Shown: piece after piece, positions 1-64,000 of the stretch | How positions within the stretch are numbered: position 1 is the stretch's first letter | How the letters are laid out: every line of letters begins with the position of its first letter | Assembly (NCBI RefSeq): GCF_000265385.1 | Contig: NC_018013.1 | Location: forward strand, 3,003,001-3,067,000 | Length of the DNA stretch: 64,000 nt | Reading direction: 5' to 3' | Source of the DNA: Aequorivita sublithincola DSM 14238 | GTDB lineage: Bacteria > Bacteroidota > Bacteroidia > Flavobacteriales > Flavobacteriaceae | The notes under the pieces: generated by a model | Seen by the model: only the letters and a program-made list of their open reading frames with translations | Database searches by the model: none | Told to the model about the DNA's origin: nothing | Translations under genes and position numbers: made by a program

Positions 1-2
1 TC

Positions 3-254
3 GATTGCTTTGAAAAAAACGGTTGCTATCACTTTAAAATTACTGATAACGGCATTGGAATTCCCAAAAACAAATTGGAGCATATTTTTGAACTTTTTGC
101 AACTACCGATGTGTTAGATAGAAACGGGAAAAAAGGAAACGGAATTGGTCTTTCTACGGTTAAAAAACTTGTTGAAAAATTGGGCGGTGAAATAAAAGTA
201 ACTTCGAAATTAGGGGAAGGAACCACTTTTCTTTTTGGCATTAAAAAAACGTAA
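3..254 (+). CDS. Sensor histidine kinase, C-terminal fragment (5' end outside window)
   Basis: The reading frame is open from the window edge to TAA at 252-254 (83 residues). It contains the C-terminal half of a GHKL/HATPase_c ATP-binding domain. The G1 box TDNGIGIP is at residues 15-22 of the fragment, followed by the F-box-like HIFELF and the G2 box GNGIGLSTVKKLVEKLGG, then the closing GEGTTFLF strand. These are the ATP-binding elements of two-component sensor kinases. The N box, the phospho-accepting histidine and any sensor or PAS domains lie upstream of the window, so the stimulus cannot be inferred. It ends about 100 bp before the next gene, which has its own promoter. Confidence 0.88.
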   Translation, partial: DCFEKNGCYHFKITDNGIGIPKNKLEHIFELFATTDVLDRNGKKGNGIGLSTVKKLVEKLGGEIKVTSKLGEGTTFLFGIKKT

Positions 255-332
255 TAGCAATCAATAAAACACTTCGAATCTCATTATTCGGTTTTACCTA
301 CTTAAAAACTGCTATAATTACATTCCATTTTT

Positions 333-340
333 TATCTTTG
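333..340 (+). promoter_or_regulatory. Bacteroidota -7 promoter element for the BatA-like gene
   Basis: TATCTTTG matches the Bacteroidota sigma-A -7 consensus TAnnTTTG and lies 16 bp before the ATG at 357. I see no convincing TTTG -33 element at the usual 19-20 bp spacing. Confidence 0.55.
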
Positions 341-356
341 GGCAATATTTATAGGA

Positions 357-2279
357 ATGCAGTTTAAACACCCCGAAATTCTTTACGCCCTTTTCCTGCT
401 ACTCATTCCGATATTTATTCACCTATTTCAACTTCGGCGTTTTCAAAAAGTAGATTTTACCAATGTTGCTTTTCTTAAAAAAGTAACAATCCAAACCCGC
501 AAAAGTTCACAACTAAAAAAATGGCTCACTTTATTGATGCGTTTGTTAGCGATGGCAGCCATAATTATGACTTTTGCACAACCTTTCACGGCTTCAAAAA
601 CTGCTTTAAGCTCTAAAAAAGAAACCGTTATTTATATTGACAATTCATTAAGTATGCAAGCAAAGGGCGCAAAAGGGCCAATTTTAGAAAGAGCTTTGCA
701 AGATTTATTTGAAAAAACCAGCGGTTCAAAAAAAATAAGTTGGTTCACAAACAATTCAGAACGTAAAAATACTGCGCCTCAAGATTTTAAAAGCGAAATA
801 CTTTCAGTTGAATATTCCCAGAATCAATTAACGCCCAGCCAAGTTTTATTAAAGGCGAACCAACTCTTTTCCAACGAAAAAGATGTTTTGAAACGTCTTG
901 TCTATCTTTCAGATTTTCAGCAGAAAGAAGCTTTTCCAGAAATCCCTGAAGATTTAATAGTTGATGCCGTACAATTAAAACCTGTGAAAACATCCAATAT
1001 TGCCATTGATAGTGTTTATGTTGCTTCAAAAAACGCTTCCACGACGCAATTAAAAGTGAAGGTCTCAAAAACAGCAAATGAAACTTCTGATGCTCCGATT
1101 TCTCTATTCAACAAAGAAAAATTGATAGCTAAAACTGCAACGGATCTTTCAGGAAACTCAGGCGGTACGATTACTTTCGACATAGATAATTCTGAAGAAT
1201 TTATAGGAAAACTGGAAGTCAACGAGCCCAATTTACCTTTTGATAATACTTTGTTTTTCAGCATAAACAAACTTGGGAAAATAAAAGTTTTAACCATTAA
1301 TGAAGCCGATGGTAAGTTTCTACAACGTCTTTTTGAAAAGGAAGAATTTCAGTTTACTCAGCAAACCTTCAAAACACTGAATTATAACGAGATTCCCGAC
1401 CAAAATTTCATTGTGCTTAATGAGTTGAAAGAAGTTCCAGCTTCTTTAGCAACCGCTTTAAAAGCGTTCAGCGACGATGGTGGCAGTGTTTTGATCATTC
1501 CAGCTGCTGAAGTGGATTACAACAGTTACAACAACTATATTTTAACGATGGCCTTGGGAACGATTTCCGAAGCAAAACCTCAGGAAAAAAAGATTACAAA
1601 AATTGTTTTTTCGCATCCTCTTTTTAAAGATGTTTTCGAAAAAGAAGTTGCAAATTTTCAATATCCGAAAGTAAATTCATTTTATAATATTTCAACAAAC
1701 GCAACGCCAGCAATCAGCTTCGAAGACAATCAACCTTTTTTACTTCAAAAGAGTAAAACCTATTTATTTACGGCGGCTATCAACAAAGAGAACTCAAATT
1801 TTCAGAATTCGCCTTTAGTTGTGCCCACAATTTACAATATGGCTTTGCAGAGTTTGCCTTTGCCTCGCTTGTATTATACTATCGGTGAACAAAATTCCAT
1901 CGCGATTCCTGTAAAATTAGGTCCTGATGAGATCCTTAACATTAAAGATAGTACAGCGCAGTTTATTCCGCTTCAACAAACAAAAGCCAATTTCGTTTTA
2001 ATGACAACAACGGACGAGCCCAACAAAGCCGGCAACTATCAAATTGTGAAGGAAAATGAGTTTTTGGAAAATATAAGTTATAATTACGCCAGAAGCGAAA
2101 GCGAATTGCAATATCTAAATCCCGAAGATTGGAAAGGTGCTGAAGTCTATAATACCGTGGATGACCTTTTTGATTCTATAAGTGAAGCCAATTCTATTAA
2201 CAGTTTTTGGAAATGGTTTGCTATTTTTGCATTGCTCTTTTTGACTATTGAAATGCTTATTTTGAAGTTTTTCAAGTAG
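357..2279 (+). CDS. BatA-like membrane protein with von Willebrand A-type domain
   Basis: 640 residues. The N terminus is the double-transmembrane BatA/aerotolerance N-terminal region: helices at about residues 9-25 and 56-75 separated by a basic stretch with the family-like motif LRRFQKVDFTNVAFL. A VWA-like core follows with a MIDAS-type DNSLS at 95-99, then a long periplasmic-type region and a C-terminal helix at about 617-636. Bat-type proteins are membrane-anchored VWA proteins often linked to MoxR ATPases, but no MoxR gene is visible here and the role is unproven. It leads a plus-strand run with the dihydroorotase-like gene 91 bp downstream, an arrangement I recall from other flavobacteria. 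The ATG at 357 is supported by the promoter element just upstream. Confidence 0.85.
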   Translation: MQFKHPEILYALFLLLIPIFIHLFQLRRFQKVDFTNVAFLKKVTIQTRKSSQLKKWLTLLMRLLAMAAIIMTFAQPFTASKTALSSKKETVIYIDNSLSMQAKGAKGPILERALQDLFEKTSGSKKISWFTNNSERKNTAPQDFKSEILSVEYSQNQLTPSQVLLKANQLFSNEKDVLKRLVYLSDFQQKEAFPEIPEDLIVDAVQLKPVKTSNIAIDSVYVASKNASTTQLKVKVSKTANETSDAPISLFNKEKLIAKTATDLSGNSGGTITFDIDNSEEFIGKLEVNEPNLPFDNTLFFSINKLGKIKVLTINEADGKFLQRLFEKEEFQFTQQTFKTLNYNEIPDQNFIVLNELKEVPASLATALKAFSDDGGSVLIIPAAEVDYNSYNNYILTMALGTISEAKPQEKKITKIVFSHPLFKDVFEKEVANFQYPKVNSFYNISTNATPAISFEDNQPFLLQKSKTYLFTAAINKENSNFQNSPLVVPTIYNMALQSLPLPRLYYTIGEQNSIAIPVKLGPDEILNIKDSTAQFIPLQQTKANFVLMTTTDEPNKAGNYQIVKENEFLENISYNYARSESELQYLNPEDWKGAEVYNTVDDLFDSISEANSINSFWKWFAIFALLFLTIEMLILKFFK

Positions 2280-2326
2280 AATAGAGAAAATAGAACAAAG
2301 AGTAAAGAATAAAGATGAGAATCTAT

Positions 2327-2352
2327 GTCACCCTAAGCGAAATCGAAGGGTT
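2327..2352 (+). repeat. REP-like palindromic intergenic element
   Basis: GTCACCCTAAGCGAAATCGAAGGG begins at 2327; the core 2331-2350 has CCCT and AGGG ends that can pair. It closely resembles the short CCCTGAGC...TCGAAGGG-type palindromic element that recurs in intergenic regions of many bacterial genomes, including Bacteroidota. Only one copy is seen in this window. Confidence 0.5.
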
Positions 2353-2370
2353 GAATTTTAAACCTTGAAT

Positions 2371-3627
2371 ATGAAATTACTTCTGAAATCTGCCACCATT
2401 GTTGATGCTTCCAGTAAGCACCATTTAAAGAAACAGGATGTTTTAATAGAAAATGGTAAAATCTCTAAGATTGCTTCAAACATTCCTTCTTCTGAAAAAG
2501 TAAAAGAAGTGACTTTGAAGAATCTTCACATTTCACAAGGTTGGTTTGATAGTAGCGTTTCTTTTGGCGAGCCAGGTTTTGAAGAAAGAGAAACTATTGA
2601 AAACGGATTGAAAACTGCTGCTCTCAGCGGATTCACAAGCGTTGCAGTAAACGCCAACAGTTTTCCAGTAACAGACAGTAAAGGTCACATAAAATTCTTA
2701 AAAAGTAAAGCTGAAGGAAACGCTTTAAACCTCTACCCCGTCGGCGCATTAACGGTTGGCAGCAAAGGAACAGATTTGGCAGAATTGTATGATATGAAGA
2801 ATGAAGGCGCAGTTTCCTTCTACGATTATAAAATCCCAATTGCGAACCCAAATCTTCTAAAAATAGCACTTCAATACACCCAAAATTTTGATGGTTTGGT
2901 TCAGTCCTTTCCTTTTGAAAAATCTGTTGCTCGCAATGGAATAGTAAATGAAGAAGTGAACAGCACACGTTTGGGTTTGAAAGGAATTCCAGCACTTTCG
3001 GAGGAACTTCAAATAATTCGTGATTTGTATATTTTGGAATATACTGGCGGAAAACTTCACATACCAACCATTTCGACCAAAAAATCGGTTGAATTGATTA
3101 AGGATGCAAAGAAAAAAGGACTAAATGTAACGTGTAGCGTTGCAATCTTCAATCTGATATTGACAGATGATGTCTTGGAAGGCTTTGATACAATCTACAA
3201 ATTGCTTCCACCGCTTCGTACAAAAGAAGATATCAAAGCTTTGCTAAAAGGCTTAAAAGAAGGAACTATTGATGGCGTTACCAGCGATCATAACCCAATA
3301 GATGTGGAACATAAAAAAACAGAATTTGAGCATGCTCTTTTCGGAAGCATAGGTTTGGAAAGTTGTTTTGGAGCTTTAAATCTTCTTTTGGGAGTTGAAG
3401 AATCCGTCAAAGCATTAACAGGTTTAAAAGAAGTTTTCAATATTACTTCAGAAAAAATTGAGGAAGGAAACCTAGCCGAACTTACGCTTTTCAATCCCTA
3501 TGAAAGCTGGGAGTTTTCTGAAAAGGATATTGTTTCCACTTCAAAAAACGCTGCACTTCTTGGAGTTAATCTTAAAGGAAAACCTTACGGAATCATTGCA
3601 AATAATCAATTGGAATTAAATAAATAA
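2371..3627 (+). CDS. Dihydroorotase-like protein lacking the metal ligands (probable pseudo-enzyme)
   Basis: 418 residues from the ATG at 2371 (an in-frame TTG lies 6 bp upstream). The overall pattern is that of type I dihydroorotase (amidohydrolase superfamily, pyrimidine synthesis): the N-terminal small domain, the EPGFEERETI motif, LHIPTIST and GTIDGVTSDHNP. The catalytic residues are gone. The usual D-x-H-x-H-F-R-E-P-G is D60-S-S-V-S-F-G-E-P-G, so both zinc histidines and the substrate arginine are lost. The usual TPHH segment reads AIFN, and DHAPH reads DHNPI. The family includes inactive homologues such as PyrC' of Pseudomonas, which structurally support aspartate transcarbamoylase, so a scaffold role is possible but inferred. 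Its stop codon overlaps the next ATG by one base, implying translational coupling. Annotating it as an active PyrC would be unsafe. Confidence 0.88.
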   Translation: MKLLLKSATIVDASSKHHLKKQDVLIENGKISKIASNIPSSEKVKEVTLKNLHISQGWFDSSVSFGEPGFEERETIENGLKTAALSGFTSVAVNANSFPVTDSKGHIKFLKSKAEGNALNLYPVGALTVGSKGTDLAELYDMKNEGAVSFYDYKIPIANPNLLKIALQYTQNFDGLVQSFPFEKSVARNGIVNEEVNSTRLGLKGIPALSEELQIIRDLYILEYTGGKLHIPTISTKKSVELIKDAKKKGLNVTCSVAIFNLILTDDVLEGFDTIYKLLPPLRTKEDIKALLKGLKEGTIDGVTSDHNPIDVEHKKTEFEHALFGSIGLESCFGALNLLLGVEESVKALTGLKEVFNITSEKIEEGNLAELTLFNPYESWEFSEKDIVSTSKNAALLGVNLKGKPYGIIANNQLELNK

Positions 3628-3947
3628 TGAAAACCGTTTCTCCAGGAAAAACTACAGCTTTGATTGCTTATGCTCCGTTCGTAGGCTTTATAATTGCTTT
3701 TTTTATAAATAAAGAAGAAAACAATGATTTTGCAACTTGGCATATTAAAAATATGTTCGGATTATTCCTGCTATTTATGGTTTCGCTCATAGTTCAATCT
3801 CAGGTTGATTTGCGTACAGGTGATATTATTTGGTTTATTTGCTTTTTACTTTGGATCTATTGTTGGATAATGGCATATTTTTATAAAGAAAAAGGGATTC
3901 CATTTTTAAGTGAAAAGTTTCAACAATGGTTTACGTTTTTAAATTAA
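3627..3947 (+). CDS. DUF4870/Tic20-like small membrane protein, copy 1
   Basis: 106 residues with about three hydrophobic segments (roughly 9-26, 43-58 and 67-86). It opens with PGKTTALIAYAPFVGFIIAF and ends with the amphipathic FLSEKFQQWF. The layout matches DUF4870/Tic20-like small integral membrane proteins of unknown function. Its ATG overlaps the stop codon of the dihydroorotase-like gene (TAATG), so the two are probably translated from one transcript. The next gene is a paralogue with the same start and end motifs. Function unknown. Confidence 0.75.
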   Translation: MKTVSPGKTTALIAYAPFVGFIIAFFINKEENNDFATWHIKNMFGLFLLFMVSLIVQSQVDLRTGDIIWFICFLLWIYCWIMAYFYKEKGIPFLSEKFQQWFTFLN

Positions 3948-3999
3948 AGTATTGGCTATCTTTATCTTATAAATTTCACTAACCTAATTTTTTAAAAAA

Positions 4000-4323
4000 A
4001 TGGAAACAACAACAGACAACGGAAAAACCGTGGCCATAATCGCCTACATGACGCTTATTGGATGGATAATCGCTCTTATAATGAACAATGGTAATAAAAC
4101 ACTTTTGGGCTCTTTCCACGTGCGCCAATCTTTGGGAATTATTTGTGTAGGCGTACTTTTGAATATATTAGCAAGTATTATTAGCATTCCAATTATTAGT
4201 TATATCGTTTGGGCGGGCGTGGTAGTATTATGGATTCTTGGACTGTTGAGCGCTGTTCAAGGCGAAATGAAACCAGTTCCGGTTCTGGGAGAAAAATTTC
4301 AGGAATGGTTTAAAGGACTTTAA
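4000..4323 (+). CDS. DUF4870/Tic20-like small membrane protein, copy 2
   Basis: 107 residues, a paralogue of the preceding protein: GKTVAIIAYMTLIGWIIALIMN at the start and VLGEKFQEWFKGL at the end match GKTTALIAYAPFVGFIIAFF and FLSEKFQQWF. There are three likely membrane helices. It has the FHVRQSLGI motif typical of DUF4870-like proteins, where copy 1 has WHIKNMFGL. It starts 52 bp after copy 1 and probably shares its transcript, although TATCTTTA upstream is close to a -7 element. Tandem duplication followed by divergence is the simplest explanation. Function unknown. Confidence 0.75.
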   Translation: METTTDNGKTVAIIAYMTLIGWIIALIMNNGNKTLLGSFHVRQSLGIICVGVLLNILASIISIPIISYIVWAGVVVLWILGLLSAVQGEMKPVPVLGEKFQEWFKGL

Positions 4324-4341
4324 TTAAAAAACAATATTTAA

Positions 4342-4384
4342 CAAGACCTTTTAAGCTGAAAGACCTTCAGTTTAAAAGGTCTTG
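4342..4384. promoter_or_regulatory. 13-bp perfect inverted repeat next to the esterase promoter
   Basis: CAAGACCTTTTAA (4342-4354) is perfectly complementary to TTAAAAGGTCTTG (4372-4384), and CTG/CAG in the loop extends the pairing. No T-tract follows on the plus strand, so it is not a classical terminator in that direction. It lies directly against the -7 element of the next gene and covers its -33 region, so it may be an operator as well as, or instead of, a transcript-end hairpin. Confidence 0.6.
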
Positions 4385-4386
4385 CC

Positions 4387-4394
4387 TATTTTTG
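4387..4394 (+). promoter_or_regulatory. -7 promoter element of the esterase gene
   Basis: TATTTTTG fits TAnnTTTG and ends only 6 bp before the ATG at 4401. This spacing implies a leaderless or almost leaderless transcript. Confidence 0.5.
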
Positions 4395-4400
4395 CAAACT

Positions 4401-5057
4401 ATGGAAAAACAGACTTTACTTTTAGATCATAACTACAGAGCAGCAAAAAATGCTGCTGAAAATCCACCGGCAATAATAATGCTTCACGGTTTTGGAAGTG
4501 ATGAAAATGATTTGTTTTCATTCGCCAGTGAATTGCCGGAAAAATATGCAATCATTTCTCTAAAAGCACCAATAAAAATGCAACCCTACGGAAATGCTTG
4601 GTACAATATTTATTTTGATGATTCTCAAGGGAAATTTAGTGATGACGATCAAGCAATTGCTTCACGGGAACTAGTTTCAAAATGTATTGATGAAATTGTA
4701 GATAAATATAAGGTTGACGAAAATAATATTACACTTCTCGGTTTCAGCCAAGGCACGATTTTGAGTTTTTCCGTTGCCTTAAGTTATCCTGAAAAAGTAA
4801 AAAACGTAATCGGTTTAAGCGGTTACGTTAATGAAGCTATTTTGAAAGAAGGCTATCCTAAAAATGATTTCAGCAACTTAAAAATCTACACCTCTCACGG
4901 AAGCGTGGATCAAGTAATACCAGTACAATGGGCAAGAAAAACGGAGCCTTTTCTTAATAAACTAAATATTGAATGTACTTATTCCGAATTTCCAGTTGGT
5001 CATGGAGTTGCGCCGCAGAATTTTCAGGAATTAAAGGATTGGTTGGGAAAGCAGTAG
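4401..5057 (+). CDS. Alpha/beta hydrolase, phospholipase/carboxylesterase family
   Basis: 218 residues from the ATG at 4401; an upstream in-frame TTG at 4392 sits inside the promoter element and is unlikely. The fold and length match small carboxylesterases of the YpfH/acyl-protein thioesterase type. Visible elements are the oxyanion segment LHGFGSDE, the nucleophile elbow GFSQG, the acid aspartate in SHGSVDQVIP and the catalytic histidine in VGHGVAP. No signal peptide is seen, so it is probably a cytoplasmic esterase. The substrate cannot be deduced. It appears to be a single-gene unit with its own promoter. Confidence 0.88.
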   Translation: MEKQTLLLDHNYRAAKNAAENPPAIIMLHGFGSDENDLFSFASELPEKYAIISLKAPIKMQPYGNAWYNIYFDDSQGKFSDDDQAIASRELVSKCIDEIVDKYKVDENNITLLGFSQGTILSFSVALSYPEKVKNVIGLSGYVNEAILKEGYPKNDFSNLKIYTSHGSVDQVIPVQWARKTEPFLNKLNIECTYSEFPVGHGVAPQNFQELKDWLGKQ

Positions 5058-5101
5058 TCAATGTTCAGTAATCAGTATTCAGCTTTCAATAATAAAAATA
5101 C

Positions 5102-5596
5102 TTAATTCGGATAAAGAAATGAAGCAATTGGTGTTAGTTCAATCTCCTTCTTTTCATTGAAAACATATTCCAAAATCATTTCGCCCCAATAGGTTCCATC
5201 ATTAAAATCTGCTTGAATCCATTTGTGGTTTAGGAATTTCAGCTTGTTGATTTTCATATTTCCGTTCATTCCTTCAAAAGGTATAAGCGGATTGTTTCCC
5301 TTCGTCAAGTTGAAATCATAAATTTGGTCTGAAACCATCGCTTCAACATCTGCGGCTTCATACCCCATTTTTTCCAAATAGTTCATCGCGTTATCGTTCC
5401 CTTGAAGCGTAAAATAATTCAAATTACGAATTTGGTCATTTAAGCTTCCAATGGAATCTTTGTCCTTTTCAACATGCGCTTCCAGTTTTTCTATCCGATT
5501 ATCCTGTGATTCAAAAATAGTCTTCTCGTTCATATATTGTAAAATAATGAACAGTAAAGCGAAGAGAAACAGATAAATAAAGATTTTATTCCTCAT
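5102..5596 (-). CDS. Membrane-anchored coiled-coil protein, function unknown
   Basis: 164 residues. An N-terminal helix (about 4-21, IYLFLFALLFIILQY) could be a signal anchor, followed by a short heptad-like region rich in E, K, D and I (about 30-60) and a globular C-terminal half. No catalytic motif is recognisable. The start lies 2 bp after the stop of the MBL-fold hydrolase on the same strand, so the two are almost certainly cotranscribed and may act together. Homologues of this layout beside an MBL hydrolase occur in flavobacteria as far as I recall. No function is assigned. Confidence 0.75.
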   Translation of the reverse strand: MRNKIFIYLFLFALLFIILQYMNEKTIFESQDNRIEKLEAHVEKDKDSIGSLNDQIRNLNYFTLQGNDNAMNYLEKMGYEAADVEAMVSDQIYDFNLTKGNNPLIPFEGMNGNMKINKLKFLNHKWIQADFNDGTYWGEMILEYVFNEKKEIELTPIASFLYPN

Positions 5597-5598
5597 AA

Positions 5599-6375
5599 TT
5601 ATATTTTTATTGTAAGTGTATCATAAGCCAAATGTACATTCTTCGGAAGTCTTTTTTCCACTTCTTTGTGAAAGCCCATAACGTGGCTAATATGTGTGAA
5701 ATATGTTTTTTTAGGTTTTACTTTTTCAACAAAATCGAGTGCTTCTGAAATATTGAAATGTGAATAGTGTGGTTCTTCACGAAGGGCATTGATTACCAAA
5801 ATTTTTGTTCCTTTTACTTTTTCAATCTCTTCTTCTGAGATAGTTTTTACATCAGTCAGATAAGTAAAATCTTCAACTCGAAACCCTAAAACAGGAAGCT
5901 TATCGTGAAATGCTTCAATAGGAATCACTTTCTTTCCACCTATAACAAACAGAGTGTTTTTATCAATTTCAATTTGTTCAATACTTGGTGCGCCTGGATA
6001 TTTATTTTCGGTTGCAAAAATATAGGCAAACCGATCGCGTAACGATTCAAAAACACGTTTGTGTGAATAGAAAGGCATATTGCCCTGCTTAAAATTAAAC
6101 GGACGAATATCGTCCAATCCCGCAGTATGGTCACTATGTTCGTGAGTTAACAAAATTGCATCCACTTTTGAAACATTTTCGCGTAACATTTGCTGTCGAA
6201 AATCGGGACCACAGTCAATTACAAAAGTATAATCGTCCCAACGCAATAAAACTGATACCCGCAAGCGTTTATCTTTAGGGTCTGTACTTTTACAAACTGG
6301 ATGATCGCTACCAATTACTGGTATTCCTTGTGAAGTTCCGGTGCCGAGAAATGTAACGGTGAAGGTTGAATTCAT
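5599..6375 (-). CDS. MBL-fold metallo-hydrolase, PhnP/RNase Z-like
   Basis: 258 residues. The N terminus FLGTGTSQGIPVIG and the metal motif THEHSDHTAGLDDIRP identify a metallo-beta-lactamase-fold phosphodiesterase of the PhnP/RNase Z branch. Other family elements are FVIDCGPDFRQQML, the downstream THISHVMGFH histidines and the late LAYDTLTI. Such enzymes hydrolyse cyclic or diester phosphates using two metals, but the substrate is unknown here. There are no phosphonate genes nearby, so calling it PhnP would go too far. It is transcribed divergently from the 484-residue protein and is followed at 2 bp by a membrane-anchored protein. No secretion signal, so cytoplasmic. Confidence 0.87.
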   Translation of the reverse strand: MNSTFTVTFLGTGTSQGIPVIGSDHPVCKSTDPKDKRLRVSVLLRWDDYTFVIDCGPDFRQQMLRENVSKVDAILLTHEHSDHTAGLDDIRPFNFKQGNMPFYSHKRVFESLRDRFAYIFATENKYPGAPSIEQIEIDKNTLFVIGGKKVIPIEAFHDKLPVLGFRVEDFTYLTDVKTISEEEIEKVKGTKILVINALREEPHYSHFNISEALDFVEKVKPKKTYFTHISHVMGFHKEVEKRLPKNVHLAYDTLTIKI

Positions 6376-6380
6376 TTCCG

Positions 6381-6388
6381 CAAAAATA
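6381..6388 (-). promoter_or_regulatory. -7 promoter element of the MBL hydrolase operon
   Basis: The minus strand reads TATTTTTG (TAnnTTTG) with only 5 bases before the ATG at 6375, so the transcript may be nearly leaderless. The matching divergent promoter for the 484-residue protein lies in the same 79-bp gap. Confidence 0.45.
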
Positions 6389-6399
6389 CTGGTATTTTT

Positions 6400-6429
6400 T
6401 TTGTTAACCTATTGTATTTGCTACCTTTG
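6400..6429 (+). promoter_or_regulatory. Full Bacteroidota promoter (-33 and -7)
   Basis: TTTG at 6400-6403, an 18-bp spacer and TACCTTTG at 6422-6429 match the TTTG-N19-TAnnTTTG consensus well. The ATG follows 25 bp later at 6455. Confidence 0.65.
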
Positions 6430-6454
6430 TTATGAAGAAAAATAGAACGTTGCT

Positions 6455-7909
6455 ATGCCGGAAACCATATTAGGAGACAAGGAATTTGAAAATATTCCAT
6501 CCATAAAAAGTAAGGCTTTACGAATAAATCTGAACGAAAATATTTACGGCACCTTTGCCGAAATTGGAGCCGGGCAAGAAACAGTGCGTAATTTTTTCAG
6601 AGCTGGCGGTGCATCTGGAACCGTTGCCAAAACAATGTCTGCTTACGACAAGGATTTTAGCGACGCCATCTACGGAATTGAAGAAGACGGCAGATATGTA
6701 ACAGAATCCAGACTTCAGAAAATGTTAGTTCACGAGTTTGACTTAATTGAAGAACGCATAAACCGTGATAAACATCCCAATAGACTTTTCTTTTCATTCG
6801 CAAATACCGTTGCAACCATTGATTTTGCCAAAAAATACAAAGGTCACGGTTGGTTAGGGATTCGATATCAAATTGATCCTAAAGAACCTTTTAACGAAAT
6901 AACGCTTCATATTCGTTTTCACGAGAATGATGCACAATTACAGCAAGTTACATTAGGAACTTTGGGTGTAAACTTAATTTATGGTGCGTATTATAAATAT
7001 GACCAACCCAATAAACTGCTGCGTTATCTATACGATCATATAGATAAAGACAAAATTGAAATTGATACCATAAATTTTTCAGGGCCACGTTTTGCAGATA
7101 TTGACAACCGTTTAATAAGCCTTCAGTTAATCAAAAATGGGATGACAGATGCGGTAATGTTTGATCCTGAAGGACATAACATATTACCTGCAAGAATTCT
7201 TTACAAGAAAAATATTTTGGCACTTCGTGGTAGCTTTAGACCTGTTACCAAGGTTAATATCGACATGTTTAAACGTTCTTATGAAATGTTCCTCAATGAA
7301 AACCGAGTAGAAAAAGACAGAACCGAAGTTATTTTTGAAATCACCCTTTCAAATCTTCGTGCTGAAGGTGAAATTGACGAAGAAGATTTTATGGACCGCG
7401 CCAGATTACTTTGTTCTTTGGGGCATACGGTGATGATCTCCAACTTTCAGGAATATTATAAATTAGTTGAATACTTTTCTCGCTACACCAAAATGCGAAT
7501 GGGTTTGGCTATGGGTGTTAACAATTTGGTTGATGTTTTTGATGAAAAATACTATCGCCATTTAAGTGGTGGAATTCTAGAAGCTTTTGGAAAATTGTTC
7601 TTTAAAGACCTTAAGGTTTATCTATACCCAATGAAAGATCCAGAAACTGGAGAATATGTAAACAGCGAAAACTTGAAGGTGCATCCGCGAATGAAGGAGT
7701 TGTATAAATTCTTCAAATACAACGGAAAAGTTGTTGATATCACAGATTACGATCCTGAAATTATGAATATCTTTTCTCGTGAAGTGCTTTCTTTAATTGA
7801 AAGCGGTAAGGATGGTTGGGAAAAGATGTTGCCTTCTGGAGTTTCAGAAATCATCAAAGAAAAGCATCTTTTCAATTATAATGCGCTACCTGAAAAAGTG
7901 GATAACTAA
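6455..7909 (+). CDS. Conserved hypothetical protein, 484 residues
   Basis: A soluble protein with no signal peptide or membrane helix. Notable segments are GTFAEIGAGQETVRNFFRAGG near residues 33-53, FFSFANTVATIDF, GWLGIRYQ and a conserved-looking NLRAEGEIDEEDFMDRA. I recognise this as a widespread conserved family in flavobacteria and some proteobacteria. Database entries sometimes call members nicotinate-nucleotide adenylyltransferase, but I see no HxGH nucleotidyltransferase signature, so I do not endorse that name. It has its own good promoter, diverges from the MBL hydrolase, and its stop overlaps the 3' end of bcp on the other strand by 4 bp. The reaction is unknown. Confidence 0.75.
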   Translation: MPETILGDKEFENIPSIKSKALRINLNENIYGTFAEIGAGQETVRNFFRAGGASGTVAKTMSAYDKDFSDAIYGIEEDGRYVTESRLQKMLVHEFDLIEERINRDKHPNRLFFSFANTVATIDFAKKYKGHGWLGIRYQIDPKEPFNEITLHIRFHENDAQLQQVTLGTLGVNLIYGAYYKYDQPNKLLRYLYDHIDKDKIEIDTINFSGPRFADIDNRLISLQLIKNGMTDAVMFDPEGHNILPARILYKKNILALRGSFRPVTKVNIDMFKRSYEMFLNENRVEKDRTEVIFEITLSNLRAEGEIDEEDFMDRARLLCSLGHTVMISNFQEYYKLVEYFSRYTKMRMGLAMGVNNLVDVFDEKYYRHLSGGILEAFGKLFFKDLKVYLYPMKDPETGEYVNSENLKVHPRMKELYKFFKYNGKVVDITDYDPEIMNIFSREVLSLIESGKDGWEKMLPSGVSEIIKEKHLFNYNALPEKVDN

Positions 7910-8358
7910 TCCAGTATTTGAGCGGCGTGATCTTTGGTTTTTACCTTTTCAATCACTCTTTCAATAATTCCTTTTTTATCAATTATAAAGGTTTTTCTAT
8001 GGATGCCGTCAAAGGTTCTTCCCATAAATTTTTTTGGTCCCCAAACCCCGAAAGCATTGATTACCTCTTTGTTTTCGTCAGCTAAAAGTGGAAATGGGAA
8101 ATTGTATTTCTCTTTAAAATTCTTTTGACGTTTTTCACTATCAGCGCTCACGCCTAAAAGTTCATAACCTTGCTTTTGAAGTTCTTTATAATGATCACGT
8201 AGATTGCAAGCTTCAACCGTACAACCTGGCGTACTGGCTTTTGGATAGAAGAAAACGACCCACTTTTTTCCTTCATAATCTATTGAAGAAATACTATTTC
8301 CATCTTGATCGTTTATTTTAAAATTTGGAGCCTTGTCTCCGGCTTGTAACGTTTGCAT
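7906..8358 (-). CDS. bcp: Thioredoxin-dependent peroxiredoxin (Bcp/PrxQ)
   Basis: 150 residues from the ATG at 8358; a longer in-frame TTG start at 8400 would run into nth and is rejected. It is a thioredoxin-fold protein with the peroxiredoxin motif FFYPKASTPGCTVEAC. C46 is the peroxidatic cysteine and C51 the resolving one, the C-x4-C spacing of atypical two-cysteine PrxQ/Bcp enzymes that reduce hydroperoxides using thioredoxin. RKTFIIDKKGII near the C terminus is typical. It is divergent from nth with 30 bp between start codons, and convergent with the 484-residue gene (4-bp overlap). Probably cytoplasmic. Confidence 0.93.
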   Translation of the reverse strand: MQTLQAGDKAPNFKINDQDGNSISSIDYEGKKWVVFFYPKASTPGCTVEACNLRDHYKELQKQGYELLGVSADSEKRQKNFKEKYNFPFPLLADENKEVINAFGVWGPKKFMGRTFDGIHRKTFIIDKKGIIERVIEKVKTKDHAAQILD

Positions 8359-8372
8359 TATCCTTATTTTTG
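8344..8372 (+). promoter_or_regulatory. Promoter of nth, partly inside the bcp coding start
   Basis: TTG at 8344-8346, an 18-bp spacer and TATTTTTG at 8365-8372 fit the Bacteroidota consensus, 16 bp before the ATG at 8389. The -33 element lies within the first codons of bcp on the opposite strand. Confidence 0.5.
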
Positions 8373-8388
8373 TATAAAAGTACTTAAA

Positions 8389-9054
8389 ATGACTAAGCAA
8401 GAAAAGGCAAATTTCGTTATAGATACGTTAAATGAAATTTATCCACAAGTTCCAATTCCATTAGAACATAAAGATCCTTATACTTTATTGATTGCTGTAT
8501 TGCTTTCCGCTCAAAGCACGGATGTTCGGGTGAACCAAATAACACCAATTTTATTCGAAATAGCCGACAATCCGTACGATATGGTAAAATTGACCGTTGA
8601 AGAAATTAGGGATATCATAAGACCAGTAGGGCTTTCCCCAATGAAATCGAAAGGCATACACGGACTTTCAAAAATTTTGATTGAAAAATACAATGGAATA
8701 GTACCCGCAGATTTTGAAGCTTTAGAATCCTTTCCAGCCGTTGGCCACAAAACAGCAAGTGTGGTGATGAGCCAAGCTTTTAATATTCCTGCATTTCCAG
8801 TAGATACGCACATTCACCGATTAATGTACCGTTGGGGATTTACAAATGGTAAAAATGTGGTTCAAACCGAAAGAGATGCAAAACGTTTGTTCCCAGAAGA
8901 TTTGTGGAACATCCTTCACCTTCAGATTATTTGGTATGGAAGACAATATTCTCCTGCCAGAGGATGGGATTTGGAAAAAGATATAATTACCAGAACTGTT
9001 GGTAGAAAGACGGTTATCAACAATTATTTAAAGAAAAAGTCGATGAGTCGATGA
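8389..9054 (+). CDS. nth: Endonuclease III-type DNA glycosylase/AP lyase without Fe-S cysteines
   Basis: 221 residues from the ATG at 8389; an alternative upstream start at 8353 would overlap the bcp start and the promoter. The helix-hairpin-helix LESFPAVGHKTAS carries the catalytic lysine K121, and VDTHIHR carries D139, so the bifunctional glycosylase/lyase core for oxidised pyrimidines is intact. E. coli Nth ends with a four-cysteine [4Fe-4S] loop after HGRYTC. Here the same place reads WYGRQYSPARGWDLEKD and the whole protein contains no cysteine, so no cluster can form. Base-excision repair is the expected role. It is divergent from bcp, an oxidative-stress enzyme. Confidence 0.88.
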   Translation: MTKQEKANFVIDTLNEIYPQVPIPLEHKDPYTLLIAVLLSAQSTDVRVNQITPILFEIADNPYDMVKLTVEEIRDIIRPVGLSPMKSKGIHGLSKILIEKYNGIVPADFEALESFPAVGHKTASVVMSQAFNIPAFPVDTHIHRLMYRWGFTNGKNVVQTERDAKRLFPEDLWNILHLQIIWYGRQYSPARGWDLEKDIITRTVGRKTVINNYLKKKSMSR

Positions 9055-9063
9055 GTTTGGATA

Positions 9064-9102
9064 TTTAGATGTTTAGATGTTTAGATGTTTAGATGTTTAG
9101 AT
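9064..9102 (+). repeat. Octamer tandem repeat TTTAGATG, 4.9 copies
   Basis: TTTAGATG is repeated exactly at 9064, 9072, 9080 and 9088, followed by a partial TTTAGAT ending at 9102. It starts 10 bp after the nth stop codon. Copy number may vary by slippage. It contains no coding sequence. Confidence 0.9.
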
Positions 9103-9173
9103 CAAAATCTAGAAATTTTTTTAAGCTCCTCAACATTTAACCACTTAAACTTTTTTTCAACTCTTAAACTCAT

Positions 9174-9208
9174 AAAAAAAACCCCGAAAAGCTAATTCCA
9201 GGGTTTTT
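9174..9208. terminator. Bidirectional intrinsic terminator between nth and the small sigma-linked gene
   Basis: AAAAAACCC on the left pairs with GGGTTTTT on the right across a short loop, giving a T-tract in both directions. It lies between the convergent nth and the 50-residue gene. Confidence 0.65.
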
Positions 9209-9215
9209 CCAAAGT

Positions 9216-9368
9216 TTAGTTTAGAAGTGCTTCAAACTTCATTTTATGGTAATCTATAACACTTAAAGCCATCGAGTAATCCAGAAGAAATTTAATGGTT
9301 TCTTCTTTTGGAACGAGATTATTATTCACGTCGTCCACACGTGATGTTTCAGAGTAAAATTTTTGCAT
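9216..9368 (-). CDS. Conserved small protein (50 residues) downstream of the ECF sigma gene
   Basis: An ATG-to-TAA frame of 50 codons reads MQKFYSETSRVDDVNNNLVP followed by a helix-like segment KEETIKFLLDYSMALSVIDY and ends HKMKFEALLN. It lies 59 bp downstream of the sigma factor on the same strand and ends just before a terminator, so it looks like the second gene of a sigma-factor transcript. The amino acid pattern is protein-like, with an amphipathic C-terminal helix. I recall similar short genes after this sigma factor in flavobacteria, but that is memory and not a search result. Function unknown; an anti-sigma or adaptor role is only a possibility. Confidence 0.7.
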   Translation of the reverse strand: MQKFYSETSRVDDVNNNLVPKEETIKFLLDYSMALSVIDYHKMKFEALLN

Positions 9369-9427
9369 ACTATATTGTTATTTTGAGGTTTATTTTCAAA
9401 TAACGTAGCAAAAATTACTTTATTGTG

Positions 9428-10012
9428 TTAATTGGTCAATATAATATTGTGTTTATCAATCACTTTGCGCAAATTTATAAGGGCATAACGCATTCTTCCC
9501 AATGCGGTGTTGATGCTAACGCCCGTTTGCTCGCTTATTTCCTTAAAACTCATATCCTTATAAATACGCATCATCAATACTTCCTTTTGGTCATCTGGAA
9601 GTTCTTCAATCAATCGTCTAACGTCATCTTCAACTTGACCTTTGATGATTTGCTTTTCAATATTTAAAGCATTATCGCTTAAAACCGAAAAAATGTTGAA
9701 ATCTGTATTGTTTTCAAATTTCGGCATACGATTGTTTTTTCTGAAATGATCTATCACCAAATTATGCGCAATACGCATAACCCAAGGAAGAAACTTACCT
9801 TCTTCATTATAGGCACCTTTCTTTAAAGTCTTAATGACTTTAATAAAAGTATCCTGAAAAATGTCTTCCGTGATATCTCTATCAAAAACTTTCGAATAAA
9901 TAAAACTGTAGATTCTTTGCTTGTGTCGAGTTACTAACTCGCTGAGTGCAGATTCATTACCGTTCATATAAGCGCTCACTAGGAACGCATCAGAGTTTGT
10001 ACTTTGCTTCAT
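9428..10012 (-). CDS. RNA polymerase ECF-type sigma factor
   Basis: 194 residues with the two-domain layout of sigma-70 family ECF factors. Region 2 is visible as RIYSFIYSKVFDRDITEDIF followed by WVMRIAHNLVIDHFRK (core binding and -10 recognition). Region 4 is ELPDDQKEVLMMRIYKDMSF followed by KEISEQTGVSINTALGRMRY, a helix-turn-helix for -35 recognition. No anti-sigma gene of recognisable type is adjacent. The only same-strand neighbour is the 50-residue protein downstream. uvrA is divergent, with a 254-bp intergenic region in which I see no other gene. The regulon and signal are unknown. Confidence 0.92.
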   Translation of the reverse strand: MKQSTNSDAFLVSAYMNGNESALSELVTRHKQRIYSFIYSKVFDRDITEDIFQDTFIKVIKTLKKGAYNEEGKFLPWVMRIAHNLVIDHFRKNNRMPKFENNTDFNIFSVLSDNALNIEKQIIKGQVEDDVRRLIEELPDDQKEVLMMRIYKDMSFKEISEQTGVSINTALGRMRYALINLRKVIDKHNIILTN

Positions 10013-10230
10013 ATCAATACTTCTTTAAAAAATAAACAACTATGGATTTTGTTGCTTAGTTACAATGTTTATTTGTTAAAAGTAATGATCTGCTATAGGC
10101 AATAATTTTTTTATATGACGTTAAGAGCCGTAAATATAACAACAAAGAATTCACAAATGCAAAAAAAAGGTTAAATTTTTCACTAAATAATAATACTAAC
10201 TTCAAATGTGCATTGCTGAAATCGATATAG

Positions 10231-10238
10231 TATCTTTG
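10231..10238 (+). promoter_or_regulatory. -7 promoter element of uvrA
   Basis: TATCTTTG fits TAnnTTTG and lies 28 bp before the TTG start at 10267. An A/G-rich stretch with GGA precedes the start. Confidence 0.5.
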
Positions 10239-10266
10239 CAAAAGCTAAAAAAAAAGGAAAAATAAA

Positions 10267-13044
10267 TTGAGTACAGAAACCTTAGATATTAAAAAAAACA
10301 TCCTAATTCAGGGTGCGAAACTTCACAATCTTAAGAACATTTCGGTAGCCATTCCGCGTAACAAATTGGTTGTTATTACTGGTCTTTCTGGTAGCGGAAA
10401 ATCCAGTCTGGCCTTTGATACGCTATATGCAGAAGGCCAACGCCGCTATGTGGAAAGTCTTTCCAGCTATGCACGACAATTCTTAGGAAGATTAGACAAA
10501 CCAAAAGTAGATTCCATAAAAGGAATTTCGCCTGCAATTGCTATTGAGCAAAAAGTGAATTCTACCAATCCGCGATCAACCGTTGGGACTTCTACTGAAA
10601 TTTATGATTATTTAAAATTGCTTTACACCCGAATTGGAAAAACAATTTCTCCAATTTCTGGGAAAGAAGTTAAAAAAGACACAACTTCAGATGTCATTAA
10701 ATTCATTAAGAATTTTCCTGAAGGTGAAAAACTGCTCCTCCTCGCTCCTATTCATTTGGAAGAAGGACGAACTATGGAAAACAAAATCCAGGCTTTAGCA
10801 CAACAAGGTTATTCAAGAATTAAAGTTAAAGACGAAGTTTTACGGATTGATGAATTAAAAGGAAAATCATTTCCGAAGAAAATAGATTTGGTTGTTGACC
10901 GAATCATTACAAAAGATGAAGAAGATTTTTACAACCGCCTTGCAGATGCTATAGAAATAGCTTTTTTTGAAGGAAAAGGCGAATTATATATCGAAGAACT
11001 TAATTCGAAAAAAACTACAGAGTTCAACAATCGTTTTGAAGCAGATGGCGTGGTTTTTATGGAGCCGAACGTACATCTTTTCAGTTTTAATAATCCCTAT
11101 GGAGCTTGTCCAACTTGTGAAGGTTACGGCGATGTTATTGGTATTGACGAAGATTTAGTAATCCCAAATACAGCTTTATCTATTTTTGAAAACGCTATAT
11201 TTCCTTGGCGCGGCGAGAGTATGAGTTGGTATCGTGACCAATTGGTAAACGCTGCTTATAAATTCGACTTTCCTATTCACAAACCTTGGTTTCAGCTTAC
11301 GGATGAACAAAAACAACTGGTTTGGGATGGTAATCAATCTTTTGAAGGATTAAATTCATTTTTTTCCTATTTAGAATTAAAAAGCTACAAAATTCAAAAC
11401 CGTGTGATGCTTTCCCGCTACCGTGGAAAAACAAAATGTTCGACCTGTAAAGGAAAACGTCTGCGTCCGGAAGCAGGTTATGTGAAAATAAACGGCACTT
11501 CAATTCAAGAATTAGTAGCGCTTCCTTTAGATAAAACTGCGGAATATTTCAAAAACTTGAAACTTTCAGAATTTGATGAAAAAGTTGCGAAGCGTTTATT
11601 GCTTGAAATCAACAATCGACTTCGTTTTTTACAAGATGTAGGTTTAGGTTATTTAATGTTGAATAGAAAATCAAATACACTTTCTGGCGGGGAATCACAA
11701 CGAATTAACCTGGCAACATCTTTGGGAAGCAGTCTTGTGGGCTCAATGTATATTTTAGATGAACCCAGTATTGGCCTTCATCCAAAGGACACAGAACGAC
11801 TTATTGTAGTTCTAAAAGCCTTACGAGATTTGGGAAATACTGTGATTGTGGTAGAGCACGATGAAGATATAATGAAAGCCGCAGATGAAATCATAGACAT
11901 TGGCCCCGAAGCTGGAACTTTTGGTGGCGAAGTGGTTGCGCAAGGAAATTATGCTGAAATTTTAAAATCAGATTCACTCACAGCGAAGTATCTAAATGGC
12001 GAAATGGAGATTGAAGTTCCTAAGAAAAGACGTACTTCAAAAAACAAAGTTTCAATTACTGGCGCACGTCAAAACAATTTAAAAAATATTGACGTTACGT
12101 TTCCATTAAACGTTTTTACAGCCGTAACAGGCGTTTCAGGAAGTGGAAAAAGTACGTTGGTAAAGAAGATTCTATATCCTGCTCTAATGCGGCAAATTGG
12201 AGGTTATGGCGAAAAACCCGGGCAGTTTTCAGAAATAAAAGGAGATTTCGGAACTATTAAAAGTATTGAATTCATTGACCAAAACCCAATTGGTCGCTCC
12301 AGTAGAAGTAATCCTGTAACTTATATAAAGGCGTATGACGATATTCGGAATTTATACGCTTCGCAAAAACTTTCAGATATACGTGGTTATAAAGCGAAAC
12401 ATTTCAGTTTTAATGTAGATGGTGGTCGTTGCGAAACTTGTAAAGGTGAAGGCGAAGTAACTATAGAAATGCAGTTTATGGCCGATGTACATTTATTGTG
12501 CGACACCTGCAATGGCAAGCGTTTCAAGAAGGAAGTTCTCGAAGTAACTTTTCAAAATAAAAACATTGACGACATTCTCACAATGACAGTAGATGATGCC
12601 GTAGCTTTCTTTGGAGAACACATACAAGATAAAATTGCGGCAAAATTGCAACCATTGCAAGATGTTGGTTTGGGTTATGTTCAATTGGGTCAAAGTTCCT
12701 CTACTCTTTCTGGAGGTGAGGCGCAACGGATAAAACTCGCTTCATTTTTGGTAAAAGGAACTTCAAAAGAAAAAACCGTATTTATTTTCGATGAACCTAC
12801 CACGGGACTTCACTTTCACGATATTAAAAAATTACTCGCTTCGTTCTATGCTCTGCTTGATAGAGGACATACCGTGATTGTAGTTGAACATAATCTAGAT
12901 TTGATAAAATGCGCAGACTATATTATTGATCTTGGTCCTGAAGGCGGAGAAAACGGTGGACAAGTTGTAGCTGAAGGTACTCCTGAGGAAGTTGCGAAAA
13001 GCAAAGAATCATTTACAGCTTCTTATTTAAAAGAGAAACTTTGA
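10267..13044 (+). CDS. uvrA: Excinuclease ABC subunit A (UvrA)
   Basis: 925 residues, close to the usual 940. It is the DNA-damage recognition ATPase of nucleotide excision repair and works as a dimer with UvrB. Two ABC-type modules are visible: Walker A motifs [13 protein letters not shown] and [11 protein letters not shown], signature motifs [12 protein letters not shown] and [12 protein letters not shown], and Walker B segments [13 protein letters not shown] and [13 protein letters not shown]. Zinc-finger cysteine pairs occur as [24 protein letters not shown] and CDTCNGKR. The start codon is TTG at 10267, since no ATG lies near the conserved N terminus. A strong hairpin terminator lies about 80 bp after the stop. 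Confidence 0.97.
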
Positions 13045-13121
13045 GAGCTTTGCTATTTTTGGCACACTAATTGAAATCATAAAAACCATAAGACTTTTTA
13101 GTTTTTGGTTGGTTAGTTTTT

Positions 13122-13162
13122 AAAATCCGTTGAATGTGGTAAAACACTTCAGCGGATTTTTT
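13122..13162 (+). terminator. Intrinsic terminator after uvrA
   Basis: AAAATCCG (13122-13129) pairs with CGGATTTT (13153-13160), with further pairing TGA/TCA and GTG/CAC inside, followed by a T-rich tract. Confidence 0.8.
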
Positions 13163-13385
13163 ATTTATGCACTTCTATAAATCAATCTAACTCAATTTGA
13201 AATTTAATTATTTTGAATTTTTGGTATTTGAGCTTTATTTGGAATTTGGGTTTTGGAATTTGATGTTTCATTTTTATTATTGAAAATCAGACGTTTAAAA
13301 TTGTGGCACGGTCGTTGGTTATTCATAATCGTACAAGGCTAACCAAAGAAAAACAAGCAAGTACGAACCTTTAAATTTTAAAATC
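13163..13385. other. Intergenic stretch between uvrA and the secreted basic protein
   Basis: The uvrA stop to the next start spans 341 bp. Besides the terminator it holds AT-rich sequence with low-complexity TTTGGAATTTG-like words around 13225-13265, and no reading frame I can support. The leader of the next gene probably lies in its second half, but I see no clear TAnnTTTG element close to the ATG. Confidence 0.5.
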
Positions 13386-14633
13386 ATGAAAAACCTAGCA
13401 CTTATTTTTAGCATCCTTTTTATGGGATTTTCAGCAAACGCAACTTCCCTCGAAAGTGAAAATAACTTCAGAAGAGGTTATGACGGTAAAGCCTACATCT
13501 TCGTTGAAGGCGATGTGGAATTCTCCGTTTTTCCAGACGGCCAATTCGACTTTGTTTATGTTGGACCTCAAACTGGTTCACAAGTAACCATTAGTTCTCC
13601 AAACGTAAATGTAAGTTTTAATTCGGGTTATGATTATGAAACCTACGTTCAGTATGATGATTATGGCGCGGTTATTCAAGTGGAAAGTGTTCCAATTTAT
13701 TATGATAACTACGGTCGTATTGTTCAAGCTGGAAATGTTGACATTCAATATAACAACAGACGCTTAGTTCGCGTAGGTGGATTGCATGTATTTTACAATA
13801 ACTATGGTTATTTTTCGCACTATTCTGGCGTGATTAATAGGTACAACCCATATTATGTGTATCGTCCTTGGCACGCGTATTATGCGCCACCAATTTATAG
13901 CCATTGCATAGTTTATGATATGCCTTACAGAAGATATTATGCTCCTGTTAGATATAACTATCACGACCACGTAGTGTATTACAAAAACAGAAATCAAGTG
14001 GCTTATCAAAATGGCCGTAGAGATTTTTACAATCCAGGAAGCCGGGTTTACGATAAAAGAGGGAGAAGTTCCATAAACAAGGATTACAATCCGAATAGAA
14101 ATAACACTATGGTCGCTTCAAATACTGGGCGTGCCAATACTACAACTCGAAACAATAGTTCAATTCGTAGCAATAGTACTCGAAATAGTACCACAACAAG
14201 AAGTAGCAGCACCAACAGTAAAGGAGCCGCAACCGTAGATAGAAATACGCGAAGCACTCGAAGTAATTTAAATAGTGTTCCGACAAGAACTACTAATAAT
14301 TCAAAAGACGTAAACAACGAACGCGTAAGCAATAGTAACACAAGAAATACTGTGAAAAATACTAGAAGTGAAAATACAGTTCGTTCAAACAATACAAGAA
14401 CTGCTTCTACTGAAAGAAACGTTCAGAAGCCACAAACACGAAGCGCATCTTCAAACAATAGAAGTAATTCGGTAACAAGAAAGACAACGGCTCCTAAAAG
14501 AGAAACGGCAAGCCGTAGTACAGTAAATAAATCTAGTGCTCCTTCACGAAGTAGTTCTAATGTGAACAATTCACGAGGAAATTCTTCAAAAAGTAACTCC
14601 TCAAGTGGAGTTAGACCCAGAGGAAGAGGATAA
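13386..14633 (+). CDS. Secreted Tyr-rich protein with long basic Ser/Thr/Asn/Arg tail
   Basis: 415 residues. A signal peptide occupies about 1-20 (LALIFSILFMGFSANA). A structured-looking N-terminal part contains repeats of a tyrosine-rich unit, for example IYYDNYGRIVQAGNVDI and HVFYNNYGYFSHYSG, and a segment dense in Tyr, Pro and His (about 150-205). From about residue 235 to the end the chain is almost only S, T, N, R and K with few acidic residues, giving a strongly basic disordered tail ending RPRGRG. No enzymatic motif and no T9SS sorting domain are visible. The protein is probably periplasmic or surface-exposed. The tail could bind polyanions, but that is inference. Confidence 0.75.
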   Translation: MKNLALIFSILFMGFSANATSLESENNFRRGYDGKAYIFVEGDVEFSVFPDGQFDFVYVGPQTGSQVTISSPNVNVSFNSGYDYETYVQYDDYGAVIQVESVPIYYDNYGRIVQAGNVDIQYNNRRLVRVGGLHVFYNNYGYFSHYSGVINRYNPYYVYRPWHAYYAPPIYSHCIVYDMPYRRYYAPVRYNYHDHVVYYKNRNQVAYQNGRRDFYNPGSRVYDKRGRSSINKDYNPNRNNTMVASNTGRANTTTRNNSSIRSNSTRNSTTTRSSSTNSKGAATVDRNTRSTRSNLNSVPTRTTNNSKDVNNERVSNSNTRNTVKNTRSENTVRSNNTRTASTERNVQKPQTRSASSNNRSNSVTRKTTAPKRETASRSTVNKSSAPSRSSSNVNNSRGNSSKSNSSSGVRPRGRG

Positions 14634-14654
14634 AGATAGTTTTTTGGTTGGTTG

Positions 14655-14702
14655 AAAACCTTCGTGAATCTGTTTGATAACAGAGGATCGGAGGTTTTTT
14701 TA
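14655..14702 (+). terminator. Intrinsic terminator after the secreted basic protein
   Basis: AAAACCT (14655-14661) pairs with AGGTTTT near 14691-14698, CTGTTTGATAACAG forms an inner stem, and a T-tract follows. The T-tract runs into the stop codon of the convergent glycosyltransferase gene. Confidence 0.7.
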
Positions 14703-15998
14703 ATTCTGAATTCTAAATTCAGAATTTAGAATTAGAGAAGCCATTCGTTTTGTCACTTCCCTCCTGCTGTATTTTTCAATTCCTTCGGAAGCGATTGCTA
14801 AATTTCCACTTTTGAATTGTTCGTATAATTTAAGAATTTCAACTTTTAATTCATCATCATTCCAATAACTAAAGAATATTCCAGATTTCGTTTCAGAAAT
14901 AATTACTTCAATATCACTTTCCTTCGGTCCCAAAGCAATTATTGGACGTTTAGCTGCCAGATATTCAAATAGTTTTCCTGGAATAATTGCACGAGTTGCT
15001 GTGCTATTTATTTCAACTAAAAGCAACACTTGACTTTGATGTTGAAGTTGCAATGCTCTAGAATGCGAAACGTAGCCTAAAAATTTACAATTTGAAATAA
15101 GTTCTGCATTCTCAAGACTTTTCTTTACCTCTTCGCTTACGGCTCCAGCAAATTTCAATTCTAAATCATTTTTGAAATCTGAGTTTTCCTTGCAGATTTC
15201 AGCTAGAACCTTCCACAAAACTTCAGGATTTCGCTCGCTTAGAAGGGAGCCAATATGTGAAATTGAAAAATTGGAATCCATTTGAAAGTCTATTTCTTCC
15301 GAAATATCAAAGCCATTTGTAATTACCTCAATTGGTGTTTCGGTAATCATCTCAAACTCTTTCTTCGTTGTTGGGCTTGTTACAGTAATTACATCAGCAG
15401 ATTTTAAAACTGAAACCTCTAGCGCTTTATGTTTTCGTGCTGAAGATTTATTCAATCGTAGCGATTTGTGGTAATGAATCGTCGTCCACGGATCGCGGAA
15501 ATCTGCAATCCACTTTATGTTCAACTCTTTTTGAAGTTGCATTCCTATTAAGTGAAGACTATGCGGCGGCCCGGTTGTTATAACCACCTCCACATCATTT
15601 TCAGTAATATATTTTGAAAGAAATACAACTGAAGGTTTTACCCAACCCACACGCGCATCTGGTATAAAAAAGTTTCCACGAAGATAAAGCATCAGCTTTT
15701 CCATTGCTGAAATTTCTTTTTTTGAAATGATACCGCTACTAATCTGCTTCGTTTTCTTTTTTGATAAAAGCTTCGCAAAACGGTACGGTTCGCTGATTGG
15801 TTGCTTTAAGATTTCAATATTTGAGGGAATTTCCGAAGAAAAGTTTTCGTCAATCAGAGGGTAATTTGGGTTTTCGGGTGCGTAAACAATTGGTTCCACT
15901 CCAAATTCCCTAAAATATTTCACAAACTTTAACCATCGCTGTACGCCGGGACCGCCTGCTGGAGGCCAATAGTATGTAATGATTAGAGCGCGTTTCAT
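14700..15998 (-). CDS. Glycosyltransferase, GT4-like family
   Basis: 432 residues. The N-terminal Rossmann-type domain opens ALIITYYWPPAGGPGVQRWL, a typical GT4 acceptor-domain start with the glycine-rich loop. The C-terminal donor-binding part includes SHIGSLLSERNP, KFLGYVSHSRALQLQ and IPGKLFEYLAAKRPIIALG, the last being the usual nucleotide-sugar-binding EX7E-like region. No membrane anchor is seen. It begins directly after the stop codon of the YfhO-family gene (TAA then ATG with no gap), so the two are coupled. It probably acts on cell-surface polysaccharide or lipid-linked sugar; donor and acceptor are unknown. Its last residues come from a palindromic repeat. Confidence 0.88.
   Translation of the reverse strand: MKRALIITYYWPPAGGPGVQRWLKFVKYFREFGVEPIVYAPENPNYPLIDENFSSEIPSNIEILKQPISEPYRFAKLLSKKKTKQISSGIISKKEISAMEKLMLYLRGNFFIPDARVGWVKPSVVFLSKYITENDVEVVITTGPPHSLHLIGMQLQKELNIKWIADFRDPWTTIHYHKSLRLNKSSARKHKALEVSVLKSADVITVTSPTTKKEFEMITETPIEVITNGFDISEEIDFQMDSNFSISHIGSLLSERNPEVLWKVLAEICKENSDFKNDLELKFAGAVSEEVKKSLENAELISNCKFLGYVSHSRALQLQHQSQVLLLVEINSTATRAIIPGKLFEYLAAKRPIIALGPKESDIEVIISETKSGIFFSYWNDDELKVEILKLYEQFKSGNLAIASEGIEKYSRREVTKRMASLILNSEFRIQN
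14702..14731. repeat. Overlapping AATTC/GAATT palindromes inside the glycosyltransferase 3' end
   Basis: AATTCTGAATT (14702-14712) is inverted as AATTCAGAATT (14716-14726), and TTCTAAATT (14711-14719) is inverted as AATTTAGAA (14723-14731). On the minus strand it encodes the last residues of the glycosyltransferase, including SEFRIQN. Confidence 0.75.
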
Positions 15999-18434
15999 TT
16001 ATTCTTTCATTTCTTTTTTCCGAAAAACAAAATACAAACCACTCAATAAAATCAAAAGAAAAACGATAGTGCTTGCCAATGAAATTGTTCTTCCTGTTTG
16101 TATTACTTTCGGCTCAAATTTGAATTCTATTTTATTATTTCCTGGCGGAATTACCATAGCCCTCAACAAATAATCTGCCCTAAAATATTCCGCAGGTTTT
16201 CCGTTGATGTATGCGTTCCAACCTTTTGGATAATATACTTCTGAAAAAATAGCGAGTTGCGAGGATTTAGTTGAAGCTTCATAAACCAATTTATTCGGTT
16301 GATGACTGAAAAGTTCAATGGTTGCTGTACTATCACGTTTCATATTTTGATTTGGAATTTTAGAAAGAAATTCCTTATTGATAACTGCAGTTTTCTTGGT
16401 GTCTAAACTATCCAAAAGCTGAATTTCTTCATTTGCATTATTCGCAGGCTGCACATTTTCCACAAACCACGCATCGCCATTTGCATACGGATTGCGCTGT
16501 GCCACTGGACCACCGTTTTTTGCTTGTGTAATAATATAACGGACATTCATCATATTTAGAATCCCGATGTTTCCTTGGCTGATATAAAATTCAAATAAAT
16601 CCTGCATTCTGCCAGGTTTTGCAGCGTGATAGCCGCCTAAAGCATTATGATAATAACTCGCTTTTCCGCTGTTGAAGGCGTTCGTAGTTGCATCGTAAAC
16701 ACGATAATGACCTTCATCCTTTAAAATTTGTTCATCAGCGCCATTCATTTGAAAAGGCTCATTAACCATTTTGGCTTGAACAAAAGCATCTTCGTTTACA
16801 TATCTTCGGTCAACACCAACCAAATCAACCAAAACCAAAACGCATAGAGCGGCTATGGCAAATCCTTTTTTAAGCGTTCCTTTCATAAAGAACCAAAGAA
16901 CGGCAGCTGTTAAAACCACAAAAATCAAGGAACGAATAGCATCGGAAGTGAAAAGTGACATTCTATCTTCGCGTATGGCTTCTAAAAACGGAAGGCCCAT
17001 TTCATCTCTAAAATAGCTGTCATAAGGACTTGCAAAATCGAACAGCGCTGATTTAAAAAGAATAAACAATAAGGTAAGACCACCAACAATTCCTGTTGAC
17101 CAAAGCAAAGCCTTCTTTTTCTCTTCTTCTCTTTCAAAATTGCTGAAATATTGATGTAAACCAACTATCGCAAGTATTGGAAGAATCAATTCAATAATAA
17201 CTTGTATTGAAGAAACCGCACGGAATTTATCGTACATCGGAACATAATCAATAAAAAACTCTGTTAGGCCGCTGAAGTTTTTTCCCCAAGAAAGTAATAA
17301 TGTCAACCCAAAACCCGAAACAACCCACCATTTCAATCTTCCACGTATTAAAAATAGAGCAAGAACAGATAGAAAAATAACGATGGCGCCAATATACGCA
17401 GGTGCTCCCACGAAAGTTTGGTTACCCCAATACATTGGAATTTGGCGTAAAGCTTGATTCGCTTCCTGAGAAGAAGCGCCCATTCGCATCAAACTTTCAA
17501 CAGTTTTTGAATCTTTTGGAAATTCTTCGGTGGAACTTCCACCCATAAAATTAGGAATAAACAGATTGAAACTTTCCAGCATTCCGTAACTGTATTCGGT
17601 TATATAATCAAAATCGAGGCCTGTTTTGTTGTCTTTTGGTGTGCCGTCTGCATTTATTGTAAGTTCCGTTTTGCCACGAGTTGAAGTATCTGCGTACTCT
17701 TTGGTCGCGAGAATATTTGTAGCGTTTAAACCAACAGCAATCAAAACGCCAATAACCATTATTCCGACTGCTTTAAAATAATGCGGCAACAATTTCTTTT
17801 TGAAAGCATCAATCAAATAAACAATACCGATGATTACTACCAAAAGCATCAAATAATACGTCATTTGGAAGTGGTTTGCAACCAATTCCAAGCCCATTGA
17901 AACTGTGAGCAATAAAAATCCCCAGAGATATTTTCCTCGGAAAGTGAGAAAGATTCCGCTTAAAACAAAGGGCATATAAGCTATTGCGTGTGCTTTTGCA
18001 TTATGACCAACGCCTAAAATAATTATTAAATAAGTTGAAAAACCAAAGGCCAAAGCGCCGAGAAAAGCTAGTTTGTAATCTACTTTTAGCACCAAAAAGA
18101 GGATATACATTCCTATGAAATATAGGAAGAGATAATCTGCCGGACGTGGTAGAAAACGTATGGCAAGATCTAGCTGTTTTATGTAATTGTTTGGATATTT
18201 GGCACCCAATTGATAGGTCGGCATTCCGCCGAAAGCCGCGTCAGTCCAATAAGTTTCTTCGCCAGTTGCTTTTCTAAAATCGTTTTGCTGCTTTGCCATT
18301 CCAGTGTATTGCACAATATCACTTTGGAATATTTTTTTACCCTGCAAAACAGGATTGAAATATGCCAGTGAAGCAACAATGAATAAAACAAAAACAACTA
18401 AATGGGGAAGAAATTTTTTATAGTTGGACTGCAT
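15999..18434 (-). CDS. YfhO-family polytopic membrane protein
   Basis: 811 residues with an N-terminal helix (about 10-28), about ten further helices up to residue 560 and one near the C terminus (about 783-800), followed by a short basic tail. Early motifs NPVLQGKKIFQSDIVQYTGM and GGMPTYQLGAKYPNN are typical of YfhO-like proteins, which resemble GT-C fold glycosyltransferases. In Gram-positive bacteria YfhO takes part in glycosylation of surface polymers. The adjacent coupled glycosyltransferase supports a role in cell-envelope glycan modification here. The substrate is unknown. It is separated from the upstream DUF4834 gene by a strong hairpin. Confidence 0.88.
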   Translation of the reverse strand: MQSNYKKFLPHLVVFVLFIVASLAYFNPVLQGKKIFQSDIVQYTGMAKQQNDFRKATGEETYWTDAAFGGMPTYQLGAKYPNNYIKQLDLAIRFLPRPADYLFLYFIGMYILFLVLKVDYKLAFLGALAFGFSTYLIIILGVGHNAKAHAIAYMPFVLSGIFLTFRGKYLWGFLLLTVSMGLELVANHFQMTYYLMLLVVIIGIVYLIDAFKKKLLPHYFKAVGIMVIGVLIAVGLNATNILATKEYADTSTRGKTELTINADGTPKDNKTGLDFDYITEYSYGMLESFNLFIPNFMGGSSTEEFPKDSKTVESLMRMGASSQEANQALRQIPMYWGNQTFVGAPAYIGAIVIFLSVLALFLIRGRLKWWVVSGFGLTLLLSWGKNFSGLTEFFIDYVPMYDKFRAVSSIQVIIELILPILAIVGLHQYFSNFEREEEKKKALLWSTGIVGGLTLLFILFKSALFDFASPYDSYFRDEMGLPFLEAIREDRMSLFTSDAIRSLIFVVLTAAVLWFFMKGTLKKGFAIAALCVLVLVDLVGVDRRYVNEDAFVQAKMVNEPFQMNGADEQILKDEGHYRVYDATTNAFNSGKASYYHNALGGYHAAKPGRMQDLFEFYISQGNIGILNMMNVRYIITQAKNGGPVAQRNPYANGDAWFVENVQPANNANEEIQLLDSLDTKKTAVINKEFLSKIPNQNMKRDSTATIELFSHQPNKLVYEASTKSSQLAIFSEVYYPKGWNAYINGKPAEYFRADYLLRAMVIPPGNNKIEFKFEPKVIQTGRTISLASTIVFLLILLSGLYFVFRKKEMKE

Positions 18435-18495
18435 AATTTGACGGATGAGTTTGAAGCGGGGAAATTAGCGAAAATATGTGGAAAATGATGGGTGC

Positions 18496-18532
18496 TGGAT
18501 GACAGATGACGGGTGCGGTCATCAGTCATCCA
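18496..18532. repeat. 15-bp-arm hairpin made of GATGAC units
   Basis: TGGATGACAGATGAC (18496-18510) faces GTCATCAGTCATCCA (18518-18532) with a 7-base loop and a single central A-A mismatch. It lies between two minus-strand genes and has no T-tract, so it is more likely a dispersed repeat or an mRNA-processing hairpin than a terminator. Confidence 0.7.
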
Positions 18533-18542
18533 ACAGCCTTAT

Positions 18543-18803
18543 TCAATCCACTTCCTCAAACTCCACATATTCCCCAACTTTTTTGCTGGAGCGTGCGTTT
18601 TGAGCTGGATTTTTATCAATCGTAATACTTCCCTCCTTTTCTTGAGAGTTTGCGTTTGGACTATTTCCGAAGAATTGCTCGAATTGTTGCCCAGCTTTTT
18701 TAGAAATATAGCGCATCAAGTAAGGCGTAGCAAGCTTTATGAGAAACTTAAGCCCAAAATATACGAGAAGAACGATTAATATCGTTTTTAAGAATGTCAT
18801 CAT
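18543..18803 (-). CDS. DUF4834-like small membrane protein
   Basis: 86 residues from the ATG at 18803 (a TTG three codons upstream is less likely). One N-terminal helix (about 5-24, LKTILIVLLVYFGLKFLIKL) is followed by a basic/polar region and an acidic C terminus ending GEYVEFEEVD. The length, the helix and the conserved-looking EYVEFEE end match DUF4834 proteins, small membrane-anchored proteins common in flavobacteria with no known function. It lies upstream of, and on the same strand as, the YfhO gene, from which a hairpin separates it. It has its own -7 element. Confidence 0.75.
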   Translation of the reverse strand: MMTFLKTILIVLLVYFGLKFLIKLATPYLMRYISKKAGQQFEQFFGNSPNANSQEKEGSITIDKNPAQNARSSKKVGEYVEFEEVD

Positions 18804-18820
18804 AATTGTCAAATTCTTTT

Positions 18821-18828
18821 CAAAAATA
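18821..18828 (-). promoter_or_regulatory. -7 promoter element of the DUF4834 gene
   Basis: The minus strand reads TATTTTTG 17 bp before the ATG at 18803, fitting TAnnTTTG. Confidence 0.45.
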
Positions 18829-18883
18829 AGGATTGATGCAGAAAAAGAAGAATGCTGACTATTAAATTATTGGTAAAATCTTA

Positions 18884-18891
18884 TATCTTTG
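18884..18891 (+). promoter_or_regulatory. -7 promoter element of the outer-membrane-type gene
   Basis: TATCTTTG fits TAnnTTTG and ends 18 bp before the ATG at 18910. Confidence 0.5.
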
Positions 18892-18909
18892 AACTAAACC
18901 CACCGTTTC

Positions 18910-19893
18910 ATGAACCTCAAACTTCCCTTATTATTTCTCTTCAGTTTTATAACCTTTACAAATGTTTCGGCACAATATACTGAAATGATAAATACCAACC
19001 GTCCTGGTGGCTCGCAGGGTGCATTTGCTGTTGGCACAAAAGTGCTGCAAATTGAATCTGGAGTTAGTTATGGAAAGGAAAAGCACAAACTTTTACAAAC
19101 AAATACTAATGGTTTATCGATAGATTATGCTGTTCGATACGGTATATGGAAAGAGCGTTTGGAGTTTAGCGCTATGGGCGAATTTCAATATAACCAAGTT
19201 ACAGACAATCGTTCTTCATTAGCAAGAGAGTACAATCTTTCAAATTTCAAAAGCAACACCCTGGGAGTGAAATATTTGGTGTATGACCCTTATAGAAAAC
19301 GTGAATTAAAAGGCCCTAACCTTTACAGTTGGAAGGCCAACAATAAAACACAATGGTCAGATTTAATTCCTGCAATTTCACTTTACGCAGGGATGAATAT
19401 TGATTTTGCTGACAATCCGTTCACTCCTGAAACAAAAAGTGCAATAAGTCCAAAGTTTTTGCTTTCAACCCAAAATAATTTTATTGGAGGTTGGGTTTTT
19501 GTAACTAATATAATCGTAGATCGAGTTACTTCAGACTTCCCTACTTACGGCTATATTGTTACGCTAACACATGCTACCAACCGCTTGTTTTCTATTTTTG
19601 TTGAGAATCAAGGTTTTAAAAGCGATTTTTATTCAGATCAACTACTTCGTGGTGGTGCGGCAACTTTGGTTAATCAAAATTTTCAAGTTGATCTTTCGGT
19701 AACCTACAGTTTAAAAGATACACCTTCAAAGTTTTACGGTCGTGTGGGCGTAGCTTATCGTATTGATAGACACGATAAAGATGAATTCTTAGAAGACAAA
19801 GCCATCAAAGAGGATAAGAAAAAAGAAAAGAAAAAAGATAAAAAAGAAGAACGCCAAGACGAACTAAATTTAGACGAAAACGGCGAACAATAA
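18910..19893 (+). CDS. Putative outer-membrane beta-barrel protein with charged C-terminal tail
   Basis: 327 residues. A signal peptide covers about 1-21 (LLFLFSFITFTNVSAQ). The body alternates aromatic and polar residues as in transmembrane beta-strands and opens with TNRPGGSQGAFAVGTKVLQIESG, typical of proteins annotated as transporter or phenol-degradation MetA-like outer-membrane proteins. The last 40 residues are a highly charged linker rich in K, E and D, an unusual extension for a barrel that should be periplasmic or disordered. The GNAT gene starts 8 bp downstream, so they are probably cotranscribed. The substrate is unknown and the transporter label is not supported by any motif. Confidence 0.72.
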   Translation: MNLKLPLLFLFSFITFTNVSAQYTEMINTNRPGGSQGAFAVGTKVLQIESGVSYGKEKHKLLQTNTNGLSIDYAVRYGIWKERLEFSAMGEFQYNQVTDNRSSLAREYNLSNFKSNTLGVKYLVYDPYRKRELKGPNLYSWKANNKTQWSDLIPAISLYAGMNIDFADNPFTPETKSAISPKFLLSTQNNFIGGWVFVTNIIVDRVTSDFPTYGYIVTLTHATNRLFSIFVENQGFKSDFYSDQLLRGGAATLVNQNFQVDLSVTYSLKDTPSKFYGRVGVAYRIDRHDKDEFLEDKAIKEDKKKEKKKDKKEERQDELNLDENGEQ

Positions 19894-19901
19894 TATTATA
19901 T

Positions 19902-21020
19902 ATGATTACAGTAAAACAAATCTCCTCAAAAAGTGATATTAAAACATTTATCACTTTTCCCTTTAAGCTCTATAAAGACTGTGAATATTGGGTTCCATCA
20001 CTTATTAAAGATGAATTGGAAACCTTAGATGCTAAAAAAAATCCTGTATTTAAAAATGCCGATGCTTGGTATTATTTAGCTTACAAAAATGATGAAATCG
20101 TTGGTCGTATTGCGGTTATTCTGAATCATTTAGAAGTAAACGAACAAGGAAAGAAAAAAATTCGTTTCGGTTGGCTAGATATGGTTGATGATATTGAAGT
20201 TACCAAAGCATTGCTAGAAAAGGCTTACGAAAAAGGGCGCGAACACAACCTAGAATACGCCGAAGGTCCCGTAGGTTTCAGCAATATGGAAAAAGCTGGA
20301 ATACTGACTATGGGTTTTGATGAAATGAATACTATGATTACTTGGTATCATTACCCCTATTATGCAAAACATCTAGAAAAGCTAGGCTATGAAAAACAAG
20401 CAACTTGGGTAGAATACAGACTTCAAATACCAAATACTATTTTTGAAAAGGTTGCAAAGTTTTCCAAGATTATTCGGGAACGTTATAAACTTTCCGTAAT
20501 TCGTTTTAAAGATAAAAAGGAGATTTTACCTTATGTGGATGAAATGTTTGGTCTATTAAACAAGACTTATAATACACTTCAAACCTTTGTGCCTATTCAG
20601 CAATATCAAATAGATTATTATAAAGAGAAGTATTTTAGCTTTATTCATCCAGATTACATCTGCTGTATAAAAGACGAAACAGGAAAACTGATTGCTTTTT
20701 CAATTGTGATGCCTTCTTTTTCAAAAGCATTGAAAAAGGCAAATGGAAAACTTTTCCCTTTTGGTTGGAGCCATATTCTAAAAGCACAGAAAAAGAACGA
20801 TACCGCCGCTTTTTATTTAATAGGAATTGACCCAGAATACCAAGGAAAAGGCGTAACCGCAATTATTTTCGAGGAGATGCAATACCTTTTTAACTCGAAA
20901 GGAATTCATACTGTGGAAACCAATCCAGAGTTAAAAGAAAACACGGCCGTACAATTACTTTGGAAGGATTATAATCCTGTGCAGCATAAGGAGAGGAGTA
21001 CTTTTAGGAGGGATATTTAA
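19902..21020 (+). CDS. GNAT-family N-acetyltransferase-like protein
   Basis: 372 residues, longer than a single GNAT domain (about 150). The acetyl-CoA-binding motif A is visible near the C terminus as AAFYLIGIDPEYQGKGVTAI (Q-x-G-x-G type). The N-terminal half has ITFPFKLYKDCEYWVPSL and a conserved-looking EGPVGFSNMEKAGIL, which suggests a large conserved flavobacterial GNAT-related family in which the N-terminal half may be a second, degenerate GNAT fold. No membrane segment is seen. It lies 8 bp after the outer-membrane-type gene. The acceptor is unknown. Confidence 0.78.
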   Translation: MITVKQISSKSDIKTFITFPFKLYKDCEYWVPSLIKDELETLDAKKNPVFKNADAWYYLAYKNDEIVGRIAVILNHLEVNEQGKKKIRFGWLDMVDDIEVTKALLEKAYEKGREHNLEYAEGPVGFSNMEKAGILTMGFDEMNTMITWYHYPYYAKHLEKLGYEKQATWVEYRLQIPNTIFEKVAKFSKIIRERYKLSVIRFKDKKEILPYVDEMFGLLNKTYNTLQTFVPIQQYQIDYYKEKYFSFIHPDYICCIKDETGKLIAFSIVMPSFSKALKKANGKLFPFGWSHILKAQKKNDTAAFYLIGIDPEYQGKGVTAIIFEEMQYLFNSKGIHTVETNPELKENTAVQLLWKDYNPVQHKERSTFRRDI

Positions 21021-21035
21021 TAAGTTTTTAATTAT

Positions 21036-21410
21036 TTAATCCCAAAACAGAGATAACTGTGCCATAAAATAAAGGTATAGCAATAGAAAACTAAAAACCC
21101 AATTAAAAAAAGAAAATATCAATTGTTTTTTACTGTACCACTTACTGAATATTGACACGAAAATAGTATTAAGAAGTAAAAAAGGACACCAAAATGCGAG
21201 TATATAAATAGGTAATTGAAGTCCGAAATATTTAAATTTTGCTAACCCTTCATTATAACCGAATGCCGACCTTGTATTTTCATATTGTGGATTTAATTCA
21301 GGTTTTAAAATATATTCAAAATTCAAATATGTAAAAACACTCGCGCTTATTAACAAATAGCAAATAATAAAAATTGAAATAATTTTGATGGTCTTATAGT
21401 AAGTAGTCAT
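21036..21410 (-). CDS. Small three-helix membrane protein, function unknown
   Basis: 124 residues with hydrophobic segments at about 8-28, 66-86 and 97-119, probably all membrane-spanning, and a polar loop in between. I do not recognise the family and no motif is visible. It is convergent with the GNAT gene (15-bp gap). A strong hairpin lies between it and the next minus-strand gene upstream of it in the window order. Confidence 0.6.
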   Translation of the reverse strand: MTTYYKTIKIISIFIICYLLISASVFTYLNFEYILKPELNPQYENTRSAFGYNEGLAKFKYFGLQLPIYILAFWCPFLLLNTIFVSIFSKWYSKKQLIFSFFNWVFSFLLLYLYFMAQLSLFWD

Positions 21411-21464
21411 CTAGTTTTGGAATATCTATAATTTACTAATGTTTTAAATTTCAAAACAGTATTA

Positions 21465-21491
21465 AAAAATCCACCAAAAAGGTGGATTTTT
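21465..21491. terminator. Perfect 11-bp stem terminator
   Basis: AAAAATCCACC (21465-21475) is perfectly complementary to GGTGGATTTTT (21481-21491) with a 5-base loop. T-tracts on both strands make it bidirectional, and it ends the transcript of the acyltransferase gene whose stop is at 21519. Confidence 0.85.
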
Positions 21492-21518
21492 CAATATATA
21501 ATATTCAGTTTATTTAAT

Positions 21519-22778
21519 CTACTCTCCCATCGCCTCTATAAGAGCTGCAGAAAGACGTCTATATGTCCCATTCTCCAAACGTTCACGGATGGATAAAAAT
21601 GCTTCCAAAGTTTCATCTATATCTTGCATGGTATGCATAGCTGTTGGAATCATTCGTAAAAGAATCAATCCTTTGGGAATAACGGGATATATAACAATTG
21701 AACAGAAAACTCCATGGTTTTCACGAAGGTCTTTTACCAATGCCATTGCTTCGGGAACACTTCCTTTTAAATAAACTGGTGTTACACAACTTTGTGTGGT
21801 TCCTATATCAAAACCTCTCTTTTTAAGTCCGCCTTGTAATGCGTTTACATTTTCCCAAAGCTTTTCTTTAAGTTCAGGCATTGTACGCAACATATCCAAA
21901 CGTTTCAACGCACCTTCAACCAAAACCATTTGTAATGATTTTGCAAACATTTGCGAACGTAGATTGTATTTTAGGTAATCCATTATTTCTTCATCGCCTG
22001 CAATAAAAGCTCCAGTACTTGCCATAGATTTTGCAAATGTAGCAAAATACACATCAATTCCATCTTGTACGCCTTGCTCCTCGCCTGCTCCGGCTCCTGT
22101 TTTACCAAGTGTTCCGAAACCGTGGGCATCATCTACGAAAAAGCGGAAGTTATATTTTTTCTTAAGCTCAATAATTTCTCTTAATCTTCCTTGCTCGCCG
22201 CGCATTCCGAAAACACCTTCAGAAATAAGAAGAATTCCTCCTCCCGTTTTTTCAGCCATTTTAGTAGCGCGTTGCAGGTTTTTTTCGATACTTTCCATAT
22301 CGTTATGTCTGTATGTAAAGCGTTGTCCCAAGTGAAGACGAACGCCGTCTATAATACAAGCGTGAGCATCTACATCATAAACAATCACATCGTCTTTTGA
22401 AACTAAAGCATCAATGGTTGAAACCATTCCTTGGTAGCCAAAATTCAATAAGTAAGCAGCTTCTTTGTTTACAAATGCTGCAAGTTCTCTTTGTAATTGC
22501 TCGTGAAGATCTGTGTGACCACTCATCATTCTAGCTCCCATTGGGTAGGCAGAGCCCCACTTTGCAGCGGCTTCGGCATCTACTTTGCGCACTTCTGGAT
22601 GATTGGCAAGACCTAAGTAATCATTTATACTCCAAGTGATTACGTCTTTGCCTTTAAATTTCATTCGGTTGGAAATGGGGCCTTCCAGTTTTGGGAATAC
22701 AAAATAGCCTTCTGCTTGTTCAGCCCATTTTCCTAACGGACCTTTATCTTTATATATTTTTGCGAATAAATCTTTCAT
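21519..22778 (-). CDS. Alpha-oxoamine synthase-family acyltransferase (candidate cysteate C-acyltransferase)
   Basis: 419 residues, PLP-dependent fold type I, the size of KBL, serine palmitoyltransferase and 8-amino-7-oxononanoate synthase enzymes, which join an acyl-CoA or acyl-ACP to an amino acid with decarboxylation. Key elements are NDYLGLANHP, GSGARMMSGHT-like GARMMSGHTDLHEQLQRELA, FFVDDAHGFGTLG (D217, H219) and the PLP lysine K250 in FATFAKSMASTG. No biotin genes are nearby. The next gene upstream on the same strand is cysteine-synthase-like. That pairing fits the capnine/sulfonolipid pathway of Bacteroidota, where a cysteate synthase feeds a cysteate C-acyltransferase. Serine palmitoyltransferase (sphingolipid) is the main alternative. 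Confidence 0.82.
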   Translation of the reverse strand: MKDLFAKIYKDKGPLGKWAEQAEGYFVFPKLEGPISNRMKFKGKDVITWSINDYLGLANHPEVRKVDAEAAAKWGSAYPMGARMMSGHTDLHEQLQRELAAFVNKEAAYLLNFGYQGMVSTIDALVSKDDVIVYDVDAHACIIDGVRLHLGQRFTYRHNDMESIEKNLQRATKMAEKTGGGILLISEGVFGMRGEQGRLREIIELKKKYNFRFFVDDAHGFGTLGKTGAGAGEEQGVQDGIDVYFATFAKSMASTGAFIAGDEEIMDYLKYNLRSQMFAKSLQMVLVEGALKRLDMLRTMPELKEKLWENVNALQGGLKKRGFDIGTTQSCVTPVYLKGSVPEAMALVKDLRENHGVFCSIVIYPVIPKGLILLRMIPTAMHTMQDIDETLEAFLSIRERLENGTYRRLSAALIEAMGE

Positions 22779-22803
22779 TAAAACATTGGTTAAAATTGTG
22801 GGA

Positions 22804-22811
22804 CAAAATTA
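22804..22811 (-). promoter_or_regulatory. -7 promoter element of the acyltransferase gene
   Basis: The minus strand reads TAATTTTG (TAnnTTTG) 25 bp before the ATG at 22778. A separate promoter makes sense because a terminator follows the preceding gene. Confidence 0.45.
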
Positions 22812-22822
22812 ATTAAATTATT

Positions 22823-22859
22823 GTTAGATTTTAGATTTTGGACGTTAGATTTTAGATTT
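22823..22859 (+). repeat. Direct repeat GTTAGATTTTAGATTT, two copies
   Basis: The 16-mer occurs at 22823-22838 and 22844-22859 with a 21-bp period, about two helical turns, just upstream of the acyltransferase promoter. Each copy also contains an internal TTAGATTT duplication. Confidence 0.8.
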
Positions 22860-22930
22860 CGTAGGCGTGCACTTAATCGCGGGCCAAAAAATGTGATTAA
22901 TTGAAAATTCAATGATGAAGGATTCATATT

Positions 22931-22964
22931 AACAAAAAACCGATTGAAAAATTTTCAATCGGTT
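22931..22964 (-). terminator. Terminator after the cysteine-synthase-like gene
   Basis: AACCGATTGAAAA (22938-22950) and TTTTCAATCGGTT (22952-22964) form a 13-bp perfect stem. On the minus strand a T-tract follows. It lies 35 bp after the stop of the cysteine-synthase-like gene. Confidence 0.85.
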
Positions 22965-22999
22965 CCTAAAATCGTATTTCGAAAATCGTTTATCTAAAA

Positions 23000-24049
23000 T
23001 TACTTTATATATTCAATCTTATGAATTTCAGCAGTTTCAGAATCGAAGAAGCCTTGCTGGCTCATCCATTCATCATTGTAAATCTTGCTCATATATCTTG
23101 AACCGTGATCTGGAAAGATAACTACAATATTGCTGTTTTCATCAAATTCGCCTTCTTCTTCAAGTTGTCTTAGACCTTGCATTGCCGCACCACTAGTGTA
23201 TCCTACAAAAAGTCCTTCTGTTTTAGCAAGTTCACGCGCTGTGTGTGCGCTGCTTTCGTCTGTAACCTTTTCAAATTTGTCAATTATATTGAAATCTGTA
23301 GCCGATGGAATCAAATTTTTACCCAAACCTTCTATTCGGTATGGATAAATTTCATTTGCATCAAACTCTTTAGTTTCGTGATATTTCTGAAGAACTGAGC
23401 CGTAAGCGTCAATTCCTATAACTCTAATGTTTGTCCCGATTTTTCGGGATTGTTCTTTTAAGAAACGTGCAGTTCCTGAAATTGTTCCTCCAGTTCCACT
23501 GCAAGCTACCAAATGGGTTATTTTTCCCGCAGTTTGTTCCCAAATTTCGGGACCTGTGGTTTTGTAATGTGCATCAATGTTCAATTCGTTGAAATATTGA
23601 TTGATGTAAACCGAACCTTTAACTTCGCTATGAAGTCTTTTTGCAACTTCGTAATAAGAACGTGGATCATCCGCGCTAACGTGAGCTGGACATACATAAA
23701 CTTTGGCACCCATCGTTTTCAGCATATCAATTTTATCTGCAGAAGATTTTGAGCTAACCGCCAAAATGCAATCATAACCTTTAATGATGCTAACCATTGC
23801 CAAGCTAAAACCCGTGTTTCCACTAGTTGTTTCAATGATTGTATCGCCTGGTTTAAGGATTCCTTTTTTCTCGGCTTCTTCTATAATATATAGTGCAATA
23901 CGGTCTTTGGTAGAATGACCAGGATTGAAAGCTTCAACCTTTGCGAAATAATTACCCTTCATGTTTTGGGTAATTTTATTAAGCTTTATTAACGGTGTGT
24001 TGCCTATTAATTCCAACACATTATTGTGGGCTTTTATTTCTTCTTTCAT
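23000..24049 (-). CDS. Cysteine synthase/CBS-family PLP enzyme (candidate cysteate synthase)
   Basis: 349 residues, PLP fold type II. Hallmarks are [13 protein letters not shown], the lysine K48 in [12 protein letters not shown] (the OASS family usually has PGxSxKDR), the phosphate/substrate loop [11 protein letters not shown], and the PLP-phosphate loop [11 protein letters not shown]. The C terminus has a short extension beyond classic CysK. Such enzymes make cysteine, cystathionine or cysteate. No cys regulon genes are adjacent, while an alpha-oxoamine synthase lies next downstream on the same strand. A cysteate synthase role in sulfonolipid synthesis is therefore plausible but unproven; ordinary cysteine synthase is the alternative. 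It has its own promoter and terminator. Confidence 0.85.
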
Positions 24050-24075
24050 AAAGAGGGAGTTCGTTTTAAAATACC

Positions 24076-24092
24076 TTCAGTTTAAAACTGAA
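24076..24092. promoter_or_regulatory. 17-bp palindrome in the leader of the cysteine-synthase-like gene
   Basis: TTCAGTTT-A-AAACTGAA is a perfect palindrome located between the promoter and the ATG at 24049. It could be an operator or a leader hairpin. ACCTTCAGTTTAAAA (24073-24087) also occurs at 4363-4377 in the dyad next to the esterase gene. Confidence 0.5.
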
Positions 24093-24105
24093 AATTTTAA
24101 CTTGG

Positions 24106-24113
24106 CAAAGGTA
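24106..24113 (-). promoter_or_regulatory. -7 promoter element of the cysteine-synthase-like gene
   Basis: The minus strand reads TACCTTTG (TAnnTTTG), giving a leader of about 50 nt that contains the 17-bp palindrome. Confidence 0.5.
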
Positions 24114-24127
24114 AGGAATTATTTTTA

Positions 24128-26266
24128 TTACTCCTTAATTCCTTCCAAATCCAACAAAAAGGCATAATCCATTGCAACTTCCTTCAGAGCTTCAAAACGC
24201 CCAGAAGCCCCGCCGTGACCAGCATCCATATTAGTTTGCAATAAAAGAATATTTTTGTCTGTTTTTAAATCTCTCAGCTTTGCAACCCATTTTGCTGGCT
24301 CATAATATTGTACTTGACTGTCGTGAAGCCCCGTTGTTACAAGCATATTTGGGTATGATTTTGCTTCAACATTATCGTATGGTGAATAACTTTTCATATA
24401 ATTATAGGATTCAGCTTCGTTTGGATTTCCCCATTCGTCATATTCTCCTGTTGTTAGAGGGATTGAATCATCAAGCATTGTAGTAACAACATCTACAAAA
24501 GGAACCGAGGCGATAATACCGTTATAAAGTTCTGGAGCCATATTGGCAACGGCACCCATTAAAAGTCCGCCAGCAGAGCCTCCTGACGCGTAAAGATGCT
24601 CAGGAGAAGTGTATCCTTCGGCAATTAAATATTTTGAAGCATCAATAAAATCTGTAAACGTATTTTTCTTTTTCAGCAATTTTCCATCCTCATACCATTG
24701 TCTCCCCATATATTCACCACCGCGAATGTGTGCAATTACATATATGAAACCACGATCCAAAAGACTTAGTCGCACTGTTGAAAAGTATGGGTCAATGGTA
24801 GCTCCGTAAGAACCATAGCCATAAATTAACGTTGGATTTTTACCGTCTTTTTTTATTCCTTTTCTATAAATAACGGACATTGGAATTTTTGTTCCATCAG
24901 CTGCAGTTGCCCATAAACGCTCCGTTTCATAATTATCTTTATCAAATTTTCCACCTAAAACTTCGGTTTCCTTTAAAACTGTTTTCTCCTTAGTTTCCAT
25001 ATTAAAATCTAAAATGGAAGCTGGCGTATTCAATGAATTATAGCCATATCGAAGAATCTTAGTATCAAATTCTGGGTTTTGAGTTGTAAAAGCTGTGTAG
25101 GTTTCATTATTGAAAGGAAGGTAATAATCTTCGTTACCTTTCCACTTTTTGATTCGAATTTGTGTGAGACCATTACTTCGTTCACTTAAAACTAAATAGT
25201 CTTTAAAAATATCAATGTCTTCCAACAAAACATCAGTTCTATATGGAATCATATCCACCCAATTTTCTTTGGAAGTTTTTTCTTCCGAAGTTTTCATCAG
25301 TTTGAAATTGAGCGCTTTGTCCTTATTCGTCAGCACATACCAATTATTTCCATAATGCGAAATACTGTATTCCAATCCTCTTTCTCGTGGTTGAAAAATT
25401 TTGAATTCGCCCGTTGGATTATCGGCGTCTAAAAATCTATATTCTGAAGTGAGCGTGCTGTAGGAACCGATTACGATAAATTTTTTCGACTTCGTTTTGT
25501 AAACATAGGTGCCGAAAGTATCGTCTTCTTCAGTAAATATCAGCTCGTCTGTAATCGGGTCTGTACCTAAAGTATGACGGAAAATTCTATCTGCGCGAAG
25601 CGTGTTTTCATCTTTTCTTGTGTAAAAAAGCGTTTTATTGTCGCTACCCCAAGTTGCGCTGCCTGTTGTTAGTGGAATCCGTTCTGGATAAATTTCGCCT
25701 GTTTCCATATTTTTTATGAAGATGTCGTATTTTCTTCGGCTTAAAGTATCTACGCCGAAAGAAACTAATTTGTTGTCTTCGGAAACATTAAGGCCGGAAA
25801 GATTGTAATACGAATGATCTTTTGCCATTTCATTTACATCAAAAAGGATTTCTTCCGCAGCGTCCAATGAAACTTTTTTGCGAGTGTAAATTGGGTAATC
25901 CTTTCCTGTTTCGAAGCGAGTTATGTAAAAGTAACCGTTCAATTTATAAGGAACAGATTCATCATCTTCCTTTATTCGCGCCTTCATTTCTTCAAAAAGA
26001 TCTTCTCTGAATTTTTTTGTATGAGCCGTAATTGTTTCGTAATACTTATTTTCTTCATTCAAATAATCAATTACTTTTTGGTCTTCTGGATTGTTGAGCC
26101 AGTAGTAATTATCAATTCGAACATCACCATTGGCTTTTAATTCTTTAGTGATTTTCTCGGCTTTCGGGGGAGTAATATTCATAATATCTGTTGAAGTTTC
26201 CTGCGCATTTATTGAAGCGGCAAAAATAAGGGAAGCAATTGAAAGGAACGCGAATTTTTTCATCAT
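24128..26266 (-). CDS. Prolyl oligopeptidase/oligopeptidase B-type S9 peptidase, exported
   Basis: 712 residues from the ATG at 26266; the preceding in-frame codons (from 26311) lack an ATG and would precede the signal peptide. The signal peptide is about 1-22 (FAFLSIASLIFAASINAQ). An N-terminal beta-propeller precedes a C-terminal alpha/beta-hydrolase domain with LIYGYGSYG and HIRGGEYMGRQWYEDGK. The nucleophile is in ASGGSAGGLLMG, the aspartate in LHDSQVQYYEP and the histidine in MDAGHGGASGR. The GGEYMGRQWYE segment is typical of oligopeptidase B (PtrB), which cleaves short peptides after basic residues. The predicted export suggests periplasmic peptide degradation. It is divergent from the YbaB gene. 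Confidence 0.92.
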   Translation of the reverse strand: MMKKFAFLSIASLIFAASINAQETSTDIMNITPPKAEKITKELKANGDVRIDNYYWLNNPEDQKVIDYLNEENKYYETITAHTKKFREDLFEEMKARIKEDDESVPYKLNGYFYITRFETGKDYPIYTRKKVSLDAAEEILFDVNEMAKDHSYYNLSGLNVSEDNKLVSFGVDTLSRRKYDIFIKNMETGEIYPERIPLTTGSATWGSDNKTLFYTRKDENTLRADRIFRHTLGTDPITDELIFTEEDDTFGTYVYKTKSKKFIVIGSYSTLTSEYRFLDADNPTGEFKIFQPRERGLEYSISHYGNNWYVLTNKDKALNFKLMKTSEEKTSKENWVDMIPYRTDVLLEDIDIFKDYLVLSERSNGLTQIRIKKWKGNEDYYLPFNNETYTAFTTQNPEFDTKILRYGYNSLNTPASILDFNMETKEKTVLKETEVLGGKFDKDNYETERLWATAADGTKIPMSVIYRKGIKKDGKNPTLIYGYGSYGATIDPYFSTVRLSLLDRGFIYVIAHIRGGEYMGRQWYEDGKLLKKKNTFTDFIDASKYLIAEGYTSPEHLYASGGSAGGLLMGAVANMAPELYNGIIASVPFVDVVTTMLDDSIPLTTGEYDEWGNPNEAESYNYMKSYSPYDNVEAKSYPNMLVTTGLHDSQVQYYEPAKWVAKLRDLKTDKNILLLQTNMDAGHGGASGRFEALKEVAMDYAFLLDLEGIKE

Positions 26267-26297
26267 TGTATTATTTTTAAATAGTGATACAAAGTAG

Positions 26298-26305
26298 TAA
26301 ATTTG
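26298..26305 (+). promoter_or_regulatory. -7 promoter element of the YbaB gene
   Basis: TAAATTTG fits TAnnTTTG and ends 23 bp before the ATG at 26329. Confidence 0.45.
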
Positions 26306-26328
26306 CAGCAAAATAAAATTATAAAAAT

Positions 26329-26652
26329 ATGTTTGGAGATTTAATGGGAATGATGGGCAAACTTAAGGAAACCCAAGAAAAAGTAGAAGCTACAAAAAAA
26401 CGATTGGATACAGTGCTTATTGATGAAGCCAGCAGCGACGGACTTCTAAAAATAACGCTTACCGCAAACCGAAAAATTAAAACCATCGAGATTGATGATA
26501 GTCTTTTGGAAGATAAAGAACAATTGGAAGATTATTTGATCTTGACGCTGAATAAAGCCATCGAAAAAGCAACCAATGTTCACGAAACTGAAGTTGCAGC
26601 TGTTGCTAAAGAAGGAATGCCAGACATTCCTGGAATGGATATGTTTAAATAA
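26329..26652 (+). CDS. YbaB/EbfC-family nucleoid-associated protein
   Basis: 107 residues starting [20 protein letters not shown] with an N-terminal amphipathic helix, then the family beta-sheet segment [20 protein letters not shown] and a second helical part [20 protein letters not shown], ending with a glycine/methionine-rich tail. These dimeric DNA-binding proteins cover the nucleoid and affect gene expression. Here it is not next to dnaX/recR, the common context in other bacteria. It is divergent from the S9 peptidase with its own promoter. Confidence 0.9.
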
Positions 26653-26757
26653 GAGAATGCTAAAATTATTATAAAAGCATCCAATTATTTTCAGAAAGTA
26701 TTGTTTTTCACGATATTGGCGATAAATTTTTAAATAAACCTTAAACACCTAATTATT

Positions 26758-27078
26758 ATGTTTGAACTTAAAAAAAGCGGTGATAAATTTCACTTTGTAT
26801 TAAAAGCAAGCAATGGTCAAGTAATTCTTTCTAGCCAAATGTATGCGACCAAAGCTTCAGCAATGAACGGCATTGAATCAGTTCAGAAAAACTGCGGTAA
26901 AGACGATAGTTTTGAAATGAAAACTGCAAAAAATGGTAAAACTCACTTCAACATTAAAGCTACAAACGGTCAGATTATTGGCAGTAGCCAAATGTATGCT
27001 GCGGAAAGCGGTGCTAAAAACGGAATAGAGTCTGTGCGTAAAAATGCGCCAGGAGCTTCTGTTCAAGAAGTAGAATAA
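26758..27078 (+). CDS. YegP-like protein with two DUF1508 repeats
   Basis: 106 residues made of two tandem copies of a roughly 50-residue unit. The first has KFHFVLKASNGQVILSSQMY and GIESVQKN, the second THFNIKATNGQIIGSSQMY and GIESVRKN. This matches the DUF1508 (YegP) fold, with a domain-swapped, duplicated beta-beta-beta-alpha arrangement. The function of the family is unknown. A terminator-like hairpin follows the stop. It is probably a single gene; I see no clear -7 element close to its ATG. Confidence 0.9.
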   Translation: MFELKKSGDKFHFVLKASNGQVILSSQMYATKASAMNGIESVQKNCGKDDSFEMKTAKNGKTHFNIKATNGQIIGSSQMYAAESGAKNGIESVRKNAPGASVQEVE

Positions 27079-27098
27079 AGAAATTTATCTTTCAATAG

Positions 27099-27126
27099 AA
27101 TCCTCGGTTCGCTGGGGATTTTTTTT
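27099..27126 (+). terminator. Terminator after the YegP-like gene
   Basis: AATCC and GGATT close a GC-containing hairpin with a T-tract of seven or more bases directly after it. Confidence 0.65.
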
Positions 27127-27241
27127 GGATTATTTTTACTTCAAATAGAAAGGGATTGAACCCCTGTCCCCTAAAGGGGAGAAGCCAATTTATAATATCA
27201 GAATTCACGAATCACGAGTTAACAAATCCCGAATCACAAGA

Positions 27242-27466
27242 ATGCAATTACTAAACAACTGGAGAATAATTATCCTTCTCTGTCTAACCCTCGGCCTAGC
27301 TCCTTTTCTCCCAGAACCACACATTTGGGGAAAACTGAAATGGATTGTCGGAGGTGCCGAAGGTATGCAAGCAGCAGACTGGTTTGATGTTTTGCTTCAC
27401 GGTTTTCCTTTCATACTTTTGCTTAGATTGTTGATAGTGAAACTATTTCCTTCGAAAAAAAATTAA
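27242..27466 (+). CDS. Small conserved two-helix membrane protein
   Basis: 74 residues. A first helix at about 8-24 contains LCLTLGLAPFLPEPHIWGKL and a second at about 50-67 contains GFPFILLLRLLIVKLF. I recall short proteins of this pattern (LTLGLAPF.PEPH.W) being widespread and often labelled RND transporter, but the length excludes a real RND pump. Function unknown. The upstream region (27079-27241) contains short degenerate repeats and a CCCCTAAAGGGG palindrome but no clear promoter. Confidence 0.7.
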   Translation: MQLLNNWRIIILLCLTLGLAPFLPEPHIWGKLKWIVGGAEGMQAADWFDVLLHGFPFILLLRLLIVKLFPSKKN

Positions 27467-27513
27467 CTAACGAAATTATTCACTTCATAAATTGGGCTGT
27501 GTATAACTAAGCG

Positions 27514-27544
27514 TTGCGAAACACGCCTGATTTCGCTATTTTTG
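27514..27544 (+). promoter_or_regulatory. Full promoter of the 2-oxoacid dehydrogenase gene
   Basis: TTG at 27514-27516, a 20-bp spacer and TATTTTTG at 27537-27544 match the Bacteroidota consensus, 20 bp before the ATG at 27565. Confidence 0.6.
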
Positions 27545-27564
27545 TAAATATAAAACCTATTGTA

Positions 27565-29979
27565 ATGCAGACAGACCCAAAGACAAACGGCGAGATTTCT
27601 TTTAACGATTTTAAAGAATCTGTGCTGAACGATTATAAAATAGCCGTAACCAGCCGCGAGTGTAGTCTATTGGGGCGTCGCGAAGTGCTTACAGGAAAAG
27701 CAAAGTTCGGAATTTTCGGCGACGGAAAAGAAGTGCCACAACTAGCTTGGGCCAAAGCATTCCAAAACGGCGACTGGCGCAGTGGTTACTACCGCGACCA
27801 GACCTTTATGATGGCAATTGGAAAGTTGACCATTGAACAATTTTTCGCAGGTCTTTACGGACATACAGATATAAAAGCAGATCCAATGAGCGCTGGAAGA
27901 CAAATGGGCGGCCACTTTGCCACTCATAGTTTGAATGAAGATGGAAGTTGGAAAAACCTAACGCAACAAAAAAATAGTAGTGCAGATATTTCGCCTACAG
28001 CTGGTCAAATGCCACGTTTGTTGGGCTTAGCACAGGCTTCAAAAATATTTAGAAACGTAAAAGGAATTGAAGATAAAACCAATTTCTCCATCAATGGAAA
28101 CGAGGTTGCTTGGGGAACCATTGGAAATGCTAGTACTAGTGAAGGACTTTTTTGGGAAACCATAAACGCTGCGGGAGTACTGCAAGTGCCGATGGTTATA
28201 AGTGTTTGGGATGATGAATATGGAATTTCCGTTCACGCAAAATACCAAACTACCAAAGAAAATATCTCTGAAGTATTAAAAGGTTTTCAACGCACTGAAG
28301 ACGAAAACGGTTATGAAATTATTCGTGTAAACGGTTGGGATTACCCTGAACTTATTGACGTTTACAGCCGAGCATCAAAAATAGCTAGAGAAGAACACGT
28401 TCCGGTTTTGATTCACGTTCAAGAGTTAACTCAACCACAAGGCCATAGTACTAGCGGTTCTCACGAACGTTATAAAAGCAAAGAGCGTTTGGAGTGGGAA
28501 GTAGCAAACGACTGCAACGTAAAAATGCGCGAGTGGATGATTTCTAGTGAAATTGCTACTGAAGAAACCCTTTCAGAAATTGAAAAAGAAATAAAGAAAA
28601 AAGTACGCGATGGAAAAAAAGCTGCGTGGGAAGCTTTCGTTACACCTCAAAAAAAGGAACAAGAAGAAGCTGTTTTATTACTTGGAAACTTATCCGAAAA
28701 CAGTGCCAACAAAAATTTCATTGAAAAACTAAAAAACGAACTTGCTGCTGAAAAAGAGCCGCTACGTAGAAATATAGTTGCTTCAGCCAGAAAAGCCTTA
28801 AGATATGTTGTTTGCGAAGATTCTTCTGAAAAGAAACAACTTCAGGATTGGATTACGAATTACTTCGAAACAATTCAACCTAAATACAGTGCGCATCTCT
28901 ATTCCGAAGAGAAAGAGAACGCCAAAACCATTAAAGAAGTGCTTCCTTCCTACGCTAACGACGCCGAAGATGTTGATGGGCGTGTAATTATTCGCGATAA
29001 TTTTGATGCTATTTTCACTAAACACCCTGAAGCTTTAATTTTTGGAGAAGATGCTGGCGAAATTGGCGACGTAAACCAAGGTTTGGAAGGAATGCAGGAA
29101 AAATACGGTAAACTAAGAGTTGCTGATGCAGGAATTCGCGAAGCTACCATTCTTGGTCAAGGAATTGGGATGGCCTTACGCGGACTGCGACCAATTGCTG
29201 AAATTCAGTATCTAGATTATATATTGTATTGCTTACAAATTATGAGCGATGATCTGGTAACCACGCGTTACCGAACCAACGGTACTCAAAAAGCACCATT
29301 GATTGTTAGAACTCGTGGACATCGTCTAGAAGGTATTTGGCATAGTGGTTCGCAAATGGGTGGTTTAATTCACCTTCTTCGTGGAATGTATATTCTTGTA
29401 CCGCGAAATATGACTAAAGCAGCAGGTTTCTACAACACTTTGCTTGAAACAGACGAACCCGCCTTGGTTATTGAATGTCTTAACGGGTATCGTTTAAAAG
29501 AAAAAATGCCAAACAATCTTGGCGAAATTAAAACGCCAATAGGCGTAGTTGAAACCGTAAAAGAAGGAACAGACATCACTTTGGTTTCCTATGGAAGTAC
29601 TTTAAGAATTGTAGAAGAAGCCGCAAAAGAGCTACAACAAGCTGGCATTGATGCTGAAGTTATTGACGTTCAATCGCTGCTTCCTTTGGATCTTAATCAC
29701 GATATGGTGAAAAGTGTTGCAAAAACCAACAGACTTCTGGTTATAGATGAAGATGTTCCTGGCGGTGCTTCAGCATACATTTTGAACCAGATTATGGAAA
29801 TTCAAGGTGGCTATAAATATATGGACAGTAAGCCACAGACGCTTGCAGCAAAGGCACATCGCCCACCTTATGGTACTGATGGCGATTATTTCAGCAAACC
29901 TTCTTCAGAAGATATTTACGAGAAAGTTTATGAAATTATGCACGAAGCAAATCCGTCGGAATTTCCGAAGCTTCGCTAG
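27565..29979 (+). CDS. 2-oxoacid dehydrogenase E1, fused alpha and beta subunits
   Basis: 804 residues from the ATG at 27565; the in-frame TTG at 27514 is the -33 element of the promoter, so the longer form is rejected. It is a thiamine-diphosphate enzyme that decarboxylates 2-oxoacids and passes the acyl group to an E2 lipoyl protein. The alpha half (about 1-400) has SAGRQMGGHFATHS and GTIGNASTSEGLFWE; the usual metal-binding GDG reads GN here. The beta half (about 470-800) has GEDAGEIGDVNQGLEG, IREATILGQGIGMALRGLRP and VIDVQSLLPLD. A fused E1 of this type is common in flavobacteria and is usually assigned to branched-chain oxoacids. No E2 or E3 gene is in the window. Confidence 0.9.
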   Translation: MQTDPKTNGEISFNDFKESVLNDYKIAVTSRECSLLGRREVLTGKAKFGIFGDGKEVPQLAWAKAFQNGDWRSGYYRDQTFMMAIGKLTIEQFFAGLYGHTDIKADPMSAGRQMGGHFATHSLNEDGSWKNLTQQKNSSADISPTAGQMPRLLGLAQASKIFRNVKGIEDKTNFSINGNEVAWGTIGNASTSEGLFWETINAAGVLQVPMVISVWDDEYGISVHAKYQTTKENISEVLKGFQRTEDENGYEIIRVNGWDYPELIDVYSRASKIAREEHVPVLIHVQELTQPQGHSTSGSHERYKSKERLEWEVANDCNVKMREWMISSEIATEETLSEIEKEIKKKVRDGKKAAWEAFVTPQKKEQEEAVLLLGNLSENSANKNFIEKLKNELAAEKEPLRRNIVASARKALRYVVCEDSSEKKQLQDWITNYFETIQPKYSAHLYSEEKENAKTIKEVLPSYANDAEDVDGRVIIRDNFDAIFTKHPEALIFGEDAGEIGDVNQGLEGMQEKYGKLRVADAGIREATILGQGIGMALRGLRPIAEIQYLDYILYCLQIMSDDLVTTRYRTNGTQKAPLIVRTRGHRLEGIWHSGSQMGGLIHLLRGMYILVPRNMTKAAGFYNTLLETDEPALVIECLNGYRLKEKMPNNLGEIKTPIGVVETVKEGTDITLVSYGSTLRIVEEAAKELQQAGIDAEVIDVQSLLPLDLNHDMVKSVAKTNRLLVIDEDVPGGASAYILNQIMEIQGGYKYMDSKPQTLAAKAHRPPYGTDGDYFSKPSSEDIYEKVYEIMHEANPSEFPKLR

Positions 29980-29996
29980 TTAAAATTTCAAAATTA

Positions 29997-30038
29997 AAAA
30001 AACGCATTGTTTAGAGATATATTCACAGTTCGTTTTTT
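29997..30038. terminator. Weak bidirectional terminator between convergent genes
   Basis: AAAAAACG (29997-30004) and CGTTTTTT (30031-30038) can pair, placing T-tracts at both ends between the convergent E1 and tamB genes. The loop is long, so this is tentative. Confidence 0.4.
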
Positions 30039-30061
30039 TGATGTATATAAGTCAGTAAAAA

Positions 30062-33000
30062 CTACTCACCTTCCTCTTCCGTTTTTGTTCCTTGCGGCTT
30101 AAAATCTACTGGATAGGTATTGTCATCAGGAACGACGGGAAGTTCAGATTCTAAAGTCATTTTCTTGTTGAAAAGCTTTTGATATAGTTCCCGAAACGTA
30201 TTGAAATCTACGGAGTATGAAATTCCGGTTCCTTGTTCAAAAATCTGGTCCTCGCCAATAAACTGTAGATCTGCCTGTCGGTTAAAGAATTTCATACGAA
30301 GGCTTCCATCTTCATTTATTAGCCATTGCACCTCAATATCGCCCGCTACAGCAGTTTCATTTGCACCTCCAACGGGAACACCCACTTTTCCATTAATTAG
30401 AATACGCTCGTTAATTTGAGTGGAAAGCGTAAGCCCAACGCGATCTGCGGTTTCCTGATTTGGAGTTCTATTACCAACGGAATAGTCCAAACCAATCTTG
30501 AATTTACCATCCTGATCTGCAAATAAATTATTTACCAGTCCTGAAACCCTATCGGCCACCGTTCCTGCAAAAGCGTTGGAACCACCGTAGTTGTCATTCA
30601 CAAAAGATCCAGTTGCCAATAGGAATATGGCTTGTTGCTGCTTCTGCTCTTCATTTTGGAGTTTGTATTGTAACTCACTTTTCAAAGTAGAACTTACTCT
30701 TGGAAAATCAATATCAAATTTAAGTTCGGGTTGCGCAAGTTCGCCATTTAATCCAACAAAAACTTCAACTGGAATTTTTGTGTTTATGGAAGGATTATCC
30801 AGCAGTATCGAAGGATTAGCCTCCGTTTTATAAACAGCACTAAGATTTAGGTTTGCCTTTTCTGGAGCGCCGTCCCACGTTATATTTCCGCCGGGAACTA
30901 CGCCAATATTCTTTTGAATTACACCTCCATATCTAAAATCAAATTCTCCTTCAAACACCTGAAAATCACCATACATTTGGAACTTTCCGTTTGTATTTAT
31001 TTCAATAAGAAGAATTCCCGCCCCGCGACCTTTTAAAGTGGAATTGTTCACTTTATCCACTACCACTTCCACTTCCGCGTTTTTGTTGATGTCTAAGTCA
31101 AAATTGAGAGATAATCCTTTTGAATCGTTTGGATCGATAATTTCGCCATTTATACGAGCTTCTTTTTCTTTTGGCGAAAGGAAATGCACGAAAGAATCAT
31201 CACTAATAGATTCTGTATCGCTAATAGGAATTTTAAAAGTTGTTCCTTTTTCAGTGGTCGCATCCACATTTATAACCAATTCATCAATTGGGCCTTCAAT
31301 ATCTGCTTGTCCGCTTATAAAAGCTGTTCCGTAATATAAAGCGTCCTCGTCTGGTGGCGTGTCTAACACTAAGAGTCTGTCCGGCGCTTCTATATGTAGG
31401 TTCAATTCCCAGCTTCCGAAATTATTGTGCGTCGCATTTCCGTAGAAAATACCAGTGGTTTCATATTTCGTATCTGTAATATCGGTGCGGCTGATTTCCA
31501 GTTTATTTTTGGTCACAATAACCTGAGCATTGTTTTCAATATCGAAATCAGTGTTTAAATAAGGAACTTTCAATCCACTATTTTCAAGTGAAAAACGTCC
31601 CAAAATATCTGGGGATTTGTAATTACCAGAAACTTTTGCATTTCCTGTTATAAGTCCACGAATATCGGTTATTACGTCACCACCAAACAGACTGAAGGCT
31701 TGCATGTTGAATTGATTAAGATCCACATTAAGCTGTATTTGCGGGTTTTTTGCGGAAACATCTATCTCACCAACAGCGTTTATTGACTTCACATTATTGT
31801 TCGTGAGTGAAGTATTTATTCTGTATTTGGTGAGATCTTCATTACCGTCAATTTTCAAATCTAAATTACCAAACGGAATTTCGTTGATATTTACATCATC
31901 AATGGTAACGGAACTGTTGGGATAATATGCTCCGTTTTTCTGAATAAAATCAAACCTTCCGTTCATATTTCCCTTTAGACGAAGGCTGTCAATATCTGGC
32001 GTAACGTCGCCAATATTTACATCTTTAAAACGTACTTTTAAATCTTTGTAGGTAGAATCACGAAGCACTCCCGCCATTTGAATCAATTGTTCATTGTGGC
32101 TTAGCACCAAGGAATCTATTCGGACTTCGTTAAAATTATCATCGAAAACTACTTTGTTTAGACGATTGTTCTTTTCATTTAGATACCAAACGTTGCCTTT
32201 ATAGGTTATGTCTGATCGTTTTACACCAATAACAGATTTCCCTTTTGGATTAATTGTGTGATACAATGAAAGATTGAAAAGGTCTTCTTTCTTCGTTCCT
32301 CCTTTAAATTCTGAACGTATATACATAGTATCGTTCAAGGTTTTATTAATGATGTTCAAATCCTTCAAATTATAAAAACCTGTATAAACTGAATCTGCCG
32401 ATATATATGTGTTATACAGTGGATTATCATTATCAACCTGAACGTTAAGTTTGCTTATGTAATTATCCAAAATAATTACTTCTGGCGAACGGAAATTGAG
32501 TTCAAACTTCGATTCATCTGACGAAACAGAACCCTTTATACGCGTGTTGTCCCCGAGCTTTAATTGTGGTACAAACACATCTACAATTTTATTGTAAACT
32601 ACAAATTCATAATCAATGTACTGATTGGTGGTCACTTCCTGAGGAATGTAATTGGCGTAAATACTCGCAATTCCGTTTTGAAAAAGATTGGGAATATCTT
32701 CAATTAAAAATTCTCCTGAAATCTTCCCGTTTATAATGTCTGGTGAATTTATTTCGATAGTTCGTTTAGGACCGTCAAAAGTGGAAGTTACTGTGAAATC
32801 ATCAAAATAGAAGTTATCGCGTTCGTTTTGGTAAAAAGTTTGGCTGAAATTGATAGTTCCCACAACATCATCAATAGTTTTACCGTCCATATCAACAACC
32901 ACTTTTCCTGTGAAAACGGAGATACTATCTCGCTTTATAAGATTTAATTGGTTTAATTCAGCAAATTCAACATCCGCCTCAAAATCTAGATGATTTGTTT

Positions 33001-34453
33001 CAGCCGAAGCATCAATCAACCCTTTAAACTGAAGTTTTAAATTAGGATCATCAATAGAAAGTTCTCCATTGAATAATGGATTTTTCAAATTCCCCGAAAC
33101 AACGATGTTTTGGTAATTATAACCTTCAAAATCAAAAGAAGAAACCGTTCCAGAAACCTCAGTATTCACGGTGTTTTTATCAAAACCACGACCATCAAAA
33201 TCAAGATTTGCCGTCATTCTTCCAAGGGAAGTTGTTCTGGCTATTTTTCCAAGATTAAAATCTTTTAAGACTACATTACCTTTGTAATAAGCATTATCAA
33301 TATTGTTGATGTTACCCATCTTCAAATCTACTATAGCTTGGCCAATTCCGCTGTGCAAATTGCTTTTTGTATTTAACTCATTACCAATTATAGTAGTGTT
33401 TCCGGATAGATTGAAACTTCCTAGCTCCTTCAATTCAACAGGAACCACATTGCCTAAAACTCGTGGCATAAACCTTCTTAAGTCATAATAGTTTGTTGAT
33501 ATGTTGTGGTTTTTGGCAGTTATAGCATACTCTTTATCTGTGTCCAAAATATTCTGAAAAGCGTAATCTCCACGGATATCTGTATCGCCAGTTTGAAGTC
33601 TTAAATTGTTTGCCGTAAAATTATTTAAAGTTCCTTGAAGCTCCGTATCCAACAAAATCAGCTGATCTGGGCCAAATTCGTTGTAAAAAGCATTTAGATC
33701 GTTTGTTGCTACATTTGAATCTTTCAAATTGGCGGTAATTACCACATCATTTATAAAATCAACAAATCCACTTTTTGAATAATCCAAATCCACATCACCA
33801 ATAATATGCGATTCTGTGGTTTCCAGATTCATATCTTTCAAGGTAATATTCGTTTCAGTATATGAAAAATCTGTTTTTAAATTCTTAATAGTAATGCCTC
33901 GTGCCGCTACTAAAGAAAGTTCTTTAATGTTGGCGTACACATTTACGTCATCAATTTTAAAATTATCTGCAACAAGATTCACATCATTCAATATGAAAAC
34001 ATTGGGGTTTTCAAGATTGTCGTTCGTAATTTTAACAATACTATTCGTTAATTGAACATCATTACTAAAAAGTGAAAAAGGAGCTGTTTTTGGTTTGCCT
34101 GTATCAAACTTTTTGGAGAAAATGGAAAGGTTGTCAGATTCTTCGCCTTTGTAGGTTCTAACGTAGAGTTTGGCCTGATCTAGCGTAATATCTCCAAAAC
34201 CTAGCTCTCCTTTTATCAAATTCTGAAAGCTGATGATATTCGTTTGAACTTCCTTGCTATAAATCAAAGTATCTTGATGATGATCTGCAATATAAACTTC
34301 GCGGATGTCAACTTCGCCTTTCCAATTGAGGCCTAGACGTTTAATATTGATGTCAGTTCCGTAAGTTTCGTTGAGATTGGTGGTCACCTTTTTTGCAGCC
34401 CAAGTCTGGACGGAAGGAATAGAAAAAATAATTATTATAAGTACGAGCAGCAA
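30062..34453 (-). CDS. tamB: TamB-family translocation and assembly module protein
   Basis: 1463 residues as drawn. An N-terminal membrane anchor (LLVLIIIIFSIPSVQTWAA) is followed by KKVTTNLNETYGTDINIKRL, then more than 1200 residues of repetitive beta-strand sequence, the AsmA-like groove that carries phospholipids from inner to outer membrane. The C-terminal DUF490 region has GNITWDGAPEKANLNLSAVY and DFPRVSSTLKSELQYKLQN. The drawn start is a TTG inside the anchor; no ATG or GTG exists between the in-frame stop at about 34510 and that TTG, although about 18 upstream codons (KRIKKLRKIIVRTFVIIV) look like the missing cytoplasmic end. True initiation may therefore use a non-standard codon upstream. 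It is divergent from tsaD. Confidence 0.9.
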   Translation of the reverse strand: MLLVLIIIIFSIPSVQTWAAKKVTTNLNETYGTDINIKRLGLNWKGEVDIREVYIADHHQDTLIYSKEVQTNIISFQNLIKGELGFGDITLDQAKLYVRTYKGEESDNLSIFSKKFDTGKPKTAPFSLFSNDVQLTNSIVKITNDNLENPNVFILNDVNLVADNFKIDDVNVYANIKELSLVAARGITIKNLKTDFSYTETNITLKDMNLETTESHIIGDVDLDYSKSGFVDFINDVVITANLKDSNVATNDLNAFYNEFGPDQLILLDTELQGTLNNFTANNLRLQTGDTDIRGDYAFQNILDTDKEYAITAKNHNISTNYYDLRRFMPRVLGNVVPVELKELGSFNLSGNTTIIGNELNTKSNLHSGIGQAIVDLKMGNINNIDNAYYKGNVVLKDFNLGKIARTTSLGRMTANLDFDGRGFDKNTVNTEVSGTVSSFDFEGYNYQNIVVSGNLKNPLFNGELSIDDPNLKLQFKGLIDASAETNHLDFEADVEFAELNQLNLIKRDSISVFTGKVVVDMDGKTIDDVVGTINFSQTFYQNERDNFYFDDFTVTSTFDGPKRTIEINSPDIINGKISGEFLIEDIPNLFQNGIASIYANYIPQEVTTNQYIDYEFVVYNKIVDVFVPQLKLGDNTRIKGSVSSDESKFELNFRSPEVIILDNYISKLNVQVDNDNPLYNTYISADSVYTGFYNLKDLNIINKTLNDTMYIRSEFKGGTKKEDLFNLSLYHTINPKGKSVIGVKRSDITYKGNVWYLNEKNNRLNKVVFDDNFNEVRIDSLVLSHNEQLIQMAGVLRDSTYKDLKVRFKDVNIGDVTPDIDSLRLKGNMNGRFDFIQKNGAYYPNSSVTIDDVNINEIPFGNLDLKIDGNEDLTKYRINTSLTNNNVKSINAVGEIDVSAKNPQIQLNVDLNQFNMQAFSLFGGDVITDIRGLITGNAKVSGNYKSPDILGRFSLENSGLKVPYLNTDFDIENNAQVIVTKNKLEISRTDITDTKYETTGIFYGNATHNNFGSWELNLHIEAPDRLLVLDTPPDEDALYYGTAFISGQADIEGPIDELVINVDATTEKGTTFKIPISDTESISDDSFVHFLSPKEKEARINGEIIDPNDSKGLSLNFDLDINKNAEVEVVVDKVNNSTLKGRGAGILLIEINTNGKFQMYGDFQVFEGEFDFRYGGVIQKNIGVVPGGNITWDGAPEKANLNLSAVYKTEANPSILLDNPSINTKIPVEVFVGLNGELAQPELKFDIDFPRVSSTLKSELQYKLQNEEQKQQQAIFLLATGSFVNDNYGGSNAFAGTVADRVSGLVNNLFADQDGKFKIGLDYSVGNRTPNQETADRVGLTLSTQINERILINGKVGVPVGGANETAVAGDIEVQWLINEDGSLRMKFFNRQADLQFIGEDQIFEQGTGISYSVDFNTFRELYQKLFNKKMTLESELPVVPDDNTYPVDFKPQGTKTEEEGE

Positions 34454-34550
34454 TACAATGATTACGAAGGTGCGAACTATTATTTTCCGAAGTTTTTTGA
34501 TACGCTTTTAAAGTTTTAATTTTACACCCAATAAATATACCTCTTTTGCT

Positions 34551-35573
34551 TTGACACAAAAAAACTGCTACATTCTCGGTATTGAATCTTCCTGCGACGA
34601 CACTGCTGCAGCCGTAATCAACAACGGCGAAATCCTTAGCAATGTTGTTGCCACACAGGCAATTCACGAACAATATGGCGGGGTGGTTCCCGAGCTTGCT
34701 TCGCGTGCACATCAACAAAATATTGTTCCCGTTGTGCACCAAGCGTTGCGCACGGCAAATATCGACAAAAATCAGTTATCTGCTATTGCTTTTACGCGCG
34801 GACCTGGCTTAATGGGTTCGCTCCTTGTAGGCACCTCATTTTCAAAATCTTTGGCGATGGGTTTGGGCATTCCGTTGATAGATGTAAACCATATGCAGGC
34901 ACATATTTTGGCACATTTTATTAAAGCCGAAGAACAGACCGCGCCAAACTTCCCTTTTTTGGCGATGACCATTAGCGGTGGTCATACACAGATTGTAAAA
35001 GTGACCGATTATTTTGAAATGGAAATAATAGGCCAAACCATAGATGATGCCGTTGGCGAAGCATTTGATAAAAGTGCAAAAATACTCGGACTCCCCTATC
35101 CTGGTGGTCCTTTGGTGGATAAGTACGCCCAACAAGGAAACCCAAAAGCTTTCAAATTTCCAAAACCAAAAGTGAATCCGTTGGATTTTAGTTTTAGTGG
35201 GTTGAAGACTTCGGTGCTTTATTTTGTTGAAAAGGAAGTAGCCAAAAACTCAGATTTTATTGCTGAAAACATAGAAGATATTTGTGCAAGCCTTCAGTTT
35301 ACAATCGTCGATTATTTAATGGACAAGCTGAAAAACGCAGTAAAGAAAACAGGTATAAAAGAAATAGCTATTGGCGGCGGAGTTTCAGCAAACAGTGGTA
35401 TTCGCACCGCTTTAAAAGAAGCTGAAACTAAATACGGCTGGACAACTCACATCCCAAAATTTGAGTTTTGTACAGATAATGCGGCAATGATCGCCATTGT
35501 GGGTGAGTTGAAATTTAAAGATGGAAGTTTTGCCGAGAGTGATGTTGTGGCTTCTGCGCGGATGAAGTTTTGA
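34551..35573 (+). CDS. tsaD: tRNA N6-adenosine threonylcarbamoyltransferase TsaD
   Basis: 340 residues, a typical length. It transfers the threonylcarbamoyl group to A37 of ANN-decoding tRNAs (t6A). Family hallmarks are ILGIESSCDDTAAAVI at the start, GVVPELASRAHQQNIVP, the metal-binding histidines in NHMQAHILAH, the MTISGGHTQIV phosphate loop, GEAFDKSAKILGLPYPGG and the C-terminal FCTDNAAMIA. The start is a TTG at 34551; no ATG precedes the conserved N terminus. It is divergent from tamB with about 100 bp between them and is followed at 34 bp by rsmE on the same strand. Confidence 0.97.
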   Translation: MTQKNCYILGIESSCDDTAAAVINNGEILSNVVATQAIHEQYGGVVPELASRAHQQNIVPVVHQALRTANIDKNQLSAIAFTRGPGLMGSLLVGTSFSKSLAMGLGIPLIDVNHMQAHILAHFIKAEEQTAPNFPFLAMTISGGHTQIVKVTDYFEMEIIGQTIDDAVGEAFDKSAKILGLPYPGGPLVDKYAQQGNPKAFKFPKPKVNPLDFSFSGLKTSVLYFVEKEVAKNSDFIAENIEDICASLQFTIVDYLMDKLKNAVKKTGIKEIAIGGGVSANSGIRTALKEAETKYGWTTHIPKFEFCTDNAAMIAIVGELKFKDGSFAESDVVASARMKF

Positions 35574-35607
35574 GCGAGTTTTCAATATAAAAATATAACT
35601 GAAGTAA

Positions 35608-36318
35608 ATGCAACTTTTCTACAATCCAAACATTTCAAATAATTCAAAAGAAGTAACTTTTGATAAAGAAGAAAGCCGCCATATCGTAAAAGTTTTACGA
35701 ATGAAGGATGGCGATGATTTCAAAATAACAAATGGCAAAGGTTCTTTTTTTAATGCTGAAATTACAAATGCAAACCCAAAAGGATGTTTGGTGAAAATTA
35801 TTTCTGAAGAAATTCAGCCACCAATGTCCTATCAGCTTCACTTGGCGGTTGCACCAACTAAGTTAAATGATCGCTACGAATGGTTTTTGGAGAAAGCCAC
35901 AGAGATTGGTATTTCAGAAATCACACCAATTATTTGCGCCCACAGCGAACGAAAAACTATAAAACCAGATCGCTACGAGAAAATCTTGCAAAGTGCCATG
36001 AAGCAATCGCTTAAAGCCTATTTGCCAGTTTTGAATGAAGCAGTTTCATTTAAGGATTTTATAAATTCAGAAAAGAGTTCCGAAGGTTTAAAGTGTATCG
36101 CACATTGCGAAGAAACCGATAAAAAATCCTTGAAATCAGTTATAAATAAAAATCAGAAAATTACAATTCTTATCGGCCCCGAAGGCGATTTTTCTTCTGA
36201 AGAAATTGAACTTGCAAAAATGTCGGGGTATATTCCAGTAACTCTAGGCGAGAGCCGCTTGCGAACGGAAACCGCGGCGATAGTAGCTTGCCATAGCGTG
36301 GCTTTTAAAAATGAATAA
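35608..36318 (+). CDS. rsmE: 16S rRNA m3U1498 methyltransferase RsmE
   Basis: 236 residues. An N-terminal PUA-like domain (about 1-70) with SRHIVKVLRMKDGD precedes a SPOUT methyltransferase domain with EKATEIGISEITPI, the knot motif IGPEGDFSSEEIELA and LGESRLRTETAAIVA, which form the SAM-binding trefoil. It methylates U1498 (E. coli numbering) of 16S rRNA. It follows tsaD at 34 bp, so the two RNA-modification genes probably form an operon. An inverted-repeat structure follows the stop. Confidence 0.95.
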   Translation: MQLFYNPNISNNSKEVTFDKEESRHIVKVLRMKDGDDFKITNGKGSFFNAEITNANPKGCLVKIISEEIQPPMSYQLHLAVAPTKLNDRYEWFLEKATEIGISEITPIICAHSERKTIKPDRYEKILQSAMKQSLKAYLPVLNEAVSFKDFINSEKSSEGLKCIAHCEETDKKSLKSVINKNQKITILIGPEGDFSSEEIELAKMSGYIPVTLGESRLRTETAAIVACHSVAFKNE

Positions 36319-36320
36319 AA

Positions 36321-36378
36321 CCTAACAGATTTCAATTTTTTAGCCTAAGCCTCAAAATTGGAGGATAAACCTGTTAGG
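36321..36378. repeat. Nested inverted repeat after rsmE
   Basis: CCTAACAG (36321-36328) is inverted as CTGTTAGG (36371-36378), and inside it CAATTTT (36333-36339) is inverted as AAAATTG (36354-36360). It lies between convergent rsmE and the DUF1223 gene and could serve as a bidirectional transcription stop, though no long T-tract is present. Confidence 0.6.
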
Positions 36379-36384
36379 CCTTAC

Positions 36385-37161
36385 TTATATTTTTTGCTGT
36401 GTAGCAGCGGTAATGTCAAAGTTTTTGGATTGGGTAAAACCAATTAAAGTAAGTGGATCTCCATTTTCTACCAAACCTGGAATTATGATGCTTCCTCTTC
36501 CTTCGGTTTCGGTCAATGGAATTTCCAACTGTTCTACCACAATATTTACACTGGAAAGCTTTCTCCCACTATTTTCACCGCGTTTCACATTAGTTTCTTT
36601 TTTTTCGATAGCAAGGGCAACTTTTAAATCTTTTCCGGAAATAGTACCTTCTATTTTATAGTTAAAGGTAATTTGGTCCCCGTTCTGTTTTACGTTAGAA
36701 AGAAGGATTGTATTTTCAGCATTCAATTTTAGAAACTTTGAGAGATAACCATTCATTTTTGCTTCACTTGAACCCACAAAATGAACATCGCCATTTACCA
36801 CTGCTTGAGGCGTATAAACATTTGAACCGCCAAATTTTCCACTGTAACTGTACTGCATATCTGAAAAATCCTTTTTGCTGAAAACGTCTTTCCAACCCAA
36901 ACGGTTCCAATAATCAACGTGATAGGAAAGCACAAAAACGTTTTTACCTTCATATTCCTTCTCTACTTTTTCCAGAAGCACATCGGCGCTGGGACAACTG
37001 CTGCAACCTTGTGAAGTGAAAAGCTGAACAATGGCAAAAGGTTTATTTCCTGAAATTTTCGTGTTTTTTTCTACCGTTCCCAAGGATTTATCGGATTCAT
37101 TATTGAAAAAACACATTCCAAAAAGAAGAGGAAAAATGAGCAGTTGTGCTAGACTTTTCAT
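36385..37161 (-). CDS. DUF1223 thioredoxin-like exported protein
   Basis: 258 residues. An N-terminal hydrophobic segment (about 4-19) acts as a signal sequence; C17 in FGMCFF could even be a lipobox, but the context is poor. The core begins AIVQLFTSQGCSSCPSADVL, a thioredoxin-fold C-x-x-C site (CSSC), followed by VFVLSYHVDYWNRLGWKD and VYTPQAVVNG, which are typical of DUF1223. The family is uncharacterised, probably a periplasmic thiol protein. It is convergent with rsmE and divergent from the DUF4159 gene. Confidence 0.85.
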   Translation of the reverse strand: MKSLAQLLIFPLLFGMCFFNNESDKSLGTVEKNTKISGNKPFAIVQLFTSQGCSSCPSADVLLEKVEKEYEGKNVFVLSYHVDYWNRLGWKDVFSKKDFSDMQYSYSGKFGGSNVYTPQAVVNGDVHFVGSSEAKMNGYLSKFLKLNAENTILLSNVKQNGDQITFNYKIEGTISGKDLKVALAIEKKETNVKRGENSGRKLSSVNIVVEQLEIPLTETEGRGSIIIPGLVENGDPLTLIGFTQSKNFDITAATQQKI

Positions 37162-37257
37162 ATAAATGATTTGGCAAGTTTGTCTGCTAGTTTTCTAAAA
37201 ACTTACAAATCTATATTTTTCGAAAATTGTTTATCATATTTATTCTTTCTGAATTTG

Positions 37258-37265
37258 TACTTTTG
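37258..37265 (+). promoter_or_regulatory. -7 promoter element of the DUF4159 gene
   Basis: TACTTTTG fits TAnnTTTG and ends only 7 bp before the ATG at 37273, again suggesting a very short leader. Confidence 0.45.
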
Positions 37266-37272
37266 AAAATCT

Positions 37273-37917
37273 ATGCGGAAAACACTTTTTACTATCCTAT
37301 GTTTTGCTTTCATCGGTAGCATTTCAGCCCAAGAAATCGCCCTATTGCAATATGGCGGCGGTGGCGATTGGTATGCAAATCCTACTTCGCTACCCAATTT
37401 GACGAAATTCTGTAATGAACATATAAACACCGCAATAAAAGCCAAACCAGCAACAGTAACACCTGGAAGCGTGGATATTTTCGATTATCCCTTTGTATAT
37501 ATGACGGGCCACGGAAACGTTTTCTTTTCTTCCGAAGAAGCTGAAAACCTTAGAAATTACTTGATGAGCGGCGGTTTTCTTCATATAGACGACAACTACG
37601 GAATGGACGAATATATCCGGAAAGAAATCGTAAAAATATTTCCGAATAAAGAATTGAAAGAGCTTCCAGCCAATTATCCAATGTTTAGTTATTTCTACAA
37701 ATTTCCACAGGGAATGCCCAAAATTCACGAACACGATGGCGGACCGCCACTGTCGTTTGGAATATTTGTGGATGACAGATTGGTTCTGCTCTACACTTTT
37801 GAAACAGATTTAGGCGATGGTTGGGAAAACCCAGAAGTTCATAACGATCCGCAGGAAGTTAGGCTTAAAGCTTTGCAAATGGGTGCAAATATTGTTAAGT
37901 ACGTTTTTGAAAATTAA
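37273..37917 (+). CDS. DUF4159 domain exported protein
   Basis: 214 residues with a signal peptide (about 1-19, LFTILCFAFIGSISAQ). The core has LLQYGGGGDWYANPTSLPNL, the YMTGHGNVFFSSEEAENLRN element and GGFLHIDDNYGMD, matching DUF4159, a domain related to glutamine-amidotransferase-like folds found in Bacteroidota and other Gram-negatives. Near the end GDGWENPEVHNDPQEVRLKA is conserved-looking. Function unknown. The next gene begins 3 bp later and is probably cotranscribed. Confidence 0.88.
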   Translation: MRKTLFTILCFAFIGSISAQEIALLQYGGGGDWYANPTSLPNLTKFCNEHINTAIKAKPATVTPGSVDIFDYPFVYMTGHGNVFFSSEEAENLRNYLMSGGFLHIDDNYGMDEYIRKEIVKIFPNKELKELPANYPMFSYFYKFPQGMPKIHEHDGGPPLSFGIFVDDRLVLLYTFETDLGDGWENPEVHNDPQEVRLKALQMGANIVKYVFEN

Positions 37918-37920
37918 GTT

Positions 37921-38256
37921 ATGAGATTGAGTTATTACTGTAAATCCTGCAATAAAAAGAACTATCTAAAAACGAAGGCTACCAATAGATTTAAACTTCA
38001 AACGGAGGTTGGTGATGAAATTAACAACCGTTGCTCACACTGTGGAACGCTTGAGAAAAAACACATCAATCGTTTATTTGCTCAACCCTCTATATTTATA
38101 GGCTTATTTTCACTCGCATTAGGTATGTTGCTAACTGGCACAATCTTTATGTTCGGTTTTATTGCCATACTTTCTATTACAATTCCAATCTGGATTTATT
38201 TTGACTCCTTTAAAAAGGCTAGTAATTTTAACAAAGTGATGATTTCACGGAAATAA
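37921..38256 (+). CDS. Zinc-ribbon small membrane protein
   Basis: 111 residues. The N-terminal part has two C-x-x-C pairs (YYCKSCNKKN and NRCSHCGTLE), a probable zinc ribbon, followed by two hydrophobic helices (about 58-75 and 76-96). I do not recognise a named family. It starts 3 bp after the DUF4159 gene, so it probably belongs to that transcript. Orientation would place the zinc ribbon on the cytoplasmic side, but this is inference. Confidence 0.68.
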   Translation: MRLSYYCKSCNKKNYLKTKATNRFKLQTEVGDEINNRCSHCGTLEKKHINRLFAQPSIFIGLFSLALGMLLTGTIFMFGFIAILSITIPIWIYFDSFKKASNFNKVMISRK

Positions 38257-38342
38257 ATTCCTTCTGTCAACTGTCATCCAACATCAAGCACAGTTAACAA
38301 AATTTTCATTTTTCGCAACTCGAAATATAGTATATTTACGTC

Positions 38343-39437
38343 GTGAAGATCACCGCAAAAGCAATAACCCTCGGTATTTTAAGAGCACTAGCAGTAATGC
38401 TGGGCATTTTCGTTTTAGTTTGGTTTTTGTATAAAATCCAGGCGCTCATACTCTACATAGGCTTAGCTCTTGTTCTTTCTTTAATTGGGCTTCCGGTTGT
38501 ACTTTTTTTAAGAAGAAGATTTAAATTCGGGAATACACTGTCTTCAGTTGTAACGCTTCTCTTGATCATTTTCACTTTCAGTTTAGTTCTCAAAATCTTT
38601 GTACCCATTGTTATTGAACAAGGCAAACACATTTCCCAAATAGATTTTGAACAGGTAAAACGTGATTTGAACGAGCTAAACGTTCAAGCCAGCGATTATT
38701 TGGGTGTGGATCATTTTCAGTTGGTTGAAGCAATAAAACGCTCTTCTTACGTCCAAAATGCAAATGTGGAAATCATTCCAAGTTTTATTGATATTTTCTT
38801 CAGTAATATTGGAAGCACTGTTGTTGGAATCTTTTCGGTTTTATTTATTTCCTTCTTTCTTTTGAAAGACGAATACTTGTTAGCTCGTGCTGTTTTATCT
38901 TTTGCGAAAAATGAGAATGAACAAAAATTTAAACGCATATTGATTAAAATCAAGGAATTACTTTCTAGATATTTCATTGGTTTGTTGCTTCAAATTTTCA
39001 TTCTGGCTCTTTTTTATTCAGTATTGCTACTTTATTTAGATGTCACAGATGCTGTAGCAGTTGCCTTAATTTGTGCTTTCCTGAATATCGTACCTTATCT
39101 TGGACCGCTAATCGGCTGGGGACTTATGTTGCTCGTAATTGTCTCCAATAACCTTGGTGCAGATTTTTCCTCAGGACTTTTACCACTATTGATAATTGCT
39201 TCTATAGGCTATGCAATTGCACAGCTATTTGATAATTTTATATCACAACCTGTTATTTTTGGACATAGTGTTCGCTCCCATCCTCTTGAAATTTTTCTAT
39301 CCATTTTAGTTGGAGGCTATCTTTTTGGGATTCCAGGTATGATACTTGCTGTTCCTACTTATACTGCCTTAAAGGTAATTGCTCAAGAATTTCTTTCTGA
39401 ATATAAGGTAGTGAAACGTCTTACAAAAAATTTGTAA
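38343..39437 (+). CDS. AI-2E/PerM-family transporter
   Basis: 364 residues from a GTG start at 38343. There are about eight membrane helices, a soluble segment after the third (about 95-145) and the conserved C-terminal region IVPYLGPLIGWG then FGHSVRSHPLEIFLSILVGG and FGIPGMILAVP, typical of AI-2E transporter (PerM/TqsA) proteins. Members have been linked to autoinducer-2 export or Na+/H+ antiport; the substrate cannot be read from sequence. The methyltransferase gene follows at 2 bp. TATATTTA lies about where a -7 element would be expected, but it is imperfect. Confidence 0.9.
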   Translation: MKITAKAITLGILRALAVMLGIFVLVWFLYKIQALILYIGLALVLSLIGLPVVLFLRRRFKFGNTLSSVVTLLLIIFTFSLVLKIFVPIVIEQGKHISQIDFEQVKRDLNELNVQASDYLGVDHFQLVEAIKRSSYVQNANVEIIPSFIDIFFSNIGSTVVGIFSVLFISFFLLKDEYLLARAVLSFAKNENEQKFKRILIKIKELLSRYFIGLLLQIFILALFYSVLLLYLDVTDAVAVALICAFLNIVPYLGPLIGWGLMLLVIVSNNLGADFSSGLLPLLIIASIGYAIAQLFDNFISQPVIFGHSVRSHPLEIFLSILVGGYLFGIPGMILAVPTYTALKVIAQEFLSEYKVVKRLTKNL

Positions 39438-39439
39438 AG

Positions 39440-40606
39440 TTGTTTAATAAAGCTCTCTTAAATTCGGAAGTACAAGGTTTTATCAGAAATTTTGAAGGTG
39501 AATTATCTAAACTTGCTTTCGCAGGAAGTCCTTTTGAAGAAATTTCGGTTCAAGAGTTAATGCAACAAATTGAAAGCCGAAAAAAGACTGAAAAGAAGTT
39601 GCCAACGTGGTTTAAAACACCAAATATTTTATATCCTCCAAAACTAAATCTAGAACAAACTTCTTCCGAAATAACCGCGAAATACAAGGCTTCGTTAGTA
39701 AAAGGTAAATCGTTTGCAGATATAACTGGTGGATTTGGGGTTGACAGTTTTTTCTTTGCTGAAAAATTTTCGAGCGTTCATCATTTCGAAACAAACGAAA
39801 CGCTTTCAGAAATCGCAAAGCACAATTTTGAAGTCTTTAAAAGGCAAGTAACTTGTTCCTCAGAAGATGGCTTAAAAGCTGTTTTAAAGACAAATTGCGA
39901 TGTGATTTACGCAGATCCTTCACGTCGCCACGACAGTAAAGGGAAAGTTTTCTTTTTAAAAGATTGTCAGCCCAATATACCCGAGAATATTTCTGAACTA
40001 TTAAACCAATGCAATCAATTTCTTCTGAAAACTTCACCTATGCTGGATATTTCAATAGGGTTGAATGAGTTGAAACACGTTTCAGAGATTCACATTGTTG
40101 CGGTTGAAAATGAAGTGAAAGAACTACTGTGGTTGCTACAAAAAGATGCTTCGAATTCGCCAAAAATCAAGACAATCAATTTCACAAAAACTGAGAATGA
40201 GACCTTTGATTTCAATTTAAATGAAACCACTGCAGCAAATTACAGCTTGCCACAAAAATATTTATTTGAACCTAATGCCGCCATTTTAAAAAGTGGCGCT
40301 TTTGATTTAGTTTCAGAAAAATTAAAAGTGAATAAACTTCATAAAAACACACATTTATACACAAAGGACACTTTGATAGATTTCCCCGGAAGACGTTTTA
40401 GGATTGAAGAAACAGTTCCTTACACTAAATCTGAAACGCGTTCAGCCATCAAATTAAAAAAGGCAAATGTTGCCACCCGAAACTTTCCTGAATCCGTGGA
40501 AGCACTTCGCAAAAAATGGAAACTTTCTGATGGCGGGAATGTTTATTTATTTTTTGTGACCAATTTGGAGGATAAGAAGGTAATGTTGGTGTGTTCTAAG
40601 ATTTAA
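39440..40606 (+). CDS. SAM-dependent methyltransferase with THUMP-like domain
   Basis: 388 residues from a TTG at 39440, 2 bp after the previous stop; homologous proteins start at about this point. The class I methyltransferase core shows motif I as SFADITGGFGVDSFFFAEKF and the catalytic-type motif VIYADPSRRHD. The C-terminal part (about 285-388) with FPGRRFRIEETVPYTKSETR resembles the THUMP-like domain paired with this methyltransferase in Bacteroidota. Nucleic-acid methylation is likely from the D-P-S-R-R motif, but the substrate is unknown. It is coupled to the AI-2E-type transporter gene. Confidence 0.82.
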   Translation: MFNKALLNSEVQGFIRNFEGELSKLAFAGSPFEEISVQELMQQIESRKKTEKKLPTWFKTPNILYPPKLNLEQTSSEITAKYKASLVKGKSFADITGGFGVDSFFFAEKFSSVHHFETNETLSEIAKHNFEVFKRQVTCSSEDGLKAVLKTNCDVIYADPSRRHDSKGKVFFLKDCQPNIPENISELLNQCNQFLLKTSPMLDISIGLNELKHVSEIHIVAVENEVKELLWLLQKDASNSPKIKTINFTKTENETFDFNLNETTAANYSLPQKYLFEPNAAILKSGAFDLVSEKLKVNKLHKNTHLYTKDTLIDFPGRRFRIEETVPYTKSETRSAIKLKKANVATRNFPESVEALRKKWKLSDGGNVYLFFVTNLEDKKVMLVCSKI

Positions 40607-40690
40607 AACGATTTTTTCTGAATTATTTTACATGGCATTTACTTGATTTTAATGACTTTAAAATTTATCTAAAAAAAAGACTATTTTTTG

Positions 40691-40722
40691 TTTGCGTTAT
40701 TACAATTGAAAACTTACATTTG
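40691..40722 (+). promoter_or_regulatory. Promoter of the tRNA cluster
   Basis: TTTG at 40691-40694, a 20-bp spacer and TACATTTG at 40715-40722 match the Bacteroidota consensus. The first tRNA starts 37 bp downstream. This is one of the best promoter matches in the window. Confidence 0.7.
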
Positions 40723-40759
40723 CAACCGCATTTTAGGGTGTTAAGTTCATACAAAAACT

Positions 40760-40843
40760 GGAGAGGTGCCGGAGTGGTAACGGAGCAGATTGCTAATCTG
40801 TCGACGGGTAACCGTCGCCAGGGTTCGAGTCCCTGTCTCTCCG
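40760..40843 (+). tRNA. tRNA-Ser, anticodon GCU
   Basis: A class II tRNA with a long variable arm (CGACGGGTAACCGTCG). The acceptor stem GGAGAGG pairs with TCTCTCC (one G-U). The anticodon loop TTGCTAA has anticodon GCT at 40792-40794, reading AGC/AGU. The T arm CAGGGTTCGAGTCCCTG is intact. The CCA end is not fully encoded. Confidence 0.96.
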
Positions 40844-40901
40844 CATTATAGAGTTTATAAAAACTCCAAAATTACAGTGAATAATATTTATTGCTGTTCA
40901 C

Positions 40902-40975
40902 GGGGTGTAGCGTAGCCCGGTTATCGCGCCTGCTTTGGGAGCAGGAGGTCGCAGGTTCGAATCCTGCCACCCCGA
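40902..40975 (+). tRNA. tRNA-Pro, anticodon UGG
   Basis: The acceptor stem CGGGGTG pairs perfectly with CACCCCG. The anticodon stem CCTGC/GCAGG holds the loop TTTGGGA with anticodon TGG at 40936-40938, reading CCN proline codons. The T arm GCAGGTTCGAATCCTGC is intact, with discriminator A. Confidence 0.96.
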
Positions 40976-40977
40976 CA

Positions 40978-41014
40978 AAAAGCCGGACAATTTAAATTGT
41001 TCGGCTTTTTTATT
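40978..41014 (+). terminator. Terminator after tRNA-Pro
   Basis: AGCCGGACAATTT and AAATTGTTCGGCT pair along their length, followed by a T-tract, directly after tRNA-Pro. tRNA-Arg about 95 bp further on may therefore have its own promoter. Confidence 0.8.
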
Positions 41015-41106
41015 TTTAATAGTCGTATAGCTATCGGGAGGATAGAGCACTACAATTAACAATTGAAAGGTTCTATGATAATTAAGAATAAAATTATAGC
41101 AATAAT

Positions 41107-41180
<74 letters not shown>

Positions 41181-41185
41181 CAGAT

Positions 41186-41209
41186 AATCCCCTACCAAGG
41201 GGATTTTTT
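41186..41209 (+). terminator. Terminator after tRNA-Arg
   Basis: AATCCCCT (41186-41193) pairs with AGGGGATT (41198-41205), followed by T residues. Confidence 0.8.
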
Positions 41210-41222
41210 GTTTTTAGTAATT

Positions 41223-41501
41223 CTATTGATTAATCTTAATTAATATGGTGCTATTAATTTCAATCATACAATTGTCTTTTTTCGCATTTTGAATTAGTTT
41301 TGAAACTATCTCTTTTGAAACCTTGAGTTCTTCCAAGCGTGTCTTATACTTTTCGGGGTTTCCTATATTGCGCACTTCAAGACTAAAAATCTGACGATTA
41401 TTAAAGCGAATCTTATCTCCAATAATTGAAAATAATATTTCTGTAGCCTCGTCTGGGGTAAATTCTCCTTTTATTAAATCTACTATTGCCTCTTTATTCA
41501 T
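41223..41501 (-). CDS. Small hypothetical protein, 92 residues
   Basis: It starts at the ATG at 41501 (a TTG one codon upstream is less likely). The sequence opens MNKEAIVDLIKGEFTPDEAT with an acidic helix and is mixed alpha/beta, with an FSLEVRNIG segment in the middle and a strand-like C terminus EINSTILIKIN. No signal or membrane helix is seen. I do not recognise the family. It is divergent from the LysR gene (90 bp apart), sharing its AT-rich regulatory region, and convergent with the tRNA cluster. Confidence 0.6.
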   Translation of the reverse strand: MNKEAIVDLIKGEFTPDEATEILFSIIGDKIRFNNRQIFSLEVRNIGNPEKYKTRLEELKVSKEIVSKLIQNAKKDNCMIEINSTILIKINQ

Positions 41502-41550
41502 CAATTTATTTTTTATTTCTTCTTACAAATATGAAGATGTTTTGTCATAT

Positions 41551-41566
41551 ATTTTTATTTATATTT
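41551..41566. promoter_or_regulatory. AT-rich 16-mer shared with the region upstream of dabB
   Basis: ATTTTTATTTATATTT lies 25 bp before the LysR ATG and occurs again at 47356-47371, 84 bp before dabB. It may be a LysR site, but the sequence is simple enough to recur by chance. Confidence 0.3.
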
Positions 41567-41591
41567 ACTATGCAATCAATAAAATTATTTT

Positions 41592-42515
41592 ATGAATTAT
41601 ACACTGAATCAGCTCAATATATTTTTGAAAATAACAGAATTTAAAAGTATTACCAAAGCCGCTGAAGCCCTTTACTTAACTCAGCCTGCGGTATCTATTC
41701 AACTTAAAAATTTCCAGGATCAGTTTGAAATTCCTTTAACAGAAGTGATTGGAAGGCAACTTTATGTGACTAATTTTGGTGAAGAAATTGCAGAAGCTGC
41801 CAAACGTATTTTAGCAGAAGTGGAAACAATGAAGCACAAAGGCCCTGCTTTCAAAGGCCAACTTACTGGAAGATTGACAATTGCCGTTGTTTCTACGGGA
41901 AAATATGTGATGCCCTTTTTTCTCTCTTCATTTTTAAAGCAGCATAATGGAGTAGATCTTGTAATGGACGTTACAAATCGCTATCAAGTTTTGGAGTCTC
42001 TTGAAAAAAACGAAGTAGATTTTGCGTTGGTTTCGGTTTTACCAGACAACTTAAAAGTTGAGAAAATAACCCTTATGGAAAATAAATTATTTCTCGTGGC
42101 AAACCCAGAATTAGCCAAACCAATTTTAAAAGATAAAAGAAAAACGTTCGAAAATTTACCGTGGATTTATCGGGAGGAAGGCTCTGCAACACGCCAATCT
42201 ATGGAAAGATTTATTGCCAATAAACAGATTAAAATTTATAAAAAAACACAACTCACCTCCAACGAAGCCGTTAAGCAAGCAGTTTTAGCTGGTCTGGGAT
42301 TTAGCATTATGCCTTTAATTGGCTTAAAAAATGAATTGAATAAAAACGAAATAGAAATTGTTCCTGTAAAAGGTCTTCCCATAAAAACTGCTTGGAATTT
42401 AATATGGTTAAAAGGGAAGAAATTTTCTCCCGCTGCCCTAGCCTACTTAGACTTTTTAACAAATAATATTGACGAGGTTATAAATACTAATTATAAGTGG
42501 CTGGAAGACTACTAA
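41592..42515 (+). CDS. LysR-family transcriptional regulator next to the DAB operon
   Basis: 307 residues. An N-terminal winged helix-turn-helix (about 3-62) has FKSITKAAEALYLTQPAVSI, the canonical LysR recognition helix region, followed by a linker helix and a periplasmic-binding-type effector domain (about 90-295). The HTH most resembles CbbR/RbcR-type regulators, which control CO2-fixation and carbon-concentration genes in autotrophs. It ends 11 bp before the 3' end of the dabB-dabA-DUF6671 operon on the other strand, so its natural target is that operon, though this is inferred from position. Its effector is unknown. Confidence 0.93.
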   Translation: MNYTLNQLNIFLKITEFKSITKAAEALYLTQPAVSIQLKNFQDQFEIPLTEVIGRQLYVTNFGEEIAEAAKRILAEVETMKHKGPAFKGQLTGRLTIAVVSTGKYVMPFFLSSFLKQHNGVDLVMDVTNRYQVLESLEKNEVDFALVSVLPDNLKVEKITLMENKLFLVANPELAKPILKDKRKTFENLPWIYREEGSATRQSMERFIANKQIKIYKKTQLTSNEAVKQAVLAGLGFSIMPLIGLKNELNKNEIEIVPVKGLPIKTAWNLIWLKGKKFSPAALAYLDFLTNNIDEVINTNYKWLEDY

Positions 42516-42526
42516 TTAAAATAATA

Positions 42527-43387
42527 TTAAGGGTTACAATAATCGCAAAACGTGGGATCCTGAAAATGTGTGCCAAGCTTGTTTCGCTCACAACTAAAAT
42601 TACATTTTTGGCATGAATAAACATATGTCTTCACTCCTTTGGTAGGCAAATTGCATAACTGACAGCGTAAGCCGCGCAATGCTTGGATTATGGAAAAGCC
42701 TGGAGCATTACACTCTGGACAAAGAGAATTTATAGTATCTAACAAGTTTTTCGTAGCCAAACCTATTGCAAGCATTCGGGTTGAGTTATTCATTGCCCGC
42801 ATATCGGTTTCTGCGTTAATCGTCTTGCCCTTATCCAATAATTCCAAAACCTTTTTTTTTAATAAAATGAAATCCTTAAAATCCTTATAAATATTTTCTG
42901 AATTATCTTTATCTACTTCCTTTAAAATAATTCCATGTTCAGGGAAACCGATATGTTCCGTAAACTCTGCTAAATCATTTAAATTTTCAACTTTTTGATG
43001 ATTGAAATTGGTCTTCTCAGTAAAATGGCGCCCTATAATTTCGAAGTTATTTTCTAAATCTATAAAAACTACCAACTCCTCGTTTCCAGTAATAAATGGA
43101 CTCTCTGGATGTGGCCCGAAAGAACCTTCACTCGCTATCGCCAACGTTTCTTTGCAGTCTAAAAGTGCCGCGAAAGCTTTTGCGCGAGCGGTTTCCAAGG
43201 GGCTTTTAACGCGTTTAATTTCGCCACTAAAAGTGCCAAATTGATCCGTGTTAAATCCCTTCGGTACTATACATTTCATTGTGAATTCAGCTTCTAGCAA
43301 GGGTGCAATTACTTTTTCCTTAGAATGCATAGTGGCTATTACCACTCGCCTATTTTTAAAAATTTGAAAACCCCTATATTTTTTCAT
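42527..43387 (-). CDS. DUF6671-like protein with C-terminal zinc ribbons, third gene of the DAB operon
   Basis: 286 residues. The N-terminal two thirds contain RRVVIATMHSKEKVIAPLLE, KSPLETARAKAFAAL and LAIASEGSFGPHPESPFITG, which look like a conserved enzyme-type domain I cannot assign mechanistically. The C-terminal part (about 223-286) has four cysteine pairs in CPECNAPGF, CQLCNLPTKG, CQKCNFSC and FCDYCNP, two probable zinc ribbons. It matches what I recall as DUF6671. It begins 16 bp after the dabA stop, so it is in one transcript with dabB and dabA. A role in maturing or regulating the transporter, for example zinc delivery to DabA, is a hypothesis only. Confidence 0.72.
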   Translation of the reverse strand: MKKYRGFQIFKNRRVVIATMHSKEKVIAPLLEAEFTMKCIVPKGFNTDQFGTFSGEIKRVKSPLETARAKAFAALLDCKETLAIASEGSFGPHPESPFITGNEELVVFIDLENNFEIIGRHFTEKTNFNHQKVENLNDLAEFTEHIGFPEHGIILKEVDKDNSENIYKDFKDFILLKKKVLELLDKGKTINAETDMRAMNNSTRMLAIGLATKNLLDTINSLCPECNAPGFSIIQALRGLRCQLCNLPTKGVKTYVYSCQKCNFSCERNKLGTHFQDPTFCDYCNP

Positions 43388-43403
43388 TCAAAAAATGATT
43401 ATT

Positions 43404-45794
43404 TTAAACCGCAGTCGCAACTTCAACTTTATTTAAAACCTCGTCCTTTTTAGTGTTCACGTCAAAAGATAGTACAGGATTCCATATCATTCCTTTTGAA
43501 TATCTTTTGATACGGTTACAATCCTTTGGATCCATTACCATTAAATAAATCCATTCATTGTTCATTAAACTTTTCAAATTTTCATTCTTATTTAAAATAT
43601 TTTCAATATTCTCAATCGGCGCTTGTATAATCACTGATAATCGCAATGGTTGATGGTACATTTCAGTATCGCTTTGTTTTACGGATTCTAACGGAAGACC
43701 TGTTTTTAAATCACCACCGTTACCTTGAACCACTCCATATTTCCCGGTTATATTATGCGTTATTTTTGAACCACCCCCAAAAGTTTCATTATCAACAGTT
43801 GAAAAGTAATAGTGACTGTTAATCCATTGAGTAACCACCATCGGGCCTTGCATTATTGCTTCCAGCGCGGCGCCTTCTAAATCTTGCTCCCAATTATAGG
43901 AATGTAAAAAATAACGACCATCGAGGTTTAGATTTTTCGTCAATGAACGTGGTGCGATAAGAAAACTTGAATTTTTGGCAAGTCCCCATTCTGGTCTGGT
44001 TTCAGACCAATTATTTGCGTTGCGCTGTGCCTGCGATATACTTTTTTTGGTGTTATTAAGACGTTCTGCTGTAGCATTTTCTTGTGCTTTGGCGAGGTTA
44101 GCCTTTATCTTTTGCAATGCTTTATTCTGAATGTTTGGAATGTCGGCATCAAAGATTACAATTTCATCCGTTGTTGTGTTGTGCTCGGCTCCAATAAAAA
44201 CGGTGTCCGGTGGAATTTCAATTGCATATTTCTCCATTAAGGTTTTACGCACATCTTCCAAATTGGCCAATTTGGCAAACATTCTCGCATTGTGTCTTCC
44301 TGGACTCGCGGCACACGCGCCACAATCTAAACTGGAACCAAAAGGATTGTTTGCAGTATGGCTTCCGTGGCCTACAAAAAGTACTACCGGTGCAAAGGTT
44401 TTCCATCCTGTAAGGTCAAACGCTCCTTTTACTATTGCAACTTTTTCATCCAATGGAATATCAAGATGTTCGTGGTTTTCTTCGGAACACTTGTTTATTT
44501 TTGGTTGGTATATTCCTTCGTAATCGGTTGCTTTCAAATTAATTTTTCGGTAATTATAGCCTGAAAATAATGTTCTACCAACTAACGAAAAACCGTAAAA
44601 AATACCAGAACCTTCCACATAACCAAAAGCTGATGGAAGCATATTCTTTAGCCTTCGAAAGAAATATTCGTTAAAATTTTTCATTTGAATTTTTTTGGCA
44701 AATTTTTCAGCTTGTTCAGTTTTGCTTTTCTGTGGAATTTCTGAAACAATATAAGCCGATCCTAAAATTGGCGGACACGATTTGCGAACAAGACCGTCAT
44801 TTTCGTTTTTATAATCCATCGCAATTCCGAAGAAACCTGCATAACCGAAGGTTTCGTAGTTACCCACGTTTTCAATATGCCTTCTCATCGATTCCGAACG
44901 GGTGTCGATGCAAAGTGCGAATTGTGCATCGGGAATTTGTTTGTTGGAAATTTTAGATTTTAATTTAATGTTGTTTTTTTCTAACGTATTCGCCATTTGT
45001 TTCTGCCAACTAGCTTCCCAAGCTTTTAACCAAAGAAGACGAAGCGCTACGGTTTTTAATTGTTCTCTAGAAGAAGTATTATTCGGAAGAAACGCTACCC
45101 CTAATTGTTTCGCAATAAAAAGTCTTACGGCCAAGTAGTCCAGCAAGGTTATTGGATATTCTTTATGCCAAGCCGTATGGTTTTCATTTCTGTGCTTTAT
45201 ATAGCCCGTCCAACCCGGAAGTGCTGCCAAATGATGTTTGAATATTGCTAGATTTTCCTCTTGTGAACAATCTTTCAGCAAACTTTCAAGTGCTTCAGCC
45301 GCTGTTGACGGTATTTCGTTAGTATTTCGAACTTTTATTTCAGAATCATATTTTGCCAATTTTCTCCAGGAATTATAGAATCCATCGCTTTTATTCGGCA
45401 TTTCCCACTCCGCCAATCCTTCGTCCATGAAGGCAGCGAGCCATTTTGAAACAATTCGATCGAGATTTGAATCGTGGTTTCTTTTAGCAGTAACTGTTTC
45501 AATCTCCATTTGCTTTAAGGATTCCGAAGGCGTAATTTCAAATCCGTTTTCTTTCAGCAAATTGGCTACCTCGCTTTCTTGAATTTCATTGTTTTGCAAA
45601 GCTTGACGATACAAAGAAACTTCTGGAAAAGATCTTGCTCCAAAAAGAGTTTCTGCTTGGTTTACTGCTTCAGAAAAATGATTCTTTTCAAACCCAACCA
45701 ACGGATTGGAAGTTACAAAAGAATAAAGTGGCCATGTGATTCCTACAATTTCTGAAGCTTCATTAAGACTTTGCTGCAATTTTGAATTAATCAT
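43404..45794 (-). CDS. dabA: DabA, inorganic carbon accumulation protein (DUF2309/UPF0753)
   Basis: 796 residues, the expected size. DabA is a soluble, membrane-associated protein with a beta-carbonic-anhydrase-like zinc site. With DabB it hydrates CO2 vectorially so that bicarbonate accumulates. The zinc and active-site residues of the characterised Halothiobacillus DabA (C351, D353, H524, C539) are matched in pattern here: C295 and D297 in ALCIDTRSES, H476 in FVGHGSHT and C491 in SSLDCGACA, with the same 15-residue H-to-C spacing. Its ATG overlaps the dabB stop by 4 bp (ATGA), so they are coupled. DUF6671 follows at 16 bp. Confidence 0.94.
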   Translation of the reverse strand: MINSKLQQSLNEASEIVGITWPLYSFVTSNPLVGFEKNHFSEAVNQAETLFGARSFPEVSLYRQALQNNEIQESEVANLLKENGFEITPSESLKQMEIETVTAKRNHDSNLDRIVSKWLAAFMDEGLAEWEMPNKSDGFYNSWRKLAKYDSEIKVRNTNEIPSTAAEALESLLKDCSQEENLAIFKHHLAALPGWTGYIKHRNENHTAWHKEYPITLLDYLAVRLFIAKQLGVAFLPNNTSSREQLKTVALRLLWLKAWEASWQKQMANTLEKNNIKLKSKISNKQIPDAQFALCIDTRSESMRRHIENVGNYETFGYAGFFGIAMDYKNENDGLVRKSCPPILGSAYIVSEIPQKSKTEQAEKFAKKIQMKNFNEYFFRRLKNMLPSAFGYVEGSGIFYGFSLVGRTLFSGYNYRKINLKATDYEGIYQPKINKCSEENHEHLDIPLDEKVAIVKGAFDLTGWKTFAPVVLFVGHGSHTANNPFGSSLDCGACAASPGRHNARMFAKLANLEDVRKTLMEKYAIEIPPDTVFIGAEHNTTTDEIVIFDADIPNIQNKALQKIKANLAKAQENATAERLNNTKKSISQAQRNANNWSETRPEWGLAKNSSFLIAPRSLTKNLNLDGRYFLHSYNWEQDLEGAALEAIMQGPMVVTQWINSHYYFSTVDNETFGGGSKITHNITGKYGVVQGNGGDLKTGLPLESVKQSDTEMYHQPLRLSVIIQAPIENIENILNKNENLKSLMNNEWIYLMVMDPKDCNRIKRYSKGMIWNPVLSFDVNTKKDEVLNKVEVATAV

Positions 45795-47272
45795 AAAGAT
45801 TTTTTATTTGAAGTTAAAATAGATTTTTTATAAGGTTGTGAGTCATTCAACAGTTTTGCATAAAGCCAAGGCCATCTTCTGTAAATACCCAGTTTCATTA
45901 TGAAGAAACCGATTAGAAAAATGATTCCAAATATTATATGTGTGGCAGAAATTGGCAAAGCTGCATCGACCATCGGCATAGTTCCCATTAAAAATGTCAC
46001 CGCATTGTAGAGTAATGCATAGAGAATTATACCCACTGTAAAAAGTAATATTGGATAAATTATTTTTTGAAAAGAATTGAAAATTTCCTGTTTCACAATA
46101 TTATAGGTTACTTGTCCAACGGTTATTGCAACAATGAGGGTTAAGATAATTCCACTGTCCATAGAAGTGCTTTTTCCCGTGAGATAAGAAAAAAGCACCG
46201 CACCAATAGCTCCAAAGATTAGAACTACCAAGGCCTGTACTGGTGTGATTACTATTTTATATGGCTTAACGGGATTGGTGTTTTTAATTTCCTCTCCCGC
46301 TGAAAGAAATAAATATGCTTTATAAAACCCGTGTAAAATAAGGTGTGCAACGGCTGCATTAAAGAAACCTAAGCCACACTGCATTATCATAAATCCCATC
46401 TGGGCAATTGTGGAACAAGCTAATTTTTGCTTCACATTTACTTGCAACAGTTTTGTAAACTGTGCGGTTACAGCAGTAATTCCTCCAATTATAAAAAGAA
46501 GCGTAAAGGTATGTGATTCAAAAAATAAGGTAGAAAAAAATGCAAGTAGAATTCCTGCACCATTTACAAATCCAGCGTGCATAAGTGCAGAAGCAGGTGT
46601 AGGAGAAGTCATTGCCGATAGCAACCAGCGCTGAAATGGATACATAGCTGATTGTATTATCGCTGCCATAATTATAAAGATGGCTGCCATTACAGTTATA
46701 TAGGTTGGAAGTGAACTAAGGTTTTGAATTATGCCATCTATATAATACATATTTGTTTGTGTTGCCAATAGCAGCAATCCTGCTCCAAGAAAAAAAGTAC
46801 CCAGTAAAAAGAATTTTTGGGCATATCTGGCTGCTTCCCTAGCTTCAGCCCAAGATTTGTTTATCCCGATTAGTTTGGCCATAAAGATTCCCATAAACAA
46901 CCAAGAACTTACAAAGAGAAGTATGTGGTTGGACATTAGTAAAAGCATTACGGAGAATAAAAAACCTAAACTGTTTATTGTAAAACTTAGATGATACGTA
47001 AAACCATTTAAATAATTCCGTGCATAAGTACTTACAATGGCGCTAAAAAATGTTACGGTTGTCCAGATTAAAATGGTAAAACCATTTATTTTAAAAATAT
47101 CGTTCCATTGCCACAAAATAGTATTAGGTAAGTAATATAGAATTGTGAAGAGATTTGTGAAAAACAGAACCCAGAGAAAGATGGGAACGATTGTGTAAAT
47201 TTTAGAAAGATGAAATGATTTTTGTTTTGGAAGCGTTTGTTTTAAATTTGATTGATTCAGGATGGCCTGCAT
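45791..47272 (-). CDS. dabB: DabB, NuoL-like membrane subunit of the DAB system
   Basis: 493 residues from the ATG at 47272; a TTG three codons upstream is less likely. It is a polytopic protein with about 13-14 helices of the NADH-quinone oxidoreductase subunit 5/Mrp-antiporter family. The family motif appears as PFQRWLLSAMTSPTPASALMHAG, matching the conserved W-L-P-x-A-M-x-x-P-T-P-x-S-A-L-x-H-A of NuoL, and MIMQCGLGFFNAAVAHLILH follows. It lacks the long C-terminal helix of true NuoL. No other nuo gene is present and the stop overlaps the dabA start, so this is DabB, which couples cation flow to DabA. Confidence 0.93.
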   Translation of the reverse strand: MQAILNQSNLKQTLPKQKSFHLSKIYTIVPIFLWVLFFTNLFTILYYLPNTILWQWNDIFKINGFTILIWTTVTFFSAIVSTYARNYLNGFTYHLSFTINSLGFLFSVMLLLMSNHILLFVSSWLFMGIFMAKLIGINKSWAEAREAARYAQKFFLLGTFFLGAGLLLLATQTNMYYIDGIIQNLSSLPTYITVMAAIFIIMAAIIQSAMYPFQRWLLSAMTSPTPASALMHAGFVNGAGILLAFFSTLFFESHTFTLLFIIGGITAVTAQFTKLLQVNVKQKLACSTIAQMGFMIMQCGLGFFNAAVAHLILHGFYKAYLFLSAGEEIKNTNPVKPYKIVITPVQALVVLIFGAIGAVLFSYLTGKSTSMDSGIILTLIVAITVGQVTYNIVKQEIFNSFQKIIYPILLFTVGIILYALLYNAVTFLMGTMPMVDAALPISATHIIFGIIFLIGFFIMKLGIYRRWPWLYAKLLNDSQPYKKSILTSNKKSL

Positions 47273-47308
47273 AATTTTCAAAGTTTTTAAAAATTCAAAT
47301 TTTCACGC

Positions 47309-47324
47309 TGATAACTATTTATCA
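47309..47324. promoter_or_regulatory. Candidate operator: TGATAA-N4-TTATCA dyad upstream of dabB
   Basis: TGATAACTATTTATCA is a perfect 16-bp inverted repeat centred about 45 bp upstream of the dabB ATG. No TAnnTTTG element is seen close to dabB, so an activator-dependent promoter is possible. LysR proteins bind such interrupted dyads. Confidence 0.45.
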
Positions 47325-47497
47325 ACGGGACAAATGTCCAAAAACCTTTTCATTAATTTTTATTTATATTTTATATCATATACATAAAATATTTTAATGC
47401 ATTAAAACTAATGCATTGTGTGAAGGGTTCATTTAGCTAAATGAGATATTTTAAAGTCAGATATAATAATTTGAAGGAGAATAACTTAATTATAAGC

Positions 47498-49543
47498 TTA
47501 TTCAGGATATTCTACTCGTAGATGATAGATATTATTAAGTTTCTTTTTTAGCACTTTTTTGATGGTCTCAATTTCTTTGAAGGTAATATTGGCATTCAGA
47601 AACTGCCCTTGCGCCATTTGATTGTTGATTATCTTTTCAACAAATTCATCTATAATTGAAGATGAAGGTTCCTTTAAACTCTTACTAGCAGCCTCCACGC
47701 TGTCTGCCATCATCAAAATCGCTGTTTCTTTGGAAAAAGGTATCGGACCAGGATAAATAAAATCTTCCTTGTTTGCCGCTCCTTGCTGATCCCGCTCCTT
47801 TTTATAGAAATAGTAAACCAAACTAGTTCCGTGATGGGTTCTTATAAAATCAATAACTCGGTCTGGAAGATTGTTTTTTCGAGCAATTTCAATTCCCTTT
47901 ATTACGTGATCTATAATTATTTTGGCACTTTCTTTTGGATCAAGTTCGTTGTGAGTGTTGATGGAATTCGCCTGATTTTCAGTAAACATAGTTGGATTCA
48001 GCATTTTACCAACATCGTGATAAAGCGCTCCTACCCTAACCAGCATACTGTTGGCGCCAATTTCGTTTGCTGCGGCTTCGGCTAGATTAGCTACGTTTAG
48101 GGAATGGTGAAAAGTTCCTGGAGCTTTGTTTGAAAGTTCTTTCAGCAATTTTGAATTGGTATCACTCAATTCCAACAAGGAAACATCTGAAACCAAACCG
48201 AAGATTTTTTCATAAAAATAAATCAGCGGATGTGCAAACAAGGTCGCCAAACCACAAAGAATGAAGTATTGAAAATTCTGCCATTCCATTGTTTGTATGT
48301 TTCCTTCCTGAATTACAAAGAAGGCGAAATAACCAAGAATGTATATTAACGTTATTTGTCCTACTGAGATAAAAAGGTTCGCTCTTTTGTACAATTCTGA
48401 AACGGTAAGAATAGTAACAATCCCAGCTATAAACTGCAGGAACATATATTCAAAACTATTAGGAACAATGAATCCAAGAAGTAAAATCGTTAAAACGTGT
48501 ACAAATAGCCCAACTCGCGGGTCGAAAAATGCTTTCAGAATTAGAGGTAAAATACAAATGGGCACTACATATACATAATCCGCATGCACTCTAAGCACCA
48601 CAGTTGTAAGGAAAACCATCAAAAAGATGTTAAAAAATATAAAAGTAACTTTGGTATTATTGTTATAAATTTCTGGTCTGTAATTTCTTAGAAAAAGAAA
48701 AAGCATCAAAAACACTAGCGAAACCAACATCGAATAGCCCACTAAAAGCCACAAATAATTGTTTTTGCTCCAAATCTGACTATCAAATTCTGCTTTCAAG
48801 GATTCTAATATTTGAAACTTATCGCCTTCTACAACTTCTCCTTTCGCGATAATACGCCCGCCTTTTTCAATGACGCCACGGTTAGGGTTAAGTGCTTTTA
48901 TCTCAGCATCTATCCCCGATTCTGTTAACTTTGAATTCAACTTTACGTTAGATTCAAACACTTCATTTAATATACTATACAGAAGCACTTGAACGTCTTC
49001 AACTTTATTCTTTTCAACTAATTCGCGTACCTTTTTATTTAAGTTTTCCTTTTTGAAGAGTTGTGAATAGTTACGTTCTGCTATTTCGTTTCCATTTTTT
49101 AAATAGATGAGTTTATCACCATCATAGGAATGAATTTCGTCAGTAACACCGTTTTTATAGGTTTCAGCAATAAAGGAGACTCCCAATCTTTCAACAGTTC
49201 TTTCTGGAGTTTTGTAGAGACTGTCTATGTATTTCATTTCAAGATTGCTTCGGAAATTTTCAGAAACAATTCCCTCCACATCACTGTCATATTCAAAATA
49301 AGGTATCGCATTGGCGCGTATTTCTTCGCGCTCCTTTTTCAGTGTATCTTCGTTTTTCTTAATAGTGAAACTGAAAGGCGCATACAAATTTTCATACTGC
49401 CAAGGCTTTCCTTTCTGAAAATTATACTTAAACTGCCCACCCTTCGGTAGGAGATAAATAACTAAAAGTGTGGAAATTATGAAAAGAAAAACCTTATAAA
49501 TAAGAGATTGGTTTTTTGCGAACAATGATAAAAGGTTCTTCAT
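47498..49543 (-). CDS. 7TM receptor with intracellular HD phosphohydrolase domain (PgpH-like)
   Basis: 681 residues. One N-terminal helix (about 14-31) is followed by a large extracytoplasmic 7TMR-HDED-type domain (about 35-260), seven helices (about 265-465) and a C-terminal HD domain with HHSLNVANLAEAA and the metal-binding GALYHDVGKMLNP. Characterised relatives (PgpH) hydrolyse cyclic di-AMP in the cytoplasm under control of the outside domain. It keeps the histidine/aspartate metal residues, so it should be active. It is upstream of dabB on the same strand, separated by a 225-bp gap, and divergent from the thiolase. Confidence 0.93.
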   Translation of the reverse strand: MKNLLSLFAKNQSLIYKVFLFIISTLLVIYLLPKGGQFKYNFQKGKPWQYENLYAPFSFTIKKNEDTLKKEREEIRANAIPYFEYDSDVEGIVSENFRSNLEMKYIDSLYKTPERTVERLGVSFIAETYKNGVTDEIHSYDGDKLIYLKNGNEIAERNYSQLFKKENLNKKVRELVEKNKVEDVQVLLYSILNEVFESNVKLNSKLTESGIDAEIKALNPNRGVIEKGGRIIAKGEVVEGDKFQILESLKAEFDSQIWSKNNYLWLLVGYSMLVSLVFLMLFLFLRNYRPEIYNNNTKVTFIFFNIFLMVFLTTVVLRVHADYVYVVPICILPLILKAFFDPRVGLFVHVLTILLLGFIVPNSFEYMFLQFIAGIVTILTVSELYKRANLFISVGQITLIYILGYFAFFVIQEGNIQTMEWQNFQYFILCGLATLFAHPLIYFYEKIFGLVSDVSLLELSDTNSKLLKELSNKAPGTFHHSLNVANLAEAAANEIGANSMLVRVGALYHDVGKMLNPTMFTENQANSINTHNELDPKESAKIIIDHVIKGIEIARKNNLPDRVIDFIRTHHGTSLVYYFYKKERDQQGAANKEDFIYPGPIPFSKETAILMMADSVEAASKSLKEPSSSIIDEFVEKIINNQMAQGQFLNANITFKEIETIKKVLKKKLNNIYHLRVEYPE

Positions 49544-49610
49544 AAAATGATTACTTGGAGTAAAGGTATAAATAAGGAACGAGTTATCCCAAAACCAATA
49601 CCTACAAAGA

Positions 49611-49641
49611 TTGATTTTTAAGATGGAAATCCGTAATTTCG
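49611..49641 (+). promoter_or_regulatory. Promoter of the thiolase gene
   Basis: TTG at 49611-49613, a 20-bp spacer and TAATTTCG at 49634-49641 (one mismatch to TAnnTTTG) lie 31 bp before the ATG at 49673. Confidence 0.45.
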
Positions 49642-49672
49642 CAGTCCTTATTTCAAATTAAAAAACAGTAGC

Positions 49673-50851
49673 ATGAGTAATAAAGTAGTTATAGTATCTG
49701 CAGTAAGAACACCTATAGGAAGTTTTATGGGAAGCCTTTCATCACTTACCGCAACCCAATTGGGCTCTGCAGCGATTAAAGGAGCTTTAGCAAAAATAAA
49801 CCTTGATCCTTCTTTGGTTCAGGAAGTTTTTATGGGCAATGTGGTTCAGGCTGGCGTGGGCCAAGCTCCTGCAAGACAAGCCGCTCTTGGCGCTGGGTTA
49901 TCAGACTCCGTTCCTGCTACAACTATTAATAAAGTGTGCGCTTCTGGTATGAAAGCCGTTATGCAAGCCGCGCAAACAATTGCCCTTGGCGATGCAGATA
50001 TCGTAGTTGCTGGCGGAATGGAAAGTATGAGTAACATTCCACACTATGTGCATATGCGCAACGGAACAAAATTTGGTCCAGCTACTTTAATTGATGGTAT
50101 GCAAAAAGATGGTTTGGTAGATGCTTACGACCATAATGCGATGGGAACCTGCGCAGATCTTTGTGCTACAGAATATAATTTTTCTCGTGAAGACCAAGAT
50201 GCTTACGCAGTAAAGTCTTACGAACGCTCTGCAAAAGCTTGGGCTGATGGAAAGTTTGACGAAGAAGTAATTTCAGTTGAAGTTCCACAACGTCGTGGCG
50301 AACCTGTTATAGTTTCCGAAGATGAAGAATATAAAAACGTAAAAATGGACAAGATTTCTTCTTTACGTCCTGCTTTCACAAAAGATGGAACCGTAACTGC
50401 TGCCAACGCTTCCACAATTAATGATGGTGCTGGTGCAATGATTTTAATGAGTGAAGCGAAAGCGAAAGAATTAGGACTAACTCCATTGGCATATATTAAA
50501 GGTTATGCAGATGCTGCACAGGAACCAAAATGGTTTACTACAGCTCCAGCTAAAGCACTTCCAAAGGCAATTGCGAAAGCTGGGATTGATATAAAAGATG
50601 TTGATTATTTTGAATTTAACGAAGCTTTTTCAGTAGTTGGTCTTGCCAACATGAAAATTTTGGGATTGAATGACAGTAACGTTAACGTAAATGGTGGAGC
50701 CGTTTCTTTAGGCCATCCACTTGGTTGCAGCGGCGTTCGAATTTTGATTACACTTCTAAATGTATTGAAACAAAACGATGCTAAAATTGGTGCCGCAGCA
50801 ATCTGTAATGGCGGTGGTGGTGCTTCTGCAATGGTAATTGAAAGAATCTAA
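49673..50851 (+). CDS. Acetyl-CoA C-acyltransferase (thiolase)
   Basis: 392 residues, full thiolase length. The N-terminal VVIVSAVRTPIGSFMGSLSS is canonical. The acyl-accepting cysteine is C89 in NKVCASGMKA, the catalytic histidine lies in GGAVSLGHPLGCSG and the second cysteine in AAICNGGGGAS. Short-chain thiolases either condense two acetyl-CoA or cleave 3-oxoacyl-CoA in fatty-acid or ketone degradation; direction and chain length cannot be read here. No other beta-oxidation gene is adjacent. The NlpC/P60 gene starts 25 bp downstream and may be cotranscribed. Confidence 0.95.
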   Translation: MSNKVVIVSAVRTPIGSFMGSLSSLTATQLGSAAIKGALAKINLDPSLVQEVFMGNVVQAGVGQAPARQAALGAGLSDSVPATTINKVCASGMKAVMQAAQTIALGDADIVVAGGMESMSNIPHYVHMRNGTKFGPATLIDGMQKDGLVDAYDHNAMGTCADLCATEYNFSREDQDAYAVKSYERSAKAWADGKFDEEVISVEVPQRRGEPVIVSEDEEYKNVKMDKISSLRPAFTKDGTVTAANASTINDGAGAMILMSEAKAKELGLTPLAYIKGYADAAQEPKWFTTAPAKALPKAIAKAGIDIKDVDYFEFNEAFSVVGLANMKILGLNDSNVNVNGGAVSLGHPLGCSGVRILITLLNVLKQNDAKIGAAAICNGGGGASAMVIERI

Positions 50852-50876
50852 ACCGTATATTCTCAAATTTTTCTGA

Positions 50877-51626
50877 ATGGATTACGGTATTTGCAATTTA
50901 AGTATTGTCCCAATTCGAGCCGAGGCTTCCGATGCGAGCGAAATGGTGACGCAGCTACTTTATGGCGAACATTTCAAAATACTGGAAACCCGCAAAAAAT
51001 GGAGCCGTATCCGTTTGGCTTTTGATAAATATGAAGGTTGGATAGATAATAAACAATTTGTATCTATTTCTGAAGAAGACTATTCAGATTTTGATGAAGC
51101 GAAACTTAAACTTTCGTCGGACTTGGTTGATTTTGTTATTTCTTCTGAAAGTCAGCTTTTCTCTATTTGCTTAGGAAGTACTATTTCAGCCACGGAATAT
51201 TTAAAACAAAAATTTGAAGGAAAATTTGTTTCTGAAATTCTTCCGAAGAAAAATTTAATTGAAACTTCCCTACTCTACTTAAACACGCCCTACTTATGGG
51301 GTGGTAAATCTCCTTTTGGGATTGATTGCAGCGGTTTCACACAAATGGTGTACAAACTTAACGGTTATAAACTACTTCGCGACGCCAGCCAACAAGCAAC
51401 ACAAGGCGAAGCACTAAGTTTTATTGAAGAAAGCGAGCCAGGAGATTTAGCCTTTTTCGACAATGAAGAAGGAAAAATAACTCACGTTGGCATTATAATG
51501 GAAGACAACTACATAATCCACGCTCACGGAAAAGTACGCATTGATAGATTGGACCACAGCGGAATTTTTAATTATGAATTGCGTAACCACACTCACAAAC
51601 TTCGAGTAATAAAGAGAATTGTTTAA
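50877..51626 (+). CDS. NlpC/P60 (C40) peptidase with SH3 domain
   Basis: 249 residues. The N-terminal part (about 1-65) is a bacterial SH3-like domain (VTQLLYGEHFKILETRKKWS), usually binding peptidoglycan. The C-terminal NlpC/P60 domain (about 125-245) has the catalytic cysteine C151 in PFGIDCSGFTQMVYKL, the first histidine in THVGIIMEDN and a second in HAHG. It would cut peptidoglycan stem peptides, probably gamma-D-Glu-diamino acid bonds. No signal peptide is visible, so it may act on recycled muropeptides in the cytoplasm or leave by another route. Confidence 0.9.
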   Translation: MDYGICNLSIVPIRAEASDASEMVTQLLYGEHFKILETRKKWSRIRLAFDKYEGWIDNKQFVSISEEDYSDFDEAKLKLSSDLVDFVISSESQLFSICLGSTISATEYLKQKFEGKFVSEILPKKNLIETSLLYLNTPYLWGGKSPFGIDCSGFTQMVYKLNGYKLLRDASQQATQGEALSFIEESEPGDLAFFDNEEGKITHVGIIMEDNYIIHAHGKVRIDRLDHSGIFNYELRNHTHKLRVIKRIV

Positions 51627-51643
51627 GCTAAAGTTTATATACA

Positions 51644-51772
51644 AGACCTAAGACAAAAAGACATAGGTAGTAGGATAATCTCGGAAGAACTGGAAATTTT
51701 TAGGAAGTTGAACTTCCTTGATTAGAGTTGGCCGATTTAGCCTTATGTCCTAAGTTTTATAGTCCTAAGTCA
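51644..51772. repeat. Imperfect inverted repeat with central palindrome
   Basis: GACCTAAGAC-like words near 51644-51667 are loosely inverted as CCTTATGTCCTAAGT near 51741-51772. Between them AGGAAGTT-G-AACTTCCT (51702-51718) is a perfect palindrome. The 212-bp gap holds no reading frame I can support. Confidence 0.5.
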
Positions 51773-51785
51773 TTACTATTAACAA

Positions 51786-51813
51786 CAAAACCCCTGAAAT
51801 TTCAGAGGTTTTG
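51786..51813. terminator. Terminator between NlpC and the TPR gene
   Basis: CAAAACC-C-CTGAAA pairs with TTTCAG-A-GGTTTTG, a 13-bp stem with one mismatch. On the minus strand it ends the gyrA-TPR transcript (stop at 51839). Confidence 0.75.
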
Positions 51814-51838
51814 ATTAATAGATATTGTAAACTTTTTG

Positions 51839-53098
51839 TTATCCTTTCTTTTCTATAGCATCAAGTTTCGCTTTCATTGCTTTGTAATTAGCATCATCAG
51901 AAAGTTGGCTATAAATGTTCATTAAGGTTCTTATTACCTCTGAGTTATTAGGGCTTAATTTTAAAGCTCTTTCTAAATATGGCTTTGTTTCGCTATAAAG
52001 ATCATTTCTTTCTTGTTTTAGCGCGTCATACTTCTTGTTGTCTGCTGAAGAATTTCCTAAGCCGTTCATTTGTTCAACCAAAACACTTTCACCAGAAAGC
52101 ATCAAAACAGCAATATTGATAAGTGCGCCTTCATAATCAGGTTTTAACTCTAATGCTTTATTGTAATATCCAATTGCTTTTTCTTTGTTGCCTATTTCAG
52201 CACTACCAACACCAAGATTGAAATAAATTTCTGGATTTTCTGGGTCTGACGCTACGATTTTGTTCATTAGCTCATTATATCTTTCAACATCACCCATTTT
52301 ATAGCTCATATCTGCATCTGCGCGCATTAAATATACATCGTTTGGGCTTTCCGCACGAGCAACTTTCATAAGCTCTACTGCCTTTTCATTATTTCCCAAC
52401 TCAATATATATAAGGGTCATGTTTCGAAGAATTTCCCCTTTTTTAGATTCAGAAACACGTTTTTCTGGTTTGATGAATTCGCCAGATTTAACGGCTATGT
52501 TTCGCACATTTTCGTTATCAAAAGCTTCCACTTCTCCAGTTTCTTTACGCGTTGCAACAAATTCCTCTGTTACACCAGTGTAACCAGAATCCAAAATCAT
52601 TTGATAATATTTTATGGCTGTGTCATAATCCTTGCCATTCACAGCATTTCCAGCCGCATAGTATAAATCAGACGCATCATTGCTCACCATATAGCTAGTG
52701 TAAAGTTTGTCCGTCGCCAATTTATAGTTCTCAGCATTCTGGTCTGTTATTGCACCATTAATTAAAGCAGCTCTAAGATTTTGCAAAGGAGCAGCTAACT
52801 GATCTTTCATTTTTGGATTCAATTCCAAAGCTTTGCTAAATGCTTCAGCAGAACCTTTTAATTTTTTGTAATCTGATCCCCCAGATCCCAATAAGGCTTC
52901 TCCTCTTGCAGCGTAAAATTGTGCTCTAATATCATTATCTGCGGCACCAAGCATTGGTTCTGCTTCGCTTAAATAGGTTAGCGCTTCACTATATTCATTT
53001 GATTTTATCGCTTTTTCAGCTTTTTTTATTTCCTTTTTTTGTCCAAATGAAATAGCAGATACAAACGCTAGTCCTGTTATTAAAATTCGTGTTTTCAT
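51839..53098 (-). CDS. Exported TPR-repeat protein
   Basis: 419 residues. The N terminus is a signal peptide (LITGLAFVSAISFGQ, about 5-19). TPR-type helices follow, including NEYSEALTYLSEAEPML, KDYDTAIKYYQMILDSG, PEIYFNLGVGSAEIGN with KEKAIGYYNKALELKP, and SETKPYLERALKLSPN, giving around seven repeats. TPR domains mediate protein contacts; the partner is unknown. The start lies 10 bp after the gyrA stop, so it is cotranscribed with gyrase A, though a functional link is doubtful. A good terminator follows. Confidence 0.87.
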   Translation of the reverse strand: MKTRILITGLAFVSAISFGQKKEIKKAEKAIKSNEYSEALTYLSEAEPMLGAADNDIRAQFYAARGEALLGSGGSDYKKLKGSAEAFSKALELNPKMKDQLAAPLQNLRAALINGAITDQNAENYKLATDKLYTSYMVSNDASDLYYAAGNAVNGKDYDTAIKYYQMILDSGYTGVTEEFVATRKETGEVEAFDNENVRNIAVKSGEFIKPEKRVSESKKGEILRNMTLIYIELGNNEKAVELMKVARAESPNDVYLMRADADMSYKMGDVERYNELMNKIVASDPENPEIYFNLGVGSAEIGNKEKAIGYYNKALELKPDYEGALINIAVLMLSGESVLVEQMNGLGNSSADNKKYDALKQERNDLYSETKPYLERALKLSPNNSEVIRTLMNIYSQLSDDANYKAMKAKLDAIEKKG

Positions 53099-53108
53099 GT
53101 TTTAAAGT

Positions 53109-55664
53109 TTATTCGTTATTATCGGTTTGAGATTCGTTATTGTCAAGAGTTGTGCCATTATTGTTTTCATCAGTGCTCTCGCCGTTTTCTTCAACTTCAT
53201 TTTCAACTTCAACTTCGTCCTCATCATCGTCTTTCATTGCTTTTGCAACTGCTGCAATGGCATCATCTTCCCTAACTTTGATAAGTCGAACACCTTGAGT
53301 GGCGCGGCCCATAACGCGAAGATCTGCAACGCCCATTCTAATGGCGATCCCAGATTTGTTGATAATCATTAAATCATCATCATCGGTTACGTTTTTCATG
53401 GCGACTAATTTACCAGTTTTTTCGGTAATATTAATAGTTTTCACTCCTTTTCCTCCTCTGTTAGTGATTCGGTAATCATCAATAGATGACCTTTTTCCGT
53501 ATCCATTTTCGGAAACAACTAATATGTCTGAATCATTTTCGTTTACGGCAATCATACCAATAACTTCGTCTTTTTCATTACCAAGTCTAATTCCACGAAC
53601 ACCGGAAGCGTTACGTCCCATAGATCTGGTTTTTTCCTCTTCAAAACGAATGGCTTTTCCAGAGCGAACGGCTAGCATAACTTGGCTGTTACCTGTAGTT
53701 AGTTTTGCTTCAAGCAATTCATCGCCTTCACGAATGGTAATAGCATTTATACCATTGGTTCTTGGTCTAGAATATTGCTCTAAAGGCGTTTTCTTAACTT
53801 GTCCTTTCTTGGTAGCCATAATTACATAATGACTGTTTACGTATTCTTCATCTTTTAAATCTTGGGTACAGATAAAAGCCATTACTTTATCATCTGGTTC
53901 AATATTTATTAGGTTTTGAATTGCTCTACCTTTAGAAGTACGCGATCCTTCTGGAATTTCAAAAACACGCATCCAGAAACATTTTCCTTTTTGGGTGAAG
54001 AACAACATATATTGGTGATTGGTACCCACGAAAAGATGTTCTAAGAAATCTTCATTTCGCGTAGCCGAAGCTTTTTGGCCAACACCACCTCTATGCTGAG
54101 TTTTATATTCTGAAAGTGAAGTACGTTTAATATAACCAGCGTGCGAAATGGTTAAAACCACCTGCTCATCTGCAATTAAATCTGTAATACTAACATCGCC
54201 ACCTGCATATTCAATAACAGAACGACGCTCATCACCATATTTTGCTCGAATTTCTTCAAGTTCTTCAGTAATAATTTTCATTCTAAGCTCTTTGCTTGCA
54301 AGAATATCTTTATAACCTTGAATTGTTTTCATCAATTCTTCGTACTCAGTGCGAAGTTTGTCTTGTTCTAGACCAGTTAACTGGCGAAGACGCATTTCAA
54401 CAATCGCTTTGGCTTGTATTTCTGAAAGTTTGAACGCTTCAATCAATCGCTCTCTGGCTTCATCGGCATTTGAAGATGCGCGAATCAATCTAATGACTTC
54501 ATCTATATTATCTGAAGCAATAATTAATCCTTCTAAAATATGTGCTCGTTCTTCTGCTTTTCGAAGTAAATATTCGGTTCTACGAACAACAACTTCATGA
54601 CGATGCTCTACGAAATAGTGAATAAGTTCCTTCAAATTCAGCATTTGTGGTCTTCCTTTTACCAACGCGATATTGTTCACGCTGAAACTGGATTGCAATG
54701 CCGTGTATTTATATAAGGTATTAAGAACGATGTTTGGAATAGCGTCGCGCTTCAAAATGTAAACGATACGCATTCCATTTCTATCACTTTCATCTCGGAT
54801 ATTTGATATGCCTTCGATTTTCTTATCGTTCACCATATCAGCGGTTTTCTTAATCATATCCGCTTTATTCACTTGATATGGAATTTCAGTAACGATAATA
54901 CATTCTCGTCCTTGAACTTCTTCAAAAGTTGCTTTAGCTCGCATTACTACACGGCCACGACCTGTGTGGAATGCTTCGCGAACACCTTCATAACCATAGA
55001 TAGTTCCACCTGTTGGAAAATCTGGAGCCTTAATGTGCTGCATCAATCCATCGATGTCTATATCGTTGTCTTCAATGTATGCAATAGTCCCGTTAATCAC
55101 TTCAGTTAAGTTGTGTGGCGGCATATTTGTTGCCATACCTACAGCAATTCCACTTGCTCCATTAATCAAAAGTCCCGGAACACGGGTTGGAAGAACAGTT
55201 GGTTCTTTTAAAGTATCATCAAAATTTAACTGATGGTCAACAGTATCTTTATCAATATCCGCAAGCATGTCTTCAGAAATTTTCTGCATTCTTGCTTCTG
55301 TATATCGCATTGCCGCTGGGCTATCACCATCTACCGATCCGAAGTTACCTTGTCCGTCAACTAGCATATAGCGAAGGCTCCATTCTTGAGCCATTCGCAC
55401 CATTGCGTCATAAACAGAAGTATCACCGTGTGGATGATATTTACCAAGAACTTCCCCAACAATTCTGGCGGATTTTTTATGTGCGCCCGTAGCTCTAATA
55501 CCCAGTTCGTGCATTCCGAACAAAACCCTTCTGTGTACAGGTTTCATTCCATCGCGAACATCTGGCAGCGCACGTGACACTATGACCGACATCGAATAAT
55601 CGATGTAGGCAGATTTCATTTCATCTTCAATGTTAATAGGGATTATTTTATCACCTTCAGCCAT
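53109..55664 (-). CDS. gyrA: DNA gyrase subunit A
   Basis: 851 residues. It is the DNA-breaking subunit of gyrase. The catalytic tyrosine is Y121 in [13 protein letters not shown]. The quinolone-determining region reads [18 protein letters not shown] with T82 and D86 at the positions of E. coli S83 and D87; threonine at 82 is, as far as I recall, common in flavobacteria. The C-terminal beta-pinwheel contains the GyrA-box-like NRGGKGVKT. The last 40 residues are an acidic, asparagine-rich disordered tail. A TPR gene follows at 10 bp; the upstream region is divergent with clpC over 257 bp in which I see no other gene. Confidence 0.97.
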
Positions 55665-55921
55665 AAAAAATAGGATTATTTATTGTTAATAAACTAATGG
55701 AGCAAGATACACTTTTTCGTAGGCTTAACAGGGGTTTTTGCCATTCGTTATTCAAGTATTTATTAACAAATTTGGGGGTTAAAATCGTTAATAAGTATCG
55801 GTGTTTATTCTTTGGATTCTACTATATATTTTGTCCTTTTACTAAAATCAATCATTTAGGAACAGTATTTGCCCTATTTTGGTTAATTTAGTAGTTATAA
55901 AGAAGATTGAATATATAAAAT

Positions 55922-58477
55922 ATGGATGATAATTTTTCCCCCAGAGTAAAAGATGTAATTGCATACAGCAAAGAAGAAGCCTTGCGTTTAGGCCACGATT
56001 TTATTGGTACGGAGCACCTAATGCTCGGACTTTTAAGAGATGGAAACGGCAAAGCATTAACTATTCTGAATGCACTTGCTATAGACTTAAGTCATTTACG
56101 CAGAAAAGTAGAAATACTAAGTCCAGCAAACCCTGGAGTGATTGCAAATACGAACGATAAAAAGAATCTACACTTAACCCGTCAAGCAGAAAGAGCGCTG
56201 AAGACAACATTTTTGGAAGCAAAGTTGTTTCAAAGCAACTCCATAAATACTGCACATTTGCTATTGTGTATTCTTCGGAATGAAAATGACCCAACAACCA
56301 AGTTGTTAAATAAAATGAAGGTGGACTATGATGTAGTTAAAGACCAATTTAAACTTATGATAACAAACGACGACGATTATATAGACCCTACTCCAAGTGC
56401 TGAAGCGTTTCCAAATGACGACGACACTTCTGCAGAAGATGCTGGCAAGGAAAATTTATTTGCTGGAACTACTGCAAAAACGAACAAGAAATCTAAAACA
56501 CCTGTTTTGGATAACTTCGGAAGAGATCTTACTGCAATGGCAGAAGAAGGAAAACTAGACCCTGTTGTAGGTCGTGAAAACGAAATACAACGTGTTTCAC
56601 AAATCTTAAGTAGAAGAAAAAAGAACAATCCATTGTTGATTGGAGAACCAGGTGTTGGTAAATCCGCCATTGCCGAAGGTTTAGCACTTCGTATAATTCA
56701 ACGAAAAGTTTCACGTATTCTTTATGACAAAAGAGTGGTAACTTTAGATCTAGCAAGCCTTGTGGCTGGAACCAAATATCGTGGCCAGTTTGAAGAACGT
56801 ATGAAAGCCGTAATGAACGAACTTGAAAAGAATGATGATATTATTCTTTTTATTGATGAAATCCATACTATCGTTGGCGCTGGTGGCGCTACAGGTTCTT
56901 TGGATGCTTCAAATATGTTCAAACCAGCATTGGCTAGAGGCGAAATACAATGTATAGGTGCAACCACTCTTGATGAATACAGACAGTATATTGAAAAAGA
57001 TGGTGCCTTAGAAAGACGTTTTCAAAAAGTATTGGTTGAACCAACTACCGTTGACGAAACAATCGAAATTCTTAAAAATATTAAGGACAAGTATGAAGCG
57101 CACCACAATGTAATCTATACAGATGATGCCATTGATGCCTGCGTAAAGCTTACCAATAGATATATGACTGAGCGTTTTCTTCCAGACAAAGCGATTGATG
57201 CTTTAGATGAAGCTGGTTCTCGTGTCCACATTACCAATATTAATGTTCCAGAAAAAATTCTTCAAATTGAAAAACAATTGGAAGAAGTGCGTGAACTTAA
57301 AAACACTGTTGTAAAAAAGCAGAAATACGAAGAAGCCGCAAAACTTCGCGATGACGAGAAAAATCTTGAAAAAGAACTAGCCGTTCAACAAGAACAGTGG
57401 GAAGCAGATTCAAAACTTCACAAAGAGACCGTTTCTGAAGAAGATGTGGCAGAAGTAGTTTCAATGATGACGGGCGTGCCCGTAAACAGAATTGCACAAA
57501 CGGAAAGTAAAAAACTTGCCGCACTACCCGACCGAATCAAAGGAAAAGTAATCGGTCAGGATGAAGCTGTTGCCAAAGTTGTGAAAGCAATTCAACGTAA
57601 CCGTGCAGGATTGAAAGATCCTAATAAACCGATTGGTTCCTTTATATTCTTAGGACAAACCGGAGTTGGTAAAACACAACTTGCAAAAGTACTTGCCAAA
57701 GAATTGTTTGATTCCGACACTGCGCTGGTTCGTATTGATATGAGTGAATATATGGAGAAATTCGCCATTTCACGTTTGGTTGGTGCACCTCCAGGATATG
57801 TGGGTTATGAAGAAGGTGGTCAATTAACTGAAAAGATAAGAAGAAAGCCTTATGCAGTTTTACTTTTAGATGAAATTGAAAAAGCACATCCAGATGTTTT
57901 CAATATGTTGCTTCAAGTTTTGGACGATGGGTATTTAACTGATAGTCTCGGAAGAAAAATTGACTTCAGAAATACAATTATAATTATGACTTCCAACATT
58001 GGAGCTCGTCAGATTAAGGACTTTGGACAGGGTGTTGGTTTTGGAACTTCAGCAAAAAAAGATCAAGAATCATCACACACCAAAAGTGTCATTGAAAATG
58101 CTTTAAAGAAAACGTTTGCACCAGAATTCTTAAACAGAATTGATGATGTAATGGTTTTCAACGCTTTAGAAAGAGAGGATATTCACAAAATTATAGATAT
58201 CGAGTTGGATAAATTGTTCCTTCGTATTTCAGATTTAGGATATGAACTTAAACTTACTGAAAAGGCGAAAGACTATATTGCAGACAAAGGTTTTGATAAG
58301 CAATACGGTGCAAGACCTTTAAATAGGGCTATTCAGAAATATATTGAAGATGCTTTGGCAGAAGAAATCATAAACAGCAGTTTGCAAGAAGGTGATGCCA
58401 TAACGATGGATCTTGACGAAACTACAAATGAGCTAACAATAAAAATTAAAAAACAGAAAAAAACAACAGAATCTTAA
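55922..58477 (+). CDS. clpC: ATP-dependent Clp protease ATP-binding subunit ClpC
   Basis: 851 residues. An N-terminal Clp-N double repeat (about 1-145) starts SPRVKDVIAYSKEEALRLGH. The first AAA+ module has Walker A GEPGVGKSAIAEGLA and Walker B IILFIDEIHT. A middle domain (about 440-500) contains the UVR-like KYEEAAKLRDDEKNLEKEL. The second AAA+ module has Walker A GQTGVGKTQLAK and Walker B VLLLDEIEKAHPD, followed by a ClpB-D2-small domain. It unfolds substrates for ClpP. No ctsR or mcsA/B genes are adjacent, as expected outside Firmicutes. It is divergent from gyrA and ends at a terminator. Confidence 0.95.
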   Translation: MDDNFSPRVKDVIAYSKEEALRLGHDFIGTEHLMLGLLRDGNGKALTILNALAIDLSHLRRKVEILSPANPGVIANTNDKKNLHLTRQAERALKTTFLEAKLFQSNSINTAHLLLCILRNENDPTTKLLNKMKVDYDVVKDQFKLMITNDDDYIDPTPSAEAFPNDDDTSAEDAGKENLFAGTTAKTNKKSKTPVLDNFGRDLTAMAEEGKLDPVVGRENEIQRVSQILSRRKKNNPLLIGEPGVGKSAIAEGLALRIIQRKVSRILYDKRVVTLDLASLVAGTKYRGQFEERMKAVMNELEKNDDIILFIDEIHTIVGAGGATGSLDASNMFKPALARGEIQCIGATTLDEYRQYIEKDGALERRFQKVLVEPTTVDETIEILKNIKDKYEAHHNVIYTDDAIDACVKLTNRYMTERFLPDKAIDALDEAGSRVHITNINVPEKILQIEKQLEEVRELKNTVVKKQKYEEAAKLRDDEKNLEKELAVQQEQWEADSKLHKETVSEEDVAEVVSMMTGVPVNRIAQTESKKLAALPDRIKGKVIGQDEAVAKVVKAIQRNRAGLKDPNKPIGSFIFLGQTGVGKTQLAKVLAKELFDSDTALVRIDMSEYMEKFAISRLVGAPPGYVGYEEGGQLTEKIRRKPYAVLLLDEIEKAHPDVFNMLLQVLDDGYLTDSLGRKIDFRNTIIIMTSNIGARQIKDFGQGVGFGTSAKKDQESSHTKSVIENALKKTFAPEFLNRIDDVMVFNALEREDIHKIIDIELDKLFLRISDLGYELKLTEKAKDYIADKGFDKQYGARPLNRAIQKYIEDALAEEIINSSLQEGDAITMDLDETTNELTIKIKKQKKTTES

Positions 58478-58500
58478 TTTCAATTGTCATATCTTTAATC

Positions 58501-58531
58501 ATCCTCAACTAACACTTGGGGATTTTTTTTA
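58501..58531 (+). terminator. Terminator after clpC
   Basis: ATCCTCAA (58501-58508) pairs with TTGGGGAT (58516-58523), with one G-U, followed by eight or more T. Confidence 0.75.
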
Positions 58532-58582
58532 TTTTAAAGTCTTGAAAATGTTTAAATTGCATCTCCAATAAATTTATTTCTT

Positions 58583-58963
58583 ATGATTGATGCTGTATAT
58601 TTTGAATTTGGATTGGTTGAAATCTACAAATATTTTGTGATAGTAGTCATGAAAGAAGGCATTACTGTAAAACCAGAATATAATGCCGATTTAGAAAGTT
58701 TGGCAGAGAAATATTTTAAAGACAAAAAGTTTGGATACATTACAAATCGCAAAAATAGTTATGCGGTCAATCCGATGATTTATCTAAAAACTTCGGAAAT
58801 TCAAAACCTTGTAGCCTTTGCAGTAGTATCACCTGATGGAATGAAAGCTACCAATTTGGAAGTTGAAAAACTTTTCCTAAAAAAACCATTAAAACATTTT
58901 ACAAATATAGAAGACGCGAAAATCTGGATAGTTGAAATGATTGAAAATCCTTATTCTAGATAG
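58583..58963 (+). CDS. Small conserved protein of unknown function, 126 residues
   Basis: Alternating strands and helices (FEFGLVEIYKYFVIVVMKEG, NSYAVNPMIYLKTSEIQNLV, FLKKPLKHFTNIEDAKIWIV) suggest a SpoIIAA/STAS-like fold, but this is only a resemblance. No signal or membrane helix is seen. The start at 58583 is favoured because the first strand is part of the fold; an internal ATG at 58649 is an alternative. It lies after the clpC terminator and is convergent with the T9SS gene. I do not recognise a named family. Confidence 0.65.
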   Translation: MIDAVYFEFGLVEIYKYFVIVVMKEGITVKPEYNADLESLAEKYFKDKKFGYITNRKNSYAVNPMIYLKTSEIQNLVAFAVVSPDGMKATNLEVEKLFLKKPLKHFTNIEDAKIWIVEMIENPYSR

Positions 58964-58977
58964 AAATCTTAAGCAGG

Positions 58978-59862
58978 TTATTTCACTATTTTAAAAGACT
59001 TTTTAGTGTCACCATATCCAGTTGCTAAAAGAATATACAAACCATTCTGATACTTTGACAAATCAATGGTAATGGCGTTTTTTCTATTATTGATTACCTT
59101 ATCAAGCATTTTTCCATTAAGGTCGAAAATGGTTACGTTTTTTACTTCCTCAGTATTACTCAAAATACAGTTATTACTAGTAATTTTCTTTGAAGCAATT
59201 ACCTTTTCCAAGTTATTCGTTTTAGTATTTAAGAAAACTGGAATGCAATCGTCAATAGAATCTAAGTTGGCATAAAACACTTCCGTATTTTTAAAAAAAC
59301 AACTCAAAGCACCTGCGGCATTGATATTAGGATGACCGCCAGGCGCATTTATTAATGATTGTGACCCAACTCCTTCTACCCAAACTGCATTCTCCGTACT
59401 TGTTGTATTGTCTGGAGTTGGCGAAAAATAAAAATGATCGTATTCATTGCCATCTACCAAAGGTCTTTTGATGATTGAATCCAGAACAAAAGGCCCTCCA
59501 TCCTGCGGAAACGGACTTATAGGGTTTTGCATATTGAAAGTATCACCTACATTCAGCGAGAAATCATACAACAAAAATTCATCAGGAAATCCTTGGCCTA
59601 CTATGTTTAGATAGACCTTTTTGTTCGGCACATCTTCACGAATTAAAAATGTACGAGAAATAAAATGATACCCGTCTAAAATCTTATAACTCTTTCCATC
59701 AACAATAGTGTCTCCAGTTGTGTAATATTTGTCTGTCAAACACCCAAAATAGCAAGTGGTAACATGCCATTCATTAATATTATCTAGAAGTGGTTTATAA
59801 CTTTGTGAAAAAGCTGAAATACTAAAAAAGAATAAACTCGCAATTAATATCAAATTTTTCAT
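58978..59862 (-). CDS. Secreted protein with T9SS type A sorting domain
   Basis: 294 residues from the ATG at 59862, which precedes a clear signal peptide (LILIASLFFFSISAFSQS). An in-frame start at 59916 would overlap hutH and is rejected. The C-terminal 75 residues match the type A sorting domain of the type IX secretion system: VTIFDLNGKMLDKVI, AITIDLSKYQNGLYIL and a final KKSFKIVK. It should therefore be exported through the outer membrane and surface-attached or released. The mature N-terminal part has no recognised domain; it contains several cysteines. It follows hutH on the same strand at 28 bp, though a shared role is unlikely. Confidence 0.85.
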   Translation of the reverse strand: MKNLILIASLFFFSISAFSQSYKPLLDNINEWHVTTCYFGCLTDKYYTTGDTIVDGKSYKILDGYHFISRTFLIREDVPNKKVYLNIVGQGFPDEFLLYDFSLNVGDTFNMQNPISPFPQDGGPFVLDSIIKRPLVDGNEYDHFYFSPTPDNTTSTENAVWVEGVGSQSLINAPGGHPNINAAGALSCFFKNTEVFYANLDSIDDCIPVFLNTKTNNLEKVIASKKITSNNCILSNTEEVKNVTIFDLNGKMLDKVINNRKNAITIDLSKYQNGLYILLATGYGDTKKSFKIVK

Positions 59863-59890
59863 AGCTATAAATTTCGTGTTAATATTTAAA

Positions 59891-61402
59891 TTATGCAAAC
59901 AAGACTTCGGCATCAACGTCTAACGATTGAATAAAAGCAACACTCGCATGAATATCATCTGCCATCAATCTATCATCTTCAATAAAAGAAACTATAGAGC
60001 GGTAAGGCTTTAAGAATGATTCCACAAAAGGTGAAGATTTTTTCGGCTCTCTGAATTTTAGGGCTTGTGAAGCATTCATCAACTCAATAGCAAGTATCGT
60101 TTCAATGTTTTCAATAACGCGTAAACATTTTGTGGCGCCGTTTGCACCCATACTTACGTGGTCTTCTTGTCCGTTTGAAGAAACAATAGAATCTACCGAA
60201 GCTGGCGTGGCAAGTTGTTTATTCTGGCTCACTATGCTTGCAGCCGTGTATTGAGGTATCATAAACCCGCTGTTAAGTCCTGGATTATTGACCAAAAAAG
60301 CTGGTAATTCCCGCAAACCAGAAACCAATTGATAGGTTCTTCTTTCTGAAATATTCCCCAACTCAGCCATTGCAATTGCCAAATAATCAAGCGCTAAAGC
60401 CAAAGGTTGCCCGTGAAAATTTCCACCGGAAATAATTAAATCCTCCTTAACAAAAATATTAGGATTGTCTGTTACAGAATTGATTTCCGTCTTAAACGTT
60501 TTATGCACAAAATGCAAAGTATCCTTTGTAGCGCCGTGAACCTGCGGAATACAACGGAAAGAATATGGATCCTGCACATTCTTCTTTTCAGAAAGACCCA
60601 ATTCACTTCCTTCCAAAAATTCTAAAATCTGTTCAGCGGTTTTTACTTGTCCGCGGTGTGGACGCACTAAATGAACCAATGCATTATACGGACTCATATT
60701 ACAATCAAAAGCATCTACGGAAATAGCGCCAATCAAGTCTGCCATATAGCTAAGTTTATAGCTTTTCAAAAGACAATAAACGCCGTAGGCACTCATAAAC
60801 TGAGTTCCATTAAGCAATGCCAAACCTTCTTTTGCTTGCATCGTGATAGGTTCCCAATTAAACTTCTTCATCATTTTTTCAGAAGAAATCCTATCACCCC
60901 CATAATACACTTCGCCTTTACCGAGCAATGGAAGCGAAAGATGCGCCAATGGAGCTAAATCTCCCGAAGCGCCTAAGCTTCCTTGGTTGTAAATAACTGG
61001 TAAAATATCATTGTTATAAAAATCTATTAACCTTTCAACGGTTTCAATTTGCACGCCACTATAACCATAACTCAATGATTGTATTTTCAACAAAAGCATT
61101 AATTTTATGATTGGTTTCGGCACAAATTCACCAGTACCGCAAGCGTGAGACATTACAAGGTTTTCTTGTAGTTTCGAAAGATTTTCAGATGAAATTTTTA
61201 CATTACACAGAGAACCAAAACCAGTGTTTATACCATAAACAGGCGTTTCATTGTCCTTCATTTTATCAATAAGATACTCTCTGGATTTCCGAATATTGAG
61301 CTGTGCTTCTTCAGAAAGCGCTAGCGTTTTATGGTTTTCAATAATATCCTTAACCGAAGCCAAATCTAGAATTTCTGAACTTATGTAATGTGTTTCTTGC
61401 AT
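59891..61402 (-). CDS. hutH: Histidine ammonia-lyase (aromatic amino acid lyase family)
   Basis: 503 residues. The MIO-forming triad Ala-Ser-Gly is at 145-147 in GSLGASGDLAPLAHLSLPLLG, and the catalytic loop PVYGINTGFGSL holds tyrosine 57. Other family signatures are SVTDNPNIF, GGNFHGQPLALALD and SSNGQEDHVSMG. It converts L-histidine to urocanate and ammonia, the first step of the Hut pathway. No hutU, hutI or hutG is adjacent, so the rest of the pathway would lie elsewhere, or the enzyme may act on tyrosine. The active-site histidine selectivity region is not decisive by eye. Confidence 0.93.
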   Translation of the reverse strand: MQETHYISSEILDLASVKDIIENHKTLALSEEAQLNIRKSREYLIDKMKDNETPVYGINTGFGSLCNVKISSENLSKLQENLVMSHACGTGEFVPKPIIKLMLLLKIQSLSYGYSGVQIETVERLIDFYNNDILPVIYNQGSLGASGDLAPLAHLSLPLLGKGEVYYGGDRISSEKMMKKFNWEPITMQAKEGLALLNGTQFMSAYGVYCLLKSYKLSYMADLIGAISVDAFDCNMSPYNALVHLVRPHRGQVKTAEQILEFLEGSELGLSEKKNVQDPYSFRCIPQVHGATKDTLHFVHKTFKTEINSVTDNPNIFVKEDLIISGGNFHGQPLALALDYLAIAMAELGNISERRTYQLVSGLRELPAFLVNNPGLNSGFMIPQYTAASIVSQNKQLATPASVDSIVSSNGQEDHVSMGANGATKCLRVIENIETILAIELMNASQALKFREPKKSSPFVESFLKPYRSIVSFIEDDRLMADDIHASVAFIQSLDVDAEVLFA

Positions 61403-61421
61403 TGGGAATGTATTCTTTTCG

Positions 61422-61429
61422 CAAAAATA
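61422..61429 (-). promoter_or_regulatory. -7 promoter element of hutH
   Basis: The minus strand reads TATTTTTG (TAnnTTTG) 19 bp before the ATG at 61402. Confidence 0.5.
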
Positions 61430-61582
61430 CCATTTTTAAATTGCTGTACCATATTTCTTTGTTTCAAAAGCTAGCTGTTCTCAACAATTATTGCTCAAAG
61501 CTTTATCAAAAATTAACTATACGTAGGGGATAAAAAAACCTATTGAATATGTAATTTTACGTTCCAATTTAAATTTATAAAA

Positions 61583-62950
61583 ATGAAAAGACTAAGTTTA
61601 TTTGCTTTAGTGCTCTTTGTAATTTCTTGCAAACAAGAAGAAAAACCAGAATATTTCGTAATTAACGGAACTGTCGCAAACAATACAGCAGAAACCGCAA
61701 TGGTGCGTGGTAATGATTTTGAGGCAAAAATTCCCATCGACGCGAACGGTGTTTTTGCAGATACCCTTCACCTAAAGAACGATGGTTTTTATGAATTATA
61801 TGTGGGTCGCGAACGCACAGAAGTTTATCTTGAAAAGGGAAAAAGTCTTTCCGTAAACCTAAATGCAGACGAATTTGATGAAAGTGTAAAATACACTGGC
61901 GATTTGGCGAGTGTAAATAATTTCTTAGCCGCCAAATATCTTTGGGGTGAACAAAAAATGGACAGTAAAGAAGTGTTTTTATTGGACGAAAACAACTTTA
62001 AACAGCGGTTGTCTCAAAACCAAAAAAGCCTTGACAGTTTATACGCCGCAAATAAAATTGACAATGAAAATTTCAAGAAAAAACTTGACGAGGAAGCAAA
62101 ATATTCTCACGCACTTATGTTAGAAAACTATAAAGATGCGCACCGTTACTATTCAGGTGATGAGACTTATAGAGTTTCTGACGATTTTTATGACGAGCTT
62201 AAAAACATAAATTATAAGGATACACTGGCATATCGTAATTCTGCGGGGTATCAAAATTTGTTGGATGCGCATTTCAATAGATTAGTAAACGAAGAAACTT
62301 TTGAAAGCGGCGATAATAACCAAACCGTTATGTACCTTAAAAAGGTAAATGAAACTTTACCAAACGGATACGCAAAGGATAAAATAATGAGTTCTTATTT
62401 GAATTTTGGGCTTAAACCTGACGAAAGTTTAGATGAAGTTTTTACTATTTATAAAAACAGCAATCCAAATCCAGAAAACTTGGCGAAACTTACTGAGCGA
62501 TATAATCTTCTAAAAACGATAACCGCTGGAAATCCCTCACCTACTTTTAACTATGAAAACCATAAAGGTGGCACTACAGATTTGGCATCTTTGAAAGGTA
62601 AGTTTGTTTATATAGACGTTTGGGCTACTTGGTGCGGACCTTGCATTCGCGAGATTCCTTCGCTGAAAGCAGTAGAAAAAGATTATCACAACAAAAATGT
62701 TAAATTTGTAAGCATTTCCATAGACGAAGCGAAAGATTACGACAAATGGAAAGCAATGGTTTCTGAAAAAGACTTAAGTGGAATTCAACTAATGGCAGAT
62801 AATAACTGGAAATCGAAATTTGTGCAAGACTACGCAATTTTGGGAATTCCTAGATTCATTTTGATTGATCCCCAAGGAAATATAGTGTCTGCAGATGCGC
62901 CACGACCTTCAGACCCAATGCTAAGAAAAACCTTGGACGGATTGCTGTAA
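61583..62950 (+). CDS. TlpA-like thioredoxin-domain lipoprotein
   Basis: 455 residues. The signal ends in a lipobox FVIS-C16 followed by KQEE, an acidic stretch resembling the Bacteroidota lipoprotein export signal, so surface exposure is possible. Residues about 22-110 form a beta-rich domain (DUF4369-like: VINGTVANNTAETAMVRGND). A helical linker region follows. The C-terminal TlpA/ResA-type thioredoxin fold (about 316-455) has the active site W350-C351-G-P-C354 in DVWATWCGPC, plus the cis-proline loop LGIPRFILID. It is a periplasmic or outer-membrane thiol-disulfide protein; the partner is unknown. Confidence 0.9.
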   Translation: MKRLSLFALVLFVISCKQEEKPEYFVINGTVANNTAETAMVRGNDFEAKIPIDANGVFADTLHLKNDGFYELYVGRERTEVYLEKGKSLSVNLNADEFDESVKYTGDLASVNNFLAAKYLWGEQKMDSKEVFLLDENNFKQRLSQNQKSLDSLYAANKIDNENFKKKLDEEAKYSHALMLENYKDAHRYYSGDETYRVSDDFYDELKNINYKDTLAYRNSAGYQNLLDAHFNRLVNEETFESGDNNQTVMYLKKVNETLPNGYAKDKIMSSYLNFGLKPDESLDEVFTIYKNSNPNPENLAKLTERYNLLKTITAGNPSPTFNYENHKGGTTDLASLKGKFVYIDVWATWCGPCIREIPSLKAVEKDYHNKNVKFVSISIDEAKDYDKWKAMVSEKDLSGIQLMADNNWKSKFVQDYAILGIPRFILIDPQGNIVSADAPRPSDPMLRKTLDGLL

Positions 62951-63283
62951 AACTTAAAGATGAAAATGTTCTAGATTGATATAGGTTGTGAAAATAATTG
63001 TTAATTTCTTTGTGAAACTTTGTGGCTCTTAGTGTAACTCTGTGCTACAGCTTTTTAGGAAATACAATGAAAAGAATATCAGGTTCATAAAGGCTAGGAA
63101 AACAAAAAAGAAAACAATTAGCCCTATTCCTTTAATATTACTCCATAACTATTGATTTCTTAATTTTGCGCGCAAACATTATTTTCTCATAATAATTGCT
63201 AATTTCACACAACACATAAACACGAATATATTTATCTTGCGAACCCGATGGATTAATGTCCTCCAAACAATTAAATAGTACTT
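62951..63283. other. Intergenic stretch with decamer repeats and a -7 element
   Basis: These 333 bp hold no supported gene. They contain the four-copy decamer repeat at 63008-63047 and TAATTTTG at 63161-63168, a TAnnTTTG match that would give the next gene a leader of about 110 nt. The rest is AT-rich without visible structure. Confidence 0.6.
63008..63047 (+). repeat. Four-copy 10-bp repeat (CTTTGTGaaa)
   Basis: CTTTGTG at 63008 and 63018, CTTAGTG at 63028 and CTCTGTG at 63038 are spaced exactly 10 bp apart, so each copy lies on the same helix face. Confidence 0.75.
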
Positions 63284-64000
63284 ATGAGTCGTTCTCTTGC
63301 CATTCTTTTCTTTCTATCGTTTCTGTTTCAAAGTTGTAATGACGGAGATATTATTATAACCACCTTTAATTTTGATGATGCAGAATTAAAAACCTGCGGT
63401 AGTGCGGGAAACTATGTTTTCTACAAAGTAAATCCAGACGCTCAAGAAAGTCTTTCTTTAAAATTGAACTTGGGACAAAGTATTTATAATGAGCCTGGAG
63501 AAGTTATTCACAACTTAAATGGTTCAAATATTTTAGTAAACTATAGAACTTATGACGGGCTTTTAGGCAACAACTATTTCTGTAGTAACATTCCGCCCAC
63601 TTCGCCAAACGTAACGGTAGATTATATTGCAACTTCTGGTACAGCCGTGGTTACTGTGAGTTTTAGGATTGAAGATAATGACGGCGTTCCACAAGAATTT
63701 GAATTTGAAGGCGATACTGATGGTGATGGTCTTCCAGATATATATGATTTTGATGATGATGGTGATAATGTACCCACCGCCCGCGAGCTAAATCTAGAAG
63801 ATACAACGGACGACGACCCCAAGACAAACCCAAAAGACACTGATCTTGATGGAATACCAGATTTTTTAGACAAAAACGATGATGGCGATCTTGTTATCAC
63901 CCGTTTTGAAGACGAAAACATGAATATGGATCCCACAGACGATAAAACGGATCCAATGGTAGGCCCAGATTATCTAAATCCTGCAGTAGAAAATACGTAT
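63284..64000 (+). CDS. Lipoprotein with calcium-binding (thrombospondin type 3-like) repeats, 3' end outside window
   Basis: An open frame from the ATG at 63284 to the window edge, 239 codons with no stop. The signal peptide ends in a lipobox LFQS-C18 followed by NDGD, consistent with the acidic surface-export signal of Bacteroidota lipoproteins. An N-terminal beta-rich domain (about 25-140) contains C-GSAGNYVFYKVNP. It is followed by Asp-rich repeats such as DTDGDGLPDIYDFDDDGD and DTDLDGIPDFLDKNDDGD, thrombospondin type 3-like calcium-binding units. The rest of the protein lies downstream. It is probably a surface-exposed calcium-dependent lipoprotein; function unknown. Confidence 0.85.
   Translation, partial: MSRSLAILFFLSFLFQSCNDGDIIITTFNFDDAELKTCGSAGNYVFYKVNPDAQESLSLKLNLGQSIYNEPGEVIHNLNGSNILVNYRTYDGLLGNNYFCSNIPPTSPNVTVDYIATSGTAVVTVSFRIEDNDGVPQEFEFEGDTDGDGLPDIYDFDDDGDNVPTARELNLEDTTDDDPKTNPKDTDLDGIPDFLDKNDDGDLVITRFEDENMNMDPTDDKTDPMVGPDYLNPAVENTY

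Follow-up and report, generated by a model that had tools for sequence, protein, structure and literature searches.

A DAB inorganic carbon locus in Aequorivita sublithincola as a probable form of a LysR-controlled low-carbon module

We found that a dabB–dabA pair in Aequorivita sublithincola is followed by a gene of the DUF6671 family and faced by a convergent lysR gene, and that the same putative operator stands before dabB and before a small gene divergent from lysR. With DAB as its pump, this locus probably represents a LysR-controlled module for low inorganic carbon, present mostly in Bacteroidota, which would serve a biosynthetic, non-Rubisco demand for bicarbonate. All coordinates below are positions in the analyzed stretch of 64,000 nt (the window).

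41223–41504, minus strand: small gene, about 90 aa, ATG at 41501, divergent from lysR; predicted beta-alpha-alpha-beta structure
41526–41529, minus strand: TTTG, 15 bp downstream of operator copy 1, read from the sequence
41545–41569, minus strand: copy 1 of the putative operator, in front of the small gene; the genome contains its exact core twice
41592–42515, plus strand: lysR, LysR-type regulator (Pfam, NCBIfam, PDB 5y2v), convergent with DUF6671
42527–43387, minus strand: DUF6671 gene, 286 aa (PF20376, 4e-67; alignment of 49; AF2 pLDDT 93.5; fold searches)
43404–45794, minus strand: dabA, beta-CA-like zinc subunit, 796 aa (PF10070, 5e-236 over the whole profile)
45791–47281, minus strand: dabB, NuoL/MrpA-like membrane subunit (PF00361, 1e-32; DabB2 of 9rd0, 1e-29)
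47331–47334, minus strand: TTTG, 15 bp downstream of operator copy 2, read from the sequence
47350–47374, minus strand: putative operator copy 2, before dabB

The operon runs dabB, dabA, DUF6671 on the minus strand. As a preliminary description of this DNA had stated, dabB and dabA overlap by 4 bp and lysR converges on the operon, 11 bp separating it from DUF6671, the last operon gene, which itself starts 16 bp after dabA. The listed start of dabB is a TTG, and the ATG at 47272 is likelier. The third operon gene, the gene of about 90 aa and the repeated element were not mentioned in that description. The four DabA residues named there, C295, D297, H476 and C491, all occur in the sequence and correspond in the alignment to C351, D353, H524 and C539 of the solved DabA2; R299 aligns with R355, which completes the Cys-Asp-Arg...His...Cys active site. 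Passages of PMC13144422 assign these DabA2 residues as zinc ligands and an Asp-Arg dyad. The best solved relative of DabB is DabB2 of 9rd0; DabB is of the NuoL/MrpA type and adjacent to DabA. Gene content, layout, catalytic residues, the linkage and the repeated element can be read directly from the DNA; by its DabA active site and adjacent DabB the locus would be a DAB/MpsAB inorganic carbon system, with transport as its presumptive activity.

The earlier remark that nothing suggested Rubisco extends to the whole single-contig genome, in which no match was found to the Rubisco large chain (PF00016; same search positive in 5 of 14 control genomes), to the carboxysome shell (PF00936; positive in 2 of 14) or to Sbt_1. 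Neither Rubisco nor carboxysome shell proteins, as an autotrophic CCM would have them, were found in this genome. We take this bacterium to be a heterotroph from the missing Rubisco match and from what is known of Aequorivita. A DAB system in a heterotroph had been presented as surprising, which did not hold up: according to passages of PMC6689103, MpsAB does the same in Staphylococcus aureus, and Bacteroidetes homologs have already been published, so that this part is ordinary. Two beta-CA matches were found when the genome was searched for other carbonic anhydrases, as the preliminary description had proposed; one is a 215-aa protein with no obvious signal peptide. Passages of PMC8552792 argue that a cytosolic CA would convert imported bicarbonate to escaping CO2, and state that CA and DAB rarely coexist. 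Mutual exclusion of the two was considered and rejected for our Bacteroidota sample, where a Pro_CA match occurs in 14 of 20 DabA genomes versus 169 of the 276 others (Fisher p 0.49).

Regarding the regulator, the best PDB match is 5y2v ("Rubisco operon transcriptional regulator", 161 bits), followed among full-length entries by a putative LysR regulator with 95 bits; CmpR (5z49) matches the effector part at 96 bits. We take 5y2v to be of the CcmR kind. The CbbR model (NF045990) comes first in NCBIfam, but with 181 of 450 bits it stays under its cut-off, in a near tie with a LysR model for selenium metabolism (179 of 250 bits). The earlier label "CbbR-like" is acceptable, though loose. The regulator does look dedicated, as had been said, since the exact core of the putative operator has only two copies in the 3.52 Mb genome, both at the locus. 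None of 100 shuffles of the window contained two matches, and the matrix scores of the two copies, both in the training set, are 50.7 and 49.4, the next place in the window scoring 11.7. A third operator was sought in the genome with up to 3 mismatches and none is claimed: the 11 places found (two exact copies, one with 2 mismatches, eight with 3) compare with 9 for a reversed control pattern.

When 30 other regions next to lysR were examined, the operator was found again in 21, SbtA/IDH (NADP-isocitrate dehydrogenase) loci among them, and in each of the 21 none of 200 first-order Markov resamplings was as good, although the L053 match lies on the opposite strand and barely above its shuffles. 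A TTTG, presumably the Bacteroidota -7 promoter element, stands at +15 in 23 of 24 anchored sites. The element was missed in nine regions: four of them have another kind of LysR, in L091 the LysR match is weaker, and L035, L040, L046 and L060 have an orthologous LysR. We infer that LysR would bind at both putative operators of the locus. The small gene behind copy 1 encodes a protein in no Pfam family, predicted by AF2 with pLDDT 94.5 and pTM 0.77, for which Foldseek gave no solved-structure match (best E 0.07) and a protein search only 6 matches, itself included.

With DUF6671 alone as bait we collected 48 loci and counted neighbors within 6 kb, the families being chosen after inspection of these same loci. 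DabA was found in 12, an SbtA-type transporter in 19 and either pump in 31, leaving 17 without a pump, some of them on short contigs; Sua5 was found in 21, NADP-isocitrate dehydrogenase in 16, dihydroorotase in 10 and PurK in 2. At least one pump or listed enzyme is present in 43 of 48 loci, an orthologous LysR in 24, and a match to the small-gene profile, itself built from such loci, in 28. L037/L045 and L063/L069 are near copies, and as DUF6671 served as bait the counts do not speak to its own constancy within the module. In a fresh test on genomes drawn regardless of neighbors, 6 of 10 full-length DUF6671 loci had a pump and all 10 at least one listed family; minus the window itself and a repeat (L086, identical to L045) the figures are 4 of 8 and 8 of 8, and the DUF6671 proteins of these loci share no more than 67% identity with those of the first set. 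The count of ten leaves out, from two Bacteroidota samples, four partial DUF6671 genes, neighbored by SbtA, IDH and a beta-CA (L091), dihydroorotase and Sua5 (L093), LysR (L089) or nothing (L092), and a broken frame beside dihydroorotase (L102). Beside the operon in the window, none of Sua5/TC-AMP synthase, dihydroorotase, PurK and isocitrate dehydrogenase was seen. The locus of Aequorivita lipolytica (L023) is laid out in the same way, with a DUF6671 that is 80% identical.

Kinship being ignored, DUF6671 in 296 genomes co-occurs with DabA (5/10 versus 15/286, p 1.7e-4; the DabA of G142 is partial), with Sbt_1 (5/10 versus 64/286, p 0.057) and with either pump (7/10 versus 72/286, p 0.0045). 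The DabA tree requires at least five gains or losses of the DUF6671 link; loci were scored as "not linked" from roughly 1.5 kb of flanking DNA each, and L066 forms a long branch. That the pair is an ordinary MpsAB-type DAB system, with DUF6671, the small gene and LysR as chance or hitchhiking neighbors of no shared role, would agree with the known occurrence of DAB/MpsAB in heterotrophs and with the rarity of DUF6671, which is found in 10 of 296 genomes of the phylum sample and 4 of 249 of the family sample and is absent from 15 of 20 DabA genomes (and 64 of 69 Sbt_1 genomes). Against this, the linkage is seen again in many families and with unrelated pumps, dabB and the small gene are both preceded by one element that has no further exact copy in the genome, and SbtA/IDH loci carry that element too; we regard this reading as improbable.

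We also analyzed 29 cyanobacterial loci (26 plus L041, L042 and L065), 28 after removal of L154, which has no DUF6671 frame. CmpABCD-type (BCT1) genes lie beside DUF6671 in 2 of 28 and ndhF3/chpXY (CO2-uptake NDH-1) near it in 1 of 28; in the other 25 no Ci-uptake gene was recognised, most neighbors there being unnamed. A UPF0093 gene is located upstream of DUF6671 in 7 cyanobacterial loci. These few cyanobacterial cases speak against a role in pH or sodium homeostasis, with DabAB as an Mrp-like cation translocator carrying a CA-like subunit, instead of carbon supply. The NuoL/MrpA-like DabB would suit such a role, as would the beta-CA matches already in the genome and the complementation of Na+/H+ antiporter-deficient E. 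coli by MpsABC described in a part of PMC6689103. We hold it to be very improbable, given also that SbtA-type transporters replace DabAB in related loci, that several neighbors use bicarbonate and that LysR is by PDB scores nearest to Rubisco/Ci regulators. Carbon supply through the LysR-controlled module is our preferred reading. The preliminary description had proposed bicarbonate for carboxylases, and non-Rubisco supply is indeed the likeliest use; the enzymes that recur as neighbors, Sua5, dihydroorotase, PurK and isocitrate dehydrogenase, are none of those it named.

The long form of Sua5 was found in 8 of 9 genomes with full-length DUF6671 versus 0 of 10 same-family genomes without it, and is present though unlinked in 3 of 8 DUF6671 genomes. 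The controls are 10 of 20 same-family DUF6671-negative genomes, the Sbt_1 carriers G053 and G088 being left out; since these ten controls also have neither DabA nor Sbt_1, the long form may follow a trait different from DUF6671. In the genome of the window the long form was not found, only short-form Sua5/YrdC. Human YRDC forms TC-AMP with a Km for bicarbonate of 13 mM, according to passages of PMC5951830. A sharper form of our preferred reading would make the locus a module for those steps of tRNA and nucleotide synthesis that bicarbonate limits (t6A, purine, pyrimidine), DUF6671 being part of the chemistry, for example on TC-AMP or a purine intermediate, and the pump only its feeder. The neighbor counts for Sua5 (21/48), dihydroorotase (10/48) and PurK (2/48), the unlinked long Sua5 in 3 of 8 genomes and the predicted ITPase-like fold of DUF6671 point this way, while the lack of a long Sua5 match in the window's own genome and control genomes that lack the pumps too point away from it; we consider it possible, with more doubt than confidence.

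The AF2 model and fold search place the core of DUF6671 in the ITPase-like fold, as a prediction with a best Foldseek E of only 7e-4; the profile against PDB sequences gave nothing convincing (best E 0.005). A small alpha/beta part is apparently inserted at about 127–197, and the C-terminus carries eight cysteines in four CxxC pairs, which would form zinc ribbons. From this predicted fold, the substrate is most likely a nucleotide or nucleotide-like compound. The ITPase-like fold serves other chemistry too, as in HcgB. Our search of one open-access library found no paper on DUF6671 and nothing on Bacteroidetes SbtA with dihydroorotase; judged by title, there was none on a heterotrophic Bacteroidetes SbtA bicarbonate transporter module, nor, among the matches listed for Aequorivita and bicarbonate, on such a module.

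Bicarbonate is needed for biosynthesis even in bacteria without Rubisco. In the low-carbon module that we favor, LysR, probably a relative of CcmR and CmpR, would act at the two near-identical elements when internal CO2 or bicarbonate runs short, switching on the dabB-dabA-DUF6671 operon as well as the small gene divergent from lysR. DabAB would then draw on the membrane potential to drive a vectorial hydration of CO2 and fill the cell with bicarbonate, which would be used for biosynthesis and not by Rubisco. Related genomes have this kind of LysR and this element before operons for an SbtA-type transporter, Sua5, dihydroorotase or NADP-isocitrate dehydrogenase, replacing or joining DAB. DUF6671 might protect nucleotide and tRNA metabolism at limiting bicarbonate, or reset a nucleotide signal of carbon status. 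More tentatively, and short of calling it probable, we suggest that DUF6671 is an unrecognised inorganic-carbon enzyme common to Bacteroidota and cyanobacteria, ITPase-folded and cysteine-rich, which forms or breaks down a nucleotide-like compound that signals or eases a shortage of bicarbonate. With the helper of about 90 aa and, in many genomes, long-form Sua5, it would form a low-CO2 response module with exchangeable pumps (DAB, SbtA, perhaps BCT1), through which the supply of CO2 would be connected with nucleotide synthesis and the t6A modification of tRNA. To our knowledge, the sensing of low CO2 and the response to it in bacteria without Rubisco seem to have been little studied; the locus offers a concrete candidate regulon with a defined DNA element, an uncharacterised family and a small protein as likely parts. 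It also draws attention to t6A/TC-AMP synthesis, which cells may protect at scarce CO2; the Km of the human enzyme for bicarbonate is in the millimolar range.

Among known systems, both subunits are homologous to DAB2 of Halothiobacillus neapolitanus (DabA2-DabB2, PDB 9rd0) and all five zinc and dyad residues are kept, whereas here a DUF6671 gene comes after dabA and the genome has no Rubisco or carboxysome shell match. DabA is 796 aa long compared with 870 aa in the solved DabA2 chain, the alignment being strong over 284–768 and weak at the N-terminus. MpsAB of S. aureus is likewise a two-gene DIC system in a heterotroph, needed for growth in ambient air (both from passages of PMC6689103); mpsC follows mpsAB there, while DUF6671 follows dabA here, and LysR and the repeated element set the present locus apart from it. 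A part of PMC8552792 describes S. aureus HG001 as having no CA gene, in contrast to the two beta-CA matches in A. sublithincola. From YjjX, RdgB/HAM1, Maf and HcgB, which share the ITPase-like fold, DUF6671 differs by its apparent insertion, the four C-terminal CxxC pairs and motifs of its own. The best solved relatives of LysR belong to the CcmR/NdhR and CmpR regulons, which control Ci uptake genes; those regulons are cyanobacterial, whereas this LysR is encoded in a Bacteroidota genome without a Rubisco match. CcmR senses NADP+ and 2-oxoglutarate as effectors, according to the abstract of PMC3401165, and relatives of the module described here encode NADP-isocitrate dehydrogenase.

The genome that holds the window is a single contig of 3,520,671 bases (99.75% complete). 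The locus is arranged as follows:

47380-47497: perfect palindromes between the putative operator before dabB and the end of a 7TM-HD gene, possibly the terminator of the latter
45791-47281 (-): dabB, first of three same-strand genes
43404-45794 (-): dabA, overlapping dabB by 4 bp
42527-43387 (-): DUF6671 gene (286 aa, PF20376 at 4e-67), 16 bp after dabA
41592-42515 (+): lysR, converging on the DUF6671 gene
41223-41504 (-): small gene of 93 codons, divergent from lysR

The preliminary description had called dabB, dabA and lysR correctly and overlooked the DUF6671 gene and the small gene. The nearest named relatives at the locus are Aequorivita species, with 80% identity in DUF6671 and 84% in DabA for A. 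lipolytica (L023).

The window's DabA covers the whole PF10070 profile, its residues C295, D297, R299, H476 and C491 align with C351, D353, R355, H524 and C539 of DabA2 (9rd0), and DabB2 is the best solved relative of its DabB, which marks dabB-dabA by sequence as a DAB/MpsAB pair whose role in transport is well supported by homology. In DabA2 these two cysteines and the histidine bind zinc, the water on the zinc is held by the Asp-Arg dyad, and alanine substitutions led to poorer growth at limiting CO2 (PMC13144422). The preliminary description had seen no sign of Rubisco in the window and advised a genome-wide search for Rubisco and carboxysome genes; this bore it out, as the window's genome gave no match for the Rubisco large chain (0/1; the same search was positive in 5/14 controls) or a carboxysome shell protein (0/1). 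Sbt_1 was likewise not matched there. Pro_CA matched twice; the one match that was read is a 215-aa protein without obvious signal peptide. Among 296 genomes of the phylum we found DabA in 20, DUF6671 in 10, Sbt_1 in 69 and Pro_CA in 183. Mutual exclusion of DabA and Pro_CA was not seen in this sample (Pro_CA in 14/20 DabA genomes vs 169/276 others, p 0.49), unlike in Firmicutes, for which exclusion between carbonic anhydrase and DAB has been reported (PMC8552792).

With the DUF6671 protein as the sole query, 48 loci were obtained. Most belong to Bacteroidota; three are from cyanobacteria, one is from Neisseriales and one carries the label Bdellovibrio. Neighbours were clustered and representatives named by Pfam and NCBIfam.

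Recurrent neighbours within 6 kb of DUF6671 (loci out of 48)
DabA: 12 (DabB is also among the recurrent families)
SbtA-type transporter (PF05982): 19
either pump: 31
long-form Sua5 (PF01300 + PF03481; TIGR00057, L-threonylcarbamoyladenylate synthase): 21
NADP-isocitrate dehydrogenase, IDH (NF006673): 16
dihydroorotase (NF006688): 10
PurK: 2
LysR: orthologous 24, another 4
small gene (~90-aa family; profile itself built from such loci): 28

One or more of the pumps and listed enzymes lie within 6 kb in 43/48 loci; the five that lack all of them are L038 (on a contig of 4 kb), L050 and the three loci from cyanobacteria. With DUF6671 as bait these counts give no rate of DUF6671 among pumps; in the phylum sample it is absent from 15/20 DabA and 64/69 Sbt_1 genomes. 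As an independent test, genomes sampled evenly from phylum and family provided 10 full-length DUF6671 loci, with a pump within 6 kb in 6/10 and at least one listed family in 10/10. Leaving out the window and L086, a repeat of L045, the values are 4/8 and 8/8, and DUF6671 of these eight shares no more than 67% identity with the first set. Counting the broken locus L102, pump linkage is 6/11 (approximate p about 2e-11, taking 0.6% per locus as the rate expected by chance, our own estimate). In the DabA tree the DUF6671-linked proteins do not form one clade, with at least five label changes on supported branches.

Several loci show further features. HlyD-like and TolC-like (OEP) genes lie a few genes upstream of DUF6671 in L031, L040, L046 and L066, accompanied by an ABC transporter gene in L031 and L066; in L066, from Neisseriales, these genes separate dabBA from DUF6671-Sua5. 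Paralogs of the small gene's family (~90 aa) are paired side by side in L034, L044, L053 and L060, and flank DUF6671 on each side in L059. A TerC membrane family gene converges on DUF6671 in L027 (10843-11784(-), by Pfam) and L028 (10834-11775(-), by clustering). In L102 (G429 C37) DUF6671 is broken into two frames with an internal stop, and dihydroorotase still adjoins.

Bicarbonate is a substrate of Sua5. For human YRDC a bicarbonate Km of 13 mM was reported for TC-AMP formation (PMC5951830). Outside the window's genome, every one of the eight genomes with full-length DUF6671 has short YrdC forms and in addition a Sua5 frame of 320-338 codons. The window's genome departs from this: its frames have 210 and 213 codons, and the long form is absent. 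The long form is thus present in 8/9 DUF6671 genomes vs 0/10 same-family genomes without DUF6671 (p 1.2e-4). These controls, 10 of 20 listed DUF6671-negatives, all lack DabA and Sbt_1 as well, so the long form could be linked with the pumps instead of DUF6671; against this, G084 carries DUF6671 and long Sua5 with neither pump. In 3/8 genomes (G362, G049, G146) long Sua5 lies apart from DUF6671.

The genome has exactly two copies of AAATATAAATAAAAATNNATGA, one before the small gene and one before dabB, and a longer version has two matches in the window vs none in 100 shuffles. A matrix built from seven Aequorivita sites located the element in the gap separating lysR from the adjacent gene in 21/30 other regions (0/200 shuffles as good in each of the 21), including operons that start with IDH and operons that have SbtA but no DAB. 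It was missed in nine: L091, L035, L040, L046 and L060, of which the last four have the orthologous LysR, and L037, L039, L045 and L051, which have a different LysR. These last four are Mucilaginibacter-type dabBA-DUF6671-Sua5 loci, in which a distantly related LysR (24-29 bits) is divergent from dabB, and may have recruited another regulator. Of 27 regions with the element, 24 could be anchored, and TTTG lies exactly 15 bp downstream in 23/24 (exception L029). TTTG is the Bacteroidota -7 promoter element, and the element resembles the site of an activator positioned ahead of a promoter; we infer that LysR binds it. Since NADP-IDH consumes NADP+ and yields 2-oxoglutarate and CO2, feedback through LysR from the enzyme of related loci would be an attractive idea. 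The nearest PDB relatives of LysR are 5y2v and CmpR; effectors are NADP+ and 2-oxoglutarate for CcmR, and RuBP and 2-phosphoglycolate for CmpR (PMC3401165).

DUF6671 is present in 27/117 cyanobacterial genomes, and 28 cyanobacterial loci were read. CmpABCD-type genes adjoin it in two of these: in L142 DUF6671 and the ATPase gene share 1 bp, and in L150 DUF6671 precedes the binding-protein gene. Against the solved bicarbonate-binding protein, the binding proteins of L142 and L150 reach 723 and 639 bits, vs 427 and 451 against NrtA. In L139 ndhF3, an NdhD-type gene and chpXY are nearby, in the opposite orientation and separated from DUF6671 by one gene, and in L155 IDH adjoins. A UPF0093 gene (one member named by Pfam), which we take to be HemJ-like, lies one or two genes upstream in 7/28 loci (L133, L134, L136, L137, L139, L140, L145). 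As few loci carry Ci-uptake genes and none was recognised in the others, where most neighbours are unnamed, the association with Ci uptake is loose (p about 0.005 under an assumed chance rate of 1.2%).

DUF6671 may be an enzyme of this module, which is probably induced at low carbon. S. aureus MpsAB complemented an E. coli carbonic anhydrase mutant, and Bacteroidetes are named among the phyla with homologs (PMC6689103); DAB in heterotrophs is also mentioned in PMC13144422. Such pairs in heterotrophs are already published in these two sources, and the pair in the window is likewise ordinary, a DIC system in a bacterium without Rubisco. The apparently new part is the conserved setting, in which one LysR and one DNA element go with bicarbonate pumps of interchangeable type, enzymes linked to bicarbonate, the small protein and DUF6671.
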